A DNA stretch of 53,996 bases from an uncultured Bacteroidia bacterium (lineage in GTDB: Bacteria; Bacteroidota; Bacteroidia; J057; CALLMJ01): contig CALLNY010000007.1 of the NCBI GenBank assembly GCA_938005475.1, positions 1-53,996 of the forward strand, given 5' to 3'. Position 1 is the stretch's first letter. Each line of letters opens with the position of its first letter. The position numbers and the translations under genes were made by a program. The notes beneath the pieces were generated by a model. It did not search any database, was not told the DNA's origin, and saw only the letters and a list, made by a program, of their open reading frames with translations. Shown here piece by piece: positions 1-53,996 of the stretch.

Positions 1-690
1 GCCCGTATAGTAGATGGTTCTCGTTTTACAGAATTTAAACCTGATTATGGTTCTACTTTGGTCACTGGCTACGCAGAAATTTGTGGTTATCCAGTAGGTA
101 TTTTGGGAAATAATGGAGTGCTTTTCTCCGATTCTGCAAATAAAGGAACGCAGTTCATTCAACTTTGTAACCGCCAAAATAGACCGCTTATATTCTTACA
201 AAATATCACCGGATTCATGGTAGGAAAGCAATATGAGCAAGGAGGGATTATTAAGCATGGTGCTAATATGATAAATGCTGTTGCAAATAGTAAAGTACCA
301 GCTTTGACATTGATAGTAGGGTCGTCGTATGGAGCAGGAAATTATGCTATGTGTGGGCGTGCATATAATCCTCGATTTTTGTTTACTTATCCCAATTCCA
401 AGATTGCCGTAATGGGACCGGAGCAACTTGCGGGGGTCATGGAAATCATTCAGAGAGATGCCGCCGCCAAAGCCGGTAAACCTATCGATGAACAACAAAT
501 CCAAATGACCAAAATGATGATAAGCCACCAAGTAGAAAGTGAATCCAACGCTTTTTATGCTACTGGACAACTATGGGACGACGGAATCATAGACCCCCGC
601 GAAACACGAAATTATCTTAGCTTTTGCCTTGCCGCCGTTTATAATGCTCCTTTTGAAGGTACTTCCCAATTTGGTGTTTTTAGAATGTAA
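1..690 (+). CDS. Acyl-CoA carboxylase carboxyltransferase (beta) subunit, methylcrotonyl-CoA type, 3' part
   Basis: The frame is open from the first base, so the N-terminal half lies outside the window; about 229 C-terminal residues are seen. They form the second crotonase-like lobe of a biotin-dependent carboxyltransferase. Visible motifs are [10 protein letters not shown], the segment [23 protein letters not shown] and [12 protein letters not shown]. These patterns fit the methylcrotonyl-CoA carboxylase beta subunit of leucine breakdown better than the propionyl-CoA enzyme. The protein should transfer the carboxyl group from biotin to the acyl-CoA in the cytoplasm, with a biotin-carrying alpha subunit that is not in this window. 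The C-terminus (GVFRM) looks complete. Another acyl-CoA carboxylase beta type cannot be fully excluded from this half. Confidence 0.85.
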
Positions 691-704
691 TCCTTAAACT
701 ACTA

Positions 705-742
705 CAAAAAAAGAGGCTATCAAGATAAAGTATAGCCTCTTT
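705..742. terminator. Bidirectional intrinsic terminator between convergent genes
   Basis: An 11-bp perfect stem, AAAGAGGCTAT at 710-720 and ATAGCCTCTTT at 732-742, encloses an 11-nt loop. An A-run at 705-710 gives a U-tract on the minus-strand transcript, so it fits best as terminator of the YceI-like gene. It also lies directly after the plus-strand carboxylase gene, where the U-tract is only three bases. Confidence 0.8.
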
Positions 743-759
743 CCGATAATTAAAGTCAA

Positions 760-1398
760 TTAAGAACTTTTTTCTGTTTTTAATTGGATATCAAAATTGA
801 TTTCATCACGAATTAAATCGTCTTTTTTTCCTTCATACTGTATTCCCCACTCTTTTCGATTGATATTGAAATTGGTAGAAGCTTCAACGCTATTTTCAGA
901 AATATTTATTTTTGCACCAAAAGAGATATTTTTTGTTACATCACGAATGGTAAGATTACCTTCTATTCTATGTGTATTACCGCCGGTGGTATCAGGAGTA
1001 ATTCCCGTAATTTCAAATTTGGCAGTAGGAAATTTTTGAGTATCAAAGAAATCTGGGTCTTTAAGATGTTTTTCTAACTTTTCTTTTCCTTCGCCTGCTT
1101 TTAGGTCGGTCACTTCAATAGTGTTCATATTAAGTACAAAAGAACCACCTGTTAAGTTACCGTCTTTTACAGAAAGTAGACCTTCTTGAATTTTTACAGT
1201 TCCCTCATGTCTACCAGTTCTTTTAGTACCAATCCATTTTACGATAGAAGCTTGAGTATCAATTTTGAACTTGCTTCCTGAAACATCAGTTACTTCTTTT
1301 GCTTCTTTTGTTTCTGCTTTTTGGGCATCGGGAGCTTTAGTACAACTTGCAACGATTAAAAGGCCCGCAATAGATAACCATAAGATATATCTTTTCAT
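760..1398 (-). CDS. YceI-like domain lipoprotein
   Basis: A 212-residue protein with an N-terminal lipoprotein signal (hydrophobic stretch ending IVASC, cysteine near residue 19), a short charged linker and then one YceI-like domain. YceI proteins fold as a lipocalin-like barrel that holds a long isoprenoid or other hydrophobic ligand. Family features seen are VKWIGTKRTGRHEGTVK near the start of the domain, FFDTQKFPTAKFEIT in the middle and EGNLTIRDVTK near the end. It should be anchored in a membrane facing the periplasm. It lies 60 nt behind mreD on the same strand and ahead of a terminator, so it may be the last gene of the purNH-mreBCD transcript or have its own start. The ligand cannot be told. 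Confidence 0.85.
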   Translation of the reverse strand: MKRYILWLSIAGLLIVASCTKAPDAQKAETKEAKEVTDVSGSKFKIDTQASIVKWIGTKRTGRHEGTVKIQEGLLSVKDGNLTGGSFVLNMNTIEVTDLKAGEGKEKLEKHLKDPDFFDTQKFPTAKFEITGITPDTTGGNTHRIEGNLTIRDVTKNISFGAKINISENSVEASTNFNINRKEWGIQYEGKKDDLIRDEINFDIQLKTEKSS

Positions 1399-1458
1399 AT
1401 TAAAAAATTAAAACTCAAAACAACAAAAATTTTATTAAAGTTCAACAATTTGTTGGTA

Positions 1459-1962
1459 TTATCGTTTGTCGGATGTTCGTATAAACAAAGCAAAGATAAT
1501 TAGAATTAGAATATCAGAATAGAAACCTGTCATAAAAAATTTCCAAAAAGTGTTAAGCGAAAAATGTAAATCTGATAAGATATGGTAAATCAAAGCATAA
1601 AGAAAAACCAAAGGAGTAAAATAAGAAACTATCCAACTTAAACTTTGGGTATAAGGTTTGAAGTTAGGCTTTTCAACAGGATTTATTTGCGGGGTAATAA
1701 TATCTATCCACCAACTCCTTATCGTAACTATTAAAGTAGAGGTAAAAGCATGTATGCCTAGTTTTAAGTTTGTAAAGTCTAACAAAAGACCGATTAAAAA
1801 AGCAACGGTAATTAAAATCTTAAAATTCCAGTCGAGAGGTAACAATAAAAGTACCATCACATAAACAAAAGCGTAAGCCATATCAAATAAACTGATAGCA
1901 TTAAAAAAAAATACTTGTAAAAAAATGATGACAACAAAAATAATAATTAAACGAAGAGGCAT
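1459..1962 (-). CDS. mreD: Rod shape-determining protein MreD
   Basis: A 167-residue protein that is almost entirely hydrophobic, with about five membrane segments starting at the first residues. It follows mreC with stop and start overlapping in TAATG, and its size fits MreD, the integral-membrane partner of MreC in the elongasome that guides lateral wall synthesis. MreD sequences are poorly conserved, so the call rests on position, length and topology. The penicillin-binding protein 2 and rodA genes that often follow in Bacteroidota are absent; a YceI-like lipoprotein comes next. Confidence 0.85.
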   Translation of the reverse strand: MPLRLIIIFVVIIFLQVFFFNAISLFDMAYAFVYVMVLLLLPLDWNFKILITVAFLIGLLLDFTNLKLGIHAFTSTLIVTIRSWWIDIITPQINPVEKPNFKPYTQSLSWIVSYFTPLVFLYALIYHILSDLHFSLNTFWKFFMTGFYSDILILIIFALFIRTSDKR

Positions 1963-2828
1963 TATTTAAGTTGATTGATAATCTGGTTTAATTTTTTTAG
2001 TTCTGATTGATGTTTATTTTTTACGATATAAACGTTTTCTAGTTTGAAAAAATCTGTGCTAAGTAATACTAAAATTTCATGAAAACCTTGCCCATCCTTG
2101 GGATCTTTTACATCGATAATTTTACCTATGTGATATCCTTCTGGGAAATAATTACTGTAAGAACTTGTTATGACGGTATCACCGATTTGAACGGGGATAT
2201 GCAAGGGTATATATTCCATATTCACAATTTTAGGGTTGTGGCCTCTCCAATGAATCGTTCCATGTACATTGGTAGATTTAATTTTAGTAGATAAACGAAA
2301 ATGTTTATTTAATAAACTTATTCCGATAGAATAATTTTCGGAGGATTCAATAGTTATCCCGACCACTCCATCCGAGCTGATAACTCCCATTTCTTTTTCT
2401 ATACCATCTTGTTTTCCTTTATTGAGAATAAAAAAATTAAAAGGTTCATGGATAGAATTTTGAACTAATCTTGCAGGGACGAAACTAAAAACGCTAACAG
2501 GGAAAAGGCTATCAGGCAAAAGATTAAAATTACGAGAATAAGGTATTCTGAATCTTGCGGCATTTAGTGCCTGCTGAGTATAGATTAGTTGTTGTTTAAG
2601 TTGAATGTTTTCTTGAAGTAATTTCTCATTTTCTTGAACTAATAAAAAATAGGAACGAATAGCACGATTTTTTTCTTGAAAAAAACCTGCAACAGCAATT
2701 CTGTAAGAGCCATAAACTTCTTTATGAAAATCATTAAAATTAAAAATAAAATACAAAGCAATCCATTGCAAAAAAATAAAATATAAAAAATTATTATATT
2801 TCAGGAATAGCTCAATAAGCCTTTGCAT
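1962..2828 (-). CDS. mreC: Rod shape-determining protein MreC
   Basis: A 288-residue protein with one N-terminal membrane segment (about residues 13-30), a coiled-coil stretch rich in Glu, Gln and Leu (about 60-95), then the periplasmic beta-rich MreC domain. Recognisable parts are the segment GVISSDGVVGI and IHWRGHNPKIVNMEYIPLH, which corresponds to the conserved region where MreC proteins read W.G. It links cytoplasmic MreB to wall synthases through the membrane. It starts 6 nt after mreB and overlaps mreD by one base, so the three are translated as an operon. Confidence 0.93.
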   Translation of the reverse strand: MQRLIELFLKYNNFLYFIFLQWIALYFIFNFNDFHKEVYGSYRIAVAGFFQEKNRAIRSYFLLVQENEKLLQENIQLKQQLIYTQQALNAARFRIPYSRNFNLLPDSLFPVSVFSFVPARLVQNSIHEPFNFFILNKGKQDGIEKEMGVISSDGVVGITIESSENYSIGISLLNKHFRLSTKIKSTNVHGTIHWRGHNPKIVNMEYIPLHIPVQIGDTVITSSYSNYFPEGYHIGKIIDVKDPKDGQGFHEILVLLSTDFFKLENVYIVKNKHQSELKKLNQIINQLK

Positions 2829-2834
2829 ATAGGA

Positions 2835-3857
2835 TTAAGTCATAAGGAATTTAAATTTTTCTATATTTTTTAGGGCTATTCCAGTACCTTTGACCACGGC
2901 TTCGAGAGGGTCTTTTGCGACGTGAACGGGGAGTTTCGTTTTTTCGGAAAGCCTTTTATCAAGGCCTCTCAATAATGCTCCACCTCCGGTTAAGTAGATA
3001 CCCCTTTCATAAATATCTGCAGAGAGCTCTGGCGGGGTGAGTTCTAATGCCCGTAAGACGGCTTCTTCTATTTTAATAATAGATTTATTCAAAGCATGGG
3101 CAATTTCTTTGTAGGAGATAGTAATGGTTTTAGGTATACCACTCATCAAATCTTTTCCTTTTACTTCCATCGGTTGAGGTGGATTATCTAACTCTGGAAT
3201 AGCGGCTCCAACATTAATCTTGATTTGCTCTGCGGTTCTTTCGCCAATCGTTAAATTATGCTGACGGCGCATGTAATCTAAAATATCGGTATTTAATACA
3301 TCTCCCGCAAAACGAATGGACTGGTCACATACTATCCCAGCTAAAGCAATTACTGCAATTTCAGTAGTACCTCCACCAATATCTACAATCATATTACCGA
3401 CGGGCTGGTCTACATCTATACCTATGCCAATAGCTGCTGCCATAGGTTCATGAATCAAATAAACTTCCTTAGCTCCGGCATGCTCTGCAGAATCCTTTAC
3501 CGCTCTTTTCTCTACCTCCGTGATACCTGATGGAATACATATTACCATTCTATAACTCGGCGTAATCAAACGACTTTTCCTTGGTAATAGCTTAATAAAT
3601 TCACGTATCATATGTTCTGCAACGGTAAAATCTGCAATCACACCATCTCGTAAAGGGCGTATAGTTTTTATATTTTCGTGCGTACGTTCATGCATAAGTA
3701 AAGCCTGTGTCCCGACTGCAATTACTTTACCCGTTTTTCTATCTAAAGCAACAATAGATGGCTCATTGATAACAATTTCATCGTTATACATGATAAGCGT
3801 ATTCGCTGTTCCTAAATCTATTGCTATTTCGCTTGTGAATATATCAAATAATCCCAT
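2835..3857 (-). CDS. mreB: Rod shape-determining protein MreB (bacterial actin)
   Basis: A 340-residue actin-fold ATPase of normal MreB length. Phosphate-1 motif IAIDLGTANTLIMYNDE lies at the start, phosphate-2 motif MIVDIGGGTTEIAVI in the middle, and the adenosine motif YLTGGGALLRGLD near the end. MreB filaments move along the inner membrane and position the elongation machinery. The gene begins 11 nt after the PurN-PurH fusion gene and is followed by mreC and mreD, so it is probably transcribed from the promoter ahead of the purine gene. The purH-mreB linkage is common in Bacteroidota. Confidence 0.97.
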   Translation of the reverse strand: MGLFDIFTSEIAIDLGTANTLIMYNDEIVINEPSIVALDRKTGKVIAVGTQALLMHERTHENIKTIRPLRDGVIADFTVAEHMIREFIKLLPRKSRLITPSYRMVICIPSGITEVEKRAVKDSAEHAGAKEVYLIHEPMAAAIGIGIDVDQPVGNMIVDIGGGTTEIAVIALAGIVCDQSIRFAGDVLNTDILDYMRRQHNLTIGERTAEQIKINVGAAIPELDNPPQPMEVKGKDLMSGIPKTITISYKEIAHALNKSIIKIEEAVLRALELTPPELSADIYERGIYLTGGGALLRGLDKRLSEKTKLPVHVAKDPLEAVVKGTGIALKNIEKFKFLMT

Positions 3858-3868
3858 TTTTCAGTTTT

Positions 3869-5944
3869 TTAATGTTTAAAGTGTCTTATACCAGTAAAAA
3901 CCATTTTCATTTGCTTTTCATTACAAAAAGCTATGGAGTCTTTATCCCGAATAGAGCCGCCAGGCTGTACTATCGTTTGAATTCCATTTTCATAACAAAG
4001 CTTCACCGCATCATCAAAAGGGAAAAAAGCATCAGAAGCTAAAACCGCCCCTTGCGTTTCAAATCCTTTCTCTTTACATTTTTGTATTGCTTGTTTTAGA
4101 GCATCAATTCGGGAGGTCTGCCCCATTCCGCTTCCTATCATTTGTTTATCCTTAACAATCGCAATAGCATTGGATTTCAAGTGTTTCACACAGGTCTCAG
4201 CAAATTGTAAATCTATTATCTCTTTATCAGAAGGTCTTTTTTCTGTAACAAAGTTATAATCTGTTTGGTAAGCAATACTATCAACATCTTGAATAAGCAA
4301 TCCATTCACACATGTTCTAACCGTTCTATCAGGTAGTGCAAGGTCATGAAGTTTTAAGATAATACGTTTAGGATTTTGCGTTACAAGTTCTTTTGCTTCT
4401 TGGGTATAATCGGTAGCAATCAATACCTCAAAGAATATATCATTTATAGCTTTAGCGGTATCCATGTCTAATGTATCATTAAAAATGATAATACCACCAA
4501 AAGCGGAGGTAGGGTCGCAGGATAATGCGGTTTTCCAAGCTTCAAACACAGTGGAGCGTGTAGCAATACCACAAGGATTAGTATGTTTTATGATAGCACA
4601 AGTAGTTTTAGGGAAATCTGTTATAATTCTTAATGCAGCATCAATATCTAAAAAATTATTATAAGAAAGTTCCTTCCCGCTAATTTTAGTAAATATTTTA
4701 TTATAATCTCCTATGAATTGGGCTTTTTGGTGTGGATTTTCTCCGTAACGTAAGGTAGTCTCTCCAACTAAATAGTTGCTGATGAGTAAATCATATTGAT
4801 AGGTAACCTGAAATGCAGAAACCGCTAATTTTTTTCGTAGTTCATAACTAATAAAAACATCTTTTTGGTAGGATTGTAAAAAAGTATCATAAAACTGTAC
4901 AGAGGGGATAATTACAACATCTTGAAAATTTTTGGCGGCGGCACGTATGAGTGAAACTCCACCAATATCAATAAGTTCAATCATTTTTTCAAAAGATAGT
5001 CCTTCTATTAACCCTTTTTCAAATGGATATAAATCTACAATAACCAGATCAAAAGTATTGATTTGATGGTTTTGAAGGTCTTGGAGATGTAATGCATCGT
5101 CTCTTTTAGCAAGTATTGCTCCAAATACTTTGGGATGTAAAGTTTTGACCCTCCCCCCTAAAATAGAAGGATAATTGGTTACTTGTGCAATATCTGTACA
5201 ATCATAACCTAGCGAACGAATAAAATTTGCTGTCCCCCCAGAAGCATATAAGGATACATTACGAGACTTTAATTCGTGGATAATAGTATCTAAACCTGTT
5301 TTGTCGTACACGGATATAAAAGCTTTTTTTATGTCAATAGATTTCATGTGATTTTCTTTTTGTTGGGATAATATAAAATGTTCAATAATTCTTGGATAAA
5401 AATGATGCTCTAATTTCAAAATTTGTTTTTGAAGCTCCTCAGGGCTATTGGTTGTTACAGGAACTATTTTCTGGAATAAAATTTCGCCTTTATCGTATTC
5501 TTCATTAACTAAATGAACGGTTAAACCAGAATATGTTTCATGATTAGTAATAACAGCTTGATGTACATGTATTCCATACATACCTTTTCCACCATATTGA
5601 GGTAAAAGAGAAGGATGAATGTTTAAAATTTTATTAGGATAAGCCTGAATGATTTCCACAGGAACTAATTTTAAATAACCTGCAAGGATAATATAATCAA
5701 TTTTATCATTTTGCAATAACTTTAATATAGTTTGAGGGATTTTACGAGTGGATTTATCTAAAAAGATAGATTTTAATTCAGGATATAAAGTTTGATATTT
5801 ATGGGCAAGGGATAATATTTTAGCATCATGGTGGTCAGAAATAATATTTACAACGGAAATAAATGGATGAGCAGAGAAGTATTGCAATATTGCTTCTGCA
5901 TTACTTCCAGTGCCTGACCCCCAAATAGATAATCTTATTTTCAA
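3869..5944 (-). CDS. PurN-PurH fusion: GAR formyltransferase joined to AICAR formyltransferase/IMP cyclohydrolase
   Basis: A 691-residue trifunctional purine enzyme. Residues 1 to about 190 are PurN: SIWGSGTGSNAEAI at the start, ILNIHPSLLP with the catalytic Asn and His, and YDKGEILFQ with the catalytic Asp. From residue 200 (MKSIDIKKAFISVYDKTGL) it is PurH: the IMP cyclohydrolase part includes GGRVKTLHPKVFGAILA and the AICAR transformylase part includes IIKHTNPCGIA. Both formyl transfers use 10-formyltetrahydrofolate. The reading frame runs through the join, a short linker rich in Gln, Lys and Glu, without a stop. The Met at base 5347 coincides with the usual PurH start, so internal initiation could also yield free PurH. 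First gene of the block leading into mreBCD. Confidence 0.93.
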   Translation of the reverse strand: MKIRLSIWGSGTGSNAEAILQYFSAHPFISVVNIISDHHDAKILSLAHKYQTLYPELKSIFLDKSTRKIPQTILKLLQNDKIDYIILAGYLKLVPVEIIQAYPNKILNIHPSLLPQYGGKGMYGIHVHQAVITNHETYSGLTVHLVNEEYDKGEILFQKIVPVTTNSPEELQKQILKLEHHFYPRIIEHFILSQQKENHMKSIDIKKAFISVYDKTGLDTIIHELKSRNVSLYASGGTANFIRSLGYDCTDIAQVTNYPSILGGRVKTLHPKVFGAILAKRDDALHLQDLQNHQINTFDLVIVDLYPFEKGLIEGLSFEKMIELIDIGGVSLIRAAAKNFQDVVIIPSVQFYDTFLQSYQKDVFISYELRKKLAVSAFQVTYQYDLLISNYLVGETTLRYGENPHQKAQFIGDYNKIFTKISGKELSYNNFLDIDAALRIITDFPKTTCAIIKHTNPCGIATRSTVFEAWKTALSCDPTSAFGGIIIFNDTLDMDTAKAINDIFFEVLIATDYTQEAKELVTQNPKRIILKLHDLALPDRTVRTCVNGLLIQDVDSIAYQTDYNFVTEKRPSDKEIIDLQFAETCVKHLKSNAIAIVKDKQMIGSGMGQTSRIDALKQAIQKCKEKGFETQGAVLASDAFFPFDDAVKLCYENGIQTIVQPGGSIRDKDSIAFCNEKQMKMVFTGIRHFKH

Positions 5945-5964
5945 ATGTTCGTAAAAATGTCGTG

Positions 5965-5972
5965 CAAAATTA
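5965..5972 (-). promoter_or_regulatory. -7 element ahead of the purN-purH/mreBCD operon
   Basis: Read on the minus strand this is TAATTTTG, an exact match to the Bacteroidota -7 box TAnnTTTG, 20 nt upstream of the start codon. No TTG is found at the expected -33 spacing, so only half the promoter is supported. It shares the 150-bp divergent region with fadJ. Confidence 0.55.
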
Positions 5973-6047
5973 CTCTAATTATTAAAATATTAAACGATGT
6001 TCAAAAATATTTTTTATTAGGATTTATAGGAAAACGGAATAAGTTTA

Positions 6048-6078
6048 TTGTTCAAGTAAATCTTTTTTTCTAATTTTG
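6048..6078 (+). promoter_or_regulatory. Complete vegetative promoter of the FadJ-type gene
   Basis: TTG at 6048-6050, a 20-nt spacer, then TAATTTTG at 6071-6078: both elements of the Bacteroidota sigma consensus. The start codon lies 17 nt beyond the -7 box, predicting a leader of about 10 nt. Confidence 0.75.
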
Positions 6079-6094
6079 CTCGATTTTAAAACCC

Positions 6095-8209
6095 ATGTTA
6101 GACTTTCATATTGAAGAAGAAATTGCCATTATTAGCTTTAATCAGAGTGGTAGTACTAATGTTATAAACCAAGAGACTATGAAAGCTTTTGGTGAAAAAG
6201 TGGTAGAAATCAAAGATTTATCTAGTATAAAAGGGATTATTCTGACTTCCTCTAAAAAAGATTTTATGGCGGGAGCCGATTTAAACATGATTATTCATTT
6301 GAAGACGGCTCAAGAAGTTATGGATTTAACTTTACAGTTACATCAACTTTTAAGGGGACTTGAGACCTGTGGAAAGCCTGTGGTAGCGGCTATCAACGGA
6401 ACGGCTCTTGGGGGGGGATATGAAATTTGTTTAGCTTGTCATTATAGAATTGCAGTGAATAATCCCAAAATAGAAATTGGGTTACCTGAAGTAATGTTAG
6501 GTTTGTTACCGGGGGGTGGTGGTACGCAAAGATTGCCACGTATGATAGGTATTCAAGCCGCTTTACAGTTTATTTTGGAAGGGAAAAGAGTAAGGCCCCA
6601 AGAAGCCAAAGCATTAGGGTTAGTCAATCAATTAGTGGAAAATCCTGATGAGCTTATTCCAGCGGCTAAAAAATGGATATTAGAAGTAGGTACGAAACAA
6701 CAACCATGGGACGTCAAAGGCTTTAAAATCCCTGGTGGCTCAGTGATGAGTAAAGAAGGGGCTATGATTTTCACCGCAGGTGCGGCTTTACTTCGTAAAA
6801 AAACCTATGGCAACTACCCTGCTACGCAAGCTATTATGTCTTGTATTTATGAAGGGCTACAATTACCTTTTGACCGAGCCTTAACCGTAGAAGCACGTTA
6901 TTTCACAAAATGCGTGCTCTCCAAAGAAAGTAAACATATGATACGAACTCTATGGTTTACGAAAAATGCGGCAGATAGAGGAGAAGCACGTCCTAAAAAT
7001 ATACCATCGAAAGAGATCCAGAAAATTGGAGTATTAGGTGCCGGTATGATGGGGGCTGGCATCGCTTACGTATCTGCTAATGCTGGCATCCCAGTCATTT
7101 TAAAAGATATTACCAAAGAACGTGCAGAACTCGGTAAACAATATTCTGTTAATATTTTAGATAAAAAACTAAAAAATGGTTTTATCACAAAAGAAAAATA
7201 TCAAGAAATTTTAGATAGAATTATTACGACTGAAAACCCTAATGATTTAGCAGGTTGTGACCTAATTATAGAGGCAGTTTTTGAAGATAGAGCTTTAAAA
7301 GCCAAAGTAACACAAGAAAGCGAAGCGGTGAATAACGATGAGTGCATTTTTGCCTCCAATACTTCCACATTACCCATTACAGGTTTAGCTGAAGCCAGCC
7401 AAAGACCTGAGAACTTTATTGGGTTACATTTCTTTTCACCAGTTGATAAGATGCCCTTAGTAGAAATAATTATGGGCAAACAAACAGGTGAAAAAGCATT
7501 AGCTTACAGTATTGATTACATCAAAAAAATCAAGAAAACCCCCATTGTAGTCAATGATGGAAGAGGATTTTTTACTTCTCGGGTATTTGCAACCTATGTA
7601 AAAGAAGGAATAGCATTACTAGCAGAGGGAGTTCCTGCTTCCATGATAGAAAATGCTGGTAAAGCAGCAGGAATGCCTGTGGCTCCGTTAGCTTTAGCCG
7701 ATGAAGTTTCTATTGAACTACTATATCATATTGTCAACCAAACTGAAAAAGATTTGGGAATAAAAATTACAGACCCTGCCGCAGAACTTGGTAGATTATT
7801 CGTAGAAAAATTAGGAAGACTAGGCAAAAAAAATAAGAAAGGTTTCTATGATTATCCTGAAGGAGGAAAAAAGAAATTATGGGAGGGGCTTAGCGAATAC
7901 TACCCCGTTAAACCCGATGCACCTGATTACGAAACTTGTAAGATGCGTCTTCTTTATGTTCAATCCATCGAAGCTGTTAAATGTTTAGAAGAAAATATTT
8001 TAACGAGACCAGAAGATGGCGATATTGGCAGTATTTTAGGTTGGGGATTTGCTCCTTTTACGGGAGGTGTTTTTTCTTTTATTGAATACGTAGGATTCGA
8101 TATCTTCATCCAAAACTGCCAGGTACTAGAAAAACGCTTCGGAGAACGATTCAAAGTTCCCCCATTATTGTTAAAAATGCAGAAAGAAGGAAAAACCTTT
8201 TATTCTTAA
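6095..8209 (+). CDS. fadJ: Fatty acid oxidation protein: enoyl-CoA hydratase / 3-hydroxyacyl-CoA dehydrogenase
   Basis: A 704-residue bifunctional beta-oxidation protein of normal FadJ/FadB alpha-subunit length. The N-terminal crotonase domain (about 1-190) has the oxyanion-hole segment AGADLNMI and both catalytic glutamates, in GGGYEICLA and IGLPEVMLGLLPGGGG. The central NAD-binding domain (from about 310) has IGVLGAGMMGAGIAY, and the dehydrogenase signature GLHFFSPVDKMPLVEII carries the catalytic His near residue 445. The C-terminal helical dehydrogenase domains follow. It hydrates trans-2-enoyl-CoA and oxidises the 3-hydroxyacyl-CoA. No thiolase or acyl-CoA dehydrogenase gene is adjacent. 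It could be named FadB or FadJ. Confidence 0.93.
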   Translation: MLDFHIEEEIAIISFNQSGSTNVINQETMKAFGEKVVEIKDLSSIKGIILTSSKKDFMAGADLNMIIHLKTAQEVMDLTLQLHQLLRGLETCGKPVVAAINGTALGGGYEICLACHYRIAVNNPKIEIGLPEVMLGLLPGGGGTQRLPRMIGIQAALQFILEGKRVRPQEAKALGLVNQLVENPDELIPAAKKWILEVGTKQQPWDVKGFKIPGGSVMSKEGAMIFTAGAALLRKKTYGNYPATQAIMSCIYEGLQLPFDRALTVEARYFTKCVLSKESKHMIRTLWFTKNAADRGEARPKNIPSKEIQKIGVLGAGMMGAGIAYVSANAGIPVILKDITKERAELGKQYSVNILDKKLKNGFITKEKYQEILDRIITTENPNDLAGCDLIIEAVFEDRALKAKVTQESEAVNNDECIFASNTSTLPITGLAEASQRPENFIGLHFFSPVDKMPLVEIIMGKQTGEKALAYSIDYIKKIKKTPIVVNDGRGFFTSRVFATYVKEGIALLAEGVPASMIENAGKAAGMPVAPLALADEVSIELLYHIVNQTEKDLGIKITDPAAELGRLFVEKLGRLGKKNKKGFYDYPEGGKKKLWEGLSEYYPVKPDAPDYETCKMRLLYVQSIEAVKCLEENILTRPEDGDIGSILGWGFAPFTGGVFSFIEYVGFDIFIQNCQVLEKRFGERFKVPPLLLKMQKEGKTFYS

Positions 8210-8217
8210 AAATTTTT

Positions 8218-8400
8218 GTGAGAACTCAAAAAGATTGGCTTCTAAACTGGGCTGTAAAGAAATTATTACCATTTTTTTATATGCTTGGGCCTCCGAACAC
8301 TATTGATGAAATTCATATTTTAAATCCAAAATTAAAATACCTTAAAAATATTGAAAAAAACGCAGTTATTAGAGCGGGTATAACAGAAGCAATATCATAA
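8218..8400 (+). CDS. Doubtful small ORF or gene remnant after fadJ
   Basis: A possible 60-residue product starting at GTG, 8 nt after the fadJ stop, with no match I recognise. A second open stretch in frame with the next gene (8485-8625) has no signal of its own. The interval 8210-8625 may hold a decayed gene, or simply be a 416-bp intergenic region. No hairpin, RNA gene or clear promoter is seen in it. Confidence 0.2.
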   Translation: MRTQKDWLLNWAVKKLLPFFYMLGPPNTIDEIHILNPKLKYLKNIEKNAVIRAGITEAIS

Positions 8401-8625
8401 GTTAAGACCCATTCAATTGTAAATCCCTGTCTCTTGAAGAAAATATATTGATTGCTAAAATAATGGCATTTGCGAGGATTATAAATGACAAAATTACAAC
8501 AAAAGAAAAAAATTTTTTTAATTTACCAAAATAATGATAACAAGATTCATAAAGGTCTGCAAAGGGAGCTACGAAAAATTTATCAAGGAAAACCTCTCAG
8601 TGAGTTCAATCATTCAAACCGAATT

Positions 8626-9267
8626 ATGAGAATATTATTATTTTTTTTACTATTATCAATGATTTGTCTAAAAGTTCAATCCCAAATAGATAGTACTAGG
8701 CAAAATCATAGAATGATTTTTTCTTTGGACTCACGTAATTCTTATATCAAAGGACAGAAAGCCGCTATCAACGGTATAAAATTTGGAATTAAAGAAAACC
8801 GCTTTGCTACTGGAATTGGAGCATACGGATTAAGCAAGCCTATCAAACGAGAGGGTACTTTTGAAAGTTTATCCAGTAAAACCATTGAAGGTAAAGTAGA
8901 ACTTTATTTTGATTATTACACTTTTTGGATAGATTACGCTTGGATAGAAACCAAACGTTGGGAACTTACCAGTGCTTACCATTTAGGAATAGGGAAAATA
9001 GAAATTTTGTATTATCCTTATGATTTATCAATCATTAGACCACATAGAAAAGCCATAGGAGTAACAGAACTATTTATATCGGTAGTTTACAAGGTTCATC
9101 GTTACTTGGGTTTTGGGGTAGGAAGTGGAATAAGAAATCTCATTTCGTTGAACAAGATTGTTATCAAAAATTTTGATTCTCCGCTATATCAGTTCCGTAT
9201 TAAACTGTATACATCAGAAATTTTCAAGGATATTAAAGGATTAGTAAATAAAAAGTACAAAAAGTAA
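8626..9267 (+). CDS. Exported protein of unknown function, probably a small outer-membrane beta-barrel
   Basis: About 213 residues. I place the start at ATG 8626, because there a clear signal peptide begins (MRILLFFLLLSMICLKVQSQ, likely cut before or after the final Gln). The open frame upstream to 8485 is Lys/Asn-rich and has no such signal. The mature part alternates short hydrophobic and polar stretches with many Tyr and Trp, as in small barrel proteins of Bacteroidota, but I recognise no family. It converges with the next gene (8 nt between stops), which encodes a protein of similar character. Confidence 0.6.
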   Translation: MRILLFFLLLSMICLKVQSQIDSTRQNHRMIFSLDSRNSYIKGQKAAINGIKFGIKENRFATGIGAYGLSKPIKREGTFESLSSKTIEGKVELYFDYYTFWIDYAWIETKRWELTSAYHLGIGKIEILYYPYDLSIIRPHRKAIGVTELFISVVYKVHRYLGFGVGSGIRNLISLNKIVIKNFDSPLYQFRIKLYTSEIFKDIKGLVNKKYKK

Positions 9268-9275
9268 ATAATTTT

Positions 9276-9977
9276 TTACCAGTGTAATTTTTTTTGTCTA
9301 AAAGCGAAACCTACTTCACAACCGAGATAGAACATAAAATTAGGGGTAGTATCCCAAAAATGGTCTTTTGCGTTATCAGGTTGTAGTGCCCAATAATAAT
9401 ATTCTGCACCAGCAAATAGGCATATAGCATAAGTTTTTTTAGGTCCTAAGAGCCATTGGTTACCACCAGAGAGGGTAAAACCTGGTTTATGAATAAAAAT
9501 TTTTCCTGCTACCGTATAATTTTCGTTGTAGTAAATACCTCTTAGGAAAGCATAATTTATCCCCATATAAAAGAATGCTCCTTCTGGTGCATTTTTCGTT
9601 TTAATATATTGTTTAATTCCTATTCTTGCTACTGGACCGAGAATCTTTTCTTTATGGATTTTGTAATCCCTATAAAAAAAGCCGGCCGAGGTATAAAAAA
9701 ATTTATTGTATGGAGAAGTCCAGAATTCCTTCATTAAAGCTTTAAATTCCGAGGGCGGCTTTACGTTTTTTTCATCAGGGAACTCTTCTTCACTATAATA
9801 GTAACCTGTGGAAGCATATACATATTTATAATGAGTAATTTTTCTTTCGTAACTAAATCGGAACTCTCCAAATAAACCACCAACTGGGTCAAATTTAATA
9901 CAAAATAATTTAGGGAGTTGTCCTAAAATTACAGTAGGGAGTAAGAGTAGAGTAATGGAAATATTAGTTTTTTTCAT
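9276..9977 (-). CDS. Exported protein of unknown function, probable outer-membrane beta-barrel
   Basis: A 233-residue protein with a signal peptide (about 1-19, ending VILGQ). The mature part is rich in aromatic residues in amphipathic strands. The opening FDPVGGLFGEFRFSYERKI is typical of Bacteroidota barrel proteins that begin with a conserved strand pair, and the C-terminus (YLGCEVGFAFRQKKLHW) resembles a last barrel strand followed by a short tail. It starts 5 nt after the arginase stop, so the two are probably co-transcribed, though no functional link is evident. Confidence 0.65.
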   Translation of the reverse strand: MKKTNISITLLLLPTVILGQLPKLFCIKFDPVGGLFGEFRFSYERKITHYKYVYASTGYYYSEEEFPDEKNVKPPSEFKALMKEFWTSPYNKFFYTSAGFFYRDYKIHKEKILGPVARIGIKQYIKTKNAPEGAFFYMGINYAFLRGIYYNENYTVAGKIFIHKPGFTLSGGNQWLLGPKKTYAICLFAGAEYYYWALQPDNAKDHFWDTTPNFMFYLGCEVGFAFRQKKLHW

Positions 9978-9982
9978 GGCAT

Positions 9983-10936
9983 CTAAAATTTAGAATGTAC
10001 TAACTCTGCAATCATATTAGAGGCAATGGTCGCCATTTTATTGTTACAATCTAGTAACGGATTTACTTCTACAAGTTCAATAGCGGCTAATTTCGGAGAT
10101 TTCCAAAAATAGTGAAGCAAATATTGTGCTTGTTCTAAGGATAATCCATCAGGGACTGGTGTTCCTGTTCCCGTTGAAATGCTGGGGTCCATACTATCTA
10201 CATCAAAACTTACATACCATAGGTCACATTTATTTAAATAATCATTTGTTTTTTCTGCGATTTTTTGTATACCTAATGTTTTAATTTGCGAAGGAGTAAA
10301 ATAGAGGATATCTGTTTTATGAATAATATCCCATTCAGGAGTTTCACAATCACGTAAAGCAATATAAACGATATCTTCGAATAAGATGTCATCGCCCCCT
10401 AAATTACAGAGGTGGTTCCAGTGGTTCATTTCTTCATCGGAGACATGATTAAGTGGTTTTGTAATTTTTTCTACTTCGAGGACAGTTGCTAGGGGCATAC
10501 CATGTAAGTTCCCGGAGGGAGTAGTATAGGGAGAGTGGAGGTCTGCGTGGGCATCAATCCATATAACACCAAGCCGCTTATCGGGATGAGCTTGCCGAAT
10601 AGCTTTAATAGATGCTCCAGCAAAAGAGTGGTCGCCCCCTAAAATAAAAGGAAAGTAATTTTGTTTAATCAAATGTGTTAATTCGTGGACAATTTGTTCA
10701 TAAATTTTTATAATAGCTTCGATGTTATAAGCGTGTTCATAGTTTTTACCATGCTCAAAGTTCCATTCTAAAGGAGCTTCAATTCTTTTGATAGGATTAT
10801 TTTCAAAGATATTCAACTGGTGCTGTATAGAAGCAAAATGAATAGCTTCAATGCCCAAACTAGCGCCATAAGTGCCTGCTCCTAGCTCCGATTTAACTTC
10901 AAAAAAATAAATAACCTTGTTCTGCCTTGTATGCAT
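9983..10936 (-). CDS. rocF: Arginase family enzyme, probably arginase
   Basis: A 317-residue ureohydrolase. All binuclear manganese ligands are visible: the His in LGGDHSFAG, the Asp-His-Asp set in WIDAHADLHSP and the two Asp in SFDVDSMDPS. The substrate-binding loop TTPSGNLHGMPLA follows the arginase pattern (SGNxHGMP) more closely than agmatinase or formimidoylglutamase. It should hydrolyse arginine to ornithine and urea in the cytoplasm. It is first in a probable two-gene unit with the barrel-like gene downstream. Substrate assignment within the superfamily is an inference from the loop. Confidence 0.85.
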   Translation of the reverse strand: MHTRQNKVIYFFEVKSELGAGTYGASLGIEAIHFASIQHQLNIFENNPIKRIEAPLEWNFEHGKNYEHAYNIEAIIKIYEQIVHELTHLIKQNYFPFILGGDHSFAGASIKAIRQAHPDKRLGVIWIDAHADLHSPYTTPSGNLHGMPLATVLEVEKITKPLNHVSDEEMNHWNHLCNLGGDDILFEDIVYIALRDCETPEWDIIHKTDILYFTPSQIKTLGIQKIAEKTNDYLNKCDLWYVSFDVDSMDPSISTGTGTPVPDGLSLEQAQYLLHYFWKSPKLAAIELVEVNPLLDCNNKMATIASNMIAELVHSKF

Positions 10937-11026
10937 AAACCAAAAATTATTGTAAATTTACAGACTTTTTCTCAAAAAAACAAAATATAGCCCCCAGACA
11001 CATTAAATAATCTTGTTTAATCAGTA

Positions 11027-11947
11027 TTATAAATTACGAACAATGTACCTAACGCCCCTTGGAATTGTATAAAATGCTTTTACTAAATTCGTATCTACTT
11101 TAATTTCGGGAACAACATAAGCAAAGCGATGGTCAATTTTATTGTAATCGATAATCCCTTTAAAATGAGAATATTCAATTTTAGAGTAATAATTTAGAGG
11201 TGCAATAAACCTTACCGAAAGATTATTGGGATACAGACGTATGGTTTTATTAAGCGGTAAACTCTCTACTTCAATAGGTATCACAATCAATCCTTGAATA
11301 AACTTCTGTATATCATATTGCATCATAATAGAATTGGGAAAAATACCAATATTTTCTTTGATTTTGAGAGGTAACTCTAAGATTCCTGAGCCTTCTAAAT
11401 TTAAAGAAAGAGGCTGTGTTTCCCAAAAATAAATATTATCTAAATCACTTTCTAAGCCTTTAATAGTAACAGAATCTGGGAAGAAACGTGGTGGAGTTAC
11501 AAATTGATACCCCTCTTTCAGTGCATAATTTAAATTAGGATAGATAGGTACTTTTTTTTGATATTCTTTTTCAAACTTTAGGAATATACTATCAGGAAAA
11601 ACATTTAAAATAGATAATTCTTTAAAAAATTTATCTAAATCTATAGAATTTTCAGTTTTAATGAAACCATTTTTTAAAGCATCCGTTAAATCTATAATTA
11701 CAGTATCTTTTGCGTTGCTAAGAATGGATTTTAATAAATCAAAGCCCTTTCCAGTTAGCGTTACTTCAATATTTTTAGGAAGCGTTGTTACTAATATCTC
11801 GTGCGAAGGATAATTGGTGTATTTAATAGGTAAAGAAATTAAATGAGTGTATTCATGAGAAAGCACAATAGATAGCCAAAAAAATAGGGAGAGCGTTAAC
11901 GATAGCCCCATCTGAAAAATAATTGCTCTTTTTCTTCTACGTTTCAT
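11027..11947 (-). CDS. YbbR-like domain membrane protein
   Basis: A 306-residue protein with a basic N-terminus (MKRRRKRAI), one membrane segment at about residues 12-28, then an extracytoplasmic region of repeated short beta domains. Segments such as PKNIEVTLTGKGFDLL and ILELPLKIKENIGIFP match YbbR repeats. In Firmicutes YbbR proteins (CdaR) regulate diadenylate cyclase; here no cyclase gene is adjacent. Its start overlaps the Nudix gene by 4 nt, so the two are translationally coupled. Confidence 0.75.
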   Translation of the reverse strand: MKRRRKRAIIFQMGLSLTLSLFFWLSIVLSHEYTHLISLPIKYTNYPSHEILVTTLPKNIEVTLTGKGFDLLKSILSNAKDTVIIDLTDALKNGFIKTENSIDLDKFFKELSILNVFPDSIFLKFEKEYQKKVPIYPNLNYALKEGYQFVTPPRFFPDSVTIKGLESDLDNIYFWETQPLSLNLEGSGILELPLKIKENIGIFPNSIMMQYDIQKFIQGLIVIPIEVESLPLNKTIRLYPNNLSVRFIAPLNYYSKIEYSHFKGIIDYNKIDHRFAYVVPEIKVDTNLVKAFYTIPRGVRYIVRNL

Positions 11948-12528
11948 AGAAAATAAGTTTCAAAAATAGCCTTAATTGAAGGATAAGTATCTTTTTTTAG
12001 TATCTCTTCTTTTGTTAACCATTCAATAGCCGTAATATCTTCCGCTAATTGAGGCTTTAATAAGACGGTTTGTTCTGTACAAAAAACTTCGTACCAATAA
12101 GTAGTTTTGATTATATATTGATTTTTTTGTAGATAGATGTGATAGGTAAGATCTATAAATTTTATAATTTTCAACAAATTTTTTGGTATATTTACTTCTT
12201 CTTCAATTTCTCTTAAAGCCGCATCTTCTGGATGCTCTCCCTTATCAATTTTTCCTTTGGGTAAATCCCATTTTCCCCTTCTAAAAATCATAAGATATTG
12301 GTTATTAGGATTATAAATCACCCCCCCCGCCGCCTCTATCGGCTCTAATAATTTTAACATTTCTTTCCAAACTCTATGATAACATTCCTGGTCCTCCACT
12401 AAAATACACAAATTATGATTAGCCTCAACTAAAAAATTGTATAACTGTTTGGAATTAAAAGCCTTACATGTTAAATCGTTTCCAAACTTGATAAAATATT
12501 CATTATAAAAAATTTTAGGGTATTTCAT
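11944..12528 (-). CDS. Nudix hydrolase
   Basis: A 194-residue protein with a Nudix fold in the second half. The Nudix box runs GKIDKGEHPEDAALREIEEE and is followed by VNI: all the catalytic Glu and Arg are present, but the consensus Gly near the end is Asn. It is preceded by WDLPKGK, normal for the family. The N-terminal 75 residues are an extra alpha/beta piece found in Bacteroidota Nudix proteins of unknown substrate. Upstream is a -7 box only 5 nt from the ATG, suggesting a leaderless transcript. It heads a two-gene operon with the YbbR gene. Confidence 0.88.
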   Translation of the reverse strand: MKYPKIFYNEYFIKFGNDLTCKAFNSKQLYNFLVEANHNLCILVEDQECYHRVWKEMLKLLEPIEAAGGVIYNPNNQYLMIFRRGKWDLPKGKIDKGEHPEDAALREIEEEVNIPKNLLKIIKFIDLTYHIYLQKNQYIIKTTYWYEVFCTEQTVLLKPQLAEDITAIEWLTKEEILKKDTYPSIKAIFETYFL

Positions 12529-12532
12529 ATTG

Positions 12533-12559
12533 CAAAATTAAAAATTTATCTATTTACAA
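12533..12559 (-). promoter_or_regulatory. Promoter of the nudix-ybbR operon
   Basis: On the minus strand, TAATTTTG (12533-12540) matches the -7 box. A TTG at 12557-12559 lies 16 nt upstream of it, slightly closer than the 20 nt seen at other promoters here. The start codon is 4 bases beyond the box. Confidence 0.55.
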
Positions 12560-12652
12560 ATACTTTTATTTTAAGTGGGATGCTTATTTCATAATATTTC
12601 ATTATTTTTTTGCAAAATTGGATAGGAATCGTTTTACACTACACTTTTTATT

Positions 12653-12684
12653 TTATCTATGAAGCAAGTGGCTCCCATAGATAA
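12653..12684. repeat. 9-bp inverted repeat in the nudix/CoA-transferase divergent region
   Basis: TTATCTATG at 12653-12661 and CATAGATAA at 12676-12684 are perfect inverted arms around a 14-nt loop. Neither side has a U-tract, so it is not an obvious terminator. It could be a regulator binding site or the hairpin of a small transcript. The 263-bp region also contains a short tandem repeat (ATTTCATAAT/ATTTCATTAT at 12586-12605). Confidence 0.5.
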
Positions 12685-12767
12685 TAATATTCCGAAGGCT
12701 GAGTAATAAAACATAGAAATAAATTCTAAAATTATAGAAAAATAAAATCTCATTGCCTATTTTATCC

Positions 12768-12775
12768 TATATTTG
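12768..12775 (+). promoter_or_regulatory. -7 element of the CoA-transferase gene
   Basis: TATATTTG matches TAnnTTTG exactly and ends 16 nt before the ATG. The only nearby TTG (12753-12755) is 12 nt away, so the -33 element is unsupported. Confidence 0.5.
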
Positions 12776-12791
12776 CTTTTAAAACAGAAAC

Positions 12792-13955
12792 ATGCTTCCC
12801 CCAATAAAAATTTTAGACTTTACAAGATTATTACCTGGACCTTTAGCGACACTTTATTTGGCAGATTTAGGAGCAGAGGTCATCAAAGTAGAAGATAACA
12901 AGCAAGGAGATTACGTACGATTTATGCCGCCCCTACTTAAAAACTATTCTCCTTTATACTTACTTCTTAATCGTAACAAAAAAAGCATTGCCATAGATTT
13001 TTATCAAGAAGAAGGGCAAAATATTATTCATCGTTTAGTACAGGAGGCAGATGTTGTAATAGAAGGCTTTAAGCCAGGTACTATGAAAAAATGGAATTTA
13101 GACTATGAAACCTTAAAATCTATCAAGCCAGATTTGATTTACATAGCTATAACTGGCTATGGAAGTAAAGGAAAATGGGCTAATCGTGCAGGGCATGATC
13201 TTAATTTTTTAGGTTATACAGGCATATTGCATCATCTCATCAAAAATGAAGTAACCATTCCTCCTATTCAAATTGCCGATGTCCTTGGCGGTTCTATGCA
13301 TGCTGTAATAGCTACCCTCGCCGCTTATATCCATAAACTTACTTATCATGAAGGGCAATTTCTCGATATCGCTATGTTAGATGCTACTTTTGCGAATACC
13401 CACATGTTGTTAAGTAGTTTTTTAGCAATGCGTACCGAGTTACCACCAGGAAGTGACTTACTCACAGGAGGTATGCCTTTTTATGATGTATATCCCACCA
13501 AAGATAACCGCTACATGGTACTTGCCGCCATAGAAACTAAATTCTGGAAACTCTTTTGCCATACTGTTCAACGGGAAGATCTTCTCCCTAAACAATTTGT
13601 ATTTGGTGAAGACGCTAAACTCGTGCGTCACGAACTTACTCAACTATTCCAATCTAAAACCCAAAATGAATGGATAGAAATCTTTGACCCCGTAGATTGC
13701 TGTGTAACCCCTGTACTTAATTACACAGAAGCTTTGCAATTGAAACACTTTCAAGAAAAAAATACCATATTCTCTTCCAACCATACTACCGAGGGTAATT
13801 TTAAAAGTTTAAATATACCTATTTTCAGTGAAAAAATTATTCGTCATGATAGACAAGCCCCCGCATGGGGTGAACATACCCAAGAAATCCTCGAAAAATT
13901 ACAATTCTCTGAAATCCAAATTGATAATTTAAAACAACAAAAAATTATCTTATGA
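12792..13955 (+). CDS. CaiB/BaiF family CoA-transferase (class III)
   Basis: A 387-residue class III CoA-transferase or racemase-like protein of full length. The N-terminus has the family pattern LDFTRLLPGPLATLYLADLG followed by AEVIKVE. The catalytic Asp is in RAGHDLNFLGYTG, and the C-terminal part has the usual small-domain region ending in a HTQEIL-type motif (GEHTQEILEKL). Relatives include alpha-methylacyl-CoA racemase and formyl- or succinyl-CoA transferases; the substrate cannot be told. A role beside beta-oxidation of branched acyl-CoA would suit the carboxylase and FadJ genes nearby, but that is inference. Confidence 0.88.
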   Translation: MLPPIKILDFTRLLPGPLATLYLADLGAEVIKVEDNKQGDYVRFMPPLLKNYSPLYLLLNRNKKSIAIDFYQEEGQNIIHRLVQEADVVIEGFKPGTMKKWNLDYETLKSIKPDLIYIAITGYGSKGKWANRAGHDLNFLGYTGILHHLIKNEVTIPPIQIADVLGGSMHAVIATLAAYIHKLTYHEGQFLDIAMLDATFANTHMLLSSFLAMRTELPPGSDLLTGGMPFYDVYPTKDNRYMVLAAIETKFWKLFCHTVQREDLLPKQFVFGEDAKLVRHELTQLFQSKTQNEWIEIFDPVDCCVTPVLNYTEALQLKHFQEKNTIFSSNHTTEGNFKSLNIPIFSEKIIRHDRQAPAWGEHTQEILEKLQFSEIQIDNLKQQKIIL

Positions 13956-14006
13956 TAATCCTTTCAATAAGTTCCCGCTGATATTCTACAGATTTATTCA
14001 CAGTAT

Positions 14007-14037
14007 TTGTTTTTCTTTGGCTGTTTATTTAATTTTG
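14007..14037 (+). promoter_or_regulatory. Promoter of the SGNH-MBOAT-WG operon
   Basis: TTG at 14007-14009, 20-nt spacer, TAATTTTG at 14030-14037: complete Bacteroidota consensus. The chosen ATG lies 7 nt beyond the box, so the transcript would be leaderless or nearly so. A TTG start at 14017 would lie inside the promoter and is therefore unlikely. Confidence 0.75.
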
Positions 14038-14043
14038 CAGGCA

Positions 14044-15876
14044 ATGAGGATAGTAAGTCCCCCAAATGTAGTAAAAGTATTAGTCTCATTTATTTTATTT
14101 TCAGGTTGTAGATTGAGTAAATCTGAACCTTGCTATTCCTGTCCTGACTATATTGAACAAAAAATTTACTACGAAAAAAAATATCCCTTCATTCGCTATC
14201 ATTATAATATTTTTCAATGGGCTGACTACAAAGCTATTGAGCCCATGATCCAATCCATGAAGAATGTTGGAGCTAGAAAATTTAAAGTTATTCACATTGG
14301 AGACTCCCACGTTCAAGCAGATATTTTTACCCATGAAATACGAACGCGCTTACAAAACGTTTTAGGAATAGGAGGAAGAGGATTAGTTTTTCCTTACGCC
14401 GCCGCAAAAACCCACTCCGGCTCTGACTATACTACCTCCTTTACTGGTATCTGGGAAAGTGCTAAAAACGTCCAATCTCAACCCCAATTAGATATCGGCA
14501 TATCTGGTATATCCATCAAGACCCACGACAAAAAAGCTACCTTTACCCTTCGTTTTATGCATAATCCACAACATGTCAATAATCGTATCCTCAAAATCTA
14601 CAGAAAATACTCCGAAAGTAGCTTCGATTTGAAAATATTACCTCATGGTTTAGCCTCTCCAATTTATGTCAATACCAAGTTAAACCCTGATAAACCCTAT
14701 GTAGAAGTAGAACTGCCCCAAGCTTATGACCATCTTACTTTTTATGTGTATGCTTCTGAAAAAAATCAGAATTTCTTTGAGTGTCATGGTATTTCCTTTG
14801 AAACCCCTGAAAATTCAGGAGTTTTATATCACAGCGTTGGCATCAATGGAGCAGGTTTTTTGAGTATACTACGACAAAACTTAATGGATATCCAAATAGC
14901 AGAAATGCAACCCGATGTCTTGGTCATTGATTTAGGAGGTAATGATTATTACGCAGGAATGAACGAAATTACCTATGAATATAATCTCCGTGCAATTATC
15001 AATCGTTTTAAAAATGCCGCTCCGAACGCATCTATTATCATTTCTTGTTCACATGACCTTTACCGTAGAGGGCTTAGTATCCCTGAATGCATTAAAGCCC
15101 AACAAATCGCAAAAAGAGTAGCCTTTGATACCCAATGCGTATTCTTTGATTACTATAACGTCTCAGGAGGAAGGTATTCTATGCTCCAATGGCATAAAAA
15201 TAACCTCTGCCAATGGGATAGAGTCCATCTCAATTTCCCAGGTTATAAACTGCGTGGTGAACTCTATACTAATGCTTATCTTAATACCTACCATCAAATT
15301 CTCTTGAACGGTCCATTAGATAAATCCGATTTAAATCTAATTGTTTATAATGAAGAACCCAAGAAAATTCCTTCCTCATTAGTAGAAAATAAAATAGAAA
15401 AAACTAATGAAACCCAACTTGAAAAAAAAGTACCCGTAAAAGCTTGGCATAGAGTAAATAAAGGCGAATCTATTTCTTTGATAGCCAATAAGTATGGAGT
15501 TTCAATTTCGGATATAAAAAAATGGAATTTACTACGTGGATATACTATCTACACCGGGCAATATTTAACGATTTTCACAGATTCCAGTTTAGTATCTAAA
15601 AATCAGATAATTCAAAAGATAATTCCTCAAAAAGCAGTAACCACTCACAAGGTCGCAATAACTTCACAAAAAAATATGGCTTCTTCTCAAAATGATACAA
15701 GTAATAAGGTCCATGATAAGAAAATTCAATCTACACCCCCAAAATATACCGTCAAATCAGGAGATAATTTGTGGTTAATAGCTAAAAAACATCATACTAC
15801 CGTAGAAAAATTGCTTAAACTCAATCCAGGTAAAGAAAAAAAGCTTATACCTGGTGATGTCCTAATTTTGCCATAA
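14044..15876 (+). CDS. SGNH-type esterase lipoprotein with two LysM domains
   Basis: About 610 residues from ATG 14044. The N-terminus is a lipoprotein signal (VLVSFILFSGC, cysteine near residue 23). An SGNH hydrolase domain follows: block I VIHIGDSHVQAD (Ser near residue 87), block III DLGGNDYYAG (near 298) and block V WDRVHLNFPG (near 390) with the catalytic Asp and His. Between blocks I and III sits a beta-rich insertion. Two LysM modules follow, at about 468-512 (HRVNKGESISLIANKYG) and 567-610 (YTVKSGDNLWLIAKKHH). LysM binds peptidoglycan or similar N-acetylglucosamine polymers. With the MBOAT gene 8 nt downstream, the pair recalls peptidoglycan O-acetylation enzymes such as PatA/PatB. 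The acyl substrate and direction (transfer or removal) are inferred, not shown. Confidence 0.85.
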   Translation: MRIVSPPNVVKVLVSFILFSGCRLSKSEPCYSCPDYIEQKIYYEKKYPFIRYHYNIFQWADYKAIEPMIQSMKNVGARKFKVIHIGDSHVQADIFTHEIRTRLQNVLGIGGRGLVFPYAAAKTHSGSDYTTSFTGIWESAKNVQSQPQLDIGISGISIKTHDKKATFTLRFMHNPQHVNNRILKIYRKYSESSFDLKILPHGLASPIYVNTKLNPDKPYVEVELPQAYDHLTFYVYASEKNQNFFECHGISFETPENSGVLYHSVGINGAGFLSILRQNLMDIQIAEMQPDVLVIDLGGNDYYAGMNEITYEYNLRAIINRFKNAAPNASIIISCSHDLYRRGLSIPECIKAQQIAKRVAFDTQCVFFDYYNVSGGRYSMLQWHKNNLCQWDRVHLNFPGYKLRGELYTNAYLNTYHQILLNGPLDKSDLNLIVYNEEPKKIPSSLVENKIEKTNETQLEKKVPVKAWHRVNKGESISLIANKYGVSISDIKKWNLLRGYTIYTGQYLTIFTDSSLVSKNQIIQKIIPQKAVTTHKVAITSQKNMASSQNDTSNKVHDKKIQSTPPKYTVKSGDNLWLIAKKHHTTVEKLLKLNPGKEKKLIPGDVLILP

Positions 15877-15884
15877 TCACAAGA

Positions 15885-17357
15885 ATGGATTTTTGGAAGT
15901 TTTTTACTTATTCTACTGAATACTTACCTACTTTTACGTCAGGAGTCTTCGCTATTTTTTTTGTCTTTTTTTATATCATTTGGGCAAATACACAGCACCA
16001 TATCACTTTGAGAAATGCAGTTTTATTGATTTTTAGTTTATATATTTACTACAAACTCGCCAACGAGCACGTTCTATTTTTGATAGGCTATGCGTTGATA
16101 GACTATTTCATTGGTTTACAAATTCATAAAGAAAAAAAAGAAACCGCTAAAAAATTATTACTCTACACAAGTATTTTATGCAATTTAAGTATCTTATTTG
16201 TTTTTAAGTATTTTCATTTTACAGTCCAGACCTGGAATTTATGGACGGGTCAGGACATATGGGTTCCACAATGGACAGCGCCATTAGGAATTTCTTTTTG
16301 GATTTTTCGTAGTCTATCCTATGTCTTTGATATTTATTATGAGACCATAGAAACCCCTGAACGTAATTATTTTTACTATTTGTTGTATTTAAGTTATTTT
16401 CCGATGATATTGGCAGGACCTATAACAAGAGCTGAACCCTTTTTAGAACAAATCAAAAAATCTACTATATTATCAGATAAAACCATAAGTTTAGGTTATT
16501 GGTTGATTTTATGCGGATTAAGTAAAAAAGTTATTTTATCGGACCCACTAGGTTCTAATTTTGTTCTACGTATTTTTGAAAATCCAGGATTTTATACGGG
16601 CATAGAATCTTTACTAGCCGCATTAACTTATGGCTTTTTTTTATTTTATGATTTTTCTGGCTATACCGATATGGCTCTCGGAATGAGTTTTTTAGTTGGT
16701 ATCCAATTACCACAAAATTTCAATGAACCTTTCAAATCTCAGTCTATTACAGAGTTCTGGAGAAGATGGCATATCACTTTATTTCAATGGTTCAGTGATT
16801 ATGTTTATACACCGCTGAATTTTCATTTACGAAATTGGGGAAAAGCCGCCGCTATTTTTAGTATGATGGTAACTTTTTTATTATCTGGAATTTGGCACGG
16901 TGCTAACTTTACTTATATCATTTGGGGCATACTACATGGAATTGCTATTAGCTACGAAATAGCTACCCAAAAACTTCGTATAGCCTTAAAAAATTTATGG
17001 GGAAATTCCTTTCATACTGTTTTTAGTATACTTTGTACCTATTTATTTCTTACCTTTACTTTTTTCTTTTTCAACGCACCTTCCATTGAAAATTCCCTCT
17101 ATATGTTTGACCGTATCCTAAATGAATTCCATCTCGAACTTTTACCTAAATGGTATCAAGAATATCAACTCGTTGCCCATATATTAGTCGCTGGTATAAC
17201 CATCCACTTCCTACCTACCTCTTGGAAAAATTACTTTGAAAATCAATTTATAGTCTTACATTGGACTTTGAAAATAATGGTCATTGTCCTTGTTGTGATT
17301 TTCGTTTATCAATTTAAAAGTTTAGGTTCTATACCATTTGTTTATTTACAATTTTAA
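15885..17357 (+). CDS. MBOAT family membrane-bound O-acyltransferase
   Basis: A 490-residue protein with about ten membrane segments. MBOAT landmarks are the YDFSGYTDMALG segment, NFNEPFKSQSITEFWRRWHI, and LLSGIWHGANFTYIIWG with the catalytic His. This is the AlgI/DltB/PatA type that passes acyl groups across the inner membrane to extracytoplasmic polymers. It is flanked in the same operon by an SGNH esterase lipoprotein with LysM domains and a WG-repeat protein. The likely role is O-acetylation of a wall or surface glycan; no alginate or exopolysaccharide genes are adjacent. Confidence 0.92.
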   Translation: MDFWKFFTYSTEYLPTFTSGVFAIFFVFFYIIWANTQHHITLRNAVLLIFSLYIYYKLANEHVLFLIGYALIDYFIGLQIHKEKKETAKKLLLYTSILCNLSILFVFKYFHFTVQTWNLWTGQDIWVPQWTAPLGISFWIFRSLSYVFDIYYETIETPERNYFYYLLYLSYFPMILAGPITRAEPFLEQIKKSTILSDKTISLGYWLILCGLSKKVILSDPLGSNFVLRIFENPGFYTGIESLLAALTYGFFLFYDFSGYTDMALGMSFLVGIQLPQNFNEPFKSQSITEFWRRWHITLFQWFSDYVYTPLNFHLRNWGKAAAIFSMMVTFLLSGIWHGANFTYIIWGILHGIAISYEIATQKLRIALKNLWGNSFHTVFSILCTYLFLTFTFFFFNAPSIENSLYMFDRILNEFHLELLPKWYQEYQLVAHILVAGITIHFLPTSWKNYFENQFIVLHWTLKIMVIVLVVIFVYQFKSLGSIPFVYLQF

Positions 17358-17359
17358 TT

Positions 17360-18415
17360 ATGAAACCTTACCTATTGATAGTTGTATTAAGCCTATTTTT
17401 TTATCGACTACAATCGCAATGCTATATACCTTATATTGAATACAATAAATGGGGGCTTCTCAATGATAGCCTTCACGAAGTAATAGTCCCCAAGTATGAC
17501 TATATCAAAAATTATAACGACGATTTTTGGATTTACCGTAATGGTTTAAAATATGGTGTTTTAGACAAAAATTTACAGGAAATCTTACCTGCTAATTATC
17601 AAGTTTTTTATTGGATAGATAAACAAAAATTTTTAGCATTAGAAAATCAACAATATGTTTTAAGGTCTTGGTTGGACAACACGAGCTTTTTTTTGGAGGT
17701 AGATACCATTCATCAAGCCTTCTCAAATTTTATGCTTGTGGAGGTGAATAGAAAATATGGTATTTTAAATTACCGAATGGAATGGTTAATACCGCCTGTT
17801 TATGATGAGATTTTGACGAATGGAAAAGATATTATCATTTTAGAGGATAATCTGTATTATTATGTAGATACCTTGCACCGAAAGCGCTACATAAAGGGTT
17901 TTCAAGATGCGTATTTTTTTTCAGAGGGTTTAGCTTTCGTGAAAGAAGACGATTTATATGGATTTATCAATGAACAATTTCAATGGGTTACAAACAAAGA
18001 GTTTTTAAATGCCCAAAGTTTTCAAGAGGGATTAGCGCCAGTTGAACGAAATCATCGCTGGGGTTTTATCAATAAAAATAATCAGTTGGTCATTCCTTAC
18101 ATCTATGATTATGTTTTTCCGTTTGAGAGGAATAGAGCAATTGTGCAGTTTAAAGGCAAATGGGGAGTTATTCAACCTTCTGGTAGGATAGTTATACCTT
18201 TGGAATATGATGAGATTTTACCATTTGAGAGTAATTTATGGTTAATACGTGTGAAACATTTGTGGGGAATTAAAAATGAAAAAGGGGAATGGCTCGTAAA
18301 ACCGGAGTTTGTGGATTTCAGGAGGTTTCATTGTAATTATTGGATGTTCTTTTATGAGAATAGAAACTCTGTTATTATTGATAAGCAGGGCGTGAAAGTA
18401 TGGAAAAATATTTAA
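17360..18415 (+). CDS. Exported WG-repeat protein
   Basis: A 351-residue protein with a signal peptide (about 1-19, ending RLQSQ) and at least six WG-type repeats: segments such as KYGVLDKNLQEILPANY, KYGILNYRMEWLIPPVYDE, RWGFINKNNQLVIPYIYD and KWGVIQPSGRIVIPLEYDE. Each has a Gly-hydrophobic pair and a following V-P-Y turn. WG repeats form beta structures of unknown role in many Bacteroidota envelope proteins. The ATG lies 2 nt after the MBOAT stop, so it is the third gene of the unit and may act with the acylation pair. It ends 10 nt from the convergent engB. Confidence 0.85.
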   Translation: MKPYLLIVVLSLFFYRLQSQCYIPYIEYNKWGLLNDSLHEVIVPKYDYIKNYNDDFWIYRNGLKYGVLDKNLQEILPANYQVFYWIDKQKFLALENQQYVLRSWLDNTSFFLEVDTIHQAFSNFMLVEVNRKYGILNYRMEWLIPPVYDEILTNGKDIIILEDNLYYYVDTLHRKRYIKGFQDAYFFSEGLAFVKEDDLYGFINEQFQWVTNKEFLNAQSFQEGLAPVERNHRWGFINKNNQLVIPYIYDYVFPFERNRAIVQFKGKWGVIQPSGRIVIPLEYDEILPFESNLWLIRVKHLWGIKNEKGEWLVKPEFVDFRRFHCNYWMFFYENRNSVIIDKQGVKVWKNI

Positions 18416-18425
18416 TTTTCTCTAT

Positions 18426-19025
18426 TTAAGCGATAGCATTTAAACTATTTTCAATAAATTTTAAAATTTTATCCGCTCCTACTTTTTTTTCTGCGGAAGT
18501 AATAAAAATCGGTGGTAAATCCTCCCATGTATTTAATAAGGTTTTTTGGTATAGATTAATTTTGTCTGTAAGTTGATTTTTTGAGAGTTTATCAGATTTT
18601 GTAAAGACTATACAAAACGGAATTTGGTTCACTCCTGCCCAATGAATAAAATCTAGATCTACTTTTAAAGGATGATGTCGGCAGTCTATCAAAACAAATA
18701 AACAAAATAAGCTCTCTCTTTTGAGGAGGTATTCTTGTATCATTTTCTCAAATTGTTTTTTTATATTCAAAGGAACGTTTGCATAGCCATAACCTGGTAA
18801 ATCTACCAAATAAAACTGGTTGTTTATAAGAAAATGATTGATAGTTTGAGTTTTTCCAGGAGTAGAAGAGGTTTTTGCTAATTTAGGATTTTGAGTTAAA
18901 TAATTGATAAGTGAGGATTTACCTACATTAGAACGCCCAATAAAAGCAAACTCTGGTAATTTAGTTTCAGGTAAATCTTTTAAATGAACTCGTGCAGATA
19001 TAAATTTAGCGGTTTCTATTTTCAT
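18426..19025 (-). CDS. engB: Ribosome biogenesis GTPase YsxC/EngB
   Basis: A 199-residue GTPase of normal EngB length. G1 is GRSNVGKSSLINYL, the switch/G2 Thr lies in TSSTPGKTQTINHF, G3 is DLPGYGYA, G4 is TKSDKL and G5 is TSAEK. EngB helps late assembly of the large ribosomal subunit. It is last in the gbsR-like, COQ7-like, tsaB, engB run and starts 3 nt after the tsaB stop. Confidence 0.96.
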   Translation of the reverse strand: MKIETAKFISARVHLKDLPETKLPEFAFIGRSNVGKSSLINYLTQNPKLAKTSSTPGKTQTINHFLINNQFYLVDLPGYGYANVPLNIKKQFEKMIQEYLLKRESLFCLFVLIDCRHHPLKVDLDFIHWAGVNQIPFCIVFTKSDKLSKNQLTDKINLYQKTLLNTWEDLPPIFITSAEKKVGADKILKFIENSLNAIA

Positions 19026-19028
19026 GTT

Positions 19029-19715
19029 TTATTTTTTGCTTATTGTGATATGAACAGGCTTTATGTAATCCGGCTCAAAAGTAATCAGGTTCTGATATTC
19101 TTGATATGCAATTTTTTTTTCCAAAAGGTAACCTAAATTGGCAATTGGATTTTCTATGTAAGGAAATAACAAGTATTTATAAGGAGGACTAGGATGATGT
19201 TCCAAAATTTTATTTGCTCCATTACCAATAATAAGTGTTGAGTGAGTAGTAAGAATTTTTTTTATGTCGGGGTGCGGTAAAACACAAGCACCTAAATCAT
19301 GAAGCAGGTTCCCTTGATTATCTATAAAAGCGGCATACACTTCATTTCGTCCTGCATCCAAACAAGATAAAATAGGATATTTCATTTGTTGTGCAATTGG
19401 TACAAAGGATTGAGCTTGACCTAGTAATGTGGAAAAACCTAAAATGGGTATTTTTAAAGCGTAACTCATACTTTTTAATAAAGCGAAACCAATTCGTAAA
19501 CCTGTGTAAGAACCAGGACCTTTTGCAATCGCTAAATGGGTGAGTTGTTGAACAGGAATTTTAGAGATATTTAATACTTGGTCAATTAAAAGAGCGGCTT
19601 TTTCAGAATGAACATTAGGTTGATGTAAGCAAATGGTAGATAATAAGTTTTGATTTTGATAAATAGCTACCGCACAAATAGAGGTAGAAGTATCAAGGAC
19701 TAGAACGGAATTCAT
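19029..19715 (-). CDS. tsaB: tRNA N6-threonylcarbamoyladenosine biosynthesis protein TsaB
   Basis: A 228-residue protein of the Kae1/TsaD-like ASKHA fold without the metal-binding catalytic His pair. It has the TsaB hallmarks VLDTSTSICAVAIYQ at the start and AKGPGSYTGLRIGFALLKS near residue 65. It partners TsaD and TsaE in making t6A37 of tRNAs that read ANN codons. It directly abuts the COQ7-like gene upstream (no bases between) and lies 3 nt before engB. Confidence 0.94.
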   Translation of the reverse strand: MNSVLVLDTSTSICAVAIYQNQNLLSTICLHQPNVHSEKAALLIDQVLNISKIPVQQLTHLAIAKGPGSYTGLRIGFALLKSMSYALKIPILGFSTLLGQAQSFVPIAQQMKYPILSCLDAGRNEVYAAFIDNQGNLLHDLGACVLPHPDIKKILTTHSTLIIGNGANKILEHHPSPPYKYLLFPYIENPIANLGYLLEKKIAYQEYQNLITFEPDYIKPVHITISKK

Positions 19716-20183
19716 TTAAGATTGAAGTAACTTTTCTTCATTAGAAATGCAATGCTCTAACAATTGCAAAACATCTAAAGCGGGTTCATTATGATTGAGT
19801 TTTTTTAATTGGATTGCTTCAATCATAGAACGAAGATTATAATCTAATTTTAGTTGTTCGAGATATTTTTCATAGCGAATAAGTATCCAGGTTTCTAAGA
19901 TTTTTTCAATTTTAGAAGCGAGAGATTGAGGTAGTAGAGCAGTAAAGAAACCGAAGGCATGCCCCATAATATAAAACCAACGGGAGTACCAAGCAGGTTT
20001 TAGACCACGTTTTCTTAATAAATCATGTAAAAATGCAGTATGAATAGACTTTCTTTCACGTAACTGCTTAATTTTTTCATGATTTTGCCACTGCCGATAC
20101 CAGCCTAAACGCATGCTTTCACGGGCATGTAAATCTTTCAAATAAGAGATAGTTTTGTGATAAAGAGGGTTCTTACTCATCAT
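19716..20183 (-). CDS. COQ7-like ferritin-fold protein with altered metal motifs
   Basis: A 155-residue helical protein that I align by eye to the COQ7 (demethoxyubiquinone hydroxylase) family. DLHARESMRLGWYR matches the HAGE helix; IHTAFLHDLLRKRGLKP matches the second helix and its turn; YIMGHAFGFFTALLP and LETWILIRYEKYLEQL match the third. Ligand positions corresponding to the first Glu, the third-helix Glu and both His are kept, but the Glu of each ExxH motif is Lys (KSIH and KLNH). A di-iron centre of the normal kind is therefore doubtful. Bacteroidota generally use menaquinone, so the usual COQ7 reaction is not expected. Start overlaps the regulator stop (TAATG). Confidence 0.5.
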   Translation of the reverse strand: MMSKNPLYHKTISYLKDLHARESMRLGWYRQWQNHEKIKQLRERKSIHTAFLHDLLRKRGLKPAWYSRWFYIMGHAFGFFTALLPQSLASKIEKILETWILIRYEKYLEQLKLDYNLRSMIEAIQLKKLNHNEPALDVLQLLEHCISNEEKLLQS

Positions 20184-20710
20184 TACTTTAATAACTTAAT
20201 AAACGCATCAATTTTGTCAAAGTTCTTTTTATGTAGCAAAGGTAGTATTTTATTAGCGAAATCATGCACTAAATTGAGGAATTCTACTAATTTATTGATA
20301 TTTTCATAAAATTTCATTTCTTCGTCTGTAAAAGCTTCTGGTCTTCCCATATTACTTAAAATTTCTACAATAGCTTCGCGAATAGGTTTAATTTCTCTTT
20401 GGCTTCGTTCAAAAATGATATTAGCAGTAATTTTCCATACATCTTTTTCTGCTTCAAATAAATCTTTACGGGAATCAGGTTTATCTATTTTTTTGATAAG
20501 CCCCCAGGAGAGTAAATTTCTCAAGGTCATATTAGCATTCCCTCTGCTAATATCTAATTTTTCCATGATGGTATCAGTATCTAATGGAATTTCAGAGGAG
20601 TATAATAAAGCATGTACTTGAGCCATAGTTTTAGAAATTCCCCAATGAGTGGCCATATCTGCCCAAGCTTCAATAAATTTTTGTTTGTTTTCTTCTAATG
20701 ATGCACTCAT
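20183..20710 (-). CDS. GbsR/MarR-type transcriptional regulator
   Basis: A 175-residue protein with a winged helix-turn-helix at about residues 20-85. The recognition region is DTIMEKLDISRGNANMTLRN followed by a wing KKIDKPDSRKDLFEAE. This is the GbsR type, whose Bacillus member senses choline. The C-terminal half is helical and probably dimerises. A full consensus promoter lies just upstream, and the gene leads a tight run with the COQ7-like gene, tsaB and engB. No ligand can be assigned. Confidence 0.85.
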   Translation of the reverse strand: MSASLEENKQKFIEAWADMATHWGISKTMAQVHALLYSSEIPLDTDTIMEKLDISRGNANMTLRNLLSWGLIKKIDKPDSRKDLFEAEKDVWKITANIIFERSQREIKPIREAIVEILSNMGRPEAFTDEEMKFYENINKLVEFLNLVHDFANKILPLLHKKNFDKIDAFIKLLK

Positions 20711-20723
20711 CTTAAATAAAACG

Positions 20724-20754
20724 CAAATTTACGATTTTGATTGCTTAAAAGCAA
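20724..20754 (-). promoter_or_regulatory. Promoter of the gbsR-like/COQ7-like/tsaB/engB operon
   Basis: On the minus strand TTG (20752-20754), a 20-nt spacer and TAAATTTG (20724-20731) give the complete consensus. The ATG follows 13 bases after the box. Confidence 0.75.
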
Positions 20755-20878
20755 AGTGTTAACTATTTTATTGTAAAACAGACAATATAGAATCTTTTTA
20801 TTCTTTATTTAAAATTATATTTTTTTTACTTTAATAACCAATAAGATATAGAAAATTAAAGACCATAATAAAACTTTT

Positions 20879-20909
20879 TTGTTTATTTTTATTAATTACT
20901 TTATTATTG
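20879..20909 (+). promoter_or_regulatory. Promoter of the SBBP-repeat protein gene
   Basis: TTG at 20879-20881, 20-nt spacer, TATTATTG at 20902-20909 (one mismatch to TAnnTTTG). It ends 9 bases before ATG 20919 and overlaps a TTG codon at 20907, which argues against a start there. Confidence 0.6.
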
Positions 20910-20918
20910 CATAAAACT

Positions 20919-23309
20919 ATGATGAATATTGATATGAACCCTAAAATGTTTTTCTTATTCAGTTTTGCATTTATGTTATTGCACGGACAAAATAAATCCG
21001 TGATGGAACAACGATTGAACGATTACGACCGCCTGTTTTTCATTGAAAACCGCGGACAATGGCACAGTGACGTACTCTACCTCTGCCGTATGGGCGGTTT
21101 AGATGCTTGGATTACTAAGTATGGCGTCAATTACAATTTCTATAAAATTGAAAATGACTCTAAAATTCAAAAAAACACAACAAAAGATAAGTTTAACTAC
21201 GAGGATTTAGAAAACAAATTCTTGCTTGGACATCGTGTAATTTTTGAACTACAAAACTACAATCTTAACCCCCAAACCGAAGGGAGTCAGCGTCAGGAAG
21301 GTTATTACAACTATTTTAAAGGAAATGACCCCAGTAAACATGCTAGTTTTGTGGGTTTATACAAAGAAGCCGTAGTAAAAAACGTGTATGACGGCATTGA
21401 TATACGTTATTACTTTGACAAAGGCTATTTACGTCATGATTACATAGTACACCCCGGAGCAGACCCTTCGCAAATAAGGTTTAAGCTACGCGGCCAGTAC
21501 AACGACTTTGTAAAAGACGGAAAGATTGCTTACACTACCCGTTTTGGTGAAGTACAATTGGCAGAGTTGCATACCTACCAAGCAGGCAAAAATTCTATAC
21601 CGAGCAAATTTGTCAAACAAAATGATATTTATTCCATAGCCCTCGGTAATTATGACATAAGTAAAGACTTGATAATTGACCCTTTGATTTATTCTACCTT
21701 CATTGGGGGAAGTGTACACGACATAAGCAATGATATTGCTATTGACCCGAATGGAAACGCTTACATTACAGGAAGTACAAGTTCCCCTGATTATGATTAC
21801 ATAACCGGTTCTTACCAAACCAATAAAGCAGATTACGATATTTTTATAACGAAAGTTAAATATAATGGTAACTCCTTGATTTTCTCTTCTATCATAGGAG
21901 GGGATAGTATTGATACGGGTAATTGTATTTTTGTAGATGATAACCATGTTTACATAGGGGGTGAATCTAAATCTACGAATTATCCTGCCGTTTTGGATTA
22001 TCATATTCAGTACCATTCAGCTGGCTATGATGGTATCCTTACTAAATTAAATTCTTTAGGTTCTTCACTGACTTATTCAACCTATTTAGGAGGAAGTAAC
22101 GTTGATGGAATTAATGGAATTTATGTTTTAAATGGTTATGCTTATGTAACAGGCAGAACAGCTTCTACTAATTTTCTTACTCAAAACGCTTTTCAAAGTA
22201 CCTTAGCAGGTGGCTTAGATGTATTTATAGCAAAAATCAATATCCAAGGCAACGGATTAGTTTACTCGACCTTTTTAGGAGGAATCGGGAATGAAATCGG
22301 AACAGACATATTCATAGATAGTAATGGGAATGCTTACATAACAGGCTTTACAACTTCTATCGATTTTGATTTAGCTTCCGCTTATCAAAACTCTATAAAA
22401 GGATACACTGATGTTTTTATTTCTAAATTAAATCCTAATGGAAATAATCTTTTATATTCCACTTATTTTGGTGGAGCAGATGATGATTACGCAACAGGAA
22501 TAAAAGTTGTTAATGGTTCCATAGGCAATAATCCCCCTCTTTTTTATACTCATGTTTATATAACAGGTTATACCAAATCATCTACTCAATTCCCTATTTC
22601 TTCTAATGCTTATCAAACCAGTTACGGGGGAGGAAATTTTGATGCTTTTGTTTCCAAATTCAATATTAATAATAATGCCTTGATTTACTCTACCTACATC
22701 GGTGGTAGCGACGAAGACTACGCCTATGATATTGCTTTACAAAATGATTTAGCTTGTATTATCGGACATACTAGTTCCATTGATTTCGATATTACTAATG
22801 GTGCCTACCAAACAGCTAATGAGGGATACTTTGATGTATTTGTTACGAAACTTAATTCTAATGGATCTAACCTTCTTTATTCTACCTATTTAGGTGGTAG
22901 TGGATCTGATAAGGGTAAGGGTATACAAGTAGACACCAGTGGATATGCCTATTTAACAGGTTATACAGGTTCCCATAACTTTGATATTGTTTTAGGTGCT
23001 TATCAAAATACTTATGGTGGTGGAAGCACTGATGTATTCGTAACAAAGTTAGAAATGTCCGTAACTACTTCGATACAAACGGAATCACTCAGTCCTTATA
23101 ACTATCAGATATATCCCAACCCCAATCAAGGCAATTTCACTATCCACGCAAATACAGATTCAGAATGGAATTTATTAGATATCACGGGCAAGCATATTCA
23201 ATCCTTTGTTGTTCAAGGAAAAACCGTAGTTCAAACTAACCTTCCCAAAGGATTATATTTTATTCAAGAAAAACAAACTGGAGTTGTCCAAAAGCTAATT
23301 ATAGAGTAA
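20919..23309 (+). CDS. Secreted SBBP-repeat beta-propeller protein with type A T9SS sorting domain
   Basis: About 796 residues from ATG 20919; a start at 20934 is also possible. The signal peptide ends near LLHGQ. The N-terminal domain (about 25-250) begins FFIENRGQWHSDVLYL, the usual opening of SBBP proteins. From about residue 255, seven or more repeats of the pattern YSTYLGG...GNAYITG form a probable beta-propeller. The C-terminal 75 residues start IYPNPNQGNFTIH and end PKGLYFIQEKQTG, a type A T9SS sorting domain. It should cross the outer membrane by T9SS and be surface-bound or released. Ligand or enzymatic role is not evident. Confidence 0.9.
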   Translation: MMNIDMNPKMFFLFSFAFMLLHGQNKSVMEQRLNDYDRLFFIENRGQWHSDVLYLCRMGGLDAWITKYGVNYNFYKIENDSKIQKNTTKDKFNYEDLENKFLLGHRVIFELQNYNLNPQTEGSQRQEGYYNYFKGNDPSKHASFVGLYKEAVVKNVYDGIDIRYYFDKGYLRHDYIVHPGADPSQIRFKLRGQYNDFVKDGKIAYTTRFGEVQLAELHTYQAGKNSIPSKFVKQNDIYSIALGNYDISKDLIIDPLIYSTFIGGSVHDISNDIAIDPNGNAYITGSTSSPDYDYITGSYQTNKADYDIFITKVKYNGNSLIFSSIIGGDSIDTGNCIFVDDNHVYIGGESKSTNYPAVLDYHIQYHSAGYDGILTKLNSLGSSLTYSTYLGGSNVDGINGIYVLNGYAYVTGRTASTNFLTQNAFQSTLAGGLDVFIAKINIQGNGLVYSTFLGGIGNEIGTDIFIDSNGNAYITGFTTSIDFDLASAYQNSIKGYTDVFISKLNPNGNNLLYSTYFGGADDDYATGIKVVNGSIGNNPPLFYTHVYITGYTKSSTQFPISSNAYQTSYGGGNFDAFVSKFNINNNALIYSTYIGGSDEDYAYDIALQNDLACIIGHTSSIDFDITNGAYQTANEGYFDVFVTKLNSNGSNLLYSTYLGGSGSDKGKGIQVDTSGYAYLTGYTGSHNFDIVLGAYQNTYGGGSTDVFVTKLEMSVTTSIQTESLSPYNYQIYPNPNQGNFTIHANTDSEWNLLDITGKHIQSFVVQGKTVVQTNLPKGLYFIQEKQTGVVQKLIIE

Positions 23310-23332
23310 TATAAAGAGTAATAAATTGGAAA

Positions 23333-23368
23333 AAGTGGGCGGCTTATTAAAGCTGCCACTTCATTTTT
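23333..23368. terminator. Intrinsic terminator between convergent genes
   Basis: AAGTGGGCGGCTT (23333-23345) pairs with AAGCTGCCACTT (23350-23361) around a 4-nt loop, with one bulged G and one G-T wobble. A T-run follows at 23363-23367, serving the plus strand, and an A-run precedes, serving the minus strand. Confidence 0.7.
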
Positions 23369-23387
23369 ATAATACTACTTATAATCA

Positions 23388-24245
23388 TTATGCTGGTGCA
23401 AAACCTGCTTTTCCCTCTTCTACACAGGGCAACTTCTCACGAAATATTTTTATAACCTCTTCGTATTTTGAGTATTTCCAGTTCATTCTCTGTATAAGTT
23501 CAAATGCTTTTTCTCGTGTACTAGCAACAAACTTGCCTTTGCTGAATTGAAAATATTGTACTACAAACTTTTGTACTCCCGTTTCTAATAATGTTTGAGC
23601 AAACTTTTCAGGATTTTCTATGGGTAAAAGTGGTGTCATAGTAATACAGGTAGGAATTCCTATTTCAGTAAGGGTTTGGATTGCTTGGAGTCTCAGTTTA
23701 ATGGACGGGCAAAAAGGCTCAAAGGCTTTTCTGACGGTTTCGCTATCCGTAGTGATAGTCATATTCACTTGTACATTCTCAAATTGTTGTAATAAATCAA
23801 TGTCTCTCGTAATCAAAGGGCTTCTCGTCTGAATAACTAAACGCGGTTGATGGTAGGTTAAAAGTTCTTGGAGGAGGTTCCTTGTAAGGGCTACGGATTT
23901 TTCAATAGGTTGGTAGGGGTCAGTAACACTGCTCATGTAAATCGTTTTATGACGTAGAGGCTTTTTTCTCCATTTCATTAGAAGCCAAAGAGCGTTTTGT
24001 TTAATTTTTAACCACTTGCCCCAATTTTCTTTCTCCCAGTCCTTACGAGTAAAGAACGCCGCATAGCAATAATTACAACCTAATGCACAACCTGAATACG
24101 GGTTTAAAGAGTAATCATAAGCATCTAAAAAACCTTTACATTCCGTTAAAATGCTTGCAGAATTGACATATTCTATATCCGTCTGTCCGATTTTTAATTT
24201 TGGTTTGGGTATGTTTTCGTTAGAACAAGAATTGAATAAACTCAT
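23388..24245 (-). CDS. Radical SAM protein, SplB/Rv2578c-like
   Basis: A 285-residue radical SAM protein. The cluster motif is in NPYSGCALGCNYCYAAF (Cys spaced CxxxCxxC). Other family landmarks are MSSVTDPYQPIEK, VIQTRSPLITRDIDLL and the C-terminal EGKAGFAP. The family is annotated as spore photoproduct lyase-like or Rv2578c-like and its substrate in non-sporing bacteria is unknown. It starts immediately after the metG stop, so the two genes form one unit. Confidence 0.85.
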   Translation of the reverse strand: MSLFNSCSNENIPKPKLKIGQTDIEYVNSASILTECKGFLDAYDYSLNPYSGCALGCNYCYAAFFTRKDWEKENWGKWLKIKQNALWLLMKWRKKPLRHKTIYMSSVTDPYQPIEKSVALTRNLLQELLTYHQPRLVIQTRSPLITRDIDLLQQFENVQVNMTITTDSETVRKAFEPFCPSIKLRLQAIQTLTEIGIPTCITMTPLLPIENPEKFAQTLLETGVQKFVVQYFQFSKGKFVASTREKAFELIQRMNWKYSKYEEVIKIFREKLPCVEEGKAGFAPA

Positions 24246-26279
24246 TTATTTTACTATACTACCGTTGTTAGGTTCCCCGAATGGACTAATTAAATGTAAT
24301 TTTCCATCAGAATCTTCTGCGGTTAACAACATTCCTTCGGAGAGTATTCCCCTTAATTTTCGTGGTTCTAAATTGGCTACAAAAACTACTTTCTTTTGAA
24401 GCAGTTCCTCGGGTTGAAAATGTTCCGCAATTCCGCTTACAATGGTTCGTTCTTTTATACCATCATGAATAGTCAATTGTAATAGTTTATCAGCTTTGGG
24501 GACCTTCACTGCATAAGTAATGGTACCCACTCTTAAATCCACTTTGTCAAAATCTTCATAAGCAATATTGTTTTTAAATGGTTTAAGCATGACATGTGAT
24601 TTTGGGGTTTGCTGTAACTTTTGAATTTGTTGTTCAATGATTTCATCAGGAATTTTTTCAAAAAGGATAAAAGGTTTATCAATCTGATGGTGAGAGGGAA
24701 GGATTTCAAAGGTATTGTTGGAGGACCAGAAATTTTGGAAATCATAATCAGGGAGGTTAAGAATTTGTTTTAGTTTCAAGTAGGTTTCGGGCAAAAAGGG
24801 TTGGGAGGCTAGGGCTAGGCAAGCGGTGATTTGAGCCGCTACGTAAAGTGTAGTTTGAGTTTGTAGTTCATTGGTTTTAAAGGTCTTCCAGGGCTCTTTA
24901 TCCATAAGATATTTGTTACCGATTCTAGCGATTTTCAGCATTTCTGCGAGTGCATCGCGAAAACGGAAATTTTCTATATTGTTTCCCATTGCTTGAACAG
25001 CTTTTTTACAATCTTCCAAAGCCTGGATATCAATAACTTGTAAATCAATATTATCAGGGATATGACCATCGTAATATTTGTGAAGTAAGGTAGTAACTCT
25101 ATGGACAAAGTTACCGTATATATCAGCGAGTTCACTATCATTACGTTGTTGGAATTCTTTCCAGGTGAAGTCGTTATCTTTGTTTTCGGGAAGCGTAGCC
25201 GTTAGAACATATCGTAAGACATCAATTTTATCGGGGAAGTCATGGATATATTCATGAACCCAAACAGCCCAATTTCGGGAGGTAGAAATCTTATTACCTT
25301 CAAGGTTTAAAAATTCATTAGCGGGGACTTGGTCGGGGAGGATAAAATCGCCGTGAGCCATAAGCATAATAGGGAAGATGATACAATGAAAAACGATATT
25401 ATCTTTACCAATAAAATGAATTAATTTAGTTTCGGGGTCTTGCCAATATTTTTGCCAATCGTTGGGGAGTAAGGCTTTGGTAGCAGATATGTAGCCAATG
25501 GGAGCGTCAAACCAAACATATAAAACTTTTCCTGTCGCATCCTTTAAAGGGACAGGGATTCCCCAATCCAGGTCACGGGTAATAGCACGGGGCTGTAGCC
25601 CATCATTTAACCAGGATCTACACTGCCCTAATACGTTATTTTTCCATTCAGGATGCGAGTCAATATATTGTGTTATTTTAGCTTGATATTCGTTCAGTGG
25701 TAAATACCAATGCTTGGTAGGTAATTTAATAGGTACTGAATTGCTCAAAGCGGACTTGGGGCGAATGAGCTCGTCAGGGCTTAGAGATGTGCCACATTTT
25801 TCGCATTGGTCACCATAAGCGTTTTCATAACCACATTTGGGACAAGTTCCATTAATATACCGGTCGGCTAAAAAAATTTGTTTTTCAGTATCAAAGTATT
25901 GGTAAGTTTCTTTTTCTATAAGTTGGTGGTTATCATAGAATTTTTTGAAGAACTCTTGAGCAGTTTGGTGATGAAGTAAAGAAGAAGTTCTATAATAAAT
26001 ATCAAAGTCGATGTGCATTTTTTGGAAGGTATCTTTGAGGAGATGGTGATATTTATCTACAATTTGTTGAGGGGATAAATTTTCTTTCATAGCACGAATG
26101 GTAATGGCTACGCCGTGTTCGTCTGATCCACAAACAAAAATGATGTCTCTTTTTCGTAATCTTTGGTATTTTACGTAAATATCTGCGGGAAGATAGGCAC
26201 CACTTAAATGCCCAATATGTAAAGGACCATTTGCATAGGGTAAAGCCGCTGTTACGGTAATTCTTTTGAATTCTTTCAT
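24246..26279 (-). CDS. metG: Methionyl-tRNA synthetase with C-terminal tRNA-binding domain
   Basis: 677 residues from ATG 26279, which begins MKEFKRITVTAALPYANG; the ATG 24 bases upstream would precede the predicted transcript start. The class I HIGH motif is PLHIGHLSGAY and the KMSKS equivalent is KISTS (near 330). Zinc-binding CPKCG and CEKCG knots lie at about 150-170. The C-terminal 110 residues are an EMAP-II-like tRNA-binding domain beginning FDKVDLRVGTI. It charges methionine onto elongator and initiator tRNA. Co-transcribed with the radical SAM gene. Confidence 0.97.
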   Translation of the reverse strand: MKEFKRITVTAALPYANGPLHIGHLSGAYLPADIYVKYQRLRKRDIIFVCGSDEHGVAITIRAMKENLSPQQIVDKYHHLLKDTFQKMHIDFDIYYRTSSLLHHQTAQEFFKKFYDNHQLIEKETYQYFDTEKQIFLADRYINGTCPKCGYENAYGDQCEKCGTSLSPDELIRPKSALSNSVPIKLPTKHWYLPLNEYQAKITQYIDSHPEWKNNVLGQCRSWLNDGLQPRAITRDLDWGIPVPLKDATGKVLYVWFDAPIGYISATKALLPNDWQKYWQDPETKLIHFIGKDNIVFHCIIFPIMLMAHGDFILPDQVPANEFLNLEGNKISTSRNWAVWVHEYIHDFPDKIDVLRYVLTATLPENKDNDFTWKEFQQRNDSELADIYGNFVHRVTTLLHKYYDGHIPDNIDLQVIDIQALEDCKKAVQAMGNNIENFRFRDALAEMLKIARIGNKYLMDKEPWKTFKTNELQTQTTLYVAAQITACLALASQPFLPETYLKLKQILNLPDYDFQNFWSSNNTFEILPSHHQIDKPFILFEKIPDEIIEQQIQKLQQTPKSHVMLKPFKNNIAYEDFDKVDLRVGTITYAVKVPKADKLLQLTIHDGIKERTIVSGIAEHFQPEELLQKKVVFVANLEPRKLRGILSEGMLLTAEDSDGKLHLISPFGEPNNGSIVK

Positions 26280-26291
26280 TGAAATCTTCTG

Positions 26292-26299
26292 CAAAAATA
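26292..26299 (-). promoter_or_regulatory. -7 element of metG
   Basis: Minus-strand TATTTTTG matches TAnnTTTG and lies 12 bases upstream of ATG 26279, supporting that start. No TTG at the expected -33 spacing. Confidence 0.5.
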
Positions 26300-26352
26300 G
26301 CAAATAAAGTAATCGGATAAGAAAAAAGTATTAACCCCAAAATTTAGGTTTG

Positions 26353-26384
26353 TTGTGTTTGAATAAAAAAAATTTTTATTTTTG
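26353..26384 (+). promoter_or_regulatory. Promoter of the small lipoprotein gene
   Basis: TTG at 26353-26355, 21-nt spacer, TATTTTTG at 26377-26384. It ends 17 bases before ATG 26402 and overlaps the alternative GTG at 26384, which is thereby excluded. Confidence 0.7.
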
Positions 26385-26401
26385 TGGTAAAAATCAAGAA
26401 A

Positions 26402-26911
26402 ATGAAAGTAAAATATTTGTTTTTATTCTTGTCATTAACAATTAGTGGTCTTATAATATCTTGTACCAAAGAGACAACTAATAAGGTGATAGACCAGGTA
26501 TCGGACTATTATGTTCGTTGTGATGCAGACACAGGAGCGGGAACTTTTAAGTTTGATGTGAATACACCATTAGGTAAGTTTGAGAAGAACACAAAGTCGG
26601 TAGTTATTACGGCTCAATCTTTAAATAATTTAAATCTTACTCTCACTTTGTATACGGGAAAGGATACATTATCAGAGGTTATAGCAGGTAATTTTCCTTT
26701 GGACAGTGTATTAAATCCTTCCTTTATTCAATGGGGAATGACGGAAACTAGCATCATGGCTAATAATACGGGTAATAAAATTGTGATTGAACGATTGGAG
26801 GAGAAAGAAAACGGTAAACGGTTGTTAATTGGTACTTTTGCAGGTAATATCGGCACTAACGAAAAAATAAAACTTAGAAACGGACAGCTAAAAGTAGTAA
26901 TCAATCCATAA
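26402..26911 (+). CDS. Small lipoprotein of unknown function
   Basis: 169 residues from ATG 26402. The N-terminus is a lipoprotein signal (hydrophobic segment ending GLIISC, cysteine near residue 21). The mature part is a single beta-rich domain with many Asn, Thr and Lys (for example YYVRCDADTGAGTFKFDV) and no motif I recognise. It is a stand-alone gene with its own consensus promoter and a strong terminator, so it is probably expressed by itself. Confidence 0.7.
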   Translation: MKVKYLFLFLSLTISGLIISCTKETTNKVIDQVSDYYVRCDADTGAGTFKFDVNTPLGKFEKNTKSVVITAQSLNNLNLTLTLYTGKDTLSEVIAGNFPLDSVLNPSFIQWGMTETSIMANNTGNKIVIERLEEKENGKRLLIGTFAGNIGTNEKIKLRNGQLKVVINP

Positions 26912-26936
26912 TATTGAATATGGTTTCCTAAGAGAG

Positions 26937-26967
26937 ATTGTTAGTCTTACCAAGACTAACAATTTTT
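26937..26967 (+). terminator. Strong intrinsic terminator of the small lipoprotein gene
   Basis: A perfect 12-bp stem, ATTGTTAGTCTT (26937-26948) and AAGACTAACAAT (26952-26963), with a 3-nt loop and a run of five T at 26963-26967. It ends at the stop codon of the convergent coiled-coil gene. Confidence 0.88.
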
Positions 26968-27429
26968 CTAACTCTTAAATACATTAAACAATGCCACAGA
27001 CAAAAATATCATCGTAAACCCTAAACCAATTACCCATGTAATCGTATTAAATCTTTTTTCTATCGCTTCAAAGCGTGCAGTGTTTTCTTTTTGCATAGCC
27101 TCAAAACGAGTGTTCATTTCTTTTTGTAAAAGCTCAAAGCGTGCATTATTTTCTTTTTGCATAGCCTCAAAGCGAGTATTTATGTTTTCAAAACGAGTAT
27201 TCATTTCTTTTTGTAAAAGCTCAAAACGTAAATCCATTTTTTCCAATATGAGCTTTATGTCCTCTTTGGTAGCTAAATGAGAATTCCTATACTCTTGTTC
27301 TTCTCGCAACTCCTTGATTATATCTATCAAAATTTTTTCTAACCACAATTCGTAGTTTTCTCCAATTTCAGAGTATTTATGCTCTTTGATAATTTGCTTG
27401 ATGGTATTCTTATCTAAAAATATACTCAT
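26968..27429 (-). CDS. Coiled-coil protein with C-terminal membrane anchor, tandem copy 2 (short)
   Basis: 153 residues from ATG 27429. The N-terminal 55 residues are helical (begins MSIFLDKNTIKQIIKEHKY). Then comes a coiled coil built of RFE-containing units of 11 or 7 residues (for example TRFEAMQKENN, TRFENIN), and a membrane segment at the end (ITWVIGLGFTMIFLSVALF). Architecture resembles DUF1640/CCDC90 and Borrelia Bdr proteins; no sequence-level identity to either is claimed. It lies 2 nt after the stop of a near-identical copy and lacks one heptad present there. Function unknown. Confidence 0.75.
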   Translation of the reverse strand: MSIFLDKNTIKQIIKEHKYSEIGENYELWLEKILIDIIKELREEQEYRNSHLATKEDIKLILEKMDLRFELLQKEMNTRFENINTRFEAMQKENNARFELLQKEMNTRFEAMQKENTARFEAIEKRFNTITWVIGLGFTMIFLSVALFNVFKS

Positions 27430-27914
27430 AATCAATTCTTAAATACATTAAACAATGCCACAGACAAAAATATCATCGTAAACCCTAAACCAATTACCCA
27501 TGTAATCGTATTAAATCTTTTTTCTATCGCTTCAAAGCGTGCAGTGTTTTCTTTTTGCATAGCCTCAAAACGAGTATTTATGTTTTCAAAACGAGTATTC
27601 ATTTCTTTTTGTAAAAGCTCAAAGCGTGCATTATTTTCTTTTTGCATAGCCTCAAAGCGAGTATTTATGTTTTCAAAACGAGTGTTCATTTCTTTTTGTA
27701 AAAGCTCAAAACGTAAATCCATTTTTTCCAATATGAGCTTTATGTCCTCTTTGGTAGCTAAATGAGAATTCCTATACTCTTGTTCTTCTCGCAACTCCTT
27801 GATTATGTCTATCAAAATTTTTTCTAACCACAATTCGTAGTTTTCTCCAATTTCAGAGTATTTATGCTCTTTGATAATTTGCTTGATGGTATTCTTATCT
27901 AAAAATATGCTCAT
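26973..27914. repeat. Tandem gene duplication (two copies of about 457 and 478 bp)
   Basis: 26973-27429 and 27437-27914 are near-identical at DNA level. Differences I can see are a 21-bp unit, single bases such as ATATCT/ATGTCT near 27318 and 27807, and the start-proximal base. The repeat covers the coding region almost exactly, suggesting a recent unequal-crossover duplication or ongoing gene conversion. Confidence 0.9.
27432..27914 (-). CDS. Coiled-coil protein with C-terminal membrane anchor, tandem copy 1 (long)
   Basis: 160 residues. It is nearly identical to the following copy in both protein and DNA, but with one extra heptad (NTRFENI) in the coiled coil, and the last residue is Asn instead of Ser. 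RFE units run 11, 7, 11, 11, 7, 11 residues, mixing hendecads and heptads. The tail-anchor suggests inner-membrane insertion with the coiled coil in the cytoplasm, though topology is inferred. It begins 39 nt after the DUF5686 gene on the same strand and may be in its transcript. Confidence 0.78.
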   Translation of the reverse strand: MSIFLDKNTIKQIIKEHKYSEIGENYELWLEKILIDIIKELREEQEYRNSHLATKEDIKLILEKMDLRFELLQKEMNTRFENINTRFEAMQKENNARFELLQKEMNTRFENINTRFEAMQKENTARFEAIEKRFNTITWVIGLGFTMIFLSVALFNVFKN

Positions 27915-27953
27915 ATATGTTATACGAAATTTATGGAAAAAAGTTTAATCTAA

Positions 27954-30539
27954 CTAAAAGTTCAAATTCATATTGACACGTAAACCATAATTATATTGAT
28001 ATTTGGCAATTCTTTCGGGAGTTACAGGATTTTTATAGTTTAAGCGCCAAAGAAAATCTAATCGTAGAACTTTTAGAATATTTTCTATTCCAATTCCTAT
28101 TTCCATGTAAGGTTGACTATTAGGAGCTTTAATAGATTGAGTAAGCGTGTTATTGGTTTGAAGATTCTGAGGAGATAAACTACCATAAGCCAATCGGAAA
28201 GTCCATAATTCTTTAAGTTTTAATCTTCGGATAAGAGGAAATTTACGGATAAAAAAACCTTCGAGATGGTGGTCTAACCCTGCGACGAGCCATTGATCTG
28301 CCACAAATTCATAAAAGTACATTAAATTAAAACCCACAGGGTCGTAAAGAATAGAACGATTGGAACCTAGAAAAGAAGCGATAGCACCTAGTCCAACTCC
28401 CATGGGGTCTAATGCATAAGATTGAGAACCTCGAAAAACATTTAATAATGGATAAGGGACTTGTCCCCAAATTTTTCCTACACCTACGGTGTAATCCATA
28501 TAGCCCAATCTTCCAAGCGGTTGATAATCGGTTATAACTATCCCTAATTTTTGATAACGAAAATCTCCATTAAAATCTCTTGGTAAACCCAAAATATTTC
28601 TCCCAAAATGATTTGGAAAGGCATAAGTTTCTTCTAAATAAAGAATAGGAAATTTAGAGCCTGCATATACTTTTTCTCCTCCCTTCATCAAGTAACGTTC
28701 TCGTATTGAGAACCGTAGCACTGCTGAAAGCTCCGTATTTTGAAAAGTAGATAACAATTCATTGGTATTAAATGGATTGTAATAAGAAAAAGCGAAAGTT
28801 CTTGCAGGCTCAAAATAACGCGTTTTCAAGGAAGCAAAAACAAAAATACCTTTACGAATATCCCACCAGAAGCGAATATTATTTTCTGTAAAATAGTTTT
28901 GTTGAATGAGAGGTACACGAAAAAGCATGGAAGTGAGAATTCCTGTTCCCATTTGTACGTAGTTAGGGTAACCAATTTGTTCCACCTCCTGAGTTCTTTG
29001 TATACCTATTTCAAAACGAGGTTTATAAGAAATTTTCCACCGAATATCTATATCATATTTCAAACGTTTATCATTATAACCATAAGCGATATGCGAGCCT
29101 AAATACCAATTTTTACTTAAAGTAGGTCTTGTGTAGATACCAATTCTATTTCTTAACCCTTCTACTGCATTAAAAGTAATTAATTGGGTGTAATTTCCAA
29201 TTTCAAAATATTTAAATTTTCTTCTACCGGTTGTAATATATTCTGAGACAAAATTTATAATTTTCCACAAGGTTTGGGTTTTAAGGGTATCAATGAGTGC
29301 AAAGCCCATTTCTTCGCTTTTTTCTAAAGGGCTCAGACGATTTTCTTTCCAGAAGGTCGTATCTTTTTCATTGGCTCCAGCTATTATTTCAACGGAAGCA
29401 TTCCCAAAAAATTTATCTGGTTGTGGTTGGTCTAATATGTAATCCGTCATAGTAGTAGAAGTTCGCCCAATAAGCCCAACATTATTTTGTTTATTTTTGA
29501 AGTCCACTTCAATATCCGAAACTATGGGTAACCAATGCCCCTGAATATAATCAAATTGCTGTCGTATTCTGATGTCTTCCACGAAGTTTACATTGGGATT
29601 AGTAGCTAATCGTAAATCTAGACGTTTAATAGCCCAGGATTTATTTTTGATATGAATGATTCCTTTAAAAGCCAAATCAAACTTATTTCTTGGAATTACT
29701 TCAATAAAATATGTGGTATCTTGGTCATGGGCTTCTATTCCCTTGAGTTCGTACTTATAGTTAAGGGTAGCACCATCTGCTAATGGCGAGATAAATTGTT
29801 TCCCTAATAAATGAATGTAATTCTCATAGAAATTCATGGAAGTAATAAAATTAGAAAGGAGATTCGCTTCTGGATTTTGTACACCAGAACTCTGCGTTGC
29901 CTCAATAATTTCTCTTATCTTACCCGGTTTCTTCTGATAAACCCGAGAGATAGACTCCGAAATAAAAATAGCTAATTTGTATTTGTTAGGTATTGTATCT
30001 TGGATAGTGGTATCACTTTCATGAGCTTTAATAAATTTTTTTAATGGCTTGTATTGAAGTTGTTCTAATTTTTCCTCAGAGATATTATCTAACGATATAA
30101 CTAATTTGTTATAAGCTTTATATTCAATAGCTTTAAATTTATCCCAATTGTTTTCTTTTTTATTTTTTATTGCCTGCTTTATTACACGTAAACCTGGATT
30201 ATCTTTTGCTGTAATGACCACCTCCTCCATCTGATAGGTAATAGGCTCAAGTACAAAATCCTTTTTTAAGTTTTGGTTCACAATGATTGTATCTTTAAAT
30301 AGTTTATAACCCGAGTAACGAATCGTGATAATGTATCTCCCTTCGGGAAGAGTAATTTGATACATACCATCTAAATTGGTATTTGTCCCTAACTGCCCTA
30401 AGGTATCAAAAAAAATGGGAACTAATGGTAAAGTTTCTTGACTATCCTTTTCATAGAGCGTCCCTGAAACTGTAAATTTATTTTGTCCAAAAGATTGAGC
30501 AAGTAGTATTCCCCAGAAAAAAAATAGATATCGCAACAT
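27954..30539 (-). CDS. DUF5686 outer-membrane protein with carboxypeptidase-regulatory-like N-domain
   Basis: An 861-residue exported protein. The signal peptide ends near SFGQ. An N-terminal carboxypeptidase-D regulatory-like beta-sandwich follows (about 20-115, with the segment TNLDGMYQITLPEGRYII and the linker YQMEEVVITAKD). The remaining ~740 residues match the DUF5686 family: a periplasmic part with IKNKKENNWDKF, then a region of amphipathic aromatic-rich strands ending RVNMNLNF, typical of an outer-membrane barrel. The role of DUF5686 is unknown. Its start abuts the HAD hydrolase stop, so they are co-transcribed. Confidence 0.85.
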   Translation of the reverse strand: MLRYLFFFWGILLAQSFGQNKFTVSGTLYEKDSQETLPLVPIFFDTLGQLGTNTNLDGMYQITLPEGRYIITIRYSGYKLFKDTIIVNQNLKKDFVLEPITYQMEEVVITAKDNPGLRVIKQAIKNKKENNWDKFKAIEYKAYNKLVISLDNISEEKLEQLQYKPLKKFIKAHESDTTIQDTIPNKYKLAIFISESISRVYQKKPGKIREIIEATQSSGVQNPEANLLSNFITSMNFYENYIHLLGKQFISPLADGATLNYKYELKGIEAHDQDTTYFIEVIPRNKFDLAFKGIIHIKNKSWAIKRLDLRLATNPNVNFVEDIRIRQQFDYIQGHWLPIVSDIEVDFKNKQNNVGLIGRTSTTMTDYILDQPQPDKFFGNASVEIIAGANEKDTTFWKENRLSPLEKSEEMGFALIDTLKTQTLWKIINFVSEYITTGRRKFKYFEIGNYTQLITFNAVEGLRNRIGIYTRPTLSKNWYLGSHIAYGYNDKRLKYDIDIRWKISYKPRFEIGIQRTQEVEQIGYPNYVQMGTGILTSMLFRVPLIQQNYFTENNIRFWWDIRKGIFVFASLKTRYFEPARTFAFSYYNPFNTNELLSTFQNTELSAVLRFSIRERYLMKGGEKVYAGSKFPILYLEETYAFPNHFGRNILGLPRDFNGDFRYQKLGIVITDYQPLGRLGYMDYTVGVGKIWGQVPYPLLNVFRGSQSYALDPMGVGLGAIASFLGSNRSILYDPVGFNLMYFYEFVADQWLVAGLDHHLEGFFIRKFPLIRRLKLKELWTFRLAYGSLSPQNLQTNNTLTQSIKAPNSQPYMEIGIGIENILKVLRLDFLWRLNYKNPVTPERIAKYQYNYGLRVNMNLNF

Positions 30540-31142
30540 TTAGTTTTTGAGAATTTCTATGAGTTGATTTTCCAGTTTTAAAGGTTGAGTTAAATGCAAA
30601 GTTTGAATACCCACTGCTTTAGCACCCTCAATATGAAGGATAGTATCTTCTATAAATAGAGTTTCTTCAGGCTTAAATTGCATTTGTTGAAGCACAAATT
30701 GAAAAGTTTCGGGATGAGGTTTGCGCATACCTATCTCAAAAGAAAAGAAAATTTTTTTCATGGGTTCAAAAAGAGGCTTACATTCTTTCGCAATAAAATC
30801 ATAGTGAATTTGATTTGCGTTGCTTAAAAGTACGATTGGATATTTTTGAGATAGTTTATGAATAAGCTCCACTCTGTTAGGAAAAAGTCCAATTAGCATG
30901 CTGTTCCAAATTTCATCAATTTGAATATCAGATAAATCCAATTTTTGAGTTAATTTTCGTATACCATCTCGAAATTGCTGAGGGGTAATTTTTCCAATTT
31001 CAAAATCATCAAAGATTGTGTCTTGTTTGAGTTGTGAAAAATGAATGTTAGGACTTAACGCTTGAAGTTTATCAGTAACCTTTTGATAATCAATTTCATA
31101 AAGAACGCCTCCTAAATCGAAAATGAGATTTTTTATAGGCAT
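30540..31142 (-). CDS. HAD-superfamily hydrolase, YihX-like
   Basis: A 200-residue HAD phosphatase. Motif I is NLIFDLGGVLYEID (nucleophile Asp; the second Asp is Gly as in the YihX/epoxide hydrolase N-domain group). Motif II is VLLSNANQIHYD, motif III the Lys in GMRKPHPETF, and motif IV is LFIEDTILHIEGA. A helical cap lies between motifs I and II. YihX-type members dephosphorylate sugar phosphates, but the substrate here is not known. First gene of the unit leading to the DUF5686 gene. Confidence 0.88.
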   Translation of the reverse strand: MPIKNLIFDLGGVLYEIDYQKVTDKLQALSPNIHFSQLKQDTIFDDFEIGKITPQQFRDGIRKLTQKLDLSDIQIDEIWNSMLIGLFPNRVELIHKLSQKYPIVLLSNANQIHYDFIAKECKPLFEPMKKIFFSFEIGMRKPHPETFQFVLQQMQFKPEETLFIEDTILHIEGAKAVGIQTLHLTQPLKLENQLIEILKN

Positions 31143-31155
31143 AAAAATTTTTATG

Positions 31156-31163
31156 CAAAGATA
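31156..31163 (-). promoter_or_regulatory. -7 element of the HAD/DUF5686 unit
   Basis: Minus-strand TATCTTTG matches TAnnTTTG 13 bases ahead of the ATG. The nearest upstream TTG is 25 nt away, longer than usual. Confidence 0.45.
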
Positions 31164-31228
31164 AATACTTTTAAATTCACGCCATTAACAATACAAGCCT
31201 AAATTTACGAAATTCGCATACTAATTTC

Positions 31229-32212
31229 ATGAAAATCTTAATTATTCGTTTTAGTTCTATTGGTGATATTGTGCTTACTTCCCCCGTTATTACTGCAATT
31301 AAGGAAGAATTTCCGGATTCCCAAATTCATTTTTTAACGAAAAAGTCTTTTCAAGATATTTTAATGCATAATCCATCAATAAATAAAATATGGTGTTATG
31401 AAAAAAATCATTTGTTCTCTCTTATCCAACAATTAACAAAAGAAAAATTTGACTATGTTTTAGATTTGCATAATAACCTTCGTTCACGTTGGGTGAGTTT
31501 ATGGTTAAGGAAAAAAACCTTTCGTTTAGATAAACAGAACTGGAATAAATGGAAAATGGTGAATTGTAAATGCAAGATAGTAATTCCTCATATTGTAGAA
31601 AGATATTTTGCTACCCTGCTTAATATGGACAAAAATTTTACTGTTCCTAAAAGTTTAACTTATTACTGCGGTGAGGAAGCTAATCAAGAAGCTAAAAGGA
31701 TTTTAGCACAACATTCTTTAACAAATTACATAGCAATTGTTTTAAGTGCTACACATGTTACCAAGAAATGGCTTAAAGAGTATTATGTTGAACTTATTCA
31801 TTCTCTTAATTATCCGGTTATTTTATTGGGCGGTAGAACAGAAGTTGAAGAAGGGAAGTGGATTTATAACCAACTCAAAAATCCTTCTTTTGTTTTCAAT
31901 TTATGTGGTACTACCTCTTTAAATGTTTCTGCTTCATTATTGAAATACAGTGATTTAGTTATTACACATGATACGGGCATGATGCATATTGCATGTGCAT
32001 TCCAAAAAAAAATAATTGTAATATGGGGAAATACTTGCCCTGAAATAGGCTTTGCTCCCTATCAAAACCCCCATGCTGTGAATATTAGTTTAAACTTACC
32101 CTGTAAGCCCTGTTCTAAATTAGGAAAAAATCATTGCCCCAAAGAACATTTTGATTGTATGAAAAAAATAAGCCCGAATACTGTTCTAAAAGCTATTCAA
32201 GAGATACTATAA
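31229..32212 (+). CDS. Glycosyltransferase family 9 protein (heptosyltransferase-like)
   Basis: A 327-residue GT-B glycosyltransferase. The N-terminus ILIIRFSSIGDIVLTSPVI is the family 9 opening. The donor-binding half contains VILLGGRTEVEEGKWIYNQL, LCGTTSLN and the ADP-heptose-type motif VITHDTGMMHIACAF. A Cys-rich tail (CKPCSKLGKNHCPKEHFDCM) is often seen in family 9 proteins. It probably adds heptose or a related sugar to the lipopolysaccharide core at the inner membrane. It stands alone, without other lipopolysaccharide genes nearby. Confidence 0.9.
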   Translation: MKILIIRFSSIGDIVLTSPVITAIKEEFPDSQIHFLTKKSFQDILMHNPSINKIWCYEKNHLFSLIQQLTKEKFDYVLDLHNNLRSRWVSLWLRKKTFRLDKQNWNKWKMVNCKCKIVIPHIVERYFATLLNMDKNFTVPKSLTYYCGEEANQEAKRILAQHSLTNYIAIVLSATHVTKKWLKEYYVELIHSLNYPVILLGGRTEVEEGKWIYNQLKNPSFVFNLCGTTSLNVSASLLKYSDLVITHDTGMMHIACAFQKKIIVIWGNTCPEIGFAPYQNPHAVNISLNLPCKPCSKLGKNHCPKEHFDCMKKISPNTVLKAIQEIL

Positions 32213-32310
32213 TACTGATAAACAATATTTTATATTCAATTTTTTCTGCGTTGAGTGTTACTTTGAATAGCTTTTTTCCAATGAACCCTGAATAAATACT
32301 TTCATTTTTG

Positions 32311-32330
32311 TAACGTAAATCATTACGTTA
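32311..32330. promoter_or_regulatory. Perfect 8-bp dyad immediately before the comEC start codon
   Basis: TAACGTAA (32311-32318), four bases, TTACGTTA (32323-32330); the ATG begins at the very next base. A near-consensus -7 box (CATTTTTG, 32303-32310) ends directly before it, so the dyad sits where the transcript would start. It could be an operator or a hairpin at the 5' end of the message. Confidence 0.55.
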
Positions 32331-33794
32331 ATGAAATCACATGTTTCACCTTTTGTAAAAGTCGCTTTCTCTATTTTGTTAGGAGTAGGTAGTGCATTAT
32401 GGTTTAATCCTATAATGATAATTGTAATTTTAGGAGTATTTTGTATAATTTTTCATTTTTATAAAGCTTTCTCAAAATTTACTCTTTATGTTCTAATTTT
32501 ATTAGTTTCTTTTGTGCTAGGAAATATAAGCTTTCAACACAATAACCTTGAAAATTTGAATAGACAAACTTATCAATGGAAAGGAATTATTTTGGAAAAA
32601 GGACAGCAATTTTCCAAGGGGTTGCGTTATACTGTACAGCTAATTAGCGTCTCTAATGATGAAAAAAAAATTAAAGTTAATGGAAAAATTATGTTAATGG
32701 CAAAAACAGAAGATGTGTTTCAAAAAGGCGAAATTATTGATTTTAAAGGAAAATGTAACTTGATTACTGCTCAAGATACTAATTTTTGGAATCATTTAAA
32801 TTATAAAAAAGGTTTACAAGCAATTATATGGTCTAAACAAGTACAGAAGACTTCGGAAATTGATGTTTTTTATTTTTATCTTGGTAAAACCCAAGATTAT
32901 TTGGAAAAACAAATTCATCGGTTTATTCAAAATAGTGAATCAGCCGCACTAGCAATGGGTATTTTATTAGGAGATAAATCCTATATGGATAAAGAAACTA
33001 AAAACGAATTTATTAACAGTGGTGCGGCTCATATTTTAGCAGTTTCGGGCTTACACGTCGGTATTTTAACTTTATTCTTAAATTTTCTGTTAGGTTTGTT
33101 TTTTACTAACCGATTAAAATACATTATCATTATATTATTTTTAGTTGCGTACGCATTCATAACAGGTTTAAGCCCAGCGGTTGTTCGAGCGGTTTTAATG
33201 GCTTGCTTTGCTTTAATTGCTAAATTGACAGAAAGAAATTTCTCGATTGTCAATATTTTAGCATTCACTTTCTCTTTACAACTTTTGCTAGACCCTTTTC
33301 TGATATTTCATTTAGGTTTCTGGTTATCTTATTTGGCTGTATTAGGAATTATTTTTATTCAACCTCAATTAGTTATAACAGCTAGAAATAAAATTTGGAA
33401 ATGGTTACAAGATAATATCACTGTCGGGATATCTGCACAAATAGCAACACTTCCTATTTTATTAGGTTTTTTAGGAAAATTTCCTTTATTATTTATATTT
33501 ACCAATTTAGTCACTTTGCCATTGTCTGTTATAGCTACTTATGCTGGTTTCTTTTTATTATTTGTAGGTCAAATCCCATTTATCAATGAATGTGTTGGAG
33601 TAATAACAGATTATTTATTCCGTTCTGTTTTAATAACTAATGAATGGATTGCACAAATTCCTTTCAGTAGCCTTGAATTCAAACCTTCAATAATTGGTAT
33701 GAGTATAGCATTAATAGGTTTAATAGGAATAACATATTATTTTTATCAACGAAAAAAGGAACTTTCCAACAATTCTTTATCTTTTCTTATTTAA
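32331..33794 (+). CDS. comEC: ComEC/Rec2-family DNA uptake membrane protein
   Basis: A 487-residue multi-spanning membrane protein. The first ~190 residues hold two or three membrane segments and the soluble OB-like DUF4131 region. The Competence domain follows, with GILLGDKSYMDKE, the signature AAHILAVSGLHVGIL and FITGLSPAVVRAVLMA. It should form the inner-membrane channel for single-stranded DNA in natural transformation. The protein stops after the membrane core: there is no C-terminal metallo-beta-lactamase-like domain, and it is short for the family. A palindrome precedes its ATG. Confidence 0.9.
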   Translation: MKSHVSPFVKVAFSILLGVGSALWFNPIMIIVILGVFCIIFHFYKAFSKFTLYVLILLVSFVLGNISFQHNNLENLNRQTYQWKGIILEKGQQFSKGLRYTVQLISVSNDEKKIKVNGKIMLMAKTEDVFQKGEIIDFKGKCNLITAQDTNFWNHLNYKKGLQAIIWSKQVQKTSEIDVFYFYLGKTQDYLEKQIHRFIQNSESAALAMGILLGDKSYMDKETKNEFINSGAAHILAVSGLHVGILTLFLNFLLGLFFTNRLKYIIIILFLVAYAFITGLSPAVVRAVLMACFALIAKLTERNFSIVNILAFTFSLQLLLDPFLIFHLGFWLSYLAVLGIIFIQPQLVITARNKIWKWLQDNITVGISAQIATLPILLGFLGKFPLLFIFTNLVTLPLSVIATYAGFFLLFVGQIPFINECVGVITDYLFRSVLITNEWIAQIPFSSLEFKPSIIGMSIALIGLIGITYYFYQRKKELSNNSLSFLI

Positions 33795-33818
33795 CAAAAA
33801 AATAATATTTATATTTGC

Positions 33819-34385
33819 GTGAAATTAGGAGTTTTGAAAGGAGTCGTTTTTCAGGAGGCTTATCAAGCTTATATTAAAGATAGGGGTTTAGCAGATATCT
33901 CGGAACTTGTATTTGAACGTTTATTAAAAGTATATCCGGGATTATTAGTAACCTCTACGGACGGATTTGTAGATATTGCAGAGGTAGATACATTAAGTTT
34001 TATTGCTTCTGATGGAACTAATATATCTACTGAAATTTTTTCACGGGAATTAAAAAATATATATCTCAATCAAGGGCATTGGAAACATCTTTTCACTAAT
34101 GCGATTAAAGAAATTGTGCACCAAGAACATAATTGTCAAGAAATTCTCATGAATATGATTTATGCAGCAGCGGCTAGTACAGGTTCTATTGTAAAAAATA
34201 TCCTGTTATCTGAATTCAAACCTAAAAATTTTTCTCTCTTTGATATTCAAAATCTTGAACAAATAGACCCTACCCGACAGTTTTTCTCTGCTGAAGAAAA
34301 ACATAAAATCATTTTAATTTCTGAAGAGTTTGATTTGCTATCCAACCCAGAAATCAAAAAAAAGATATATCAACTTTTTGGATAG
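33819..34385 (+). CDS. Protein of unknown function, coupled to dapD
   Basis: 188 residues from GTG 33819 (VKLGVLKGVVFQEAYQAYI), but the start is uncertain. A TATATTTG box at 33810-33817 lies so close that, if it is a real -7 element, translation must begin further in, perhaps at TTG 33834. No signal peptide or membrane segment is visible. The protein looks soluble and mostly helical, with a small-residue stretch IYAAAASTGSIVKN. I recognise no family. Its stop is one base before the dapD ATG, so the two are translationally coupled, and a link to lysine or wall-precursor synthesis is possible but unproven. Confidence 0.7.
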   Translation: MKLGVLKGVVFQEAYQAYIKDRGLADISELVFERLLKVYPGLLVTSTDGFVDIAEVDTLSFIASDGTNISTEIFSRELKNIYLNQGHWKHLFTNAIKEIVHQEHNCQEILMNMIYAAAASTGSIVKNILLSEFKPKNFSLFDIQNLEQIDPTRQFFSAEEKHKIILISEEFDLLSNPEIKKKIYQLFG

Positions 34386-34386
34386 T

Positions 34387-35208
34387 ATGAATACGGAAGA
34401 TATAAAAAAATTTATAGAGGAGGCTTGGGCTAATGGTGGGCAAGACATTTCAGAAACACACAAAAATGCAATTCTAATAACGATTGACTTATTGGATGCT
34501 GGAGAGTTACGGGTTGCAGAACTACGAGGGGGCAAGTGGGTTGTGAATGAATGGTTGAAAAAAGCGGTTCTACTTTACTTTCGTATACAAGGTATGAAAA
34601 CATGGGAATTGCCCCCTTTTGAATATTACGATAAAATTCCATTAAAAAATAATTACAAAGACTTAGAGGTAAGAGTAGTACCGCCAGCAGTAGCAAGGAA
34701 AGGTGCTTTCTTGGCAAAAGGAGTAATTTTAATGCCTTCTTATGTGAATGTTGGCGCTTATGTAGGTTCTAACACAATGGTTGATACTTGGGCTACAATA
34801 GGTTCATGTGCTCAAATCGGTAAAAACGTACATATAAGTGGAGGCGTAGGGATTGGAGGCGTATTAGAACCTGTACAGGCTAGCCCTGTAATTATTGAAG
34901 ATGGAGCTTTTATTGGAAGCCGTGCTATTATCGTGGAAGGAGTACGAATTGGTAAAGAAGCCGTTCTCGGTGCAAACGTCGTATTGACCGCTTCAACAAA
35001 AATTATTGATGTTACTTATAATGAGCCTATTGAATATAAAGGATATGTTCCTGAACGCTCCGTAGTAATTCCAGGTGCTTATACCAAAAAGTTTCCTGCA
35101 GGTGAGTATCAGGTGAACTGTGCTTTGATTATCGGAAAAAGAAAAGCCTCTACCGATTTAAAAACTTCTTTAAATGATGCTCTAAGAGATTTTAATGTAA
35201 GTGTTTAA
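34387..35208 (+). CDS. dapD: 2,3,4,5-tetrahydropyridine-2,6-dicarboxylate N-succinyltransferase
   Basis: 273 residues from ATG 34387, matching the usual DapD length. After a helical N-domain come left-handed beta-helix hexapeptide repeats: VNVGAYVGSNTMVDTWATIG, then HISGGVGIGGVLEP, and a C-terminal segment with GAYTKKFPAGEYQVNCALI. DapD succinylates tetrahydrodipicolinate in the succinylase branch of lysine and diaminopimelate synthesis, feeding the peptidoglycan. It is in one unit with the unknown gene just upstream; no other dap genes are nearby. The 256 bp behind it (35209-35464) are AT-rich and show no clear feature. Confidence 0.95.
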   Translation: MNTEDIKKFIEEAWANGGQDISETHKNAILITIDLLDAGELRVAELRGGKWVVNEWLKKAVLLYFRIQGMKTWELPPFEYYDKIPLKNNYKDLEVRVVPPAVARKGAFLAKGVILMPSYVNVGAYVGSNTMVDTWATIGSCAQIGKNVHISGGVGIGGVLEPVQASPVIIEDGAFIGSRAIIVEGVRIGKEAVLGANVVLTASTKIIDVTYNEPIEYKGYVPERSVVIPGAYTKKFPAGEYQVNCALIIGKRKASTDLKTSLNDALRDFNVSV

Positions 35209-35464
35209 TCATCAGGTAAATTAAACAAAATAATTTTGATATGCAATTCAACTAATTGTTTTTAAATAAATTACGCTTAATATACTCTTCTACATTCCCT
35301 CTGATTAAAAAACTCATCACGGAAAATACAAAAAAATGAAAGAAAAAAATAAATTTATTTGGATTCCAACATAACTTCACAATTCTAATTATTCATAGTT
35401 CGACTGTACGCACTAATCTTAAATCAATTTGTTATATAGTTATTCATAAACTCTATTATACTTA

Positions 35465-36457
35465 TTAAACTCTTCTTTTATACACTTCTTCTATCAGCTG
35501 AACTGAATAAAAGGCATCCATAACGGAAGCGATTTGTGGTTCTTTGCCTCCTAAAACTTTTATAAATTCTTCGTAAACCCATTGATGATTAGAAGCAGAT
35601 CCTTGATAACCAGGGTATTGATTGGGAGATACCGAAAATTCTATTGAAGGGATTTGATAATCTTGAATTTGGCAAGCTAAAACTTCATTCATATATTGCC
35701 CCCCAATTTTTACTGTGCCTTTTTCGCCGAAGATAGTTATGCTACTTTCTAAATTTTTTTCATAACTACTTATCGTATAGTTAAAATTTACATGAACACC
35801 AGCGGCAAGGCGAAAATTAAAGGTGCCTGTATCCTCAAATTCAATCAAGGTTTGACGATTAAAATTCCAAAATTGTGCATAATCAAGGGTGGATAAATGC
35901 CCCCATAAGTAAATAAGAATATCTGTAAAATGTGAGAATTGTGTATAAAGAACACCCCCATCTTGCCACAATTTACCTTTCCAATCGCTGTGCGAATAGT
36001 ATCGTTCATCACGATTCCAAAAACAGTTCACTTGAACCCAAAAAACTTTTCCTAATATATTATTGATTATCAAACTCTTAATCCATTGAACTATCGGACT
36101 GTAACGATTTTGTAGCATACAAAACAACTTACGCTGATAAAAACGTGCTACCTCTAACATAGTCCTTGCATCTTCTGAATTTATAGCCAATGGCTTCTCA
36201 CATAAAACATGATATCCTTTTTCTAATGCTCGAATAGTTTGTGAAGCATGCAAATAATTAGGGGTAGCAATTACCACAAAATCTAAAGATTGCTCCAAAA
36301 ATTCTTCATAATTCGTGGTTTGATAGGCATTTACATTCCTAATTTTCTCTTTCTGAATATCACAAACAGCAGTTAATACTAAATTTTCCATATTTTGAAC
36401 AACCTGCAAATGCTTTTGTCCTATAAATCCTAAACCAACTATTCCTACCTTGTACAT
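35465..36457 (-). CDS. Gfo/Idh/MocA family oxidoreductase, WlbA/WbpB-like
   Basis: A 330-residue NAD(P)-dependent sugar oxidoreductase. The Rossmann motif is VGIVGLGFIGQKH, the conserved EKP catalytic segment is VLCEKPLAI, and the C-terminal domain has the sequence KLWQDGGVLYTQFSHFTDIL with the family's catalytic His. The latter and QNRYSPIVQWIK are closest, by eye, to UDP-N-acetylglucosamine (uronate) 3-dehydrogenases of the WlbA/WbpB group used for surface polysaccharide sugars. No partner aminotransferase or acetyltransferase is adjacent, so substrate is an inference. Confidence 0.85.
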   Translation of the reverse strand: MYKVGIVGLGFIGQKHLQVVQNMENLVLTAVCDIQKEKIRNVNAYQTTNYEEFLEQSLDFVVIATPNYLHASQTIRALEKGYHVLCEKPLAINSEDARTMLEVARFYQRKLFCMLQNRYSPIVQWIKSLIINNILGKVFWVQVNCFWNRDERYYSHSDWKGKLWQDGGVLYTQFSHFTDILIYLWGHLSTLDYAQFWNFNRQTLIEFEDTGTFNFRLAAGVHVNFNYTISSYEKNLESSITIFGEKGTVKIGGQYMNEVLACQIQDYQIPSIEFSVSPNQYPGYQGSASNHQWVYEEFIKVLGGKEPQIASVMDAFYSVQLIEEVYKRRV

Positions 36458-36464
36458 AAGCCAA

Positions 36465-36472
36465 CAAAATTA
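36465..36472 (-). promoter_or_regulatory. -7 element of the oxidoreductase gene
   Basis: Minus-strand TAATTTTG matches TAnnTTTG, 7 bases ahead of the ATG, predicting an almost leaderless message. No TTG at normal spacing. Confidence 0.5.
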
Positions 36473-36637
36473 TAAAAATAAATATACTATTAATACTACA
36501 ACCGTATAAGTTGAGAGGATTCCATTTAGATTACTTGAATTACCTAAAATCTTATATCCTAATTTTTATTTAACATGCTAGTTTTTATTTTTAACATTTT
36601 ACAACAAGTAACATCACCGAAATTGCACACTTTTTGC

Positions 36638-36645
36638 TAAATTTG
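36638..36645 (+). promoter_or_regulatory. -7 element of the type B T9SS protein gene
   Basis: TAAATTTG matches TAnnTTTG 17 bases before the ATG. The nearest TTG (36623-36625) is only 12 nt away, so -33 is unsupported. Confidence 0.5.
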
Positions 36646-36662
36646 TACGTTATTACACTATC

Positions 36663-39233
36663 ATGAAAAAAACTTTTTTTTTCCTATTATTCATAGGTTT
36701 TATGGATTTATCACTTCATGCCAAACATTTGGTAGGAGGAGATATTACTTACCAATATCTGGGAACTTTTAATGGTTTAGATAGATATAGAATTAAGATA
36801 ACTATATTGCGGGATTGTGTACCAGGTAATACGGAATTTGATGACCCCTTAGAAGCAACACTTTATAATGCAGGTAATTTTAGTGATTGGCAAACCATAT
36901 CTTTTAGTTATCCTGGCGAAACTTTAGTTCCTTTGACTTCTTATAACCCTTGCTCTACTCCACCCGAAGGGATTTGTTATTCTGTGGCTACTTATGTCAA
37001 AAACATAGATGTAACTCCAAATGCTAATGGGTATTACTTAGTTTATGAACGATGTTGCAGAAACAATACTATCAATAATTTAAGTAATCCTGGAGCGATG
37101 GGTATGACACTTTCTTGTTATATTCCGGGCTCTCAACTTAAGAACAGTTCTCCTGTTTTTGGGGCTTTACCACCCGTATTTATTTGTTTGGGCGATACTT
37201 TTATTTTTCCACAAGCCGCAATAGACCCTGATGGTGATGACTTAGTTTATCAATTATCTACCCCCTACCATGGTGGTTCTCAACAAGACCCAGCTCCCTC
37301 TCCCGATGCTCCTCCTCCTTTTCCGTTTGTTACTTTTGCGCCGGGCTTCAATCTTAATAACATGCTTGGAAACTCTCCCCAACCCCTCGTAATCAACCAA
37401 AATGGTCAATTACTCGCAATTTGTAATACCCCTGGACAATTTGTTTTTGCAGTCTCAGTATTTGAATACCGAAATAATGTACTAATCTCAGAAACTAAAA
37501 GAGATATTCAAGTTAATGTGGTGAATTGCCCACCCAATCTACCTCCCACGCTTAATTTCTCTACCAATTCCTCCATTATTGGTGATACTTTGATTTTTAC
37601 GGAAGGAAACTATATTTGTTTTAACTTTCAAGTCCGTGACCCCAATTCCCGAGACTCCGTATTCGCAGATTTAAGTTCTTTTATTTTTAATAATCCTATT
37701 ACTAACGCTTCTTTTTCTTTTCAATCCGCACTTACCCCCGTATCAGGGCAAATTTGCTGGAAAGCTCCCTGCGAATTCCTAGATAGTATTTTTACTGTTA
37801 ACGTAACCCTGTATGATAATTATACTTGTAACCTCAACATAAATACTTACACTTTCTATGCCAAAGTAGTCCCTGGAACTGTGCCTTCTCCGTCTTTGAA
37901 TTGTGTCTCTGTACTACAAAATAATGAAATTACTTTGAATTTCCCTTATAATTTTGATGCCAATCAAGACAAAGTTTATATCTATAGACAAACTAACGGT
38001 AGTTCTACATGGCAACTTGTAGACTCTCTCAACCCCCCTATCAATTCTTATACCGATAACTCTATCAACAATGCAAACCTGCAATCCTATTGCTATAAAA
38101 TCGTAATTCGTAAAAATTGTAATGGAGTTCTATCCCTTATTGAAAGTAACTCACTTTGTACCATCTTAATTCTAAATCAAAATATTGATGTTTCCACCGA
38201 GCAAATCTCCTGGACCAACTTTATTCCTTCTACTTCCACGACTGTAACCTATAATCTAGAACTTTTAGAAAATGGTAATACTTCTACTATTTTTAATGTA
38301 ACCTCTCCTTATTTATTAAAGCGTTGTAATTTTAATGGTAAAGTAAGAATAAAAGCTATAACCGGAAGTTGCGAATCCTATACTGCTTTCTCTGACTATT
38401 TTACTTTGAATAATGAGCCTCCTTCTGCTATAGAACTTTGTTATGTGAGCGTAGCGGATAATAATGCAGGAGTAGAAATTGAATGGACTAAATCCAATGA
38501 TACAAACTTAAAAGGTTATGAAATTTGGCGTCAAGATAATAATTCATGGAGTAAAATTACCATGATGGATACGAACTCTTCTTATTATCTAGATACTTCA
38601 GCACAAGTCAAGCAAAAATCATATAGATACTACGTAAAAGCTATAGATGATTGTGATGCATTTGCAAAAACAAATGAATACGCTACCATTTTATTGAAAA
38701 GTTATAGTGAACCTTACTTTGTTGATTTAAATTGGACACCTTATATCAACGATTTTCCTGTAATTAGTTATGTTCTCTTGAAAAATCAGACAACGAGAAA
38801 TGATTTCATAGAAGATGAGAGTCTTACAGGAAATAATTTCCAATATACCGATAACTCTATTGATAAATCTAAAGGTATTTATTGTTATAAAATTAAAGCT
38901 AATGCTCCGGGGAATTGTGGAAGCATTTCTTATTCCAATTCAGTTTGTGAAACATTTCCCATTATTATTTACGTTCCCAATGCTTTCACTCCCAATAAAG
39001 ACGGTAAAAATGACGAATTTAAAATTTTCGCAGAGTTTGTTGAATATTTTAATATGAAAATTTTTGACCGATGGGGCAAGCTTATTTACGAGCTTGTTAA
39101 TCCTACTCAAACTTGGGACGGAACCTACAATAATAAACCATGCCCTGAAGATGTTTATGTTTACATTATGGAAACCGTTGGATACAAAGGTGAAAGTATC
39201 AGAAAATCTGGTAGCATTACGCTATTACGATAA
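36663..39233 (+). CDS. Large secreted protein with gliding-motility-type (type B) C-terminal domain
   Basis: An 856-residue protein. The signal peptide ends near LHAKH and the mature start HLVGGDITYQYLG is typical of Bacteroidota surface proteins of this group. The central part contains Ig-like and fibronectin type III-like domains, with paired cysteines and the repeated motif YTDNSI. The C-terminal 85 residues are a CHU_C/type B sorting domain: VPNAFTPNKDGKNDEFKI, FDRWGKLIYE and YVYIMETVGYKGE. It should be exported by T9SS and held at the surface. Adhesin-like by architecture; the ligand is not known. Confidence 0.9.
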   Translation: MKKTFFFLLFIGFMDLSLHAKHLVGGDITYQYLGTFNGLDRYRIKITILRDCVPGNTEFDDPLEATLYNAGNFSDWQTISFSYPGETLVPLTSYNPCSTPPEGICYSVATYVKNIDVTPNANGYYLVYERCCRNNTINNLSNPGAMGMTLSCYIPGSQLKNSSPVFGALPPVFICLGDTFIFPQAAIDPDGDDLVYQLSTPYHGGSQQDPAPSPDAPPPFPFVTFAPGFNLNNMLGNSPQPLVINQNGQLLAICNTPGQFVFAVSVFEYRNNVLISETKRDIQVNVVNCPPNLPPTLNFSTNSSIIGDTLIFTEGNYICFNFQVRDPNSRDSVFADLSSFIFNNPITNASFSFQSALTPVSGQICWKAPCEFLDSIFTVNVTLYDNYTCNLNINTYTFYAKVVPGTVPSPSLNCVSVLQNNEITLNFPYNFDANQDKVYIYRQTNGSSTWQLVDSLNPPINSYTDNSINNANLQSYCYKIVIRKNCNGVLSLIESNSLCTILILNQNIDVSTEQISWTNFIPSTSTTVTYNLELLENGNTSTIFNVTSPYLLKRCNFNGKVRIKAITGSCESYTAFSDYFTLNNEPPSAIELCYVSVADNNAGVEIEWTKSNDTNLKGYEIWRQDNNSWSKITMMDTNSSYYLDTSAQVKQKSYRYYVKAIDDCDAFAKTNEYATILLKSYSEPYFVDLNWTPYINDFPVISYVLLKNQTTRNDFIEDESLTGNNFQYTDNSIDKSKGIYCYKIKANAPGNCGSISYSNSVCETFPIIIYVPNAFTPNKDGKNDEFKIFAEFVEYFNMKIFDRWGKLIYELVNPTQTWDGTYNNKPCPEDVYVYIMETVGYKGESIRKSGSITLLR

Positions 39234-39368
39234 TTTTAATTATTTAGATAGATTGAACAAAATCCCATAGCCACTTTAATTAATGATTTTTAAATTAAAT
39301 AAATTAGGCGCAAGATACTTCGGTACTCAAAGAACCTCAAACCCTCTACGATAAAAAACTTCATGAAA

Positions 39369-40130
39369 CTATTTAAAAAAATTAGGAGTAAATCCATAAA
39401 GGGGTGTTTCTCCATCCCATTTTTCAATTAACTGTTTTTGAATTAAAAGTGGACTCAGACTTTGCTGGCGTAGTTTATTAGCTTTCGCTTCGGCTTCAGC
39501 CTCCATAATAATTTTTTTTGCTTTCGCCTCGGCTATTTTTAATTCATTTTCCACTTGCAACGCCTGTTGTACGGCTTTATTTTTTTTGTCTATAGCATCT
39601 ATAATGCTCTCAGGGTACTTTAAGCCACTAGTAAGTTGTTCCAAATGAAAACCATCTCTAATCAAAACACTATCTAATGTTTTCTGTACATCATTCTCAA
39701 AACGCTGACGATTACTAATTAATTCTTCTGTTGTGTACTTATTCATTTGAATACGGAAAGCATCTTTGACGTAATTATAAAGGGTTGTGTTCGTAATTTC
39801 TTTGATGCCTTTACGATATTTAGTAAAAATTTTCGGAGTAGAACCAGGCTTAATATTAAAGGAAAAAGTTGGATCTACCGTAAAAACTGAGCCATCTTTG
39901 GCATTCACCGTAAAAGAAGGATAATGCACGGTTTGTACATAAGTAGGAAACTCATACACCTCTTCAGTGAAAGGATTATAAAATACCATTCCAGTAACCA
40001 AAGCCGCTTCTTGCACGCCCCTATCTGTACCATATAACTTAACAAGAATTCCTTCATAACCAGAATCAATTCTTTCCATGCAAGAGGTCAGCAATAATAA
40101 AAGACTAATATATGAAATATTTCTTTTCAT
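39369..40130 (-). CDS. SPFH/band 7 (prohibitin-like) lipoprotein, second of a tandem pair
   Basis: A 253-residue protein with a lipoprotein signal (LLLLTSC, cysteine near residue 17), an SPFH domain (about 25-190) and a C-terminal Ala/Glu/Lys-rich coiled coil (IAEAKAKKIIMEAEAEAKAN). It closely resembles the gene just upstream along the whole length. SPFH proteins form large ring or cage oligomers on membranes and often control proteases. A lipid anchor in place of the usual N-terminal membrane segment puts the cage in the periplasm. It starts 10 nt after the first paralog and ends with LYGFTPNFFK. No protease gene is adjacent. Confidence 0.9.
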   Translation of the reverse strand: MKRNISYISLLLLLTSCMERIDSGYEGILVKLYGTDRGVQEAALVTGMVFYNPFTEEVYEFPTYVQTVHYPSFTVNAKDGSVFTVDPTFSFNIKPGSTPKIFTKYRKGIKEITNTTLYNYVKDAFRIQMNKYTTEELISNRQRFENDVQKTLDSVLIRDGFHLEQLTSGLKYPESIIDAIDKKNKAVQQALQVENELKIAEAKAKKIIMEAEAEAKANKLRQQSLSPLLIQKQLIEKWDGETPLYGFTPNFFK

Positions 40131-40140
40131 GATAATTAAA

Positions 40141-40929
40141 TTAACGATTTATATTTTGAAATAATATCGGAGAATTAGAATACAATGGAGTTTTACCGTT
40201 CCATTTCTCGATAAATTGTTGTTGAATCAATAGCGGTGTTAGGCTTTGTTGGCGTAGTATATTTGCTTTTGCTTCTGCCTCAGCCTCAATAATTTTCTTT
40301 TTTGCCTGAGCCTCTGTAATTTTAAGTTCGTTTTCCACTTGCAGAGCCTCTTGAACAGCCCTATTTTTAGCGTCTATTGCTTGAAGTATCGTTTCAGGAT
40401 AAATTAAACCACTCGTTAATTGTTCTAATTTAAAACCATCTTTTCTTAAACTAGAATCCAAAGTATTTTGCACATCTGTTTCAAATTGTTGGCGATTACT
40501 GATGAGTTCATCGGTAGTATATTTATTCATCTGAATACGATAAGCATCTTTAACATAATTGTAAAGGGTAGTCATGGTTATCTCATAAATACCTTTGCGG
40601 TACTTAGCAAATATTTTAGGGGAAGAACCTTGCATAATATAGTAAGAAATCGTGGGATCTACTGTAAAAACAGAACCATCTTTAGCATTAACTGTAAATG
40701 GCTCATAATCAACTGTTTGTACAAAAGTCGGAAATTCATAGACCTCCTCGGTTAAAGGATTATACCAAACTCTTCCACTCGCAAGTGAAATATCTTGAAC
40801 TCCCCTATCCGAACCATATAATTTCACAACTATGCCCTCATGCCCCGCATCAATCCGTTCCGTACAACTCGTAAATGCTATAATAAAAAATACTATCGTA
40901 AAAATAATCCCTATACCAATTTTTTTCAT
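40141..40929 (-). CDS. SPFH/band 7 (prohibitin-like) lipoprotein, first of a tandem pair
   Basis: A 262-residue paralog of the following gene, with the same order: lipoprotein signal (IIAFTSC, cysteine near residue 22), SPFH domain including VYEFPTFVQTVDYEPFTVNA and FTVDPTISYYI, then the coiled coil (KKKIIEAEAEAKANILRQQS). The two are similar enough to be a gene duplication, but DNA divergence shows it is old. Prohibitins in mitochondria assemble as two alternating paralogs, and a hetero-oligomer here is a reasonable but untested guess. A full consensus promoter is upstream and drives both genes. Confidence 0.9.
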   Translation of the reverse strand: MKKIGIGIIFTIVFFIIAFTSCTERIDAGHEGIVVKLYGSDRGVQDISLASGRVWYNPLTEEVYEFPTFVQTVDYEPFTVNAKDGSVFTVDPTISYYIMQGSSPKIFAKYRKGIYEITMTTLYNYVKDAYRIQMNKYTTDELISNRQQFETDVQNTLDSSLRKDGFKLEQLTSGLIYPETILQAIDAKNRAVQEALQVENELKITEAQAKKKIIEAEAEAKANILRQQSLTPLLIQQQFIEKWNGKTPLYSNSPILFQNINR

Positions 40930-40945
40930 GTCTTTGTCATTTTTA

Positions 40946-40976
40946 CAAATTTATGAAGATTTTACTTGTAAACCAA
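40946..40976 (-). promoter_or_regulatory. Promoter of the tandem SPFH genes
   Basis: On the minus strand TTG (40974-40976), 20-nt spacer, TAAATTTG (40946-40953): complete consensus, 16 bases ahead of the ATG. Confidence 0.75.
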
Positions 40977-41160
40977 AAGAGTTTATGAAAACTTAAAACA
41001 AATTGATTTTATATTTTAATTCAAACGTGCAACTGAAACTTCTTGAGGTTTATTTGGGATAATTAAATTTATCGTTCAAAATTGATAGTGGGTTGTATTT
41101 ATTTGCGGTACAACATTGCATTAAGCCAAATTGGTTAGATGGTTGAGACCAATTTCTGTT

Positions 41161-44100
41161 TTATCTCCAACTTATAATCAAGTCTCCAGTGCTCACTAAA
41201 CTTCCTTCCTTTAAATGAATTTTTTCAATAGTTCCCTCAAAAGAAGCCGTAACGGTAGTTTCCATTTTCATAGCTTCAATGATAAACAAAGCCTGATTTG
41301 GAGATACTTTATCTCCTTCTTTCACCAAAATTTTACTTAACATTCCTTGTAATGGCGAACCCATTTCCTTTTCTCTACAAGCTTTTGGATTTTCTTGCTT
41401 TAAGTTCCTTAAACTTTTATCCTGCACTTCCACCGATCTCGTCTGTCCATTTAACTTAAAATAAACAGTTCTGATACCTTGCTCATTTGGCGGAGAGTTA
41501 TACAAGTATTTGATTAACAGGGTTTTTCCTTTATCAATTTGTACTACACATTCCTCATCAGGCTTTAAGCCATAAAAGAAAACAGGCGTCGGTATGGATG
41601 AGACATTTCCATATAAAGCAAGATTTTTTGCGTACTCCTCAAACACCTTAGGATAAAATTTCCAAGACAAATAGTCTAACTCCGAGAAATGGTTACCGAA
41701 TTTTTGTTGAAATAAAAGAAAATCGGTTTCAAAATCAATAGGTTTTAAGTGGGCGTTAGGCTTATCGGTGTAAGGTTCTATATTTTTCAAGATAATTTTT
41801 TGAATATTTGGAGGGAAACCACCTTCCGGTTGCCCTAAATCCCCTTTCATCATGCTGATAACTGACTCTGGAAAAGAAATTTCATGTCCCCGCTCTATAA
41901 TATCTTGCACCGTCAAATTTTGGACAGTCATAAATAAAGCCATGTCTCCTACCACTTTGGATGATGGTGTAACTTTCACAATATCCCCAAATAATTGATT
42001 AACCACAGCAAAGTTCTTTTTTACTTCTTGAAATCTATCCGCTAAACCTAATGAATAAGCCTGAGGTTTTAGATTAGAGTATTGCCCACCAGGAATTTCA
42101 TGTTCATAAACCTCAGCAGTAGAAGCCATTAAACCTGACTCAAAAGGATAGTAATACTCCCGCACTAACTCCCAATAATAAGCAAATTGATTAAGACTAT
42201 CTAAATCATAGGGATTTTCTCGTTCCGTTCTCTCTAAAATAGCTACCATCGTGTTAAATGAAGGTTGGGAGGTTAATCCCGATAAAGAAGCTAAAGCTAC
42301 ATCTACGACATCAACCCCATTTTCAATGGCTTTAAGGTAAGTGGCTACTTGAGCACCTGAAGTATCGTGAGTGTGCAAATGAATAGGAATATTTATACAT
42401 TTTTTTAGTTCTCGAATTAATACTTCTGCGGCGTAAGGCTTAAGCAATCCGGCCATATCTTTAATCCCCAGAATATGAGCCCCCGCATCTTCAATCCTTC
42501 TTGCTAAATCAAGATAGTATTGCAAATTGTATTTAGGTCGCTGGGGATTTAGGATATCTCCTGTGTAGCAAACACAAACCTCCGCAATTGCGTTTGTACG
42601 CTCTCTGACTGCCTTTATACTTGTTTGCATGTTCTCAAGCCAATTTAAAGAATCAAAAATGCGGAAGATATCCATACCGTTTTGCCATGCTTTCTCAATA
42701 AATTTTTCTACTAAATTATCAGGATAAGCAGAATAACCGACAGCATTAGCACCACGAATAAGCATTTGCAATAAAATGTTGGGAATTGCTTCGCGTAACA
42801 ATTGAAGGCGTTGCCAAGGACACTCTTGCAAAAAACGTAATGCTACATCAAAAGTAGCACCTCCCCACACCTCCATCGAGAAAGTTTGCGGATGATGCTT
42901 AGCAAAACTCTCCGCAACTCTCAACATATCTATCGTTCGCACACGCGTAGCTAATAAAGATTGATGCGCATCACGAAAAGTGGTATCTGTAAAATGAATT
43001 ACTTTCTCATTTTTTAGCCACTGGGCAAATTTCTCGGGACCTAAGTCTGTAAGAAGTTGTTTAGTTCCTTTGGGATAATCACTATAAGGATTAAAATCAG
43101 GCACGAGTGGGGTTTGAAATACCTTGTTAGGATTTACTTTGGGGATGTAGGGATTACCATTCACGATTACTTCCGCAATATATTGCAGGGTTTTAGTACC
43201 TCTATCTTGGGTTAAGCTATAATTAAGTAATTCAGGGGTATGGTCTATAAAATTTACGGTAGCGTTTCCTGATTGGAAGACAGGATGAGCAATAACGTTT
43301 TGCAGGAAGGGAATATTGGTTTTAACGCCACGAATACGAAATTCACGAAGCGTTCTGTCCATTCTTTGGCAAGCACCACGTAACGTACGCCCAGATGCCG
43401 TAATTTTTACAAGCATAGAATCAAAAAAAGGTGATATTTGAACCCCTGCGTAAGTTGAACCTTCATCTAAACGAATACCAAAGCCCCCCGCATTCCTATA
43501 TGCTATGATTTTACCAAAATCAGGCTGAAAATTGTTTTTGGGGTCTTCGGTAGTAATCCTACATTGAATTGCATAACCTTTACATTGAATTTCATTTTGA
43601 TTATGTATAAAAATTTGGGGGTGAGACAACGGTAAGCCCATAGCAATTAAAATTTGAGTCCTCACAATATCAATTCCGGTAACTACTTCTGTTACGGTAT
43701 GCTCTACTTGTATCCTCGGATTTACTTCAATAAAGTAGATATTCTCAAATTGGTCTACCAAAAATTCTACCGTGCCAGCATTATAGTATTGGACAGCTTT
43801 AGCAAGTTTAAGGGCATAACCATACAATAAATTTTTAGTTTCTTGCGATAGATTAGGGGCAGGTGCAACCTCTACTACTTTTTGAAAACGTCTTTGAACA
43901 GAACAATCCCGTTCATATAAATGCACTATATTTCCATGCTCATCGCCAAGAATTTGTACTTCAATGTGTTTAGGATTGTGAATAAATTTTTCCATGAAGA
44001 GCGTAGCATTACCAAAGGATTTTTGTGCTTCGGAAGAGGCTTCTAAAAAGGCTTTCGTTAATTCTATATCATTATGGCATACTCTCATTCCTCTACCACC

Positions 44101-44616
44101 GCCTCCTGCTGTAGCTTTCAATATAATTGGGTAACCTATTCGGTTCGCTTCCTGTATAGCAATCTCTAAATCCTGCAACAACCTTTGATTCCCTTCAATC
44201 ATCGGAACTTGCAATGATTGTGCAACCGTTTTAGCAGTGATTTTATCCCCCAAAGATTCCATACTCTTCCACGAAGGTCCTACAAAAATTATCCCTTCCT
44301 CCTTACATCTTTTAGCAAAATTCACATTTTCAGATAAAAAACCATACCCCGGATGTATAGCATCCACATGATTTTCTTTGGCAACACTAATAATTTCTTC
44401 AATATCTAAATATGGCTTTAAAGGTTCATTATTTTTACCCACTTGGTAAGCTTCATCTGCCTTGTAACGATGTAACGCATAACGGTCTTCATAAGTGTAA
44501 ATAGCTACCGTAGTAATTCCTAATTCGGATGCCGCTCGTAATACTCTGATAGCAATTTCCCCCCGATTAGCAACTAAAAGCTTTTTTATGGGCTTGGGTG
44601 CATCTTTTATTAACAT
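41161..44616 (-). CDS. pyc: Pyruvate carboxylase
   Basis: An 1151-residue single-chain enzyme of normal length. The biotin carboxylase part (about 1-460) opens KLLVANRGEIAIRVLRAA and has the Gly-rich ATP loop KATAGGGGRGMRVC and the segment IEVNPRIQVEHTVTE. The carboxyltransferase part (from about 540) begins FTDTTFRDAHQSLLATRVR, with metal-binding HLHTHDTSG further on. The C-terminal biotin carrier has the biotinyl Lys in IIEAMKMETTV (near 1116). It makes oxaloacetate from pyruvate and bicarbonate, refilling the TCA cycle and supporting gluconeogenesis. Single gene with its own -7 box. Confidence 0.97.
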   Translation of the reverse strand: MLIKDAPKPIKKLLVANRGEIAIRVLRAASELGITTVAIYTYEDRYALHRYKADEAYQVGKNNEPLKPYLDIEEIISVAKENHVDAIHPGYGFLSENVNFAKRCKEEGIIFVGPSWKSMESLGDKITAKTVAQSLQVPMIEGNQRLLQDLEIAIQEANRIGYPIILKATAGGGGRGMRVCHNDIELTKAFLEASSEAQKSFGNATLFMEKFIHNPKHIEVQILGDEHGNIVHLYERDCSVQRRFQKVVEVAPAPNLSQETKNLLYGYALKLAKAVQYYNAGTVEFLVDQFENIYFIEVNPRIQVEHTVTEVVTGIDIVRTQILIAMGLPLSHPQIFIHNQNEIQCKGYAIQCRITTEDPKNNFQPDFGKIIAYRNAGGFGIRLDEGSTYAGVQISPFFDSMLVKITASGRTLRGACQRMDRTLREFRIRGVKTNIPFLQNVIAHPVFQSGNATVNFIDHTPELLNYSLTQDRGTKTLQYIAEVIVNGNPYIPKVNPNKVFQTPLVPDFNPYSDYPKGTKQLLTDLGPEKFAQWLKNEKVIHFTDTTFRDAHQSLLATRVRTIDMLRVAESFAKHHPQTFSMEVWGGATFDVALRFLQECPWQRLQLLREAIPNILLQMLIRGANAVGYSAYPDNLVEKFIEKAWQNGMDIFRIFDSLNWLENMQTSIKAVRERTNAIAEVCVCYTGDILNPQRPKYNLQYYLDLARRIEDAGAHILGIKDMAGLLKPYAAEVLIRELKKCINIPIHLHTHDTSGAQVATYLKAIENGVDVVDVALASLSGLTSQPSFNTMVAILERTERENPYDLDSLNQFAYYWELVREYYYPFESGLMASTAEVYEHEIPGGQYSNLKPQAYSLGLADRFQEVKKNFAVVNQLFGDIVKVTPSSKVVGDMALFMTVQNLTVQDIIERGHEISFPESVISMMKGDLGQPEGGFPPNIQKIILKNIEPYTDKPNAHLKPIDFETDFLLFQQKFGNHFSELDYLSWKFYPKVFEEYAKNLALYGNVSSIPTPVFFYGLKPDEECVVQIDKGKTLLIKYLYNSPPNEQGIRTVYFKLNGQTRSVEVQDKSLRNLKQENPKACREKEMGSPLQGMLSKILVKEGDKVSPNQALFIIEAMKMETTVTASFEGTIEKIHLKEGSLVSTGDLIISWR

Positions 44617-44632
44617 CTCCTATAAAAAAAAG

Positions 44633-44640
44633 CAAAATTA
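44633..44640 (-). promoter_or_regulatory. -7 element of pyruvate carboxylase
   Basis: Minus-strand TAATTTTG matches TAnnTTTG, 16 bases upstream of the ATG, in the 100-bp divergent region with yraN. No TTG at expected spacing. Confidence 0.5.
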
Positions 44641-44704
44641 GAGATTATTCCTGTTCTTAAAAATGACTAAAACAAAAAATGAAATATCCTGACTATAAAT
44701 TTTA

Positions 44705-44712
44705 TAATTTTG
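44705..44712 (+). promoter_or_regulatory. -7 element of yraN-recG
   Basis: TAATTTTG matches TAnnTTTG and ends 4 bases before the ATG, so transcription should begin at or next to the start codon. No TTG at the expected -33 spacing. Confidence 0.5.
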
Positions 44713-44716
44713 TGCT

Positions 44717-45073
44717 ATGAATTTTTTAGATTTGGGAAAGAAAGGAGAAGAACTCACTACCCAACTATACCAAGAACAAGGATACATAATTTTAGATACT
44801 AACTACCGCTTTGAAAAAAATGAAATTGATATTGTTGCATTCAATTTACAAGAACTTGTTTTTATTGAGGTGAAAACAAGGAGTTCGGAGGAATGGATTT
44901 TTCCCGAAGCGGCTGTAAACAAGGAAAAACAAAAACGCATAAAAATTGCCGCTCAATCCTATCTCTATGAAAAGAAAATGGAAACCTGCCCTTGTAGATT
45001 TGATGTAGTCTCTATTATATTTCGAACGAATGAAGAATATCAAATCAAACAATTTGTAGACGCTTTTCGTTAA
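44717..45073 (+). CDS. yraN: YraN/UPF0102 family endonuclease-like protein
   Basis: A 118-residue protein of typical UPF0102 length with the restriction-endonuclease-like core EIDIVAFNLQELVFIEVKTR (Asp, Glu and Lys of the PD-(D/E)xK type). It opens with the family start LGKKGEELTTQLYQEQGY. The exact role is unresolved; family members are linked to DNA repair, uptake or recombination. It ends 3 nt before recG, a fitting neighbour. Confidence 0.92.
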   Translation: MNFLDLGKKGEELTTQLYQEQGYIILDTNYRFEKNEIDIVAFNLQELVFIEVKTRSSEEWIFPEAAVNKEKQKRIKIAAQSYLYEKKMETCPCRFDVVSIIFRTNEEYQIKQFVDAFR

Positions 45074-45076
45074 AAA

Positions 45077-47167
45077 ATGAACAAATTCTTACAAACTGAT
45101 ATTCAGTACCTCAAAAAAATAGGACCTTTAAAAGCTAACATTTTAAAACAACATGCTAATATTCATACTTATGAGGATTTACTGCTGTATTTTCCGAGAA
45201 GATATGTAGACCGCTCCAACCTATTAACATTGGATAAATTGAAACCCAATGAAAACGAAGCAATTACATTGATAGGAAAATTTTCACAATTTAGGCCAAT
45301 TAAAAATAGTAATCACAAAAACCGCCTTACCGCTATTTTTAGTGATGGCTCTGGTCATGCCCAAATCGTTTGGTTTCAAGGATTAGATTGGATACAAAAA
45401 CGTTATGCAACGAACAATGAGCTTTACATGATTTATGGTAAACCCGATTGGATACAAGGGGTTCCCCGTTTCACTCATCCCGAAATCGAAAAATTAGACG
45501 AAGAAGGTGATTATAAAAAAATTGTCCCTATTTATCCAAGCTCTGAAATATTCAAAAAAAATGGAATGGACAATCGTTTTTTTATTCAAGTGATAGCCTC
45601 TTTACTTGAAATTAGTAAAAACGAGCTTGTAGAATTTATTCCACAAATGATAGTAGAAAAACTTCATTTGCTGGACCGCTACACAGCATTAAGATATATA
45701 CATCAACCTCAAAGTATCACGGACCCAGATTATGGCTTAAATCGGTTTAAATATGAAGAGATGCTTGCCTTTCAATGGATTATGGAAGCACGTAGAAAAA
45801 AATATAAAACCCAAAAAGCTCCTATCTTTGAAAAGGTTGGCAACTTATTTTTAGAATTTTACCATCATTATTTACCATTTGAACTCACAGATGCACAAAA
45901 GAGAGTAATTAAAGAAATCCGTAAGGATTGTGCTTCACCCTATCAAATGAACCGCTTGGTTCAAGGAGACGTTGGCTCTGGAAAAACCATCGTTGCCTTT
46001 TTAATTATGCTTTTAGCAATAGATAATGGCTACCAATGCGCTCTCATGGCGCCCACTGAAATTCTTGCTACACAACACTTTTATTCCATTTTTCATTGGG
46101 CTGAAAAAATTCAAGTAGAAGTTGCTTTATTGACAGGGTCTACTAAAGAAAAACAACGTCGCTACATCATCAACGGTTTACGGAATGGTCAAATTAAAAT
46201 TTTAATTGGTACTCATGCTCTTCTAGAAGATTATGTTCAATTTGCAAATTTAGGGTTAACCATTATCGATGAGCAACATAAATTTGGCGTAGAACAAAGG
46301 GCAAAACTCTGGAAAAAACGCTCCGACTTATATCCCCATAATTTAGTCATGACGGCTACTCCAATTCCCAGAACACTAGCATTAACCCTTTATGGTGATT
46401 TAGATTTATCTATTATAAACCAATTACCCAAAGGCAGAAAACCTATCTATACCAAGATAGTAATGGAATCTCAAAGATTACGTTTATTTGGTTTCATTAA
46501 ACAACAAATTCATCAGGGAAGGCAAGTTTATTTTATTTATCCTTTGGTAGAAGAGTCCTTAAAATTAGACTTAATGGCGGTTAAACAGGGCTATGAAGCC
46601 ATACAAAGAAGTTTTCCTAATACGTTGGTGGGGATAGTACACGGAAAAATGAAACCTAATGAAAAAGAAGCAGAAATGCAACGTTTTAAAAAAGGAGTAA
46701 CCAAAATTCTTGTCTCAACCACGGTAGTAGAGGTGGGAGTAGATGTCCCTAATGCCACCATTATGGTAATAGAAAATGCAGAACGTTTCGGATTATCGCA
46801 ATTACATCAACTTCGGGGGCGAGTAGGAAGAGGGGACTACCAATCTTATTGCTTTTTAATTCCTAAAAAAATAAATCCTACCACCCAAAAACGTTTAGAA
46901 GCTATGGAAAAGTTCTCTGATGGTTTTAAAATTTCAGAAATTGACCTACAATTAAGGGGACCTGGAGATTTTCTAGGCACTCGCCAAAGTGGTTTACCTG
47001 AATTTCATACCATCAACATCGCTCATGATACAACCATCATTGAACAAACTAAACAAATAATTAGAGATTTTATTCAGTCTGGCTATCAATCTAATGATTA
47101 TCATTTATTTTGGGATTTTATTTCACACACGGAAAGAAAAATGCAACTAGACCGCATTAACGCATAA
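45077..47167 (+). CDS. recG: ATP-dependent DNA helicase RecG
   Basis: A 696-residue superfamily 2 helicase of full RecG length. The N-terminal wedge/OB domain (about 60-160) contains LIGKFSQFRPIKN. Walker A is VQGDVGSGKTIVAF (near 297), Walker B IIDEQHKFGVEQR, and motif III VMTATPIPRTLAL. Motif VI lies in LHQLRGRVGRG, followed by the RecG-specific translocation motif FKISEIDLQLRGPGDFLGTR. It reverses stalled forks and processes branched DNA. Co-transcribed with yraN. Confidence 0.97.
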   Translation: MNKFLQTDIQYLKKIGPLKANILKQHANIHTYEDLLLYFPRRYVDRSNLLTLDKLKPNENEAITLIGKFSQFRPIKNSNHKNRLTAIFSDGSGHAQIVWFQGLDWIQKRYATNNELYMIYGKPDWIQGVPRFTHPEIEKLDEEGDYKKIVPIYPSSEIFKKNGMDNRFFIQVIASLLEISKNELVEFIPQMIVEKLHLLDRYTALRYIHQPQSITDPDYGLNRFKYEEMLAFQWIMEARRKKYKTQKAPIFEKVGNLFLEFYHHYLPFELTDAQKRVIKEIRKDCASPYQMNRLVQGDVGSGKTIVAFLIMLLAIDNGYQCALMAPTEILATQHFYSIFHWAEKIQVEVALLTGSTKEKQRRYIINGLRNGQIKILIGTHALLEDYVQFANLGLTIIDEQHKFGVEQRAKLWKKRSDLYPHNLVMTATPIPRTLALTLYGDLDLSIINQLPKGRKPIYTKIVMESQRLRLFGFIKQQIHQGRQVYFIYPLVEESLKLDLMAVKQGYEAIQRSFPNTLVGIVHGKMKPNEKEAEMQRFKKGVTKILVSTTVVEVGVDVPNATIMVIENAERFGLSQLHQLRGRVGRGDYQSYCFLIPKKINPTTQKRLEAMEKFSDGFKISEIDLQLRGPGDFLGTRQSGLPEFHTINIAHDTTIIEQTKQIIRDFIQSGYQSNDYHLFWDFISHTERKMQLDRINA

Positions 47168-47176
47168 ATTATTAAC

Positions 47177-47201
47177 AAAAAAGGCCAGTTTAAAACTGAC
47201 C
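47177..47201 (-). terminator. Intrinsic terminator of the polyglycine/PKD gene pair
   Basis: On the minus-strand transcript GGTCAGTT pairs with AACTGGCC (one U-G wobble) around a 3-nt loop, followed by a run of six U (A-run at 47177-47182 on plus). It ends transcription of the gene at 47235; the plus-strand recG side has no U-tract. Confidence 0.75.
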
Positions 47202-47234
47202 CAGAAACTAAAACTAAATTTATTAAAACAGATT

Positions 47235-50200
47235 CTACCGAATAAGGGTTACAGTTCCTTCTCGTTTAATTTTTTTACCATCTTTATTTCTTGTTCCTTC
47301 CAACAGATATACATAAATACCTTCCGAACAAGGCTTACCTGTATTAAATAAATTACCGTTCCAGAATTTATTTTCATCTCCTTCGTTATTGAAAACTAAT
47401 TTACCCCATCTGTCCCATATTTTAAAAGCATATTCCATTCCTGAACTTTCAATTTTAAAAATATCGTTCAAGCCATCATTATTAGGTGTAAATACGTTGG
47501 GAATAAAAAGTCTTGTGCCTTCTAAGACAGTAATTTTGAGTTTAAAGGTATCTGTACAACCGAAATCGTTGGTTACAATTTGAACTACTTCATACTCACC
47601 GGGTTCAGGGAAATTGATAGTACCAGGATTTTGTTGAGTAGAAGTTTGCCCATTACCAAAGTTCCAAGACCATGAAGATGCTCCTGTACTATTATCAGTA
47701 AAAGTTACTTGGGTTTCTGGAGTTTCTACGGTCGTTGCGGAAGCCACAAATCCTGCAATAACGTTCGGTCTAACCTGTATTGCATCAGGAACTATTAAAG
47801 TATCGGAACAACCATCTGCGTTCGTAGCAATTAAAGTAACCGTATAACTTCCCTCTTGTGTATAAGTATGAGCGGGGTTTGCTGTTGTATCCCAAGTACC
47901 ATCACCGAAATCCCATAAATAGGTAGTGCCGGTGCCACCATTTGGATTAGTACTATTAGTAAACTGCACCGATAAAGGATTACAAGTGCCCGAAGTAACG
48001 AAAGAGAAATCAGGGATGGGTCTTCTTTGAATTTCAATGGAATAAGTGGTTGTAGCTTGACAGGTACCATTAAAGTTGATAGAGGTTAAGGTCACGGTAT
48101 AAGTACCAGACTGGGTATAAATATGTGCAGGGCTTCCCAAATTTGAAGTATTACCATCTCCGAAGTCCCATATTCTGTTGGTAGCACCGGTTCCTGCATC
48201 AATAAAATTAACAGGTAAACCTTCACAAGCTACTACATTTGCGGTAGAAATAGCGGGCTGTGGAGTTTCATAAACCTGTATGTAATTGATTTTATCGGTA
48301 GTATCGGCATAAGGTCCATTTTTAACAATTAAACGAACAGAATAAAAACCATGCTGTGCATAAGTGTGAGTAGGGTTTGGTAAGTTAGAAGTATTGCCAT
48401 CACCGAAGTTCCATTCATAATCAGTAGGAGTACCTGTTACCGTTGAAGTAAAATTAACTGTTAGAGGGGCACAACCAGAAGTTATATTTGCGTTAAAATC
48501 ACCAGTAACAGGAGTAGGTACAATCACTGTTGCAGTAGTTTGGCATGAACTTGTACAACCATTGGCATCGGTAATAGTCAAAGTAATTGTATAGGTATTG
48601 GGTCCGCCATAAGTATAATTTAGACCGATGTTGTTAGTATTGGAAGTACCAGTTATTTGTTGTCCATTTCCTAAATCCCAAACATAACTAAAAGGTGCTT
48701 GCCCTGTTGTTATATTAGCTTGAATATCAGAAGGCTGTCCAACTACTACTGTATTAACTGCTGAACATTGTATGATGGGATTAGGATGAATAGTCACTGT
48801 AATAGCATTAGAAGTATCATTTTGAGGTACAGCACACAGGTAACCCGAACTTAACACTAACTGCACTTGATCTCCATTTTGTAAATTATTGATATCCAAA
48901 GTTAAATTATTTTGCCCTGCTAAGGGTTGTCCATTCACTAACCAAGTGTAAACAGGGCTAGTACCTGCATTTTGAGCCACTCCAAAGAAACTAATATTCT
49001 CACCAGGGCAGGATACAGGGTTACTACTAAAAATGTTTACATTAGGTGAAAGTGGTGGTAAAATTTCAAATCTTAAAGTATCTTTCGAGGTAACACCACA
49101 ACAAGGAGTAGAAGAACGTAAACGTACTTCATATGTTCCTAATTGCGTTAGAACGGGCGTAGTGATAGCCGTTACACCGTTAAAAGTAGTATTCAGACCA
49201 GGTCCTTCTAACTCCCATTCATAAAGATCCCCTACAAAATTGGTAGAGAAATTCAGCGTTGTATTAGGGCAGAAAGTGGTTTGCCCTTGATTATTAATAA
49301 TAATTGGTTTGGGACCGTCATTGGAAATATTTACAAAATTAGAATATCTAAATGGAACACCATCAATGGTAAGTGTAATACTTTTTAAACCTTTTGCGGA
49401 GTAACGAGTGATGACGGTATCGCCATTAGCCACAGCTGGTTGAGCGTTGGCACCTAGATTCCAGGTGATGACAGAAGAAGGGTCTTGATCTGGAATAATG
49501 AAAATAATATCGGAGTTAGTACAACCTTTATTTTGGACGATGATTTGGGGTTCAAAGGTAACGTTTACGTTAGTTTTAGTTACAGGCACGCAGGAGACAC
49601 AAACTTGTTCATAAAGATTTTGAGCGACGCCGTTGGCACCGTTCCCTCCTTTACCTCCTTTACCGCCATTTCCTCCTTTTCCCCCATTTCCGCCGGCTCC
49701 TCCTTCACATCCTGCGGCTGTGTTATTACCTCCCCCATCGAAGCCTCCAAGCCCCCCATTACCGCCTATTCCACCTACGGCACCATCAGAACCTATACCC
49801 CCATTGCCAGGGCTTCCTTTCTCTAATTGGCAATCACGAATAAAACCATTATTTCCGTTTGCCCAGATAAAAATCGCGAAAGAACCGCCTCCACCAGTAC
49901 CACCTTTACCACCTTCACCACCTTCACCGCCTTCACCACCACCACCGCCACCCCCACCAGGTGAATTATAGTCTCCACCAATAGAAAAACAAGCAATGTG
50001 TGTTGGGATACCTCCAATGGAGCCGCCACCACCACCGCCACCACCACCGCCACCATGACGTCCATTCTGTCCATCAGTAGCGTTGCCAGGAATAAAAAAC
50101 TGATTAAAATTAGGAATACCATTCTGCCCATCTACTCCATCAAAACCGTTCATACCATCTTCTCCGTTCAAACCTGCGTAAGGAGTGCCGCTTGATGGAC

Positions 50201-51104
50201 AGCCCCCAAGAGTATTGATAAAACCTAACGCATCTGTTGCATTAGAGCAAATATTTAAGCCAACCCCTGCAATACCTCCTGGACCGCCGAGTACTCCCAT
50301 GGTACCATTACCTGCCTGCCCTGGTTGCCCATCCGGTGCCGCCGCCGGTGGTTGGCAAAAATCCAAAGAAATAGCACAATGATTCATGCCCGTACCACGA
50401 TTGGCTCCTTGCCCCCCGTTGCCCCCCGCTACCAAACCTAATGACCATGAGTTCCCCCCCGTGCCCGCTAAATTGGTATAACTTGGATCAAGCAAAGAAC
50501 CTGGGTCACATTGTCTACATCCTTTTCCTCCTTCTGTACCATTAGCACCATTACGCCCTGGCGTTGTTGGTCCCCCATCTTGTCCCTTGCTACCATTACC
50601 TACTCTAACGTTACATCGATTTACTAAATAGTCTGAACAAGCATTCAAATGAAGACCATAAGTAGTTACGCTGTATCCCGACACATTAGTATCCGCAGAC
50701 GCAGTTTCTATATCTAACTCATTTAAAATAAATGCTTTATGGTTATTCCCATAAATGGCTACTAACCGTGGAGGATTGGATTCTGTATTCAAACTATCCC
50801 TATGAATTACCGTTCTCCAAAAATTGGATTTCTCCCATGTTGTTGGGTCATAACCTCCTTCAATTTGGATAGAATCCCTTAAAATTATTGGATTAGAAAA
50901 GCCGTAATATCCATAAGCCATTCTAATAACCCAATTACCTGTGTTAGCATTTTGAATAGCGTTTAATAAGTTAGTAGGATTGGAACGGGTTCCTGTACCA
51001 TTACCATTCGGAGTAACATACCATATCCCACACTCCTGAGCCTGTAAATGGGTTATCATCCCTAAATAACAAGCTGTAAATACTATATGTCTTAAAAATT
51101 TCAT
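47235..51104 (-). CDS. Giant secreted polyglycine/PKD protein with type B T9SS sorting domain
   Basis: A 1289-residue protein. The signal peptide ends THLQAQ. The N-domain (about 24-165) looks like the start of a right-handed beta-helix (GIWYVTPNGNGTGTRSNP, RDSIQIEGGYDPTTWE). A Gly-rich segment of about 325 residues (170-495) follows, built of GGxGGxGGx and GxxGxx repeats with a few CxxC-type Cys. Ig-like domains then lead to about five PKD domains (WNFGDGNTSNLPNPTHTY, WDFGDGNTSNL, WDFGDGTWDTT). The end is a CHU_C/type B sorting domain (IPNVFTPNNDGLNDIFKI, WDRWGKLVF). Probably a surface fibre or adhesin. It lies 15 nt behind a paralog on the same strand. Confidence 0.88.
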   Translation of the reverse strand: MKFLRHIVFTACYLGMITHLQAQECGIWYVTPNGNGTGTRSNPTNLLNAIQNANTGNWVIRMAYGYYGFSNPIILRDSIQIEGGYDPTTWEKSNFWRTVIHRDSLNTESNPPRLVAIYGNNHKAFILNELDIETASADTNVSGYSVTTYGLHLNACSDYLVNRCNVRVGNGSKGQDGGPTTPGRNGANGTEGGKGCRQCDPGSLLDPSYTNLAGTGGNSWSLGLVAGGNGGQGANRGTGMNHCAISLDFCQPPAAAPDGQPGQAGNGTMGVLGGPGGIAGVGLNICSNATDALGFINTLGGCPSSGTPYAGLNGEDGMNGFDGVDGQNGIPNFNQFFIPGNATDGQNGRHGGGGGGGGGGGSIGGIPTHIACFSIGGDYNSPGGGGGGGGEGGEGGEGGKGGTGGGGSFAIFIWANGNNGFIRDCQLEKGSPGNGGIGSDGAVGGIGGNGGLGGFDGGGNNTAAGCEGGAGGNGGKGGNGGKGGKGGNGANGVAQNLYEQVCVSCVPVTKTNVNVTFEPQIIVQNKGCTNSDIIFIIPDQDPSSVITWNLGANAQPAVANGDTVITRYSAKGLKSITLTIDGVPFRYSNFVNISNDGPKPIIINNQGQTTFCPNTTLNFSTNFVGDLYEWELEGPGLNTTFNGVTAITTPVLTQLGTYEVRLRSSTPCCGVTSKDTLRFEILPPLSPNVNIFSSNPVSCPGENISFFGVAQNAGTSPVYTWLVNGQPLAGQNNLTLDINNLQNGDQVQLVLSSGYLCAVPQNDTSNAITVTIHPNPIIQCSAVNTVVVGQPSDIQANITTGQAPFSYVWDLGNGQQITGTSNTNNIGLNYTYGGPNTYTITLTITDANGCTSSCQTTATVIVPTPVTGDFNANITSGCAPLTVNFTSTVTGTPTDYEWNFGDGNTSNLPNPTHTYAQHGFYSVRLIVKNGPYADTTDKINYIQVYETPQPAISTANVVACEGLPVNFIDAGTGATNRIWDFGDGNTSNLGSPAHIYTQSGTYTVTLTSINFNGTCQATTTYSIEIQRRPIPDFSFVTSGTCNPLSVQFTNSTNPNGGTGTTYLWDFGDGTWDTTANPAHTYTQEGSYTVTLIATNADGCSDTLIVPDAIQVRPNVIAGFVASATTVETPETQVTFTDNSTGASSWSWNFGNGQTSTQQNPGTINFPEPGEYEVVQIVTNDFGCTDTFKLKITVLEGTRLFIPNVFTPNNDGLNDIFKIESSGMEYAFKIWDRWGKLVFNNEGDENKFWNGNLFNTGKPCSEGIYVYLLEGTRNKDGKKIKREGTVTLIR
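49618..50605 (-). repeat. Polyglycine-coding repeat region, first paralog
   Basis: About 990 bp coding a low-complexity Gly tract with GGN codons in near-tandem (GGTGGCGGTGGTGG-like on the minus strand). The plus strand is strikingly C-rich against the AT-rich surroundings. Runs of 8-10 Gly in a row alternate with GGEGGEGGKGG and GGNGGKGGNGG blocks; one short non-Gly strand (FAIFIWANGNNGFIRDC) interrupts it. Confidence 0.85.
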
Positions 51105-51119
51105 TATACTACGATTTAT

Positions 51120-53996
51120 CTAATTACGAACTAATTTTTGATAGAATACTTGTTGATTAAAGCTTATTTTCACAAAATACATGCCTGCTGATAAATCAGG
51201 ATTTACCTGTAAATGGATATGATGGTTTCCAGATTTAATTGTCCCCTGATACAAGTCTTGAACTTTTTTGGAAGTTACATCCAGCAACTCTACGTTCAGA
51301 ACGCCTGTTTGATTTGCAAAAAATCTGACGGATAGGTTTTCATGGAAGGGATTTGGATAGATAGCTATATCCTGTAAATCAAAAGATGGTTCTTTGTTAA
51401 CAGCGATACGAACAATTTGCGTTTTAGAGATTGAGTCAGAACAGCCATACTCATTGGTTACGAGTAATTTGACATCGTATTCACCGTTTTGAGCGTAGAT
51501 ATGAGTGGGGTCTGGGAGCGTTGAGGTGTTACCATCACCGAAGTCCCAAAAGAAATTATAAGCACCCTGCGAAATAGAAGCAAAATAAACCGGTTGATTA
51601 GCTTCGTAGATAACTTCGGGAATTACTTTGAAATCCGCAGTAGGTTTAGGATAGACAGCTATGTTCATCGTAGAAGTACTTGTATTACTTTGCCCCATAG
51701 CTTGTAAAGTAACCGTATACAAACCTCTAGCCTGGTAAATGTGAGTAGGATTTACGTCATAACTAACTGGAGAACCATCACCAAAATCCCAAATGTAACT
51801 AATTGCATTGATACTATTATTCACAAATTGTACTTGCTGGGCTACACAACCTGCGGTATCTAATGCAGAAAATTGAGAAATGGTAGTATAAAACACATCA
51901 ACCTGAGTAGCACAAGGTAAGGAAACACAACCATTCGCATCTACTGCGTAAACCAACACTTCATAACTCCCTGACTGATTATAAACCGTGGTCGTTGAAG
52001 AATTATTGCCATTAGTATTGCCTATGGCGGAAGTATTATTACCAAAGCTAAAGAAGAAGGTATAAGGGGGATTACCGCCGTTAGCAGTAGCATTAAAATC
52101 AACTAATTCTCCAAGACCTACTTGATTTTGTGAAACATTACAGCTTACAACAGGAGCAGGATTAACGGTAAATGCTAATGAATTAGAATAAATACTATCT
52201 CCCAGCGAACATATATTAGAACTCAAAAGCACGCATTCTACCAAGTCATTATTTTGTAGATTACTTACAATTAGAATAGTTGAATTATTTCCAGTAGGGA
52301 TGCCGTTAATACGCCATATAAATTGGGGATTCGTTCCAGCATTAGAAGCATTAGCAACTAAAGTTACTGTTTCATTCTCACAAACATTCGTTCCTTGTTC
52401 GCTTGAAATAGTAATGGAAGGGACAGGATTAGGTCTTACGTGAATAGGTTTGACGACCCAATCAGACCATGAGCAACAAAAGGTTTCTATTTTCATTCGG
52501 ATGAGGTAATCTCCAGGTGTATTAAAAGTAAAACCATTAAAAGATTGGAAGAGATTAGTATCAGGAGCATACAAACCGACTACCTCCCAAATATAGCGAG
52601 TACCAAGGATAGAAGAGAGCAGTGTAGGAGTTTCACCTTGACAAATGGTATCGGGAGCAATTAAGGTAGGAGTTAATCCTGCAGAGGAATTACGTATGTC
52701 TATAAAATCGGAATAGGTATAAGATACTCCATTAACTACCACGGTAATAGTTTTGGGACCGAGCGTAGGATAGGTAACGACACAAGTATCGCCGCTTGCA
52801 ACTGCAGGAATACCACTTCCTGTGTACCAAACGATATTTCCAGAGGCTTGAACATTCATTTTAACTTCTCTATCCGTGCAACCGGAGAACAGAACTTCGA
52901 GTACGGGTTCATCATCTTTTCTTATATTAGTGATAATCAATGGATTACCATTTTGATAAATATCTAATGCGATACCGGGTGCACCATCTCCCCCTCTACC
53001 TCCTTTACCTCCATTACCCCCTTTACCCCCATTGCCGCCCCATCCCATGTCACAAGCGACGGGTTGTCCTTGTTGCCCGCGAGCGCCACCAAAACCTCCA
53101 TTCCCACCAAGCCCCCCAAAACCACCGAGCCCCCCTACTCCACCAAATCCGGGTTGCCCCGCTACTATTTTGGAGTCTCGAATACGTGCATTGGGTCCAT
53201 TGTTATGAACATAAAGCCCGAAGGAGCCTCCTCCTCCGATACCACCTTTCCCCCCTTTTCCTCCTTCACCGCCTTCACCACCTCCTCCGCCGCCAGCGCC
53301 AGAGTCTCCATTATTAGAACCAAATCCACAAGCCATACCTCCTTGCCCGCCGCCACCGCCGCCACCGCCTCCACCAGAACCGTGCTGTCCATCTTGCCCA
53401 TCCGTACCAGTACCTGGCACAAAAAAGCCACCTGAATGTGTGGGAACTCCATTTGTACCATCTGCCCCGTCCGCACCATTTCCACCATTTTGCCCATCCC
53501 CCCCATCATATCCTTCTGTATGGTCATTAGAACAACCTATCGCTATAAGTGGTTCAATATTAGGTAAACCAGCTATTCCACCAGCACCTCCAGAGGTGCC
53601 CATACCAGGAAAGCCTGGGTTACCAGGGAAAGTAGAAACCGTTCCAATAAAACCTGAACAAGTACCTCTCGGAGCGCCCTGCCCTCCATTCCCCCCAGCC
53701 ACTAATCCCCCCGACCAAGAACTACCTCCCGCACCGCCTGCGTTATTTCCATTACAGTCTACACAGCCAGGTTGACCTATCCCACCTGGAGCCCCATTCT
53801 GACCACTCGCTCCATCTAACCCATTTCCACCATTCGATGCATTCCCCGACTTCACATAACATCTAACAATATCATAATTAGAACATCCATTCAAATAAAT
53901 TCCATACACAGAGGTTCCATCATTTAAATTCGTTGCATCTTGTATCAAGATAGTCACGTCTTGAATTCGAAAATTGGAAATGCCACTCCCCATTAA
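51120..53996 (-). CDS. Secreted polyglycine/PKD protein with type A T9SS sorting domain, 5' end cut by window
   Basis: The frame is open through the last base, so the N-terminus is missing; by comparison with the paralog about 130 residues, including the signal peptide, lie outside. A Met near the edge is not the likely start. About 957 residues are seen: the end of a beta-helix-like domain (YGIYLNGCSNYDIVRCYVKS), a Gly-rich tract of about 300 residues, Ig-like domains, and two or three PKD domains (WDFGDGSPVSYDVNPTHIY, WDFGDGNTSTLPDPTHIY). A type A sorting domain closes it (IAIYPNPFHENLSVRFF, SAGMYFVKISFNQ). It is colinear with the next gene until the C-terminus, where the sorting domain differs. 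Confidence 0.87.
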   Translation of the reverse strand, partial: LMGSGISNFRIQDVTILIQDATNLNDGTSVYGIYLNGCSNYDIVRCYVKSGNASNGGNGLDGASGQNGAPGGIGQPGCVDCNGNNAGGAGGSSWSGGLVAGGNGGQGAPRGTCSGFIGTVSTFPGNPGFPGMGTSGGAGGIAGLPNIEPLIAIGCSNDHTEGYDGGDGQNGGNGADGADGTNGVPTHSGGFFVPGTGTDGQDGQHGSGGGGGGGGGGQGGMACGFGSNNGDSGAGGGGGGEGGEGGKGGKGGIGGGGSFGLYVHNNGPNARIRDSKIVAGQPGFGGVGGLGGFGGLGGNGGFGGARGQQGQPVACDMGWGGNGGKGGNGGKGGRGGDGAPGIALDIYQNGNPLIITNIRKDDEPVLEVLFSGCTDREVKMNVQASGNIVWYTGSGIPAVASGDTCVVTYPTLGPKTITVVVNGVSYTYSDFIDIRNSSAGLTPTLIAPDTICQGETPTLLSSILGTRYIWEVVGLYAPDTNLFQSFNGFTFNTPGDYLIRMKIETFCCSWSDWVVKPIHVRPNPVPSITISSEQGTNVCENETVTLVANASNAGTNPQFIWRINGIPTGNNSTILIVSNLQNNDLVECVLLSSNICSLGDSIYSNSLAFTVNPAPVVSCNVSQNQVGLGELVDFNATANGGNPPYTFFFSFGNNTSAIGNTNGNNSSTTTVYNQSGSYEVLVYAVDANGCVSLPCATQVDVFYTTISQFSALDTAGCVAQQVQFVNNSINAISYIWDFGDGSPVSYDVNPTHIYQARGLYTVTLQAMGQSNTSTSTMNIAVYPKPTADFKVIPEVIYEANQPVYFASISQGAYNFFWDFGDGNTSTLPDPTHIYAQNGEYDVKLLVTNEYGCSDSISKTQIVRIAVNKEPSFDLQDIAIYPNPFHENLSVRFFANQTGVLNVELLDVTSKKVQDLYQGTIKSGNHHIHLQVNPDLSAGMYFVKISFNQQVFYQKLVRN
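52960..53860 (-). repeat. Polyglycine-coding repeat region, second paralog
   Basis: About 900 bp equivalent to the Gly-rich tract of the neighbouring paralog, with the same block order: GLVAGGNGGQG, long Gly runs, EGGEGGKGGKGG, a short non-Gly strand (FGLYVHNNGPNARIRDSK) and a final GGNGGKGGNGGKGG block. The coding strand is rich in GG pairs. Confidence 0.85.

Follow-up and report, generated by a model that had tools for sequence, protein, structure and literature searches.

The locus raises the question of whether an uncultured Bacteroidia bacterium makes two enzymes of purine synthesis, PurN and PurH, as a single protein, and, if so, how that protein arose and whether anything depends on its two parts being joined. 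We analyzed a window of 53,996 nucleotides (the whole stretch of DNA under study, contig CALLNY010000007.1), in which the relevant features are the following:

3869..5944, minus strand: purNH fusion gene, 691 aa, TTG start
5348..5944, minus strand: PurN part, predicted GAR formyltransferase, residues 1-199; Formyl_trans_N at 7-187; closest PDB structures are GAR transformylases; N108, H110, and D151 retained
5348..5386, minus strand: putative tether, residues 187-199, fast-evolving and without a stop
5345..5347, minus strand: ATG (Met200), ancestral PurH start codon and possible weak internal start
3872..5347, minus strand: PurH part, predicted IMP cyclohydrolase (MGS fold) and AICAR formyltransferase, residues 200-691
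5965..5972, minus strand: TAATTTTG, promoter-like -7 box of Bacteroidota type, 28 bases ahead of the TTG start
2835..3857, minus strand: mreB, next gene downstream of purNH after a gap of 11 bases; order the same in relatives

Domain content of the fused frame

The single open frame of purNH crosses the join without any stop codon. It begins at a TTG, no in-frame ATG being found ahead of the PurN domain, and its three Pfam matches, Formyl_trans_N (residues 7-187), MGS (220-330), and AICARFT_IMPCHas (336-622), are each above cut-off. The original prediction of an uninterrupted frame, with a complete PurN followed by a complete PurH, is thereby borne out, although the length it gave for this long fused protein, 690 residues, has to be corrected to 691 with the TTG start. 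Since all three domains lie in one frame, both 10-formyl-THF-dependent steps and IMP closure would, as had been proposed, be carried by one chain.

Assignment of the PurH part is straightforward. The PurH model NF002049 scores 599 bits against a cut-off of 402, covering positions 4-510 of 510; both domains are complete, including the MGS (IMP cyclohydrolase) domain, and the motifs GRVKTLHP, IDIGG, RAAAKN, RYGENPHQ, and IKHTNPCG are all present. The solved structures nearest to residues 200-691 are PurH enzymes, and those nearest to residues 1-199 are GAR transformylases. On the PurN part, PF00551 (Formyl_trans_N) reaches 128 bits (cut-off 26.1), and the catalytic residues N108 and H110 (in NIHPSLLP) and D151 (in YDKG) are found here and do not vary among the four fused proteins described below. 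We take the roles of these residues and of the PurH motifs to be those established for their families. The PurN equivalog model TIGR00639 gives 123.1 bits, below its cut-off of 150.1 but far above the Fmt (66) and PurU (63) models; the shortfall is probably due to a GGKGMYG insertion, a divergent Bacteroidota form of PurN. The name PurN would thus follow from the best profile match, the catalytic residues, and the context. The GGKGMYG-type insertion itself lies after NIHPSLLP (window 5573-5593), and we observed it here and in Bacteroidota relatives, and not in this form in the PurN structures compared.

An AlphaFold model computed from a four-sequence alignment (pLDDT 72, pTM 0.44) shows both folds formed, with a long helix closing PurN at residue 193 and the join at 196-200 modeled with pLDDT below 50. 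Foldseek matched PurH and PurN structures to the respective parts of the model. The relative placement of the two parts in this model is uncertain, and at a pTM of 0.44 it is not reliable.

Whether the genome has another purN or purT, a point raised with the original prediction, was addressed by profile search. The genome contains two Formyl_trans_N genes, purNH and Fmt, and a single AICARFT gene, purNH; the best PurT match falls far below cut-off. A second purN that would free the fused copy is therefore ruled out, the other Formyl_trans_N gene being Fmt. With one PurN, one PurH, and no PurT found, the fused protein is the sole visible route for both formyl transfers. Separately, the best PurM match in the genome (L099, G000:C38:25612-26568) scores 97 bits, a long way short of the 236 that TIGR00878 requires; if this gene is a PurM in the first place, it is a divergent one.

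Two further sets of genes in the window deserve mention. On the minus strand, a tandem pair of genes (26968-27435 and 27432-27914) with a 4-base overlap codes for proteins of 155 and 160 aa that are almost identical and differ mainly by repeat number. We found no Pfam match for them; their repeats are coiled-coil-like (NTRFENINTRFEAMQKEN), and each protein probably has one membrane stretch at its C terminus. Two adjacent large proteins at 47235-51104 and 51120-53993 (minus strand) carry several PKD domains, and their type IX secretion sorting domains at the end are of two kinds, CHU_C and Por_Secre_tail.

Conservation of the frame and of the methionine at the join

The second species of the genus (G001, contig CALLMJ010000042.1, uncultured Bacteroidia bacterium), the sole other genome of the genus compared, carries the same 691-codon frame, gap-free and 76% identical, and it gave the only fused match in a peptide-pattern scan of genome contigs. 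The two fused genes differ at 515 bases, distributed over codon positions 1, 2, and 3 as 139, 62, and 314, which indicates that both are under protein-level constraint; their synonymous divergence is about 1.35. These data bear directly on the explanation that a sequencing or assembly error removed the stop between two separate genes. In several relatives purN and purH do lie in the same frame, where one wrong base could be enough to join them, but the other species, assembled independently, shows the same frame and length together with many synonymous changes. The frame error at the join that the original prediction had singled out for checking is excluded on these grounds, and we give an artifact practically no credence.

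The start of the gene is conserved as well. Bacteroidota promoters have the -7 consensus TAnnTTTG, and the sister species has the same TTG with the same TAATTTTG at 28 bases upstream. Within the frame, identity between the two species drops to 38% over the 13 residues ahead of the join, where dN is 0.76 and dS is 0.54, compared with dN of 0.24 in PurN and 0.10-0.14 in PurH. Such free divergence fits what would be expected of a simple tether.

The codon of Met200 aligns with the position at which free PurH begins in relatives (MATKKIQSALVS, MTAKKAIRSALIS), in agreement with the claim that the methionine at base 5347 equals the normal PurH start. It could thus be supposed that most PurH is made as a free protein by internal initiation at this ATG, the fusion arising incidentally where the reading of a weak purN, begun at TTG, continues into purH. 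The ATG, the ancestral PurH start, is indeed retained in both species, and the fusion gene does start with TTG. We scored start contexts with a model built from 154 genes of the source genome. The ATG at 5347 falls at the 11th percentile of the genome's real starts (83rd of internal ATGs), which speaks against this explanation, whereas the equivalent ATG of the sister species, at the 47th percentile, is average for a real start; the purN TTG stands at the 19th percentile in both species. Moreover, no promoter-like TAnnTTTG box occurs shortly ahead of the ATG at 5347, and the independently fused protein of genome G414 (see below) lacks a methionine at the join. Predominant production of free PurH therefore seems unlikely to us. 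As for the earlier suggestion that the cell might make both forms, the full fused frame is real, but the case for the free form is weak, given the 11th-percentile context and the absence of the methionine in G414; judging by start context, some internal initiation at Met200 would be possible but poorly supported.

Origin and spread of the fusion

None of the remaining 20 genomes of the order has the fusion. In 13 of the 20, purN immediately precedes purH, the two being separated by a stop and a gap of 20 to about 120 bases and often sharing a frame by chance; in the rest, the genes are not neighbors, are absent, or sit at the ends of contigs. Full-length matches with internal stops in relatives proved, once translated, to be separate same-frame genes and no fusion. 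Within the stretch examined, mreB comes next after purH in 7 of 10 inspected purN-purH genomes. The view that PurH alone is the usual purH-mreB neighbor does not hold in this order, where purN and purH are commonly neighbors and mreB mostly follows them. This suggests that the ancestral arrangement was likely purN-purH-mreB, as separate genes, and that the fusion was a one-step loss of the purN stop.

We therefore propose the following scenario. The purN stop would have been lost within the purN-purH-mreB run in the ancestor of the genus, a few intergenic bases turning into a short tether. The PurN part would then carry out GAR formylation, and the PurH part AICAR formylation and IMP cyclization, each with its own complete active site. 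That purNH encodes a predicted trifunctional enzyme, derived from the fusion of two adjacent genes, is in our judgment very probable from its sequence; that all three activities are working we infer.

Genome sets of 22 (order), 395 (class), and 395 (phylum) members (G000-G735), about 730 Bacteroidota genomes, were searched in a way able to show PurN-first fusions only. Among the matches listed, only four are fused: the two of the source genus and two (G414 and G456) of one genus in another class, whose fused gene also lies directly before mreB. In trees of PurH and of PurN, the two fused species of the source genus group together, apart from the other fused genus, with strong support. The fusion thus arose at least twice in the phylum. 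Long open frames flagged in G388 and G320 were examined and are no fusion. In plasmid records from other phyla, near-full-length matches come in at least two pieces, and those with a gene table are separate purN and purH genes side by side. The taxonomic spread of the domain pair, which the original prediction left to be mapped, accordingly amounts to two fused genera over the Bacteroidota genomes and plasmid records covered.

A related protein is known outside bacteria. A survey of archaeal purine synthesis (PMC3261824, Biol Direct 2011) reports that in all nine Halobacteria studied PurN is joined to PurH1, which corresponds to the AICAR formyltransferase half of PurH; IMP cyclohydrolase is lacking there, and a purO-like gene is expected to take its place. 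Common to both is a PurN-type GAR formyltransferase joined to an AICAR formyltransferase, both users of 10-formyl-THF; here, in contrast, the fusion is in a bacterium and comprises the whole bifunctional PurH, including the MGS domain that the halobacterial form lacks. In the open-access literature we found only this paper and none on a bacterial fusion of PurN with whole PurH. The joining of two folate-dependent formyl transfers is thus already described, which in part realizes the objection named with the original prediction, that the domain pair might already be widely catalogued, and the bacterial whole-PurH form is a variant of it. Separate adjacent purN and purH of Bacteroidota, Firmicutes, and others have the same order and domains, but with a stop codon between the genes. 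The vertebrate trifunctional GART (GARS-AIRS-GART domains) likewise combines a PurN domain with further purine-synthesis activities on one chain, but the partners are different (steps 2, 3, and 5) and there is no PurH domain.

Possible consequences of the join

The substrates of PurN and PurH are not consecutive, so that any benefit of joining them would lie in equal amounts and nearness of two enzymes using the same cofactor. It is quite plausible, if a little short of an even chance, that the fusion is neutral: The stop would have been lost by chance, with nothing depending on the join and the fused protein still made and working. The tether sequence is unconstrained (dN exceeds dS over its 13 codons), and fusions are rare (two genera in the ~730 genomes), separate genes being the norm. 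Nevertheless, the join is open in both lineages, and in neutral simulations, with insertions ignored, both descendants remained stop-free in about 14% of runs, which makes the open join suggestive of selection, not proof of it. The same fusion also arose at least once elsewhere in the phylum, and Halobacteria have a shorter version. More speculative, and in our estimate improbable, is that the two formyl transfers share a locally held 10-formyl-THF pool, and that the fusion has been repeatedly selected, in two bacterial genera and in Halobacteria, for cofactor sharing and not for substrate channeling.

Read from the genomes compared, purNH is a true, conserved, genus-level fusion, apparently a small evolutionary change with ordinary chemistry. 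It provides a clean case of gene fusion via stop loss: relatives have the neighboring genes unfused, and the same change took place independently elsewhere in the phylum. If joined function were shown, nature would have supplied a way to test whether tethering helps enzymes whose cofactor is shared but whose substrates are not consecutive.
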